Below are positions 1 through 27,108 of a stretch of DNA of 27,108 nucleotides, one piece after another. The notes below the pieces were generated by a model. It was not told the origin of the DNA, made no database searches, and saw only the letters and a program-made list of their open reading frames with translations. A program made the position numbers and the translations under genes. Positions within the stretch are counted from its first letter, which is position 1. Each line of letters starts with the position of its first letter. The stretch comes from a virus, in IMG/VR virus record IMGVR_UViG_3300014502_000030, positions 1 to 27,108 of that record; one strand, written 5' to 3'.

Positions 1-1
1 G

Positions 2-214
2 CAAGCAATAAAAGGCGCAGGCGTTCCTGCTTTACACCTGATTTTTCCCCGCGTAATTGCGGATGAAAAAAATCAGGTACGCAAGTCACTGGCGGGTCGC
101 TCCCCATCCGTGGGAGAGCTTCAAGGCAGAGGATTGCAAATCCTTTATTCAGCGGTTCGATTCCGCTTGCCACCTCCAATTACCATAATTTTTCTGCAAA
201 AAAACTCCCCCTAA
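2..214 (+). CDS. 3' end of an unrecognised gene entering from the left, running through the tRNA fragment
   Basis: An open frame enters at the left edge and stops at TAA 212-214, giving about 70 residues. Its first 40 residues look protein-like (for example AGVPALHLIFP and VRKSLAGRSPSVGELQ), with a balanced mix of hydrophobic and charged residues. The last 30 residues are encoded by the tRNA-Cys fragment and the bases after it, and they read as non-native sequence. I do not recognise the family. Seen: the open frame across the tRNA remnant. Inferred: the gene belonged to a mobile element whose end lies at the tRNA, so its C-terminus was set by integration. A chance open frame remains possible, since only 70 codons are visible. 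Confidence 0.42.
   Translation, partial: QAIKGAGVPALHLIFPRVIADEKNQVRKSLAGRSPSVGELQGRGLQILYSAVRFRLPPPITIIFLQKNSP
36..78. repeat. Inverted repeat, 11-bp arms
   Basis: ACCTGATTTTT (36-46) is matched by AAAAATCAGGT (68-78), with further CGC/GCG pairing inside. No T-run follows on either strand, so it is a weak terminator candidate. It lies inside the frame that enters from the left and about 40 bp before the tRNA fragment, so it could also be a binding site at the end of a mobile element. Confidence 0.5.
119..178 (+). tRNA. tRNA-Cys(GCA) 3' fragment, probable attachment site
   Basis: The anticodon stem-loop (129-145, loop TTGCAAA, anticodon GCA at 136-138), the T stem-loop (AGCGG/CCGCT at 151-167 around TTCGATT), the 3' acceptor strand TGCCACC (168-174), the discriminator T and an encoded CCA (176-178) are all intact. 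The expected 5' acceptor strand GGTGGCA and the GCC half of the D stem are absent at the required distance upstream. The gene is therefore a 3' fragment starting near 119-121. In elements that integrate into tRNA genes, such a fragment marks an att site. It could bound an element on the left, this prophage on the right, or both if they are in tandem. Confidence 0.72.
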
Positions 215-332
215 GATTTGCATATCGAGAAAGACATCTTAAATCTTTATGACCTGTTATTTTTGCAATCTCCAAATCCGACAATGTTGTCCGTTCATAA
301 AACTGACATACGGCGTGCTGACGGTGCGATTT

Positions 333-488
333 ATGATAGAGGGCGGTAATGGTATTACTTACGATCTTTTGAACGCAAGGGGCGATAAAAAGTGCTTCAA
401 AACATTACCTACGATGCTTGCAGACCTAAAGAATATCGATCCTGGCTTGAATCAGGATTCAAAAATCAGTTTTTATTTTGTTGAATAA
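333..488 (+). CDS. Small hypothetical protein (51 aa) with ARGxxxxFKTL motif
   Basis: The frame is open from an upstream ATG at 249, but the internal ATG at 333 gives a cleaner protein beginning MIEGGNGITYDLL. The motif ARGDKKCFKTL (residues 15-25), followed by a helical stretch (MLADLKNI), resembles small proteins of unknown function that I associate with plasmids and integrated elements. I cannot name the family. No strong ribosome-binding site precedes either start. It lies between the tRNA fragment and the phage tail genes, transcribed towards them. It could belong to the host flank or to the end of the element. Confidence 0.42.
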   Translation: MIEGGNGITYDLLNARGDKKCFKTLPTMLADLKNIDPGLNQDSKISFYFVE

Positions 489-517
489 CAGAAAACATCC
501 AAAAACAGGAAGGAATA

Positions 518-646
518 ATGAAGCCGCGCTTTTGTTCAAAAATTGCCGGGACGACGAAGAATTTCGGTTCAAAAATGGGTATTAGACAAATAATCATTCA
601 TGGTGGATTGCCTGGCGATAGCCGTAACCCAACGCATCGAGGGTAA
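518..646 (+). CDS. Possible 42-aa protein with 3' end invaded by a REP element
   Basis: ATG 518 is preceded by a strong ribosome-binding site (AGGAAGGA, 507-514) and starts 29 bp after the stop of the previous small ORF, so the two could form one transcript. The product is basic (MKPRFCSKIAGTTKNFGSKM...). Its last ten or so codons lie inside the REP hairpin beginning at 615, so the original C-terminus has probably been lost or replaced. I do not recognise it. The only supports are the ribosome-binding site and the spacing, so a remnant of a longer gene is as likely as a functional protein. Confidence 0.32.
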   Translation: MKPRFCSKIAGTTKNFGSKMGIRQIIIHGGLPGDSRNPTHRG

Positions 647-675
647 ATGTTGGGTTACGCTATCGCTAACCCAAC
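615..675. repeat. REP-like hairpin (GTTGGGTTACGCTATCGC type)
   Basis: GCGATAGCCGTAACCCAAC (615-633) pairs with GTTGGGTTACGCTATCGC (649-666) with a single bulged base. The second arm can also pair with TAACCCAAC (667-675). Elements built from TTGGGTTACGC/GCTAACCCAA are a widespread dispersed repeat in bacterial chromosomes. It lies 9 bp beyond the last tail gene on the minus strand and could also serve as that operon's terminator, although there is no long T-run. Confidence 0.75.
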
Positions 676-684
676 CTACGCAAA

Positions 685-930
685 TCAAATATCCACCACA
701 AATCCCGGCAAATCCGGCGCATCGCCGATAATTGAAGATCCCAGCGCCGGGTCAAGGGCAATCAATACTTTTGCTCCGGCGGCGCGGCCGTTAACGCCTC
801 GCACTCTAATCTGTTGACTATCCAGCGTTAGGCATGTCGTAGTGCCGTCGGCATGTTCAAGCTGCACGGTGGCGATAATTTGCGAGGCTTTCGGGATTAA
901 CGCCTGAAATTGCTGGTATAAGTTCATCAA
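685..930 (-). CDS. Conserved small phage protein, last gene of the tail module (81 aa)
   Basis: This 81-residue acidic protein starts MMNLYQQFQ. Its middle section reads HADGTTTCLTLDSQQIRVRG, and it ends IGDAPDLPGFVVDI. This layout (a beta-rich domain with a 'DGT...' strand pair, an 'RVRG' turn and a C-terminal 'APDLP...I' tail) matches a small conserved protein that follows the tail hub gene in many siphovirus-type prophages. Its role is not known to me; a tail-tip accessory role is inferred from position only. The start overlaps the hub gene stop by ATGA, so it is translationally coupled. It is the last phage gene before the REP hairpin and the tRNA scar. Confidence 0.75.
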   Translation of the reverse strand: MMNLYQQFQALIPKASQIIATVQLEHADGTTTCLTLDSQQIRVRGVNGRAAGAKVLIALDPALGSSIIGDAPDLPGFVVDI

Positions 931-3152
931 TAATGCCTCTCCAGCTCTACCGACTGGCTAACTACGCCATAAGCGGCGGTGACGTTAATGCCTGTTACCA
1001 GGCCGCGCCAGGGGATAGTGTCTGATACCTCGACAAACTGGCCGGGTTCCAGTAGGCCGGTGGTGTCGTTCAAAGGCAGGTCCAGCGTGACCCGCGCTTG
1101 CCTGCCGGTATTCGACAGCACGTTACGCGCCCGCTCGCGTCCGGCATCCACGTAGGTGATCAGGTTGTCGGTGATCATCGGCGCGCTGACATCGCCGCCG
1201 GAGCCGGTAATGTTGGCGGATACGGTGACGCCGTGGCTTTGTCCGGAGACGATGACGTGATTGTAAGCCGGTTGCGGGTTGAGTTGCGTCGATAGTGACC
1301 GCACCAGGCTGAGCGGGATGGTTTGATCAAGCGTGGCGGCGTTCCAATCCCAGGGATTGATGGGGTATCGCGGCGCGATGTGTACCAGCTTGGCATTGCG
1401 ATCCGCGTAAGCGCGCGCGCCAACGGTTCGCGCTATCTGCACAACGGCATCAATGGGTGCTTTGTTTTGATACGACCACGCGCCGCCGGGTATCAGCCAA
1501 TCGGTGGTAAACAACTGCACTAGATTTGCATGGTAGGCCGCGCTCCAGCCGGTATTCAGTAATTCATGATCGATCAACTGCGCGGCGGTTTTTTCATCCG
1601 CTTCCAGGTAAGAGCGTAGCGGCGCGTAAGGATAGGCGAATAACGCCAGGGATGAACGCCCGGACGCGGTGTAAGTATGTTCGCCGAACACGCGGGTCTC
1701 GCCCCATTCTTCAATCAGGGCGGTTATATAAATGCCGTCCAGTTCAATCTGTATTTCTCTGGGTTCGCCATTGACAGATTCCAGCAAGGCCATTGTTTCC
1801 GGGGTTTTCAGATTTAATGTTACGCCCCAGGCCCAACTGTCAACATCGAATTTTAACGTCGCCGATAATACCGGTATCCCGACATTATCGGATGTACGTT
1901 TTACGTTGATGGTATGTAGCACAATAGTGGCTCCTGTTGAAATGGTTATACGAGTATTTGATAATGGCCAGGCATAACACGGACGGCCAAAAACCAGAAC
2001 GGCCCCGCCGATAAAGTCCGGCTCAAGCTGATAAAATGCCAAGTTGGGCGATGCGGTATAAGGCGTCGGCGGTGGTAACGGCGGGTAATGCCAACCACCC
2101 CAAAGCCAGCTGTGCGGCGTGCCCTGGTCCCATAAACTGCTTTCCAAGCGGTTAGTATCCGTCGCTATCCCGTAAAGCGATGACCACGCTAGCAAGCGCG
2201 TTGACCCTTCGCAATAACGGTAAAGCCAAGCTTTCGGTTTGGCGGCGGGGGCGATATAGGCGCTTGAGCGCTGCGCTTGCAAGGGTTCGGCTTGCCCCCA
2301 GACAGTAAACCGATTTAAATGCTTTGCAGGCGCGGCGCTGTAATCCGCTTGGCGCTGCTGCGCTAAAGGTTTACCGATGGCCCAGGCTAATGATGCCGGT
2401 TTATGCTGATGCGGCACATCGGTCCAGCCGAATCGGCTTTCGCTGTAGAGCAGATCGGCGGGTTCCATCGCACTTTCTAATTCTGAATAGTGATGTGTGC
2501 CTTGTAAAAATTGCCCGGTAGTTTGCAAATAAGCATTCCGGCCGGCATTGTCAACGCCGGAGCGGCTTGCTTCAATACCCCGGAAAACGCCTGCTTCAAA
2601 GTGTGATTCACCGGATATACCAACATCACTCAACGTAAAAGCGGCGCTAGTCAGGTAAACATTGGGTATAAAAGCGACAGATCCGGCAATAATGACTTGA
2701 TCTGTAGTAAATGCACAACCGGCTTCAGCATATTCAGTATAACCGGCAGGCGTTGGGTTAAAATTAAGTTCTACCGCATTCCCTGACGGCGGCGTATATA
2801 AACCCTGAAATATTAAATCAGCCGGTGAAACCGGAATCGAACAGGTGGCAGTTCCGGTAATCCCAACCTGGCCGGTAATGAATGCGCAACCGGCCTTGGC
2901 ATTGCCAATAGATGAAGGGTTAAAATTAAAATCAACCGCATTCCCTGACGGCGGCATGTATAAACCCTGAAATATTAAATCAGCCGGTGAAACCGGAATC
3001 GAACAGGCGGCAGTTCCGGTAATCCCAACCTGGCCGGTAATGAATGTGCAACCGGCCTCGGCATTGCCAATAGATGAAGGGTTAAAATTAAAATCAACCG
3101 CATTCCCTGACGGCGGCGTGTATAAACCCTGAAATATTAAATCAGTGGCCAC
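927..3152 (-). CDS. Tail tip/baseplate hub-like protein with N-terminal tandem repeats (741 aa)
   Basis: This is a large tail protein near the 3' end of the tail module. Residues 4-57 and 58-111 are near-identical 54-residue repeats, each beginning DLIFQGLYxPPSGNAVDFNF, and a third, diverged copy starts at 112. The middle carries many aromatic and Pro residues (for example GIATDTNRLESSLWDQG). Roughly the last 330 residues look like a tail hub, with an 'APIDAVVQIARTVGARAYAD' stretch, a long beta-rich section and a terminal 'PGQFVEVSDTIPWRGLVTGI' barrel-like region, as in gp27/gpD-type hub proteins. The start is GTG at 3152, with GGAG seven bases upstream. Tail-tip assignment rests on position and architecture. 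The repeated N-terminal motif may be an adhesion or assembly module. Confidence 0.75.
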   Translation of the reverse strand: MATDLIFQGLYTPPSGNAVDFNFNPSSIGNAEAGCTFITGQVGITGTAACSIPVSPADLIFQGLYMPPSGNAVDFNFNPSSIGNAKAGCAFITGQVGITGTATCSIPVSPADLIFQGLYTPPSGNAVELNFNPTPAGYTEYAEAGCAFTTDQVIIAGSVAFIPNVYLTSAAFTLSDVGISGESHFEAGVFRGIEASRSGVDNAGRNAYLQTTGQFLQGTHHYSELESAMEPADLLYSESRFGWTDVPHQHKPASLAWAIGKPLAQQRQADYSAAPAKHLNRFTVWGQAEPLQAQRSSAYIAPAAKPKAWLYRYCEGSTRLLAWSSLYGIATDTNRLESSLWDQGTPHSWLWGGWHYPPLPPPTPYTASPNLAFYQLEPDFIGGAVLVFGRPCYAWPLSNTRITISTGATIVLHTINVKRTSDNVGIPVLSATLKFDVDSWAWGVTLNLKTPETMALLESVNGEPREIQIELDGIYITALIEEWGETRVFGEHTYTASGRSSLALFAYPYAPLRSYLEADEKTAAQLIDHELLNTGWSAAYHANLVQLFTTDWLIPGGAWSYQNKAPIDAVVQIARTVGARAYADRNAKLVHIAPRYPINPWDWNAATLDQTIPLSLVRSLSTQLNPQPAYNHVIVSGQSHGVTVSANITGSGGDVSAPMITDNLITYVDAGRERARNVLSNTGRQARVTLDLPLNDTTGLLEPGQFVEVSDTIPWRGLVTGINVTAAYGVVSQSVELERHY
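2658..3143 (-). repeat. 162-bp in-frame tandem repeat (two near-identical copies plus a diverged third)
   Basis: Copies at 2982-3143 and 2820-2981 differ at only a few bases; the third (2819 to about 2658) keeps only its first half well. The period is 162 bp (54 codons), so the reading frame is kept. The near identity of copies 1 and 2 at DNA level, including third positions, points to a recent duplication. Confidence 0.88.
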
Positions 3153-3177
3153 CTTATGACTCCGTTCAGGGCAGGCA

Positions 3178-3609
3178 TTAATTTCCTTCCATAATCACCA
3201 ATGTTGCAAACTTCACAATACCACCCTGATAAATATGTGTTGCCGGAATACCGGGATTTTCGCTTATCATCTTGACCGGCCCCGCGCCTGCTTCATCAGT
3301 GACATCCATATCAATCACCCAGTTGCCATCACTATCATAAACGCGCACCCAGTCCGCATCGCCGGTATTATCAGCCAGACTGTCATCGGCTATCGATGAA
3401 AAGGTGAGCGCGCCGTTGACGACCGTCCCGGCCGGATCAGCGCAGATCACCGTCGCTAACAGCATTTGCGTGGTAATAGCCGCGCCCGCTGCCGGTCTGG
3501 GCGTAGTTAAAAAGTTGATCGTGCCGGGGCCTGTGCCTGCGCCGATGGCGTCGCTAATCGCCTGGCTGCGGGCATTGCGTAAAGCGGGAGAAAAATTAGT
3601 TGCGGTCAT
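3178..3609 (-). CDS. Conserved phage tail-associated protein (143 aa)
   Basis: The N-terminus, SPALRNARSQAISDAIGAGT, is followed by a beta-rich body with a 'TTPRPAAGAAITTQMLLATV' segment and a C-terminal ending FATLVIMEGN. This pattern (residues beginning 'alRnar.daI..aiga', an 'R P A..' turn and a final 'itEGN') matches a conserved protein seen next to tail-tip genes in many lambda-like prophages. The function is unestablished; a structural tail protein is inferred from its place between two tail genes. A good ribosome-binding site (GGAG) precedes ATG 3609. It is separated from the hub gene by 25 bp. Confidence 0.72.
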   Translation of the reverse strand: MTATNFSPALRNARSQAISDAIGAGTGPGTINFLTTPRPAAGAAITTQMLLATVICADPAGTVVNGALTFSSIADDSLADNTGDADWVRVYDSDGNWVIDMDVTDEAGAGPVKMISENPGIPATHIYQGGIVKFATLVIMEGN

Positions 3610-3659
3610 TAAATTGCTCCAGGACGAAAAAAAAGGCGGGCAAAAAAGCGTTGCCCACC

Positions 3660-4019
3660 CTAAACCGCCCTGACACGCGCGGCGATAACATCATTGTAAG
3701 CACCTGTGTAATCGGTGCCGGTAACAGTAAAGTCAATATCCGTCCGCAGTCCAGGAAAAGTATAACTGCCGTCCCCGGCTGCCCAGGTTTCTCGGATTAA
3801 AATGCCGGTTTTGGCATCGTAAAGCCGCACCAGGCGTTTGCAGGGGGTAGCGCCTATTTTTACCATACCCTTTATAGCGCCTGATCCGCCATAGTTTGGA
3901 TTTTTATAACTATGATCGGCCTCCAGGGCTACCAGAATTTGAATGCCTTTCTTGGCCAGTAAAGACCATTGAAAAGCGGATTTGCCGAGCGCAACCTGGA
4001 TTAAGCCGCTGCTGCTCAT
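3660..4019 (-). CDS. Phage tail protein with carboxypeptidase-regulatory-like beta domain (119 aa)
   Basis: The second half (GSGAIKGMVKIGATPCKRLVRLYDAKTG..., then RETWAAGDGSYTFPGLRTD) has the sequence pattern of a carboxypeptidase-regulatory-like/transthyretin-like fold: a 'G.V...G.P...vrLyd..tG' strand set followed by 'G.Y.f.gL'. Such domains occur as adhesive beta modules in tail proteins of siphophages. I chose ATG 4019 because it overlaps the preceding gene's stop by ATGA; an upstream TTG at 4025 is less likely. It is probably a minor tail or tail-tip component. Its exact location in the virion cannot be read from sequence. Confidence 0.72.
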   Translation of the reverse strand: MSSSGLIQVALGKSAFQWSLLAKKGIQILVALEADHSYKNPNYGGSGAIKGMVKIGATPCKRLVRLYDAKTGILIRETWAAGDGSYTFPGLRTDIDFTVTGTDYTGAYNDVIAARVRAV

Positions 4020-5179
4020 CGCCAAGGCCCGTCAATATCAATATGGGTTTCGCCTGTATTATTTCCTGAATAAGATGTTCTTATTGACAATAGACGCCGG
4101 GAAACAGGCGATACATCAGCCGCTAATAAAGTTAAATTTCCCAGCGGACGTATTTGTAACGGTTGCCAGATTGGTTTTAGTTGTGAGCGCAAAACCAATG
4201 TATCGCCGACATAAATCGGGGAAATATAAAGCCCATTATTACTGGGAGCAGGGTAAGCAAAAAGCCCAAATGCACCGATAGTCACCCCCCCTAAAGAAGT
4301 ATTCCCGTATTTAGCCGCGCCAATAGCCTGGCCTGTTTGCGTATAATTTCTTGCAAAAAAATGACCCGGTTGCGCGGTTTTGTCGATTGACAAATCGTTG
4401 GGACTATTATTATTACCAGGATTATATTCCATTGTAGTCTGGCTATAAATCAAACAGCCGTACGGATCACTCGCCATCTCGGAAGCCGGATCACCAAAAT
4501 GAAATGGTATGTAAATATTGGCATAACTTGGACTAAACGCCGCAGTAAACAATATAAATTCAAAACCGTCCCCAACTAAAACCCAAGGCCGCGCCGCGTT
4601 GCTGGCCACATTGGATTTTGTTATCATTATTCCCGGATCAGCCAATTGCGCCAGGGTTGGAAACGGCCCGGTGCCGGTGTCAACATCGATCATGGTTTCA
4701 TAGCCGCGCAAACCGGCGGTTTGACCGCCATCTGTCGTATCATCCACGCGCAAATATAACTGCGTCCCGGTGACTTCATTGCTCCGGTAAGCGCCTTTAT
4801 TCGTCCCGGAAAACGCGTTGCTCCAACCCAATGGCGCGGCTTTGGTGGTGATTGTGCCGGTAGCCGGTGTCGCGGGCGTGCCTGTTACGGTAAAGTCAAA
4901 AGTCAGCGTGGTGACGTTAGTGATTTGAAAATCGCCGTTGTATTCCGACTGCGCGGCCCCGCTGATATTAATTTTGGTCAAACCGTCCGCCGCAAAGCCA
5001 TGGGCCGTCGCGCAGGTGGCCGTCACCATGCTGCCAGTGCGAGCCAGGGTGACGGTTTTGCTGTTGTAGCCGTCTTGCAGGCAGGCATCCAGCAACGCCA
5101 CCAGCGCGCCCGCCGTGCCGCTTAATACCGGCGCTCCGGTGTCGGTGGATCGTAATAAAATAACTTCTATGCCGCTCAT
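4016..5179 (-). CDS. Phage tail protein, unassigned (387 aa)
   Basis: The N-terminus reads MSGIEVILLRSTDTGAPVLSG, followed by TAGALVALLDACLQDGYNSK and a Thr/Gly-rich beta section with a GFAADGLTKINISGAAQSEY-type stretch. Many short beta strands, few charged helices and repeated 'PATPATGTITT'-like runs are typical of virion surface proteins. The position (after the 1232-residue tail protein, before the beta-domain protein) matches a conserved gene found in this tail gene order in other prophages. I do not know its function; minor tail protein is the safest call. Its stop overlaps the next start (ATGA). A REP pair lies 15 bp upstream of its start. Confidence 0.68.
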   Translation of the reverse strand: MSGIEVILLRSTDTGAPVLSGTAGALVALLDACLQDGYNSKTVTLARTGSMVTATCATAHGFAADGLTKINISGAAQSEYNGDFQITNVTTLTFDFTVTGTPATPATGTITTKAAPLGWSNAFSGTNKGAYRSNEVTGTQLYLRVDDTTDGGQTAGLRGYETMIDVDTGTGPFPTLAQLADPGIMITKSNVASNAARPWVLVGDGFEFILFTAAFSPSYANIYIPFHFGDPASEMASDPYGCLIYSQTTMEYNPGNNNSPNDLSIDKTAQPGHFFARNYTQTGQAIGAAKYGNTSLGGVTIGAFGLFAYPAPSNNGLYISPIYVGDTLVLRSQLKPIWQPLQIRPLGNLTLLAADVSPVSRRLLSIRTSYSGNNTGETHIDIDGPWR

Positions 5180-5194
5180 CGTTTAAATCCTGTT

Positions 5195-5249
5195 GTAGGG
5201 GCGAATTTATTCGCCCGGTTTTGGGATAGGCGAATAAATTCGCCCCTAC
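5195..5249. repeat. REP pair, family A (GTAGGGGCGAA), abutting a stop codon
   Basis: Two palindromic units in inverted orientation: 5195-5216 (GTAG foot, then GGGCGAAT..ATTCGCCC) and 5229-5249, ending CCCCTAC. The outer arms match perfectly over 21 bp. The GTAG foot plus imperfect palindrome is the known architecture of REP sequences moved by REP-associated tyrosine transposases. The unit ends immediately before the TAA stop (5250-5252) of the next gene on the minus strand. Confidence 0.88.
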
Positions 5250-8200
5250 TTAATTCGCATCGCCTCTAATCTGAATCTTGAAATTATCCGTGTAAACCGT
5301 GGGATCTGATTGCAAGGTAGTACGCGCCAGCCAGAGCGGGTAATTACTCGCTATAGTATTAAACCGCAACACATTACCGGCCGACCAGCCAGAACCCCAA
5401 CCGTGATAATCAATCGTAAAATAAGGCGTGCCGGTGATTGGGTTTATGGGTGCAAAATCAGCACCAGTCGAACCTTGCGCTACCAGGCCGGAATATTCGC
5501 CGTAACAATTAAACGCTGTCGATCCTGTAAACACCAGCGCCCAGCGTTCCTGGATCGTTCCGGCATTAGTTACAACTAAGGGATAAAGCACATCATTGAA
5601 CGATGCGGTGGCTGCCGTTCCCTGCGTATCGCTGAAAACGCTCGCCCAGGTCGCCTGATCAAACAGGCCGGTCACGCGGCCTTGCAGGTCGCTAATTACT
5701 AATGCACTGCTAAAAAAGCTGGTGTTGGCCGGATAAGCATGACGGATGGGCTTCATCAATTGCACTTCACCGGTAATCTGCACATCCGTAATCAACGCCA
5801 TATCCTCGATGCGGTGTTCAATACGCAGCGGCTGCGCATAGCCGGTTAAATCCAGCGGATTGGTCATTGTGACCGTGCCTGCATTCAGGTCAACGGTGTA
5901 TTTGGCAGTCGGCACAATCAATCCATTGGCATCAAAAATCTTGGCATAACTGAGCAGGGTGCGCTCGCAGTCGTAAACCGCTCCGGCGACAGCGGGATTA
6001 GGCAAGGTTAAATCCTGCGTATTATGCACGACGCCGACATTGCCGATGCGATAAATAGGCACGCGGCCATCTTGCGGCAGGCGCACCGTTTCCACGCCCA
6101 ATACGCTGGCATCGAGTGGAATATAGCTGACTAATACCGCGTTAAATTTGATCGTTTCCGGCTTGACCAGCATCGGCACCCAGATTTTTCCGTCAGCATC
6201 AATATTGGCCGCGTTGTACCAGGTTTCAGCTTTCGCGGCGGCGGGCAGGGTGCTGTCCAGCATTTTTTTCCCGAAAGCGAGACTCCCTACGCCGGACAGC
6301 CAATCGATGTTGCCGGCTATCCATTCAGAGGAAATAATCCCGTTATTATCTGCGCTCGCAGTGATATTTTCGCCATTGCCGGTGACGGCGTTAACCTGGA
6401 ATTGTCCTGTGGCAAGCGGCGCTCCGGGGGTTCTAAAAAAAACGGCAGGCGTTAAGGAGTCGCCGGGCGTGGATACCAAACCTTGCAAGATTAAAGCATT
6501 CGCGCCCGCTACCCAGTCGGTCAACGAGACAATGCCTGTTTGATAATCGATGGTTCCTGCCAAGATTGCGCTATCCGTTAAATTATCATGGGCGCGGTAA
6601 ACAGAGCCGCTGCGGTCGATATACGAAGCGCCCGCAAAGGTGAATTTTATTGAACTGGCGATAATAGCGTCATTGGTCGCGGTGGTTAAATCGATGACCA
6701 ATCCGGTTAGCTCAACATCGGCTAATTTTGTAACAGGTTCGGCGCTGTTTAACACATAATGAGCGGTTAATGTGGTGTTGGCAGGTAATATTTGCGCGAC
6801 TTCCATCCCGACATAAAGCGGATTTGAAATAGTTAAATATTCATGTTGAACGGTATAACTGTCAAAAGCGTACCAATAATCGACTTGAGAAGTGACTAAA
6901 CCCTCATATTTATTAACCGAAGTAACTCCGGTGCTGTCGAATGAAACTGCCCCGGTTGCATAATTAATGGTTCCGACATTTGTCCCAGACTCATTAATAA
7001 TAATGCCTGAGCCATTATCAACTACGTACCGGGAACGGTTTACCGGAGGCAGGGCAAAGCCGCCCAAGCCGCCGCCGCCCAAGCCGCCCAAGCCGCCCGT
7101 GCCTCTAACATAACCGCTGTCGCCTAATGGCACGCTGACTTGGTAAGTAAAATAAGCCGAGCCTTGTTTTACCGGTGTTTGTGATAAGGTAAAACTGATT
7201 ACGCCAAACGCATCGCCTGTGACGGTAAAGGTATCCAATTCAGACAGATTCTGATTCCAGGCAAGATGGAAAACTGTGGCAGGCGGCGGGATGGAGGCGG
7301 GAGAAAAAACCAGTTTCCCGGTTTCATACACAATTTTCCCGATAGCGTGACCGCTAATGCTGCCAGACCCGCCTGCATCCGTGGCGGTTTTGGCACCGCT
7401 ATCCGTCCAGGTAATCACTAATGATCCGGGCACAACCGGCGCATCGGCTAAAGTGACATGTACCTGTGGCGCGGGCGGCGTTAATACGCTGGTTTGCATG
7501 GTGTAGGTAAGCGGCGTCGCCCAACTGAAAATAATCGAACTTGCTATGTCCGGTAACGCGCCTAAGGTGACAATCACCGAACCGGTCGCATAATCCACCG
7601 TGCCAGCGCCGGTACCGGTTCCGGCTCCGCTTAAATGGCCGTTGCCATCATCGGTCAAGCGATACCACTTGTCGAGGGCCTTGAAATCCACGCTCAGGCT
7701 GTTTGGGGTTGGCGTGGGGCTTAACGTTTTCACATAATTGAAACTGCGATTATTGATAGTTACCGGGATGCTGATGGTCGCCGCATTATCATACAAGGCT
7801 ACGGCTGCGGTCGCGGCCGCGCTAACAGCCGCGCTCCAGGAACCGGCCTTGGTGATTTTAATATGTCCGTTAGCGTACACAACCACGCCGCCATAACTGC
7901 CTGCGCTGCCATTGGCTAATACCAGATTGCCAGCGCCGTCGTCTTTATACGCTACGCCGCCGATAGTCAATACCAGCGAACAGGGCAGAAAACCGCGTCC
8001 CAGATATAAATCATCGGCATAATCCGGCGCTACGCTGGACGCTAGATTGGCTGATTCTGTCAAGGCGTTGCTTAATCCTGATTGCTTGTAATTGATCTTG
8101 CTCATGCCCGCGACAATATCCACCAGCGGCACTTCGGCCTGGGCGGACGGCACCAGGGCGCTATAAGGAGAGCCTACATTAATGGTCATATCGCTGAGTG

Positions 8201-8948
8201 AAAGCGCTTCAGTGATTTTCTTAACGCCGAAATATTGCGCCGCGTCGGCGACCGAGACTGTGCGTACCAGGGTAGGGCTGCCGTGCATTGATAATTTGGT
8301 TATATCAGCGCCAAAATATTTCGCGGTTAAGGCCGTGCTGACTTCAAAAATCAAAATATCCTTGTAAAAATTGCCTCCGCCATCGGTGTATAAATGGGTT
8401 TCACGGGAATCCACTTTGATAATGCGGAAAAACTGTTGTTGCGCCGTATAGCCCGCTTTCTCCTGACTGAGTAAAATCACATCGCCGACCTGTAAGGAAG
8501 CAACCGGCGCAGGGCTGGTTAAACTCGTTGCATTGGATAGACTGAAGACGCGGATCATCTTCTGGCCTTCGACATGATCCGAATACAATACCCAGTCCGA
8601 TTCCGGACCTTGTACGCTGTAGGATTCGATGCGGTTACGCGCGGCGCTGCGTTCATCAGTCCAGCTTGCCGTGCTGAACAGGGTGACATTGACATGCTGG
8701 TCATCCGGAGGGTCGGTCAGAATGACATGCGCGCCCAGGTAAGTGTCGGTGTTGGCCGTCTGCACGCCCATATAAACTTTGCGCATACTGACGCGGCCAT
8801 AGGTGCGGTCTAGCTGGCTGATGTCGTTAAAGATATTATTTACCAGGCCGTCCGCTACTTCAACGCCGGTCATTTTTCCGCCGCCGTCGGTATAGTCGGT
8901 CATCCGTTCGGATTTGAGCAGCTTTAAGTCGGTTTCAGAGATTGCCAT
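5250..8948 (-). CDS. Very large tail protein with repeated beta motifs (1232 aa)
   Basis: This is the largest protein in the window. The N-terminal 300 residues (SETDLKLLKSERMTDYTDGG, then INVGSPYSALVPSAQAEVPL) resemble a conserved large protein found after the tape measure in several siphovirus-type prophages. From about residue 450 it carries a recurring motif of the form G-x-I/V-x-Y-x-T-G-x-V/L, near 451, 539, 661, 800 and (diverged, IDWLSG) 881, each starting a beta hairpin. A Gly/Leu-rich linker lies near 618-633 (GTGGLGGLGGGGLGGF). The likely role is a structural tail-tip or central-fibre protein. ATG 8948 is preferred over TTG 8954 because AAAGG lies seven bases upstream. Its stop abuts a REP element. 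Confidence 0.72.
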   Translation of the reverse strand: MAISETDLKLLKSERMTDYTDGGGKMTGVEVADGLVNNIFNDISQLDRTYGRVSMRKVYMGVQTANTDTYLGAHVILTDPPDDQHVNVTLFSTASWTDERSAARNRIESYSVQGPESDWVLYSDHVEGQKMIRVFSLSNATSLTSPAPVASLQVGDVILLSQEKAGYTAQQQFFRIIKVDSRETHLYTDGGGNFYKDILIFEVSTALTAKYFGADITKLSMHGSPTLVRTVSVADAAQYFGVKKITEALSLSDMTINVGSPYSALVPSAQAEVPLVDIVAGMSKINYKQSGLSNALTESANLASSVAPDYADDLYLGRGFLPCSLVLTIGGVAYKDDGAGNLVLANGSAGSYGGVVVYANGHIKITKAGSWSAAVSAAATAAVALYDNAATISIPVTINNRSFNYVKTLSPTPTPNSLSVDFKALDKWYRLTDDGNGHLSGAGTGTGAGTVDYATGSVIVTLGALPDIASSIIFSWATPLTYTMQTSVLTPPAPQVHVTLADAPVVPGSLVITWTDSGAKTATDAGGSGSISGHAIGKIVYETGKLVFSPASIPPPATVFHLAWNQNLSELDTFTVTGDAFGVISFTLSQTPVKQGSAYFTYQVSVPLGDSGYVRGTGGLGGLGGGGLGGFALPPVNRSRYVVDNGSGIIINESGTNVGTINYATGAVSFDSTGVTSVNKYEGLVTSQVDYWYAFDSYTVQHEYLTISNPLYVGMEVAQILPANTTLTAHYVLNSAEPVTKLADVELTGLVIDLTTATNDAIIASSIKFTFAGASYIDRSGSVYRAHDNLTDSAILAGTIDYQTGIVSLTDWVAGANALILQGLVSTPGDSLTPAVFFRTPGAPLATGQFQVNAVTGNGENITASADNNGIISSEWIAGNIDWLSGVGSLAFGKKMLDSTLPAAAKAETWYNAANIDADGKIWVPMLVKPETIKFNAVLVSYIPLDASVLGVETVRLPQDGRVPIYRIGNVGVVHNTQDLTLPNPAVAGAVYDCERTLLSYAKIFDANGLIVPTAKYTVDLNAGTVTMTNPLDLTGYAQPLRIEHRIEDMALITDVQITGEVQLMKPIRHAYPANTSFFSSALVISDLQGRVTGLFDQATWASVFSDTQGTAATASFNDVLYPLVVTNAGTIQERWALVFTGSTAFNCYGEYSGLVAQGSTGADFAPINPITGTPYFTIDYHGWGSGWSAGNVLRFNTIASNYPLWLARTTLQSDPTVYTDNFKIQIRGDAN

Positions 8949-8960
8949 TTTCAAGCCTTT

Positions 8961-9019
8961 GTAGGGGTGAATTTATTCACCCTGTTTGTTTTGTCAATGG
9001 GCGAATTTGTCGCCCCTAC
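8961..9019. repeat. REP pair, family A, supplying a stop codon
   Basis: Unit 8961-8982 (GTAG foot, GGGTGAAT..ATTCACCC palindrome) faces unit 8999-9019 (GGGCGA..TCGCCC, ending CCTAC). The stem of the first unit has compensating changes (GGGTGA/TCACCC instead of GGGCGA/TCGCCC), showing that the hairpin is maintained. The TAG inside the terminal GTAG foot is the stop codon (9016-9018) of the upstream tail gene. Confidence 0.85.
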
Positions 9020-9390
9020 AGTTCAATAAATTTTAACGTGACGGCATACCAGTCGCCGCTGTCCGGATTGCTGAAATCCTGTATCTGTTTTGCTTCAATG
9101 CCAGGCTGCGCGAAAATCACGCTATGCGTTACATCTAATAAACTGAGCGACATTACCAGTCCCGGCGTGGCCTGTTTCAACCGCAACAGTTCCAGTGTGG
9201 CTTTACTGGCCCAGGCGTAATCATCGCCGCCCTGCAAGGTTATCGGCCTGCCTGCCAGCGCGGCTGCGGCTTCTATTATTAGTCCGCCATTTACCGCCGT
9301 GTTAATCGATTGCTTAACCGGCGTCCAGGCATATTCATCTATCCAGATCAAATCCGTTGGTAAAGTGATCGAATCCAGCGTAAGGGCCAT
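9016..9390 (-). CDS. Minor tail protein following the tape measure (124 aa)
   Basis: The protein begins MALTLDSITLPTDLIWIDEY and continues AWTPVKQSINTAVNGGLIIE, then AGRPITLQGGDDYAWASKAT, and ends DWYAVTLKFIEL. The 'L...DLiW.DEyaW.PV.qs' start, 'aGRPItL.gg...aW' core and 'D.Y.vTLkf.E' end match a conserved small protein found directly after the tape measure in many prophages, probably a distal tail or tail-completion component. It starts at the base after the tape-measure stop (TAA then ATG). Its TAG stop is the foot of a REP element, so the natural end of the gene may have been altered by a residue or two. Confidence 0.78.
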   Translation of the reverse strand: MALTLDSITLPTDLIWIDEYAWTPVKQSINTAVNGGLIIEAAAALAGRPITLQGGDDYAWASKATLELLRLKQATPGLVMSLSLLDVTHSVIFAQPGIEAKQIQDFSNPDSGDWYAVTLKFIEL

Positions 9391-12300
9391 TTACATGCCC
9401 ACGCTGGAGCGCAACCCGGCGGATTTGAGCGTCTTGAACAATTTATCCATATCATTTTCGTTAAACTCGCCGGATACAACTTCGGCTCCCGGCGCGCTGA
9501 ATTGTACGTTAACGGTTTTTTTCGAGGCTTGCAGTAGTTTGGAGGACGGGGTCTGGGCCGATGCATCATTTACCGCTTTGCTTGCGAATTTTTGCAGATC
9601 GACGGCGGGCATGGATAAGCCGGGTGCGGTTGCGGCCAGCGCTTTCGGTTTGTCCATGACATGCGCCATCAGCACCCGTTTTTTATCTAAATCCGTCGTC
9701 CTCATAATCTCGTTAACTTTGAGCTCAAAATTTTCATACTCATTGCCGGCGGCTTCCCTTAGATATTCCCTGGTTTTTTCCGCCGCCAAGCTTATGCTCC
9801 AATCGTGACTGCCAGTTCCAAAACCTAAAGCGAGCTGGTTATTAACTAGCCAGGGAATGAGTTTGGCTATTTTTTCGTCCTTGATTTTTTGCAGTTCATC
9901 AGCCATGCTGTAATTGACCGGACCGCCCGACGCGCGTTTAAGTGCCGGTAATTGGCCTGCATTAACCAGGTGCATAACCGGCACGCCCAATGCCTGTACG
10001 GCTTCCTTGCGGACAATAAACTCGCCCGCTTCCAGCAAGGCGCGTATTTTATCGCCGCCGCCGAAGCCGGGCAGCATGCCGGTTCGTTTTGGATAGCCGC
10101 CGCCCGCGTAACCTAAAACCGGGCCGCCTGCGGATTGGGCTTGATACGAATCAGAAAAGCTCGTTCCCTGACGGTTTATTGTTTTTTCCGGGGATTGCTC
10201 TTGCTGAGTGACTATGGTTATAACTTTGGTTTCAGGTTTGGTCAGTTCATGAATCGCAATCTGCGCTTCAAGCATGCTCGTTTTATCCATGCCGACTTTT
10301 AACAGATATTCCTTGGAAAGCGCCGTGGTCATTTCCGTAATCTTAGCGTTGGCATTGGTTAATCCGGCTGTCGCAGCGTCCAAGGCGGATTTGACGGCCA
10401 GCGCATTTTTACCGTGTTCGACGCCATTATCAATCAATGCCTTTTTTTCAGTGTCATATAAAGTAATGTAATTTTGTTTAGCCTGATATTGTGAGACGCC
10501 CCCTTCTACATTGGTTTTGATTAAATCAGCAGAAAATACTTTAGCTTTTTCAATCAGGTCATTGATCTTTTTCTGGTCGGCACCCTCGCCTTTTTTGCGT
10601 TCTATCCTGATAGCATCCATTACCGAATCAAAATCACTTTGATCCTGGCTTAATTTTTCATGTTCGGTCATCCCTTCCTGATCAAACTCCCGTATCCTCT
10701 GGTCGTGGGTTTTTTCCAGCGCTTGAATATCCTCGCGCGATTTAGCAAAAGCGGCGTTTTCCTCGCCGTAAAGGGTGGATAGTTTAGCCACTTCGCCGGC
10801 GTAAAAATCCGCGATACCCTGATAAACGGATAGCTTGGCTTCTTTTTTCGATAGCTCAATCGCTGCCAGACGCTCGGCGTTAGCTTTGGCGCTGGCCAAT
10901 TCGGCGGCGTATTCCTGCTCGATCAATTGCAGTTTAAGCGTGGCGGCCTGTTGATCCAGGGCGATGGTTTGGTTAATCGCAGCGACTTTAGCGGCGACGC
11001 GCTGGCTTTCTTTCTGGGTATCGCTAATATCGGCGGCGTTAATAGCGGCTATGCGGTCGGTCAAGCCTTGCTGGATGGCGGCTGCTTGCGTTTTGGTTTC
11101 GGCATCGATGGTGGCGGTCAGGGATTTGATGGCGGCCTGGGTGGCGACAAATGCTTGTTGTTGTTCCAGCTCGGCGGCTTTGATGATTTCGGTTTTTTTC
11201 TGTTCAGATAAGCCGGTGGCGGTGGCGGCGGTTTGACCGGCCTCAGTTTCATCCGCGCGTATCGCGTTAAATTCTTCGTGGATCTGTTTGAGCTGTGCCG
11301 AACGTTCGCTAAACGGCATGCCGTTTAACATTGCCTCTACGTTGGCTTGAATTCTGGCAAATCCTTCAGCCAGGTAAGTCCCGGCAATGCGCACGCTTTC
11401 AAACTGCCGCAACCATTCGCCGATGGTTTTGCCGATGTCCCAGGCTATCCATGCGCCGAATAAATTGGATGTGACTGTTCCTAATACGCCCAAAGCCTTC
11501 GACATAACACCGCTGGATGCTGCAACCGGTTCCTGCGTCGCGGCCAGGCGCGTATTAGCCGTTGCTAATATGGTTTGACTCACCCCCAAGGCTTTTTGCG
11601 CGGCGGTCAGTTTGGCAATAGCGGCAGTTTCAGCGGTCACCGAAGTGGCCAAGGACCGGCGCTGGGCGGCTTCCAAAACCAGTTGCTGTTTAAGGGCGAC
11701 GTTAACAGCGGCTTCCTGCGCTTTAACCTGCAACAAAGCAATGGCAGAGGCGCGGGCTTCCTGTTGCGCGATAGCGGCCATCCGCGCAGCGGCGGCGTTG
11801 TCAAAAAAAGCCTTGGTGGAGGCGATCATCCCGACCACCAGGCGCGCGGCATAGGCTTCCGCCAGGATAATTACACCGTAGACTACGGCATCAAAGTTTT
11901 TGGCGACCGCTTGTAAAATGGCCGAAAGTTTTGTTGTTGCTGAATTGGCAACGTCCGAAGTGCCGACAAATTTAAGCAAGGCATTGTTAACCTGTGTCAT
12001 CGCGCCGCTCACCGTGACCGGCAGCACGGCGAATTGAGCCGCGACCTTGCCTGCGCTGTTACCCAGGGCATTAATCAGTTTATCCGAGGTTAATTGCCCG
12101 GCTTCGGCCATTACCCGCAATTTGTCAATCGGAATGCTCAAACCGTCGGCCAGAGCTTGCGCCAGGCCGGGAGCCATTGACATGACCGAGTTTAAATCCT
12201 GGCCGCGCAACATGCCCAGGCCCAGGGCTTGCGAGAATTGCAGAATAGCCGCCGAGTCTTGCGCCGCGCCCTGACTGGTTAGGGCGATGGCTTTGTTGAG

Positions 12301-12696
12301 GGTTTCCGTGGTGGCGAACGCTTGTTCCTGCGTGCCGCCCAAAAGTTTTATAGCGTTGGCCAGTTTGCCGTAAATGGTATAGGTATCGCCAAGGCCGGTG
12401 CGGGTGCGCTGGGCGATGTTGAATAATTCGGTTTGCGCGGCATTGAATTGATCGGTACCGTCCGTGACCAGTTTTAAACGCGCTTCCAGCGTTCGCCAGC
12501 TGTCCGATAAAGTGATGGCTTCTTTCGCTAGGCCCGCAAACAAGGTAATGCCCAAAATCTGTTTGGCGGCGGTTTCCAGCCGTTGCACGCCGGTGATGAT
12601 CGATTGCGTGCCCGCGTTAACGCTGCGGACAGCCGGTCCGGTTTGGTCTTCGCCGCTGATTAAAATTCGTATCGCTAAATCACGTAAACCGGCCAT
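9391..12696 (-). CDS. Tail tape measure protein (1101 aa)
   Basis: Residues 1-250 match the tape-measure N-terminal domain (for example AARLVV-like hydrophobics later, and ALGLGMLRGQDLNSVMSMAP followed by GLAQALADGL). The centre is a very long Ala/Gln/Glu/Lys-rich coiled coil with hydrophobic stretches around 260-420. The C-terminal region has the typical GGG/LLEAGEFIVRKEAVQALG motif. Tape measure length sets tail length at about 1.5 angstroms per residue in lambda-like phages, suggesting a tail near 165 nm. It lies directly downstream of the chaperone gene, as usual. The start is ATG 12696 with AGGAT upstream. Confidence 0.93.
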   Translation of the reverse strand: MAGLRDLAIRILISGEDQTGPAVRSVNAGTQSIITGVQRLETAAKQILGITLFAGLAKEAITLSDSWRTLEARLKLVTDGTDQFNAAQTELFNIAQRTRTGLGDTYTIYGKLANAIKLLGGTQEQAFATTETLNKAIALTSQGAAQDSAAILQFSQALGLGMLRGQDLNSVMSMAPGLAQALADGLSIPIDKLRVMAEAGQLTSDKLINALGNSAGKVAAQFAVLPVTVSGAMTQVNNALLKFVGTSDVANSATTKLSAILQAVAKNFDAVVYGVIILAEAYAARLVVGMIASTKAFFDNAAAARMAAIAQQEARASAIALLQVKAQEAAVNVALKQQLVLEAAQRRSLATSVTAETAAIAKLTAAQKALGVSQTILATANTRLAATQEPVAASSGVMSKALGVLGTVTSNLFGAWIAWDIGKTIGEWLRQFESVRIAGTYLAEGFARIQANVEAMLNGMPFSERSAQLKQIHEEFNAIRADETEAGQTAATATGLSEQKKTEIIKAAELEQQQAFVATQAAIKSLTATIDAETKTQAAAIQQGLTDRIAAINAADISDTQKESQRVAAKVAAINQTIALDQQAATLKLQLIEQEYAAELASAKANAERLAAIELSKKEAKLSVYQGIADFYAGEVAKLSTLYGEENAAFAKSREDIQALEKTHDQRIREFDQEGMTEHEKLSQDQSDFDSVMDAIRIERKKGEGADQKKINDLIEKAKVFSADLIKTNVEGGVSQYQAKQNYITLYDTEKKALIDNGVEHGKNALAVKSALDAATAGLTNANAKITEMTTALSKEYLLKVGMDKTSMLEAQIAIHELTKPETKVITIVTQQEQSPEKTINRQGTSFSDSYQAQSAGGPVLGYAGGGYPKRTGMLPGFGGGDKIRALLEAGEFIVRKEAVQALGVPVMHLVNAGQLPALKRASGGPVNYSMADELQKIKDEKIAKLIPWLVNNQLALGFGTGSHDWSISLAAEKTREYLREAAGNEYENFELKVNEIMRTTDLDKKRVLMAHVMDKPKALAATAPGLSMPAVDLQKFASKAVNDASAQTPSSKLLQASKKTVNVQFSAPGAEVVSGEFNENDMDKLFKTLKSAGLRSSVGM

Positions 12697-12725
12697 TGTT
12701 TTTATCCAGGATCAAAATAATTAAT

Positions 12726-12780
12726 GCCACAGATTCACAGATTAAATTTAACCGGTTTTTTTAATCTGTGAATCTGTGGC
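12726..12780. repeat. Perfect 21-bp inverted repeat, family C (GCCACAGATTCACAG)
   Basis: The left arm, 12726-12746 (GCCACAGATTCACAGATT then AAA), is exactly complementary to the right arm, 12760-12780, around a 13-base loop. A diverged copy lies at 22492-22537. It begins two bases after the -1-frame stop of the chaperone fusion (12783-12785), read on the minus strand. This mirrors the family C copy just after the large terminase stop. It may act as a terminator or as an mRNA 3' hairpin between chaperone and tape measure. Confidence 0.9.
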
Positions 12781-12782
12781 AA

Positions 12783-13004
12783 TCAATCATTGCTATTAAA
12801 TTTAAGTACATTCAAAAAAAATCCCCAGCCGTAATCGAACACCTGGCTGTGGCCCCGTTCAATCAATCCGCAACAGGTCCGGTCGAGATCGGTTCCGGCG
12901 GTTTTGGTCCGGTTGAGATCGGTTCCAGCGGTTTTGATCCGGTCGATATCGGTTCCGGCGGTTTTGGTCCGGCGGCGGGATCGAGTCCCGCCAGGATCAA
13001 AAAA
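12783..13004 (-). other. Candidate -1 frameshift site and gpT-like extension of the tail chaperone
   Basis: In the chaperone frame the bases T TTT TTG (minus strand; 13004 to 12998) fall in the right phase for a -1 slip at codons Phe89-Leu90. The -1 frame is then open for 71 codons to TGA at 12783-12785, passing through all 30-bp repeats and ending LIERGHSQVFDYGWG... before the stop. This would give a fusion of about 161 residues. Lambda-type phages make gpG and gpGT in this way, and a short 'LI.rGH..V.dY' segment is usual in the T part. Seen: the heptamer, the phase and the open frame. Inferred: that slipping occurs. Confidence 0.55.
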
Positions 13005-13267
13005 GGGCTATTCACCGCTTTAAATCCGTCAATGACCAATTGCAATTCACTGCCGCATAAATCGTCGATGCTTTCGCCTTCAGGGAAAGTCATAAACGGT
13101 TTAACCAGCGCCGATATTTCCGCAAAACGCGGACCCAACAAGGCACTAATATTCAATTTATCCAGATCCGTAAATCCCGATAATAATTGCCGCACGTCTT
13201 TGACGCGCAATTCCTGCACGGTAATAACGCGGTTTTCATCAAGATTTATCGTTTTGCTGTTGCGCAT
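12863..13267 (-). CDS. Tail assembly chaperone, gpG-like (134 aa)
   Basis: The protein lies between the tail tube and tape measure genes, the canonical place of the tail assembly chaperone that coats the tape measure during assembly. The N-terminal 85 residues (ENRVITVQELRVKDVRQLLS..., then ISALVKPFMTFPEGESIDDL and ELQLVIDGFKAVNSPF) have the 'tvrEltv.d...ll' start and the 'L...f..vN.pF' end of the gpG family. The C-terminus is three 10-residue repeats, KPPEPISTGP. I start at ATG 13267: upstream codons in this frame come from a REP element. The -1 frame continues past the stop (see the frameshift entry). Confidence 0.8.
   Translation of the reverse strand: MRNSKTINLDENRVITVQELRVKDVRQLLSGFTDLDKLNISALLGPRFAEISALVKPFMTFPEGESIDDLCGSELQLVIDGFKAVNSPFLILAGLDPAAGPKPPEPISTGSKPLEPISTGPKPPEPISTGPVAD
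12876..12970. repeat. 30-bp tandem repeat, three copies, inside the tail chaperone gene
   Basis: Units 12881-12910, 12911-12940 and 12941-12970, plus a five-base lead-in, share GGTCGAGATCGGTTCCGGCG-like sequence. The 30-bp period keeps all frames. On the minus strand the zero frame reads KPPEPISTGP and the -1 frame reads TKTAGTDLDR, so both products tolerate the expansion. It is too short and unspaced to be a CRISPR array. Confidence 0.9.
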
Positions 13268-13280
13268 ATTGATTTCTACG

Positions 13281-13327
13281 GTGGGAGCGGCTTTAGCCGC
13301 GATGAGCGCGGCTAAAGCCGCTCCAAC
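13281..13327. repeat. REP element, family B (GGAGCGGCTTTAGCCGCGA)
   Basis: This is a 47-bp palindrome: GTGGGAGCGGCTTTAGCCGC (13281-13300) is answered by GCGGCTAAAGCCGCTCC and an AAC tail (to 13327). A second copy with the canonical GTAG foot lies at 24464-24510. It sits in the 70-bp gap between the tail tube stop (13338) and the chaperone start (13267), and it extends the chaperone frame artificially upstream. Confidence 0.9.
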
Positions 13328-13337
13328 GGCGCAATTC

Positions 13338-14087
13338 CTAGAATGATTCGACGGTGTACGGCGAGGTTTTTCCAGGCAGGGTTTCCATCCGTCCGGCAAA
13401 GCCGATTTCTACAAACTTGTCGTCCATAAAATTGACATCGCCATCCGATACTAAAAGCCCGCGATCCACATTGATAATCAATTGCGTGCCATCGGAAAGA
13501 TTAGTGCCATCAAGTTTTAACGCGCCTTGTATTTGCGGCCTGGTTGCGCCTGATACGGTAAAACCGGCAATGGCCTCGTGCGAATAGGCGATATGCAGCG
13601 CTTTGTCAGCGGCTATCAAACCTCCGGCAAGCGCTTCAATCATGCCCAGGGTGTAATTAATCCGGTAATCGATATTTTCGACAAATGTCAGCTCCGGCAC
13701 GGAAGCGGTCGCCTCGGTGACTACCACGCTTGCGGTGGTTATATGCCGTTGCGCGAGGGGCAAATAAACACCCGGTACGGCAGTCACATCTTCAGCTGTA
13801 ACCGTGCCCGCTGCGGCAGTTAAATCGGCGTCATCGCCCATCAGCGCCATAGCCAGCGAGGTGCGGTCGAAGTTAGTGATGCGCACCTTTAATTCGGACG
13901 GTTTGGGTATGGCGACCGAAGCGGTGATTTGCCCGTAAGAGCCTTTATCTTTGGAAATCTGTTCTTTAATATCAGATTTATTGGTGATAGTGAATTCAGC
14001 TAGGCCGGGGATTTTTTTCCAGCCGGTCGCCACAGCATTGACTTCACGATTTAAATATAATGTGCCTTCGGCAAGTAGACCGGCCAT
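13338..14087 (-). CDS. Major tail tube protein (249 aa)
   Basis: The protein starts MAGLLAEGTLYLNREVNAVA and continues with TGWKKIPGLAEFTITNKSDI. It has the expected tail-tube pattern: an N-terminal strand set, a 'KSDIKEQISKDKGSYGQI' section and a beta-rich body with a C-terminal 'GDVNFMDDKFVEIGFAGR' strand pair. Residues near 75-90 (NFDRTSLAMALMGDDADLTA) also fit tube proteins of siphovirus prophages. It is placed between the tail terminator/DUF7210-like genes and the chaperone, the usual order. The monomers would stack as hexameric rings around the tape measure. Confidence 0.85.
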   Translation of the reverse strand: MAGLLAEGTLYLNREVNAVATGWKKIPGLAEFTITNKSDIKEQISKDKGSYGQITASVAIPKPSELKVRITNFDRTSLAMALMGDDADLTAAAGTVTAEDVTAVPGVYLPLAQRHITTASVVVTEATASVPELTFVENIDYRINYTLGMIEALAGGLIAADKALHIAYSHEAIAGFTVSGATRPQIQGALKLDGTNLSDGTQLIINVDRGLLVSDGDVNFMDDKFVEIGFAGRMETLPGKTSPYTVESF

Positions 14088-14107
14088 AATTTTATCCTCT
14101 ATTAATA

Positions 14108-14308
14108 TTAAGTTTTCGTTGTTGATTTATCAGGCGCGACAACGCCTAAATCAATCAACCATTTTTTCATCGCAGGATTGACTTTTAATTGTTCCCCCGC
14201 GTTATACAAAGTTCTTGCATGGATATGCGGTTTCAGCAAAATAACCATCACCAAACCATCAACCAATGTTTCGGGTGTTTCGATTTTTTCCGGGACCAAT
14301 TTTTTCAA
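14108..14308 (-). CDS. Small conserved phage protein, DUF7210-like (66 aa)
   Basis: The pattern VILLKPHIHARTLYNAGEQL followed by KVNPAMKKWLIDLGVVAP matches a small conserved protein of siphovirus tail modules with a 'v.L..pH.Hag..y..G..i.v....a.wLi..g' layout (DUF7210-type, from memory). Its role is unknown; the conserved linkage to tail tube genes suggests a function in tail assembly. Its start overlaps the tail terminator stop by ATGA. The C-terminal tail (DKSTTKT) is basic and probably disordered. Confidence 0.72.
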   Translation of the reverse strand: MKKLVPEKIETPETLVDGLVMVILLKPHIHARTLYNAGEQLKVNPAMKKWLIDLGVVAPDKSTTKT

Positions 14309-14793
14309 GATATCACCATTTTCCTGATTTTAAATGTCAGCGGAAATTCGGCATAACCCAAGTTGTATTCAGGTTCGGCTCGACCCGCGTAGATAAACGG
14401 CCGAAAAAAGTGCTTGCCTGGCGGCAGCCAGCCGGATAATGCCTCGATGCATGATTGCAGCAACGCCCCGGCTAAATTTTCGGTTAATTTATCGTCAACT
14501 TGAGATGCCTGGTACTCGACAATGATAATCAAATGCCAATCCTGTTCTTCAACTACGCCGGTGCCGTTGGTCAACTGCGTTGCTATATCCGCTGCGCCCG
14601 GCATTACGAAACACGCCGGCAACAAAGGCCCGATTTCCGTTAAACCGGCGATCAGGGATGGGTTGCTAATGGTCTTGAATAGTTGCAGAGTCGTTGTCTC
14701 ATCGTTTTCATCCGTTTGCGCCACGGTCGCCAGCGCCGTTAAGCGGTCGATAATCATCTGCTCGGCGTCGTAAACATGAGGACTATTGATCAT
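14305..14793 (-). CDS. Tail terminator-like protein (162 aa)
   Basis: The protein has a helical N-terminus (DAEQMIIDRLTALATV), then PLLPACFVMPGAADIA, a central strand EQDWHLIIIVEYQASQ, a helix with ALLQSCIEALSGWLPPG, and a C-terminal strand GYAEFPLTFKIRKM. This alternation ('PAcfV.p', 'q.w.iii.v', 'al...gW.P', 'gyaefpLtF.') is the layout of the Gp37/gpU-like tail terminator family, which caps the tail tube and joins it to the head. It sits between the head-tail connector and the tail tube genes, consistent with that role. The start follows the previous stop directly (TAG then ATG). Confidence 0.78.
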   Translation of the reverse strand: MINSPHVYDAEQMIIDRLTALATVAQTDENDETTTLQLFKTISNPSLIAGLTEIGPLLPACFVMPGAADIATQLTNGTGVVEEQDWHLIIIVEYQASQVDDKLTENLAGALLQSCIEALSGWLPPGKHFFRPFIYAGRAEPEYNLGYAEFPLTFKIRKMVIS

Positions 14794-15132
14794 CTAAAAC
14801 CGCCTGATTTTAATAATTGCCAGATTGCTCACTGGATCATTAATAATTTCCAACGCTTTATATTCCAGGCCGCGTACTGTAATGGAATCAAATTGCTGAA
14901 TCTCATAACTGGCAATATCATCCAGTGTCACCGTCAAAGTAAAAGCCGCAGCGCTGAAAGCATGTCCGCCGATGGCATTATTTTCCATAATCCTGTCAAA
15001 AACCGCCTGCACCGGCACATTGCCGCCGGATTTATTGAGTATGACCGTTTCAGCAAAGGTGTTAATTATTGTTGAATTAAGGGCGGCTGAATTAATCATT
15101 TCTAAATTAAAAACCTTTTTTCCAGGGGACAA
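14794..15132 (-). CDS. Head-tail joining protein, gpFII-like (112 aa)
   Basis: From residue 12 the protein reads MINSAALNSTIINTFAETVI, then NVPVQAVFDRIMENNAIGG, a hydrophobic beta section TLTVTLDDIASYEI, and QFDSITVRGLEYKALEI, ending NLAIIKIRRF. This is the layout of gpFII-like head-tail connectors ('F.e.v.l......p v.aiFd', 'l....d....gD.i.v.g..y.v..i..D....a.l.L'). The first start (15132) overlaps the upstream gene by 31 bp; ATG 15099 would remove the overlap and aligns better with the family. It occupies the expected slot before the tail terminator gene. Confidence 0.75.
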   Translation of the reverse strand: MSPGKKVFNLEMINSAALNSTIINTFAETVILNKSGGNVPVQAVFDRIMENNAIGGHAFSAAAFTLTVTLDDIASYEIQQFDSITVRGLEYKALEIINDPVSNLAIIKIRRF

Positions 15133-15341
15133 TTAATAAAATCAAGTTCGGTTTCAGTCATACCGTTAAAATGTAGATATTGAATTAAACCATGTTCACT
15201 CAACCAGCAAATGCCCCAGGCATCTTCCAGATTAACCTTGTTATCATGTACAAATTGCAGCGCTTTTTGCCGTGAAATCGTTCCTTCTGAAAAAATCCGG
15301 TAATGGTAATAATCGTCAGGCTGCCCGGCATTATTTGTCAC
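15102..15341 (-). CDS. Unrecognised small protein (79 aa)
   Basis: An acidic, aromatic-rich protein (DDYYHYRIFSEGTISRQKAL, then DAWGICWLSEHGLIQYLHFN) with two Cys residues and no visible membrane segment. I do not recognise a family. Its start overlaps the preceding one-TM gene by ATGA and its end overlaps the connector gene, so expression is tightly coupled within the late operon. It lies in the cluster of small genes following the pilin, which does not match the usual order of head genes. Together with the neighbours it may be accessory. Confidence 0.68.
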   Translation of the reverse strand: MTNNAGQPDDYYHYRIFSEGTISRQKALQFVHDNKVNLEDAWGICWLSEHGLIQYLHFNGMTETELDFINCPLEKRFLI

Positions 15342-15538
15342 GAATGGGTCAACCCCTTAAATTCACGGATCAAGCCGGATAATTCCAGCAAAATTTTATT
15401 GGTTTCTTTCTGCAACTCCATATATTGCTCATGTTCCGCCCGGCGGTCTTTTAATAACACGTAGATAATGCCCAGCAGCGAGGCTAAAACCGCTCCGGAA
15501 AGCCCGGTATTGGCGAATAACGGCGTTAAAATATCCAT
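15338..15538 (-). CDS. Small one-TM protein with C-terminal coiled coil (66 aa)
   Basis: Residues 10-29 (NTGLSGAVLASLLGIIYVLL) form a single membrane helix with a short N-terminal outside segment. Residues 30-60 (KDRRAEHEQYMELQKETNKI, then LLELSGLIREFKGL) are a charged amphipathic helix likely to form a coiled coil. This build resembles small holin-like or pilin-accessory proteins, but there is no family hit I can name. The gene starts four bases after the 55-residue CxxC gene and overlaps the next gene by ATGA. A membrane protein next to a phage pilin could help its insertion, which is speculation. Confidence 0.72.
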   Translation of the reverse strand: MDILTPLFANTGLSGAVLASLLGIIYVLLKDRRAEHEQYMELQKETNKILLELSGLIREFKGLTHS

Positions 15539-15542
15539 TAAT

Positions 15543-15710
15543 TCACTTCCTGATTTTTAGCGTTGGATAAACCGGCCTGCCGTCCCGCAGCCAATATGTT
15601 TTTTGGCATCCTACGCATTCCTTCATACCTAACCGTTCATCAATTTTAAAATCGGTGCATTTATGCACCGATGGACAATACCAGTCCCTTAATAAATCTA
15701 TCCACTTCAT
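15543..15710 (-). CDS. Small Cys-rich protein, probable zinc knuckle (55 aa)
   Basis: An uninterrupted frame from ATG 15710 to TGA 15543-15545 encodes MKWIDLLRDWYCPSVHKC..., with Cys12, His16 and Cys18, followed by ECVGCQKTYW (Cys32 and Cys35). The CxxC pair and the earlier Cys/His suggest one small zinc-binding unit. GGTGA at the end of the pilin gene lies ten bases upstream and may serve as ribosome-binding site. The gene fills the 180-bp gap between pilin and one-TM gene exactly (4-bp gap after, 9 bp before), which supports its reality. The function is unknown. Confidence 0.68.
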   Translation of the reverse strand: MKWIDLLRDWYCPSVHKCTDFKIDERLGMKECVGCQKTYWLRDGRPVYPTLKIRK

Positions 15711-15719
15711 CTTTTTTTT

Positions 15720-16241
15720 TCACCGGCATATAGACGGTAAATAGCGTTGTGGCACGCTGGTCGAAGCGCCCATTCCAGCGACCGGATTGGAGGCGGCGTT
15801 GGCCGAACACTCCATAGTCAAACCGGCATTATTCGCGGTATAAATAAACTCAAGCACTTTGGAGCTCGCATCACCGCCAATTGTGGCGGATAACGTCACA
15901 GGAATTCGAGCCTGGTTATTGACCATGCCGCCTGAACCCGCCACCACATAACCCGGCGGCCCGCCGACATATTTATTAGCAGCCATTGATCTTAGCCAAT
16001 CGCCGATAATAGTGCCCGGTTGCGGCTGGGCCTGGGGAAACTGGCCATTACTGGAATATTCCTCCATTAAAGCCAGTTTTCCTGTATCCGCCTGGACAAT
16101 GATAGAAGCCAGTTTTGCACGGACCGTATAATCGTTGTAAGCCGGTATCGCAATGGCCGCCAATAGGCCGATGATGGCCACCACGACCATCAGTTCAATC
16201 AGGGTAAAACCGGCTGTTATCCGACTGGGCGTTTTAGCCAT
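15720..16241 (-). CDS. Type IV pilin (class IVa, PilA-like) inside the phage head operon (173 aa)
   Basis: The N-terminus has a short basic leader ending SRITAG, then [20 protein letters not shown], the class IV prepilin cleavage site and hydrophobic alpha-1 helix with the conserved Glu5 of the mature protein. It continues [12 protein letters not shown], as in major pilins. The globular part ends with two Cys residues near the C-terminus (27 residues apart), the expected disulfide-bounded D region. Thus nothing needed for processing by PilD and assembly is missing. ATG 16241 (AAGG eight bases upstream, 11-residue leader) is preferred to ATG 16256. It sits 25 bp after the capsid decoration gene, in the same direction as the phage late genes. 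Pilins are host fibre subunits, so this looks like a moron gene. Confidence 0.93.
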
Positions 16242-16266
16242 TAATATCGCCTTCATCGATTTATTT

Positions 16267-16932
16267 TCAGGCTATCGTTGAAGCCACAACCACCCAGGCC
16301 GCGCCGGTCGAGACAAACAATGCCTGATCGCCATCCGCGTCCATCGTGGCAAAAGTATTGGCTCCGGCTATCAGTTCAGATCCCGCCGCTTTAATGGTAA
16401 AGACAAATGCGCCGCCACTGAGTTTTTTAACAAACAACTCGCTGCCCGGCGGTATCAGCGCCACGCTGGGCAGGTTCAGCGTTTGCGCGGCGGTATTGGT
16501 GGCCAGTACCGTTGCCCGGCCGCCGCTAAAATCGACGGCGGTCAGGGTAACAGCGCCGGTCGGGGACAAAGTCAAATAACGCGGAATATCTTCGCTAAAT
16601 TCTTCCAGCAGCACCTTAACAGTGGACGAACCGGTCAATTCCGCTGCCGCCGCATAGCCGATAAAATAGCCGTTGGCCACGGGCGCGTTGTAAACCAGTT
16701 TGGTCGTAGCTGACCACCAAAGTTTTTGCCAGGCGGTAACAACCCCGGCGGCTTTGGCCAGTGTAAAAATTCCCTCAACCATGACCGCGCCGACGGCATC
16801 AACGGCGATGTTGACCAGGGCGATGCCGAGCTGAAAACTGCCCAGGATAACCACATCGTCACTGGCTATCGCTGCGGCGGTTTTGTTGGTGTAATCGACG
16901 ACATCGCCGACTTGTATGTAATTTGTAGCCAT
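16267..16932 (-). CDS. Capsid decoration protein, DUF2190-like, with C-terminal extension (221 aa)
   Basis: Residues 1-112 ([20 protein letters not shown], ... [17 protein letters not shown]) follow the DUF2190 pattern of small capsid cement/decoration proteins encoded next to the major capsid gene: 'MAtNyiq.Gdv.dyt', 'G.v...Gi.l', 'Gavav.GvftlpKa.g'. DUF2190 proteins are usually near 110 residues, so residues 118-221 are an added beta-rich domain ([20 protein letters not shown]; ... [19 protein letters not shown]). That domain resembles virion surface modules. ATG 16932 is chosen because it has GAGGA upstream and matches the family start. It lies 48 bp from the capsid stop, with a REP between. 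Confidence 0.85.
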
Positions 16933-16957
16933 TTTGTGTTTCCTCGAATAGTTTAAT

Positions 16958-16983
16958 GTGGAGGCGAATTTATTCGCCCCTAC
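16958..16983. repeat. REP element, family A, supplying the capsid stop codon
   Basis: Single unit: GTGGAGGCGAATTTATTCGC followed by CCCTAC (16958-16983). The minus-strand GTAG foot contains the TAG stop codon (16980-16982) of the protease-capsid gene, which ends NAGTGS. The unit lies in the gap before the decoration gene. Confidence 0.85.
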
Positions 16984-18953
16984 GAGCCGGTGCCCGCATT
17001 CTTGACAGCGCCTCGGTAATCGATGGCGGCGACGCCGTAATCCAGCCGCACTTTCCATTGCAGGCCGTCTACGTTAAAGCCCAATTCATTGTCCAGAAAC
17101 GGCATTTGTTCGCCGTTCAGGAAAGCCACTTCGATAATGGGCGCTTCGCCGGGATCGGCGAACACATACCATTCGGTGCCGGAAATACGCGGGGAATCGA
17201 TAACATCCCGGAACAGACCTCGCACCCGGTTAGGCATTTGCAATTTATTGGCGGTATCCGGATCATATTGCGCTTCATTGGTGACGCGGGCCGCGCCGCC
17301 CTGGCTCATGCCGCCCAGCCAAAGGGCGGGGCGCAAGTCCAGGTAATCATTGCCGCTGACATCCAGTTGTTTAGCTAGTAACAGGCGCGCCGCTTCAATA
17401 GAGGCGACAGTTACAACTGCGGCGGTACCTGCTACATTGCCATGCAGGGCATCAAACAGGGGAATGCCGTCATAAAGAGCAGGATTGGACGCCAACAAGG
17501 CGTAAACATCCGCCTCAATGGTGCGGCGGGCGGCGCGGCCCAGCATTGACGACAGACCGATAAACGCGCCCAGATCGTCATTGATGATGGTTTGGCGGCT
17601 GATATTGATAATATTGCCCTTGGTTTTAGCGATGATCGTGGATTTTTCACCGTCCGGAATGGATTTGTTCTTAAACTCTGAGAGTTCAGTTACTTCGTCC
17701 AGGTTGCCGAAACTGCCTATGCGGTAGCGGTTATGCACGCGAAAATCCGTCACCGAGCCGACGGCGCAAAAGCGCGTCCAGGTATCTGGCGCGGTGGCGT
17801 AAGCAGTTTGCAAGGTTTTGTGCATCGCGCTTTCCAGCAGCAAAGGAAAGTCACTGGTGCTTTGGGTAAAAGCACGCTTGACCATTTCCAGTTCATTCAT
17901 GCCTTTAATCGTTTCGCCGCCACGTTCAAGACAGAGTTTGGCGATTTCAGTGAGGCGCATGCCGCGCAGTTCATTGCCAGGGTCCATTTTTTCAACCCCG
18001 GCCCGGCCGCGCAGGGCGTTAACCCCGGCTTCAATAAATTTGTCTTTGGCATCGACAGTCACGGAGGCATCGCTACGCGAGGTTTCGGCGTTCACTTTAT
18101 CGGCCCATTTTTGCAACATTTGTTCTTTGGCATCCGTGAAACTGATTCCGCGTTCAATGAAATCATTAATCGTTATTTCATCGGATCTGGACATCAGCCC
18201 GAATTTACGGATCCCGGCGATGCGGTCGCGCTCTTGCCGGGTTGATTCCGCGCGAATGGCAATCTCGCCTTCGCTGCTTTGAGCGCCTGCGTTGTGCGAA
18301 GCCGAAGGGTCGGGGTTGTTGATAACCGCAGCCGGAACAGCACTGTCCGCCCTGGTTTGATCGGTTGGCGTGTTTACGACTGGAGTAGTCATGGTTTTGT
18401 CCTCATTTATGATTATTACGGTGTTGGTTTCGCCTTCGCCGCGCACTTGCGCGCCTGCGTCAGCAGGTATGGGCACGATGGATATTTCCATCGGTTCCCA
18501 GTCTATTGCCCGGTAAACTGTAAGATCGTCCTGCTTTTCATCCATTTTTTGCATTTTATTGATGTGATAACCGATGCTGATATTGCGTAAAATACCGGTC
18601 TTGACATCATTTAAAATCGGTTTAACTTCATCGCGTTCGCTGAAACGCACTTGCGCGCGGCCTTCATTGCCTAAAAGCCACGCGCGTTCAACAACGCCAA
18701 TGACATTGGAAAGATCATAATTGTCATGGTTAGCGAGCAGAGGCGCTCCGGAATTAAGCCGGTCTAAATTGACATGATTTTTATCTAGACTTAATTCCTC
18801 GATCCATTGATTTTCTGTCCAAAAATCCGTGCGGCGCACTTGCGAGCCGGTTGACCAGGTCAGTTCAACAGTCCGGTCAGTTTCATTCAGCGTGGTCGGA
18901 ACAAACGCCGCGCGGGTGTGGAGCTTAGGAAGCTGTCTGGTTTGGGCCGGCAT
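16980..18953 (-). CDS. Prohead protease-major capsid fusion protein (657 aa)
   Basis: Numbered from GTG 18962, residues 15-175 are an HK97-family (U35) prohead protease. His79 lies in PLLANHDN, Ser129 in GILRNISIGYHI and an acidic residue in EPMEISIVPIPAD (Glu159), matching the catalytic triad. A Gln/Glu-rich, partly disordered linker and helical scaffold-like region (about 235-340) follows. Residues 375-655 are an HK97-fold major capsid protein (for example PLLLESAMHKTLQTAY, GNIINISRQTIINDDLGAFI, WYVFADPGEAPIIEVAFLNG). Such fusions are known in proteobacterial prophages, where the protease part cuts itself off during maturation. ATG 18953 is preferred over GTG 18962 because AGGTG lies eight bases upstream. 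It overlaps the portal gene end by 29 bp. Confidence 0.93.
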   Translation of the reverse strand: MPAQTRQLPKLHTRAAFVPTTLNETDRTVELTWSTGSQVRRTDFWTENQWIEELSLDKNHVNLDRLNSGAPLLANHDNYDLSNVIGVVERAWLLGNEGRAQVRFSERDEVKPILNDVKTGILRNISIGYHINKMQKMDEKQDDLTVYRAIDWEPMEISIVPIPADAGAQVRGEGETNTVIIINEDKTMTTPVVNTPTDQTRADSAVPAAVINNPDPSASHNAGAQSSEGEIAIRAESTRQERDRIAGIRKFGLMSRSDEITINDFIERGISFTDAKEQMLQKWADKVNAETSRSDASVTVDAKDKFIEAGVNALRGRAGVEKMDPGNELRGMRLTEIAKLCLERGGETIKGMNELEMVKRAFTQSTSDFPLLLESAMHKTLQTAYATAPDTWTRFCAVGSVTDFRVHNRYRIGSFGNLDEVTELSEFKNKSIPDGEKSTIIAKTKGNIINISRQTIINDDLGAFIGLSSMLGRAARRTIEADVYALLASNPALYDGIPLFDALHGNVAGTAAVVTVASIEAARLLLAKQLDVSGNDYLDLRPALWLGGMSQGGAARVTNEAQYDPDTANKLQMPNRVRGLFRDVIDSPRISGTEWYVFADPGEAPIIEVAFLNGEQMPFLDNELGFNVDGLQWKVRLDYGVAAIDYRGAVKNAGTGS

Positions 18954-20364
18954 TGTTTTCACCTGAATTGTTTGACTGGGCGAATGAATTCGCCCCTACG
19001 GATTGTGATTGTCCCTGTCCGGGAATCTTGCGGGCATCGCTGTCCAGGACCAGGCCCAGTGTATCAAGCCGCGCATTGTCGGCGGCCATTTCATTGAGTA
19101 ATTGTTCGGGGTCGTAACCCTGTTCGCGTATCGCCTCGGATTGGGTCATCAGGCCGGAACGGATGGCATCTTTAATGGCGGGTATTTCCCGGATCGGGTC
19201 CACCATCATGCGGGCGGGCGGCGTCCATTCACATGTTAAATACGGGATCCCAGAAGTGCCGGCAAACCAGTTGGCCACGCCATCGCACAAGCGCGGAATA
19301 ATGAGATTCCAGCGCCAGGCGTCAATGCTGCGGCCGAATTCCTGCCAGCCCATGCGGGCGCTGGAAAAATTGACCTGTGACAAATCGCCGGTCAGCGCTT
19401 CATAAGTAATTCCTAAACCCGCTGCAATCGCCCTGAGATTGGCGAGCGTGTACGGCCCGTAATCGTCGGCTTTCGGCGGGTCGGAAAATTGCACGGTGCG
19501 GCCGTTTTTTAACGTGTACATCGAGCCGGGTATCAGTTCCGAGACATCGCTGAATTCCGTTTCCGCTTCGCTCGGGTCATCGGTATAAATAAAGCCGGCA
19601 AAGAGGTTAGCTATTTTTTGCCGGCTCAGGTAGGCGTCTTCATAAATATCGAGTTCCCGCAAGCGGATCATGACTTGCGTCAACCAGGATACGCCGTGCT
19701 CTTGCCCCGGCCGGTCAATCCGGTAAATATGAATTATTTCCGTAGCGGGGACGCGGGAATAGCCGCTTTTGTAATGGTTGTAAAACTGGCCGATTGAACC
19801 GGGATGGGTTTTGTATAGATAGTAAGCAACACGGCGGCCAAGTACATCGTACTCAATACCACGCTGAATATAATTGCCGCCTATAAGCGGTCCGTCATTA
19901 AATTCATAGAGATAATCCGGTTCCAGGATTTGCAATTGAAACGGCACGGCCAGTCCTTCGGAAGCATAACGCGGCCGTATCCTGATCAGGCATTCGCCGG
20001 ATTCGGCAACCGAGCGCATCACGGTTTGCTGGATGCCGTAAAAATTTTGCATGCCGCAGGCATCGCATTGTCCGGTTTCCGCCCAGGCTTTCCAAAGATC
20101 CTGCGCCAGTTTGGTGTTGCGTTTGTTGCCTGCCTGCCACTGGGCGCGGATACCGTAGCCGACGACATTGTTGACGATGACAGATATGCCTTTGGCCGCC
20201 CAGGGATTGTTCCTGACTAGGTCACGGGCCCGGTTGCGGATTAAAGCGGGGTTGGAAATGGCGGAGGTGGCATCGGTGGCAGGCGTTTGCCAGTTGGTAG
20301 TACGCGTGGTCTTGCTGGCGGCGTCGTACCGGCGTTTGGTGATGGGTACGATTTCTGCGCTCAT
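18925..20364 (-). CDS. Portal protein, lambda family (479 aa)
   Basis: The portal forms the dodecameric channel for DNA at one head vertex. Seen here are RARDLVRNNPWAAKGISVIV near the N-terminus, a VRSVAESGECLIRIRPRY-like segment, PDYLYEFNDGPLIGGNYIQR, GRRVAYYLYKTHPG and IIHIYRIDRPGQEHGVSWL. These are the conserved landmarks of the lambda portal family (gpB), in order. Length is normal. Residues 455-464 (SVGANSFAQS) are encoded by a REP element, so the last 25 residues are REP-derived or post-REP sequence. The start overlaps the gpW stop by ATGA. Confidence 0.95.
   Translation of the reverse strand: MSAEIVPITKRRYDAASKTTRTTNWQTPATDATSAISNPALIRNRARDLVRNNPWAAKGISVIVNNVVGYGIRAQWQAGNKRNTKLAQDLWKAWAETGQCDACGMQNFYGIQQTVMRSVAESGECLIRIRPRYASEGLAVPFQLQILEPDYLYEFNDGPLIGGNYIQRGIEYDVLGRRVAYYLYKTHPGSIGQFYNHYKSGYSRVPATEIIHIYRIDRPGQEHGVSWLTQVMIRLRELDIYEDAYLSRQKIANLFAGFIYTDDPSEAETEFSDVSELIPGSMYTLKNGRTVQFSDPPKADDYGPYTLANLRAIAAGLGITYEALTGDLSQVNFSSARMGWQEFGRSIDAWRWNLIIPRLCDGVANWFAGTSGIPYLTCEWTPPARMMVDPIREIPAIKDAIRSGLMTQSEAIREQGYDPEQLLNEMAADNARLDTLGLVLDSDARKIPGQGQSQSVGANSFAQSNNSGENNAGPNQTAS
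18978..18999. repeat. REP element, family A, inside the 3' end of the portal gene
   Basis: GGGCGAATGAATTCGCCC (18978-18995) followed by CTAC (to 18999): a single unit with the GTAG foot on the minus strand. It is read through in frame by the portal gene and lies 16 bases before the ATG of the protease-capsid gene on the minus strand. Confidence 0.82.
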
Positions 20365-20570
20365 AAACCCCTTCCGGTAGGTATGTTTATAAAGCGAGCG
20401 CGGCTGGTAGCTGGAGTGGTTACACCCAGTTCCGAACGCATGGAATCACGCAAGCGGATCATTTCCGGATAGGAATTGTAGGTTACTTTTTTGTCGTTAA
20501 ACTGCACCGATAAAGCGCCTTGGGCTATCGCTGTTTCTAACGCGTCGAGTTGAGTTTGTGTATAGGCCAT
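20361..20570 (-). CDS. Head-tail joining protein, gpW-like (69 aa)
   Basis: From ATG 20570 the protein reads MAYTQTQLDALETAIAQGAL, then SVQFNDKKVTYNSYPEMIRL. This matches the gpW fold exactly: an N-terminal helix 'tq.qLdaLe.aia.G.lsV.y.dk.vtY.s..em..lr'. gpW-type proteins seal the portal after packaging. An upstream TTG at 20615 in frame would add 15 unrelated residues. The stop overlaps the portal start (ATGA). It follows a gene-poor gap, so this gene may begin a transcriptional subunit, but I see no convincing minus-strand promoter. Confidence 0.85.
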   Translation of the reverse strand: MAYTQTQLDALETAIAQGALSVQFNDKKVTYNSYPEMIRLRDSMRSELGVTTPATSRARFINIPTGRGL

Positions 20571-20977
20571 GATGGGAATGGAGCATGGGCCTTTTTTGTG
20601 GACAGAAGAAGGCAAAAAATGAGAATTTTTAAAAAAACCGCGAAAATTAGCGTTTAAGGCGCGAAAATTGAAAAGGAATAGTAAGGGCGGGGGTGAATTG
20701 GCTAAAAATTGGACAATCTGAGAAAAGATTATTTTTTACAGGGATTTGCAGCAGGAAAAAAGCGAAAAACGTGGGGTTATCCACAGAAAATCTGTGGATA
20801 AGTTTTTTTTTGAAAATTTCAATGTCAATTCCAGTTATATCATGCAAAGCTCATTTTGCTTATCCTGAATTTTTTCAGTTTGGGCAGTGTCGCGCGGAAA
20901 TCCCCTCTTAGGTGACCTTCATGGCAATTGAAAACGCGGCAAGTGCGCTCGATGAAGTTGAAAGAGGACAATGTGTA
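20571..20977. other. Gene-poor 407-bp gap
   Basis: No convincing coding frame lies here; short open frames have unlikely composition. It contains an A/T-rich stretch, the DnaA-box palindrome/terminator at 20777-20811 and a 22-codon plus-strand frame at 20921 that I rejected. In an operon otherwise packed with overlapping genes, this gap is unusual and could encode a plus-strand small RNA that ends at the hairpin. Confidence 0.55.
20777..20811 (+). terminator. Palindrome of two consensus DnaA boxes with T-run (terminator-like)
   Basis: TTATCCACAGA (20777-20787), loop AAA and TCTGTGGATAA (20791-20801) form a perfect 11-bp stem followed by G and nine T (20803-20811). By form it is a rho-independent terminator for plus-strand transcription, although no clear plus-strand gene precedes it. 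Each arm is also a full match to the DnaA box TTATCCACA, in inverted orientation. Confidence 0.6.
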
Positions 20978-21349
20978 TCATGGTTTTAAACCGGCGGCGG
21001 CCCCTTTAACAGCGCCTTCTACTATGGTCGATATAAACTGATTGGCTTGCGCCATCCCCGCAGTTTGATTCGCATCAGAAGATCCCAGGGTAATGCTCCG
21101 GCTTCCGTCTTTATTGTAATTACCGGCAAAGTCCTTAATTGCAGAATCGGTCCCAAATTTTATACCCCATGCTGTCGTCACGTTGCCGTCGGGGCTTTTT
21201 CCTGTGTAACTCATAATGCTGCATCCGGATATGACCAACAGTAAAAACAAGATAATCAAACTAAAAAAACATAATCTCATAAAGCCAGCATGATTTTTTA
21301 ACATGGGTTTTGTATGAGGCAGGTTATCGATTTCAAAATGATGTCGCAT
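20978..21349 (-). CDS. Prophage lipoprotein (123 aa)
   Basis: A hydrophobic segment RLCFFSLIILFLLLVISGC ends in a lipobox (Ile-Ser-Gly|Cys), so the mature protein would be an outer- or inner-membrane lipoprotein starting CSIMSYTGKSPDG. The remaining sequence has DGNVTTAWGIKFGTDSAI and a C-terminal Ala-rich helix. ATG 21349 has AGGA upstream but gives a long N-region of about 24 residues; ATG 21280 would place the signal peptide normally. Small lipoproteins in this part of phage genomes can be spanins, but here no spanin signature beyond the lipobox is visible. The function remains open. Confidence 0.72.
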   Translation of the reverse strand: MRHHFEIDNLPHTKPMLKNHAGFMRLCFFSLIILFLLLVISGCSIMSYTGKSPDGNVTTAWGIKFGTDSAIKDFAGNYNKDGSRSITLGSSDANQTAGMAQANQFISTIVEGAVKGAAAGLKP

Positions 21350-21370
21350 CGTATTATTCCTGAGTAAAAA

Positions 21371-21628
21371 CTAATTGCGTACCAGATACCCAAGCTCAGT
21401 CAGATCAAAATTTAACTGATCCATACAGGCAGCTTGATAAGTGCCGTTCCAATCTTTATTGATCAGCTTTCCGTGCATGGCGTCAAACTCGGCAATATCG
21501 CAACAATACACCGGCTTATTACCTGCCATAGCCCTGATTTTTTGCTCATTGGTTGAACCGGTTTTGGTGTTTTTCGACAACGTAAAATAATATATTATTA
21601 CCAATTTACGTCCCACCTGGCCGCTCAT
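21371..21628 (-). CDS. Unrecognised small protein (85 aa)
   Basis: A basic N-terminus (MSGQVGRKLVIIYYFTLSKN) is followed by RAMAGNKPVYCCDIAEFDAM, a tandem CC pair and an acidic C-terminus (DQLNFDLTELGYLVRN). I recognise no family. Its start overlaps the preceding gene by ATGA, so it is co-translated with the conserved phage genes around it. No signal peptide or membrane helix is clear, although residues 9-16 are hydrophobic. Confidence 0.62.
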   Translation of the reverse strand: MSGQVGRKLVIIYYFTLSKNTKTGSTNEQKIRAMAGNKPVYCCDIAEFDAMHGKLINKDWNGTYQAACMDQLNFDLTELGYLVRN

Positions 21629-21984
21629 TCTGGACGGGTAAATTCTTGTATTTCATCAACGGTAAAAAAAACGACAGGGGCGTTTTGTTCCAGCCAGTCG
21701 CCGATCAGTTTTTCAAATTCCGCCAGTTTTAAAATATCTTCCTGCAAGTTATGCAGCCAATCGAAAGCGGGTTCCCCGCATTCGTCATAAGCTTCTTCGC
21801 CAATTATTTCCATTAAAAGCCTGCCATTAATGAAATCCTGGGCGGCATAGGGCGTATTGACGCCAGTAAAAACAGAATTAATAGCCGGGTTTTTACTAAA
21901 AGCGGCTTCGGCGGCGGCGACATCACTGTCAAAATCGCCGTCAAAATGTTCTTCATCCAGGCTGTAGCTGTGTTTTAAATTCAT
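21625..21984 (-). CDS. Conserved phage protein, acidic (119 aa)
   Basis: A strongly acidic protein with two apparent parts: residues 1-50 (EEHFDGDFDSDVAAAEAAFS, then SVFTGVNTPYAAQDFINGRL) and a helical second half (IIGEEAYDECGEPAFDWLHN, then FEKLIGDWLEQNAPVVFFTV). The 'L...iaeeAyDE.Ge.a.dwl....e....Le..i..Wl......p.ff.V' pattern is one I know from conserved hypothetical proteins near terminase genes in proteobacterial prophages. No enzymatic motif is visible. Start and stop both overlap neighbours by ATGA-type junctions. Confidence 0.7.
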   Translation of the reverse strand: MNLKHSYSLDEEHFDGDFDSDVAAAEAAFSKNPAINSVFTGVNTPYAAQDFINGRLLMEIIGEEAYDECGEPAFDWLHNLQEDILKLAEFEKLIGDWLEQNAPVVFFTVDEIQEFTRPE

Positions 21985-22217
21985 AACCAGCTTTCCACAA
22001 TTTTAGGATCATCATCGGGCCATCTTTGAATCAGGGTAGTCGGTGAATTAATTGGAATAGCCAGATTACCTGATAAATTCTGAATCATTTTGCGCAAATC
22101 CGGAAGGGTTGCAGCGATCATAATTTCATCCGTTGGCTGGTCCAAAACAAATTTATGGGCGACAAAACTATCAGGAAAATCGCTGGGGTGATCGTAGACA
22201 GTCCATATTTCCAGCAT
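21981..22217 (-). CDS. Conserved small phage protein (78 aa)
   Basis: The start MLEIWTVYDHPSDFPDSFVA, the middle DEIMIAATLPDLRKMI and the end DDPKIVESWL match a conserved small protein of prophages ('iwtiYdhP.DfPd.fVar.f......pt.d.....l..iR..l....l......DdP.ivE.Wl'). Its function is not known. It is located two bases after the Mor-like gene and overlaps the next start, so it belongs to the same operon. Confidence 0.75.
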   Translation of the reverse strand: MLEIWTVYDHPSDFPDSFVAHKFVLDQPTDEIMIAATLPDLRKMIQNLSGNLAIPINSPTTLIQRWPDDDPKIVESWL

Positions 22218-22218
22218 G

Positions 22219-22467
22219 TTAAACCTGCAATATCCGGTAAACGGTTTTTGTTGATAAATGAAAGCGGCGCGCTAGTTGTTCAAGTGATGCGCCCGCCTCG
22301 TACAAGTCTTTTATTTCCCGGTTCCGGCCTTCATAATCGTTGCAGGGTATATACATTCGCGCACCGCCAAAGTTGGTTATTAGGGCATACACGATGGCGG
22401 CGGCCTGGACTTCATCTTGAATTACCTCAGTCACTACCCTGCGCATTTCGACGATGATCCCGGTCAT
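22219..22467 (-). CDS. Mor-family transcription regulator-like protein (82 aa)
   Basis: Residues 31-42 (TNFGGARMYIPC) are the typical Mor-family 'fGGarlYiP' turn, and residues 53-80 (KDLYEAGASLEQLARRFHLS, then TKTVYRIL) form a helix-turn-helix. Mu Mor and C proteins activate middle and late phage promoters; short Mor-like proteins of this size occur in many prophages. The N-terminal dimerisation part is shorter than in Mu Mor. Placed just after the large terminase in the late operon, it would be made late, so it may fine-tune late transcription rather than start it. Target sites are not identifiable here. Confidence 0.8.
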   Translation of the reverse strand: MTGIIVEMRRVVTEVIQDEVQAAAIVYALITNFGGARMYIPCNDYEGRNREIKDLYEAGASLEQLARRFHLSTKTVYRILQV

Positions 22468-22491
22468 TTAAATTCCTGGAAATTTATTAAT

Positions 22492-22537
22492 CGCCACAGA
22501 TTCACTTTTTTTGTTTTTAATCTGTGAATCTATGGCG
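22492..22537. repeat. Inverted repeat, family C (CGCCACAGATTCAC), after the large terminase gene
   Basis: CGCCACAGATTCAC (22492-22505) pairs with GTGAATCTATGGCG (22524-22537) with one mismatch. The core matches the perfect hairpin at 12726-12780. It ends four bases before the terminase TAA (22542-22544), on the downstream side of transcription. T-rich loop sequence makes a terminator or attenuator role possible. Confidence 0.85.
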
Positions 22538-22541
22538 GTAT

Positions 22542-24446
22542 TTAAAGTAAATAGCTATTTTTCTTCGGTTTTTTTAAGGGCTTTTGCGACGGCGTTAATT
22601 CGATTACATTCGACTGGTTGCTCCGCGCTGCCGCATCCAGGTTACTGCCGTATTGATTCAGCAATTCATCCCACTTGGCTTTAGTGTGCAGATGCAGCCG
22701 CAATTCCTGGTGATGCGCGGCGGCGTATGAATAAACCCAGGTATCAAGCATTTCATTACGAGCGCCGCGTTTCTTGATAAAGCGGTTAGCGCGTGGGTCG
22801 AAGGTTTCCGATGTTATACCACTGAAGAAATCATTAGGCAAATCCTCGCTAAAATGCACCATGCGCTCGTGTTGCTCTTTATCGCCGTCGGTGGCGAGAC
22901 GGCCAAACAGGACGTTTTTAACGGCCACGGTGCCGACATGCTGGATATGCACTCCACGCTTGTTAAATTGTCCTTTCCAGTTGACATCCTGCGGCTTGGG
23001 TTTGGATAAAACTGGGGCATTGTTGGGAATCGCGCCAAAAATGACCATAGGGCGGCGAATCATCCTGCGGCGCACAAAGTCCTTGACTGCTTCGGTTCTG
23101 TGGCCGCCTGCGTCAATGGCGGTGGCCTGAATGGGCAATTTATGGCCGTTGATGTGATCGATAGGCTTGTTTAGCAGTTCAGTAAGTGCCACCCATACCG
23201 TATCATCAGCAGGATCGCCCATCAGTTCGACATAATCTAGAATCCAGCACGCCATGCCTTTTCCCCAGCCGACGATCTGCACGGCCAGGCGGTTGTCCTG
23301 GGTGTCAACGCCTGCCGTGACCGCGCACACGCCCAAAGGGGCCACTCTGAGACGGTACGGTTCGACGCGGTCGGCGATGACGTTCATCTTGACCGCCCGC
23401 ATGGACGGGTCTTCCCAGGCGACGGCCAAGCGGGAATTAAGGAAACTTTTCAGACGGCCAATGTCGTTATAGGCTTGCAGCCACATATCAACCAGGGTTG
23501 CCCAGCGCGGACCCAGGCCGATCTGGTAATACAGTGCGTTGATGTGGTAGCCCCTTAATTTCGGTCCGGGATTGGTGGCGATCCAGCGGCCTTTTTTGAT
23601 CATATCAGTTTTGTAGTGTTCTTCAATCTCGCAGGCGCATTCGGGGCAGACATACCGCGCATCGGCGCCGCCTTCGCGCCAGTGCAGGCCGGCCCATTCA
23701 AACAGGATTTCTTCATTGCAATGCGGGCAGGGCATGAAATATTTGCGTTGATCGGATTTTTCGTAGAGTTCCTCGGTGCGGCAAATGCCTTTGATACCGG
23801 GCGATGAAATGTACAGGCGTTTATAGTTGGCCGGAAAGGCGGAGGTGCGGTCTTCCAGCAACATGAGCGGGTCATCGCCGGTGACCAGATTACCGGCAAA
23901 CTCGGTCAGTTCATCGACGATGAGGAATTTAACGGTGGTGGATTTAAGGCGGCTTGGGGATCCGGCGTGTTCCAAATAGAGTTGACCGCCGATAAAATCC
24001 TTGAATTCTTTGGTATTGGCGCTGTTGCGGCTGTTTTGCGAGGTTAATACCGCTTGAACGACAGGCGTTTCCTCGATCATGGGGTTAAGTTTTTGCGCAA
24101 TCCATTTGTTCATCCCTACCTCGCCGGGCAGGCAGACCATGACCGGGCCGGAGCCGTTGGCCATGAAGTAGGCGAGGGCGTGGGTGGCTACGGTCGTTTT
24201 GCCAAATTGGATGGGGAACATCAGCACCACATCCTTGACGGTGGAACGCGCGGACATACAATCCATCGGTTCGCGAAGCGGCGGATTGCGGTCGGTGTGG
24301 AACGGCCCCGGTTCGGCGCTGCCTTTTTTGGACAGGCGGATTTCAGCATCTGAAAATTCGGATACGGTTTGGATTTTACGCGGCGCGAAGGCGCGGGCGC
24401 GGGTGGCGTGGATCAGGCGGGCGGCGTTTGGGTAGGTTTCAGCCAT
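22542..24446 (-). CDS. Terminase large subunit, GpA family (634 aa)
   Basis: The packaging motor ATPase/nuclease. Numbered from TTG 24455: Walker A-like loop in MFPIQFGKTTVA (residues 79-90), Walker B in KFLIVDELTEF (176-186), two zinc-type pairs CPHC (243-246) and CPEC (270-273), and the nuclease domain with VTAGVDTQDNRLAVQIVGWG (Asp384) and AIDAGGHRTEAV (Asp448). Order and spacing match lambda gpA-type terminases. The ATG at 24446 is preferred over TTG 24455. Its first eight bases, ATGGCTGA, overlap the stop of the methyltransferase fragment, suggesting that the fragment is still translated to couple expression. The small subunit lies about 1 kb away instead of adjacent. Confidence 0.96.
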   Translation of the reverse strand: MAETYPNAARLIHATRARAFAPRKIQTVSEFSDAEIRLSKKGSAEPGPFHTDRNPPLREPMDCMSARSTVKDVVLMFPIQFGKTTVATHALAYFMANGSGPVMVCLPGEVGMNKWIAQKLNPMIEETPVVQAVLTSQNSRNSANTKEFKDFIGGQLYLEHAGSPSRLKSTTVKFLIVDELTEFAGNLVTGDDPLMLLEDRTSAFPANYKRLYISSPGIKGICRTEELYEKSDQRKYFMPCPHCNEEILFEWAGLHWREGGADARYVCPECACEIEEHYKTDMIKKGRWIATNPGPKLRGYHINALYYQIGLGPRWATLVDMWLQAYNDIGRLKSFLNSRLAVAWEDPSMRAVKMNVIADRVEPYRLRVAPLGVCAVTAGVDTQDNRLAVQIVGWGKGMACWILDYVELMGDPADDTVWVALTELLNKPIDHINGHKLPIQATAIDAGGHRTEAVKDFVRRRMIRRPMVIFGAIPNNAPVLSKPKPQDVNWKGQFNKRGVHIQHVGTVAVKNVLFGRLATDGDKEQHERMVHFSEDLPNDFFSGITSETFDPRANRFIKKRGARNEMLDTWVYSYAAAHHQELRLHLHTKAKWDELLNQYGSNLDAAARSNQSNVIELTPSQKPLKKPKKNSYLL

Positions 24447-24852
24447 TTTCTTCAAATTCCCTGGTAGGAGCGGCTTTAGCCGCGATGGTCGCGGCTAAAG
24501 CCGCTCCTACATTGTCGAAGGTTTGGCCGGTGGCTTCGAGGGTGGCTTGCTGGTTGGTGTAGATTTGCCAGCGGTTAACTATTACATCAACATACGCTGG
24601 GCTTATCTCTAATCCGTAGCAGATACGGTTAGTTTTTTCGGCGGCTATTAGGGTTGTGCCTGAGCCGAGGAATGGATCATATATGATATTTCCCGCTTTT
24701 GATTTTTCTATACACCACTCCATCACTGCAACCGGCTTTTGTGTTGGATGTTGTACTTTTTCAGGGCGGATTATGCCTTGACTGGTGATAGACAAAATAT
24801 AAACATCTTTACCGCCCTTCATCCATGTTTGATGAATCAGTTTTGGGCTCAT
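24439..24852 (-). pseudogene. N-terminally truncated DNA methyltransferase with REP-encoded C-terminus (137 aa)
   Basis: Visible are HPTQKP (35-40), the AdoMet-binding motif I DPFLGSGTTLIAAE (59-72) and RWQIYTNQQATLEATGQTF at the family's usual end. The catalytic motif IV (DPPY or similar), which lies N-terminal in this class, is absent; only about 34 residues precede HPTQKP. The remnant is therefore probably not catalytic. Residues 115-130 (VGAALAATIAAKAAPT) are encoded by a 47-bp REP element. The stop overlaps the large terminase start. The break at its 5' side coincides with an inverted repeat and an opposite-strand cassette, suggesting that insertion removed the 5' half. A stand-alone C-terminal protein is a less likely alternative. 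Confidence 0.78.
24464..24510. repeat. REP element, family B, inside the methyltransferase 3' end
   Basis: The 47-bp palindrome GTAGGAGCGGCTTTAGCCGC ... GCGGCTAAAGCCGCTCCTAC has the GTAG foot at both ends. It is read in frame by the methyltransferase fragment and ends 17 bases before the large terminase ATG on the minus strand. It is a near-identical copy of 13281-13327. Confidence 0.92.
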
Positions 24853-24878
24853 GATTTTATCATCACTTGTTTTTTAAT

Positions 24879-24921
24879 TGTAGTAACAAAAAACTTGTTA
24901 AAGTTCTTTTTTGTAACTACA
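24879..24921. repeat. Inverted repeat, 15-bp arms, at the cassette boundary
   Basis: TGTAGTAACAAAAAA (24879-24893) pairs with TTTTTTGTAACTACA (24907-24921) with one mismatch, around CTTGTTAAAGTTC. It lies between the divergent starts of the methyltransferase fragment and the plus-strand cassette, at the apparent breakpoint. It may be a bidirectional terminator, an operator for the BrnA-like protein or an insertion scar. Confidence 0.6.
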
Positions 24922-24969
24922 CTCGAATAAATACAGGCTATAAAAATTAATAGTGAGGCTACAAAAAAC

Positions 24970-25194
24970 ATGACAACCGTTACATTTGATACCTTGGAAG
25001 CCGTGGCAAAATTAAGATCGGTAGGCGTATCCCAGGAACAGGCAGAGGCATTTGTCCGTACCATTTCTGATGCGCAAAACGAACTGGCTACAAAAATCGA
25101 CCTGCGCGATCTGGAATACCGGCTGATCATAAAAATTGGCCTGATGTTGGCTGCATCCATCGGAATAATAGCCGCGCTGGTGAAATTGACATGA
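24970..25194 (+). CDS. DUF1640-like coiled-coil membrane protein (74 aa)
   Basis: The N-terminus, TVTFDTLEAVAKLRSVGVSQ, is followed by EQAEAFVRTISDAQNELATK, a helical coiled-coil pattern ('FDTl..vk.L...Gv...qAea') typical of DUF1640-type proteins. Residues 52-72 (IKIGLMLAASIGIIAALVKL) form a C-terminal membrane helix. It is shorter than many members. GAGG (24955-24958) lies 11 bases upstream of ATG 24970. The stop overlaps the next start by ATGA. This gene and its partner are on the plus strand inside an otherwise minus-strand operon, so they are an inserted accessory unit. The biochemical function is not known. Confidence 0.82.
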   Translation: MTTVTFDTLEAVAKLRSVGVSQEQAEAFVRTISDAQNELATKIDLRDLEYRLIIKIGLMLAASIGIIAALVKLT

Positions 25195-25481
25195 CAAACC
25201 CATTACCATTAACTGATGATGATGGCGAAGTGCTTGATTTATGCGAGTGGACAGAAGAAGATTTTAAAAACGCTGTGCCGTTTTCGGCCTTGCCTGAATC
25301 ATTGCAAACTACGCTACTAGGCTTAAAAGAAGGTCGTGGCAAGCAGCAAGCACCGACCAAGGTATCAACTACGGTGCGTTTTGATCCTGATGTATTGGCG
25401 GCCTTCCGTGCTACGGGACGCGGCTGGCAAACGCGCATGAATAACGCATTGAAAGACTGGCTTAGGGAACACGCCGCGTAG
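25191..25481 (+). CDS. BrnA-like antitoxin/regulator (96 aa)
   Basis: The C-terminal 40 residues, VSTTVRFDPDVLAAFRATGR followed by GWQTRMNNALKDWLREH, match the BrnA antitoxin DNA-binding domain (a ribbon-helix-helix strand 'vtlRld.dvl..fra.GkGwQtrin..L'). The N-terminal 55 residues (TDDDGEVLDLCEWTEEDFKN) are acidic, as in members that bind a toxin. No BrnT-type toxin is adjacent: its only partner is the overlapping DUF1640-like membrane protein. It may regulate its own promoter through the inverted repeat upstream, which is an inference. It ends four bases from the end of the convergent small terminase gene. Confidence 0.82.
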   Translation: MTNPLPLTDDDGEVLDLCEWTEEDFKNAVPFSALPESLQTTLLGLKEGRGKQQAPTKVSTTVRFDPDVLAAFRATGRGWQTRMNNALKDWLREHAA

Positions 25482-25485
25482 ATCA

Positions 25486-26010
25486 TTATTTAGCCATGCC
25501 GTTAAACGTCCGGCTCAGTTCATCCAGCAAATATTCAACCTGATCCGCCAGGATGGCCCGTATTTTCTGCTCGTTTTTTTCGGCGGCGAGTTGCGGGGCC
25601 AGGATGTCCGGCAGGGATTCCAGGCGGTTGCGGATGATGGCATCGCCGTCGGCCACGGCCATTTTCGCATCCTGGGCGACCAGCAGGACGCCGACTTCTT
25701 TTTCATACATGATCTTGGCTTGCATGGCGGCGTATTTTTCCCGCATGGCCCGTGCCTGCTGGTAGGCGCTGCCCGCTTTTCCGGTCATGTCGTCCATGAT
25801 CCCGGCGGCTTTGCGCTCGCGGTCTTGCTGGTGGCGGTCGGCGTGGACCTGAAAGCTGGGGTTAGCGGTGTCTTCTATCCGTTGCAGCGAGGCTTCCACG
25901 TCTATTTTATCGCCTTCCATGACCAAGCGCCCGGCGTCTTTTAGCTGGGTTATCCAGCCGGGTTGGCGGTCGATATGCTGGGCGAATTCCAGGGGGGACA
26001 TCAGGCTCAT
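25486..26010 (-). CDS. Terminase small subunit, Nu1-like (174 aa)
   Basis: Residues 4-45 form a winged helix-turn-helix (SPLEFAQHIDRQPGWITQLK, then GDKIDVEASLQRIEDT), the DNA-recognition domain of Nu1-type small terminases. The rest is a long helical part with YQQARAMREKYAAMQAKIMYE and LPDILAPQLAAEKNEQKIRA, where Nu1 homologues usually show 'ar...re.y.a...le.e...G.lv' and 'lpd.lap.laa'. It would bind the packaging start site and assist the large subunit. The large subunit is displaced by the opposite-strand cassette and methyltransferase fragment. The start overlaps the preceding gene by ATGA. Confidence 0.87.
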   Translation of the reverse strand: MSLMSPLEFAQHIDRQPGWITQLKDAGRLVMEGDKIDVEASLQRIEDTANPSFQVHADRHQQDRERKAAGIMDDMTGKAGSAYQQARAMREKYAAMQAKIMYEKEVGVLLVAQDAKMAVADGDAIIRNRLESLPDILAPQLAAEKNEQKIRAILADQVEYLLDELSRTFNGMAK

Positions 26011-26174
26011 GATGCAGTCTCCTGTTTTTTACCTTGGAATAATCCTCTATCTTGCAAATCTTTGCTGTTTTGTAAGCGTTTTAACCGTGTTTCTTCAACA
26101 ATCTCTCTTTCGGCAGGGGTCAGTAGCGCTAAATTTTTTTCGCGCCGTAAATGCTTTGTTTTGTAGGTTTTCAT
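26007..26174 (-). CDS. Small basic helical protein (55 aa)
   Basis: From ATG 26174 to TGA 26007-26009 the frame encodes MKTYKTKHLRREKNLALLTP, then AEREIVEETRLKRLQNSKDL and a Lys/Gln-rich end. It is rich in Lys, Arg and Glu and is predicted to be one or two helices, so nucleic-acid binding is possible. Both ends overlap neighbours by ATGA, which strongly supports translation. I do not recognise the family. Its position before the small terminase resembles small accessory proteins of packaging modules. Confidence 0.72.
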   Translation of the reverse strand: MKTYKTKHLRREKNLALLTPAEREIVEETRLKRLQNSKDLQDRGLFQGKKQETAS

Positions 26175-26788
26175 GGCGTTGACTCGCGCTGCATGCCCAT
26201 GATTAATCCATAATTTTCGCCGGCCCTGAAGGTCAGTTTATTTTGTTCTTTATCCGCTGCCAGTTCCAGGCCGGGTTCATTGATGATGAGCAGCAGGTAT
26301 TTTGGATTGATCCAGAGTTTCAGTATTTCAACATGGCTATCCGGTTCGTAAACCACGCCAGCGCCCATGCATCCGGAACAGGCTTGATCGCCGCCGATGG
26401 CTACGATAATGCCATCGCCGTTGCAGCTTAGGCATTCGGCTTCATAATCATTGAAGCCGCTGTTCCAGCAAACCACGCCCGTGCCTTCGCATTCGCGGCA
26501 ATCTTGTTTTGAGGATCTACCGATGCCCAGGCAGTAAGGGCAATCTTTTGTTTCAGGGAAAAGCAGATTGCCGGGCATGGGAACTAATTCGCCCTGTTGG
26601 GATTCTTCAATCACGGATAAGAACTTGGATAAATAGTCGTCCGGGCATTGCTCATAATCGCCATGTTCAGGCATTGATACAAAGACGTGGCCATTGCTGG
26701 CGATAGTCCGGCCGTTTAACTGAAACGGCCGGGTTAAATAGGTTCGGGAATCATCAGGATCGCAAAAATGATTAATATTTAGGGTCAT
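26171..26788 (-). CDS. Phage protein with four DnaJ-type CxxCxGxG motifs (205 aa)
   Basis: Residues 83-143 carry four zinc-knuckle repeats: CPYCLGIG, CRECEGTG, CLSCNGDG and CSGCMGAG. This is the number and form seen in the DnaJ cysteine-rich domain, which binds two zinc ions. There is no J-domain (no HPD), so it is not a co-chaperone. The flanks (RPFQLNGRTIASNGHVFVSM before, LWINPKYLLLIINEPG after) read as one beta-rich domain split by the zinc insert. The 'I.sNGHv.v' phrase resembles the DNA clamp motif 'aTDGhrL.', but this similarity is slight. The function is unknown; a DNA- or RNA-binding role is plausible. Both ends overlap neighbouring genes by ATGA. Confidence 0.8.
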   Translation of the reverse strand: MTLNINHFCDPDDSRTYLTRPFQLNGRTIASNGHVFVSMPEHGDYEQCPDDYLSKFLSVIEESQQGELVPMPGNLLFPETKDCPYCLGIGRSSKQDCRECEGTGVVCWNSGFNDYEAECLSCNGDGIIVAIGGDQACSGCMGAGVVYEPDSHVEILKLWINPKYLLLIINEPGLELAADKEQNKLTFRAGENYGLIMGMQRESTP

Positions 26789-26823
26789 GGCGTGATATCG
26801 GGTTGTTTGTAAAAAATTTTCAT
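26785..26823 (-). CDS. Possible 12-codon linker ORF (MKIFYKQPDITP)
   Basis: ATG 26823 overlaps the stop of the 65-residue gene (ATGA), and its own TGA (26785-26787) overlaps the ATG of the zinc-motif gene (ATGA). A twelve-residue frame with both junctions of this kind could hand ribosomes from one gene to the next across a 32-bp gap. It may be chance, since such short frames are common. Confidence 0.28.
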   Translation of the reverse strand: MKIFYKQPDITP

Positions 26824-27017
26824 AATTTCGGGCTTTCCCCCTCCCCTTTGTATGATGCGCATGCGGATATTCCCGGCCATTTAAGCTGTGTTGGATTGAT
26901 ATTAAGCAAACATATACCCATTCCGGTTTTAGGGCAACCTACTTGATCATGTTGCCAGTGTTGGCAGGTTTGGCAGGTTTTTCCGAACGGATTTTCGGTA
27001 AAAGCTATACTTTGCAT
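26820..27017 (-). CDS. Small Cys-rich protein, probable zinc-binding (65 aa)
   Basis: The protein reads MQSIAFTENPFGKTCQTCQH, with CQTC (Cys15 and Cys18), GCPKTGMGIC (Cys28 and Cys36) and a final SACASYK (Cys54). The arrangement of a CxxC pair with further Cys residues suggests one or two zinc-binding sites, as in many small phage proteins of unknown function. The ATG at 27017 is 27 bp from the divergent start at 27045, so both promoters must overlap the coding regions or lie outside. No ribosome-binding site stands out. Confidence 0.68.
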   Translation of the reverse strand: MQSIAFTENPFGKTCQTCQHWQHDQVGCPKTGMGICLLNINPTQLKWPGISACASYKGEGESPKL

Positions 27018-27044
27018 ATCTATTACAATTTGGAGTTATCAATC

Positions 27045-27108
27045 ATGCAAGATTATGAAATACTCAACATAATCCAGGAAGTGTTCAGGGGCATCGTAAT
27101 ATCCATGA
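27045..27108 (+). CDS. 5' end of a divergent gene, cut by the window edge
   Basis: ATG 27045 follows GGAG (27032-27035) at ten bases and opens a frame reading MQDYEILNIIQEVFRGIVISM to the right edge. Twenty-one residues are too few for a family call; the pattern is helical and hydrophobic. It is divergent from the phage late operon, so it may be the first gene of the early or host-side region beyond the window. Confidence 0.5.
   Translation, partial: MQDYEILNIIQEVFRGIVISM

Follow-up and report, generated by a model that had tools for sequence, protein, structure and literature searches.

We propose that a tail gene of this virus is translated in two forms through a programmed -1 ribosomal frameshift, which would yield a tail assembly chaperone pair made up of a short G protein and a G-T fusion. 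Judging from the sequence, we put the probability of this reading at about 95%. The DNA analysed, referred to as the window, is a 27,108-base virus record from IMG/VR. The proposal is based on the anatomy of the locus, the gene order, the conservation of the heptamer, the -1 frame and both protein parts, and the occurrence of natural in-frame fusions.

Reading frames and gene order

Three genes follow one another on the minus strand. These are the major tail (tube) protein (14087-13338; phrog_807, E 1.7e-31), the chaperone gene (13267-12863), and the tape-measure protein (12696-9391; Pfam PF20155, E 1.8e-52). Tail chaperone genes of the lambda and P2 types are placed between the tail tube and the tape measure (PMC5009743; P2 record). 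With phrog_807 upstream and PF20155 downstream, the gene described here has the placement of a frameshifted tail assembly chaperone of this type. The zero-frame gene runs from an ATG at 13267 to a TGA at 12863 and encodes 134 aa, which we assign as the short G-type form of the chaperone. It matches phrog_7608 (E 2.3e-7) and has homologues in IMG/VR.

The slippery heptamer T TTT TTG is located at 13004-12998 on the minus strand, within zero-frame codons 88-90 (CCT TTT TTG) of the ATG-started ORF. The -1 frame, open from 13007 onwards, ends at a stop at 12783 after 70 codons past the heptamer. The extension on the minus strand (13004-12783) consists of a linker and the T part, whose conserved core, LIERGHSQVFDYGWGFF, begins at 12866. 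A slip would therefore replace the 134-residue zero-frame product by a predicted fusion of 161 residues. Both the phase of the heptamer and the open -1 frame with its core had been described in the initial annotation, and both stand. The long genes of the window offer 5733 codon positions, of which 3 have an in-phase T TTT TTN, and a -1 frame of equal length arose in 178 of 2000 dinucleotide shuffles (9%). The window alone is thus only moderately unlikely by chance, so homologues were needed, and the heptamer and the -1 frame gain their significance from conservation in these homologues.

In the mechanism that we propose, most ribosomes would stop at 12863 and release the 134-aa G-type protein. 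We infer the slippage and its efficiency: a minority of ribosomes would slip by -1 on U UUU UUG, with the P-site tRNA-Phe and the A-site tRNA-Leu re-pairing on UUU UUU. The slip would probably be aided by a hairpin that starts 4 nt downstream. Slipped ribosomes would then read on to 12783 and produce the G-T fusion of 161 aa. Analogy with lambda G/GT and P2 E/E+E' suggests that the G part would serve to coat the tape-measure protein and that tail-tube subunits would be recruited by the T part.

The overlap of the two frames contains a 30-bp tandem repeat in 3.2 copies (12876-12972, minus strand), which lengthens the linker and is absent from L002, an 85% identical relative. As the repeat unit is a multiple of 3, both frames stay open and both readings are lengthened. 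The T core starts 46 codons past the heptamer in the window versus 24-37 codons in relatives.

A palindrome (12726-12780; -33.9 kcal/mol, z -10.5) is observed just past the -1-frame stop and belongs to a dispersed repeat. The initial annotation had taken it to follow the stop exactly as a sister copy follows that of the large terminase, and to mark the true end of the gene. The palindrome itself is real. The match in spacing is not exact, however: with the CCACAG/CCATAG arm common to both copies as the reference, the gap measures 3 nt at this site versus 6 nt at 22542. Because L002 lacks the palindrome at the same place and the terminase sister is spaced differently, its use as a marker of the gene end had to be abandoned. 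The palindrome is probably an unrelated dispersed repeat that lies outside the recoding signal.

Other repeats are present in the window. A REP-like palindrome, GGAGCGGCTTTAGCCGCG..CGCGGCTAAAGCCGCTCC, occurs in two copies that are 92% identical (13280-13327 and 24463-24510). The first of these lies directly upstream of the chaperone start, and L002 has a copy at the same place. A further dispersed palindrome family, GTAGGGGCGAATTTATTCGCCC, is found at gene borders (5193-5221, 8959-8987, 16956-16984, and 18975-18999). A 162-bp tandem repeat (2.4 copies, 96% matches; 2755-3145) is located at the start of a 741-codon ORF (927-3152). Multiple bacterial-style repeat families within one phage genome look unusual.

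Conservation of both protein parts

Scans of IMG/VR, first with the G part as query and next with the T part, gave more than 50 loci; these were classified by a script, and duplicates were removed. There are 36 non-redundant frameshift-type loci, with the window counted among them. T TTT TTN is in phase at the VNxxF motif in 36/36 of these, where T TTT TTN was also what the script used to call the frameshifted state, and the sole locus misplaced in this way was L028. With the exception of L028, every locus that lacks a site at the motif is an in-frame fusion. The heptamer ends in G in 16 loci, C in 7, A in 7, and T in 6. In L028 (approximately 2945-2955), C TTT TTC replaces T TTT TTC and the T part is still in the -1 frame; this is the only relative with a non-standard site.

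The T part is conserved as a protein in the -1 frame, with the core LIERGHxxVxDYGWxFF, and GHSQVFDYGWGFF would be an example of a peptide from that frame. In the closest relative (L042/L002, 85% identical), the heptamer is identical and the -1 frame contains LIERGHSRVFDYGWGFFLNVLKFNSSE. Past the zero-frame stop, substitutions in pairs of relatives at positions 1, 2, and 3 of the -1-frame codons number 180, 146, and 329, a sum that is indicative only because the compared pairs share branches. The corresponding differences between the window and L042 are 1, 2, and 11. In 14/36 loci, the zero-frame stop falls within the T-core codons for Leu-Ile (e.g., C TGA TC; 12863-12868 in the window). The same bases there both encode the T core and terminate the short form.

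A single continuous G + T frame is present in nine loci (L020, L040, L044, L052, L054, L057, L059, L064, and L065). The junction in these lies just past the N-x-x-aromatic position that they share with the frameshift-type loci. L044 alone has a first half that matches phrog_7608 and a second half that matches phrog_14432. A tree of the fused proteins calls for four switches between the two states, frameshifted and in-frame, and well-supported branches force at least three of them; the count is approximate because the sequences are short and there are two long end branches. A search of the fetched DNA around the in-frame fusions, up to approximately 3 kb on either side, revealed no second, short G gene. 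The in-frame fusions L040, L052, and L065 retain T TTT TTT at the slip position, where a slip would truncate the protein. An "inverted" system, in which slippage gives the short form, was considered for these three and rejected; their -1 tails of 9, 32, and 20 codons are unconserved.

The alignment of homologues, with the heptamer at the motif in 36/36 loci and nine in-frame G-T fusions, decisively bears out the earlier expectation that the T part would be kept in the -1 frame. The gpG-gpT-type fusion that had been suggested for the window is likewise supported by the heptamer, the frame, and the conservation of both parts in relatives. A tblastn search of the annotated phage collection with the G part returned no match, and scans of genome contigs gave no confirmed relative.

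For the G part of the window, phrog_7608 (unknown function) was the sole match, and no family in Pfam was hit. Among the 36 G parts, phrog_7608 is matched by 28, including that of the window, and phrog_1442 ("tail assembly chaperone") by 4. Eight of the 36 match the Pfam family Phage_TAC_7 (P2 gpE, Mu gp41) at E <= 0.01, with a best value of 1.7e-5. A family HMM run against P2 E and Mu gp41 gave scores not above shuffles, and NCBIfam yielded only scattered, weak, unrelated matches.

The AlphaFold model of the G part, built with 36 sequences (pLDDT 81), shows a beta hairpin followed by helices. Its best alignment in the PDB is to 3klu (YqbN, the chaperone encoded by a prophage-like element of B. 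subtilis), with a middling Z of 5.1 over 80 residues. The HK97 tail assembly chaperone (2ob9) ranks third with a modest Z of 2.9. Several named chaperones are among the weak matches in BFVD. The model of the L044 fusion has two structured parts, with low-confidence residues 81-95 just past the junction. A fold search with the in-frame fusion model gave no meaningful match in the PDB.

Signals around the heptamer and rival explanations

A GC-rich hairpin, UGGCGGGA-CUCGA-UCCCGCCG, occupies 12993-12973 on the minus strand. It has 8 pairs, including one U-G, and a 5-nt loop. The 30-nt fold has an energy of -16.1 kcal/mol (z -2.5). For the 45 nt downstream of the heptamer, z against shuffles is -2.78 in the window, and the family mean is -1.39 (n=36). 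The window thus carries a stable hairpin a few nucleotides downstream, as a dnaX-like signal does, and this hairpin is likely to be a frameshift stimulator.

Most relatives have a Shine-Dalgarno (SD)-like element, GAGGTNAAY, approximately 10 nt upstream of the heptamer. Of the 24 loci with Glu in the E-V-N motif, all 24 encode it by GAG, compared with 86/186 for Glu before Val in the flanking genes (counts uncorrected for relatedness). The use of GAG creates GAGGT(U), which is SD-like and has a spacing near that in dnaX. The SD-like element of dnaX stands at about the same distance from its heptamer as GAGGT does here. A per-locus hybridisation test of the element was only mildly significant. 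Its degenerate counterpart in the window, GCGGTGAAT (13018-13010, minus strand), has a hybridisation energy of -3.3 kcal/mol, which does not surpass that of synonymous shuffles, and does not qualify as the SD-like part of a dnaX-like signal. The SD-like element was lost in the window; a three-part slip signal in the relatives is probable.

Could the -1 frame encode a separate protein, made by re-initiation at a TTG that overlaps the zero-frame stop (T-TGA), with no slippage at all? In the window, the TTG at the start of the T core does overlap the zero-frame TGA (12863-12866). However, ATG, GTG, and TTG are all absent between the heptamer and the T core in 26/36 loci, so a separate start of the T part is impossible there. 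The zero-frame stop is elsewhere in many loci, and the natural in-frame fusions join the two parts at the heptamer position. Re-initiation is thus very improbable. We hold it to be just as improbable that the frames are joined by transcriptional slippage on the T run rather than by ribosomal frameshifting. Every site is indeed a T run, with at least seven T in six loci, but the heptamer ends in a non-T base in 30/36, so the runs are mostly short. Transcriptional slippage usually requires runs of about 8-9. The ribosome is also favoured by the structure downstream and by the bias towards GAG upstream.

The split could also reflect decay of the gene or a frameshift introduced by sequencing, the phage having one in-frame gene, as nine related loci with a single frame might suggest. 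To this explanation we give next to no weight: the same split and heptamer recur in 36 non-redundant loci from many metagenomes, and the -1 frame is under protein-level constraint. Programmed -1 frameshifting on the heptamer remains our reading of the locus.

Comparison with known systems

Frameshifted G-T tail chaperones are a well-known kind in lambda and P2 (PMC5009743, PMC10885494). Added to this kind are a conserved family for a PHROG without an assigned function, a three-part signal that is probable in the relatives, and repeated conversion between frameshifting and in-frame fusion. At somewhat less than even odds, we suggest that these phages share a large, unannotated family of tail chaperones with a dnaX-like three-part slip signal (GAGGU, U UUU UUN, hairpin) that has repeatedly switched between frameshifting and obligate in-frame fusion. 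If such switching is true, the short G form, which is needed in lambda at a balanced ratio, would be dispensable in some phages. The frameshifting and in-frame fused relatives are natural pairs for studying why a set ratio of two chaperone forms is retained by most tailed phages. The PHROG of unknown function becomes a family with a testable role, and gene predictions for these phages that leave out the T part can be corrected. No frameshift is given for PHROG 7608, and the T part lies outside it.

P2 is among the closest known systems. The P2 record annotates E+E' as a -1 frameshift. The heptamer there, in the same phase as in the window, is an identical T TTT TTG and lies close to the 3' end of a gene of approximately 90 codons just upstream of the tape measure. 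The HMM finds no sequence similarity between P2 E/E' and the G and T parts of this family, however, and the P2 extension is without the LIERGH...YGWxFF core. Neither lambda G nor lambda T was linked to this family by the searches. The slippery sequence of lambda, GGGAAAG, is also unlike T TTT TTN. What lambda G/GT shares with this family is the layout, in which a tube gene, G with its -1 extension T, and a tape measure follow one another, together with the inferred roles (PMC5009743). E. coli dnaX has the same three-part signal of an upstream SD-like element, a heptamer, and a downstream hairpin (PMC3711429). It differs in being another gene with another heptamer, and the SD-like part is a trait of the family that is degenerate in the window.
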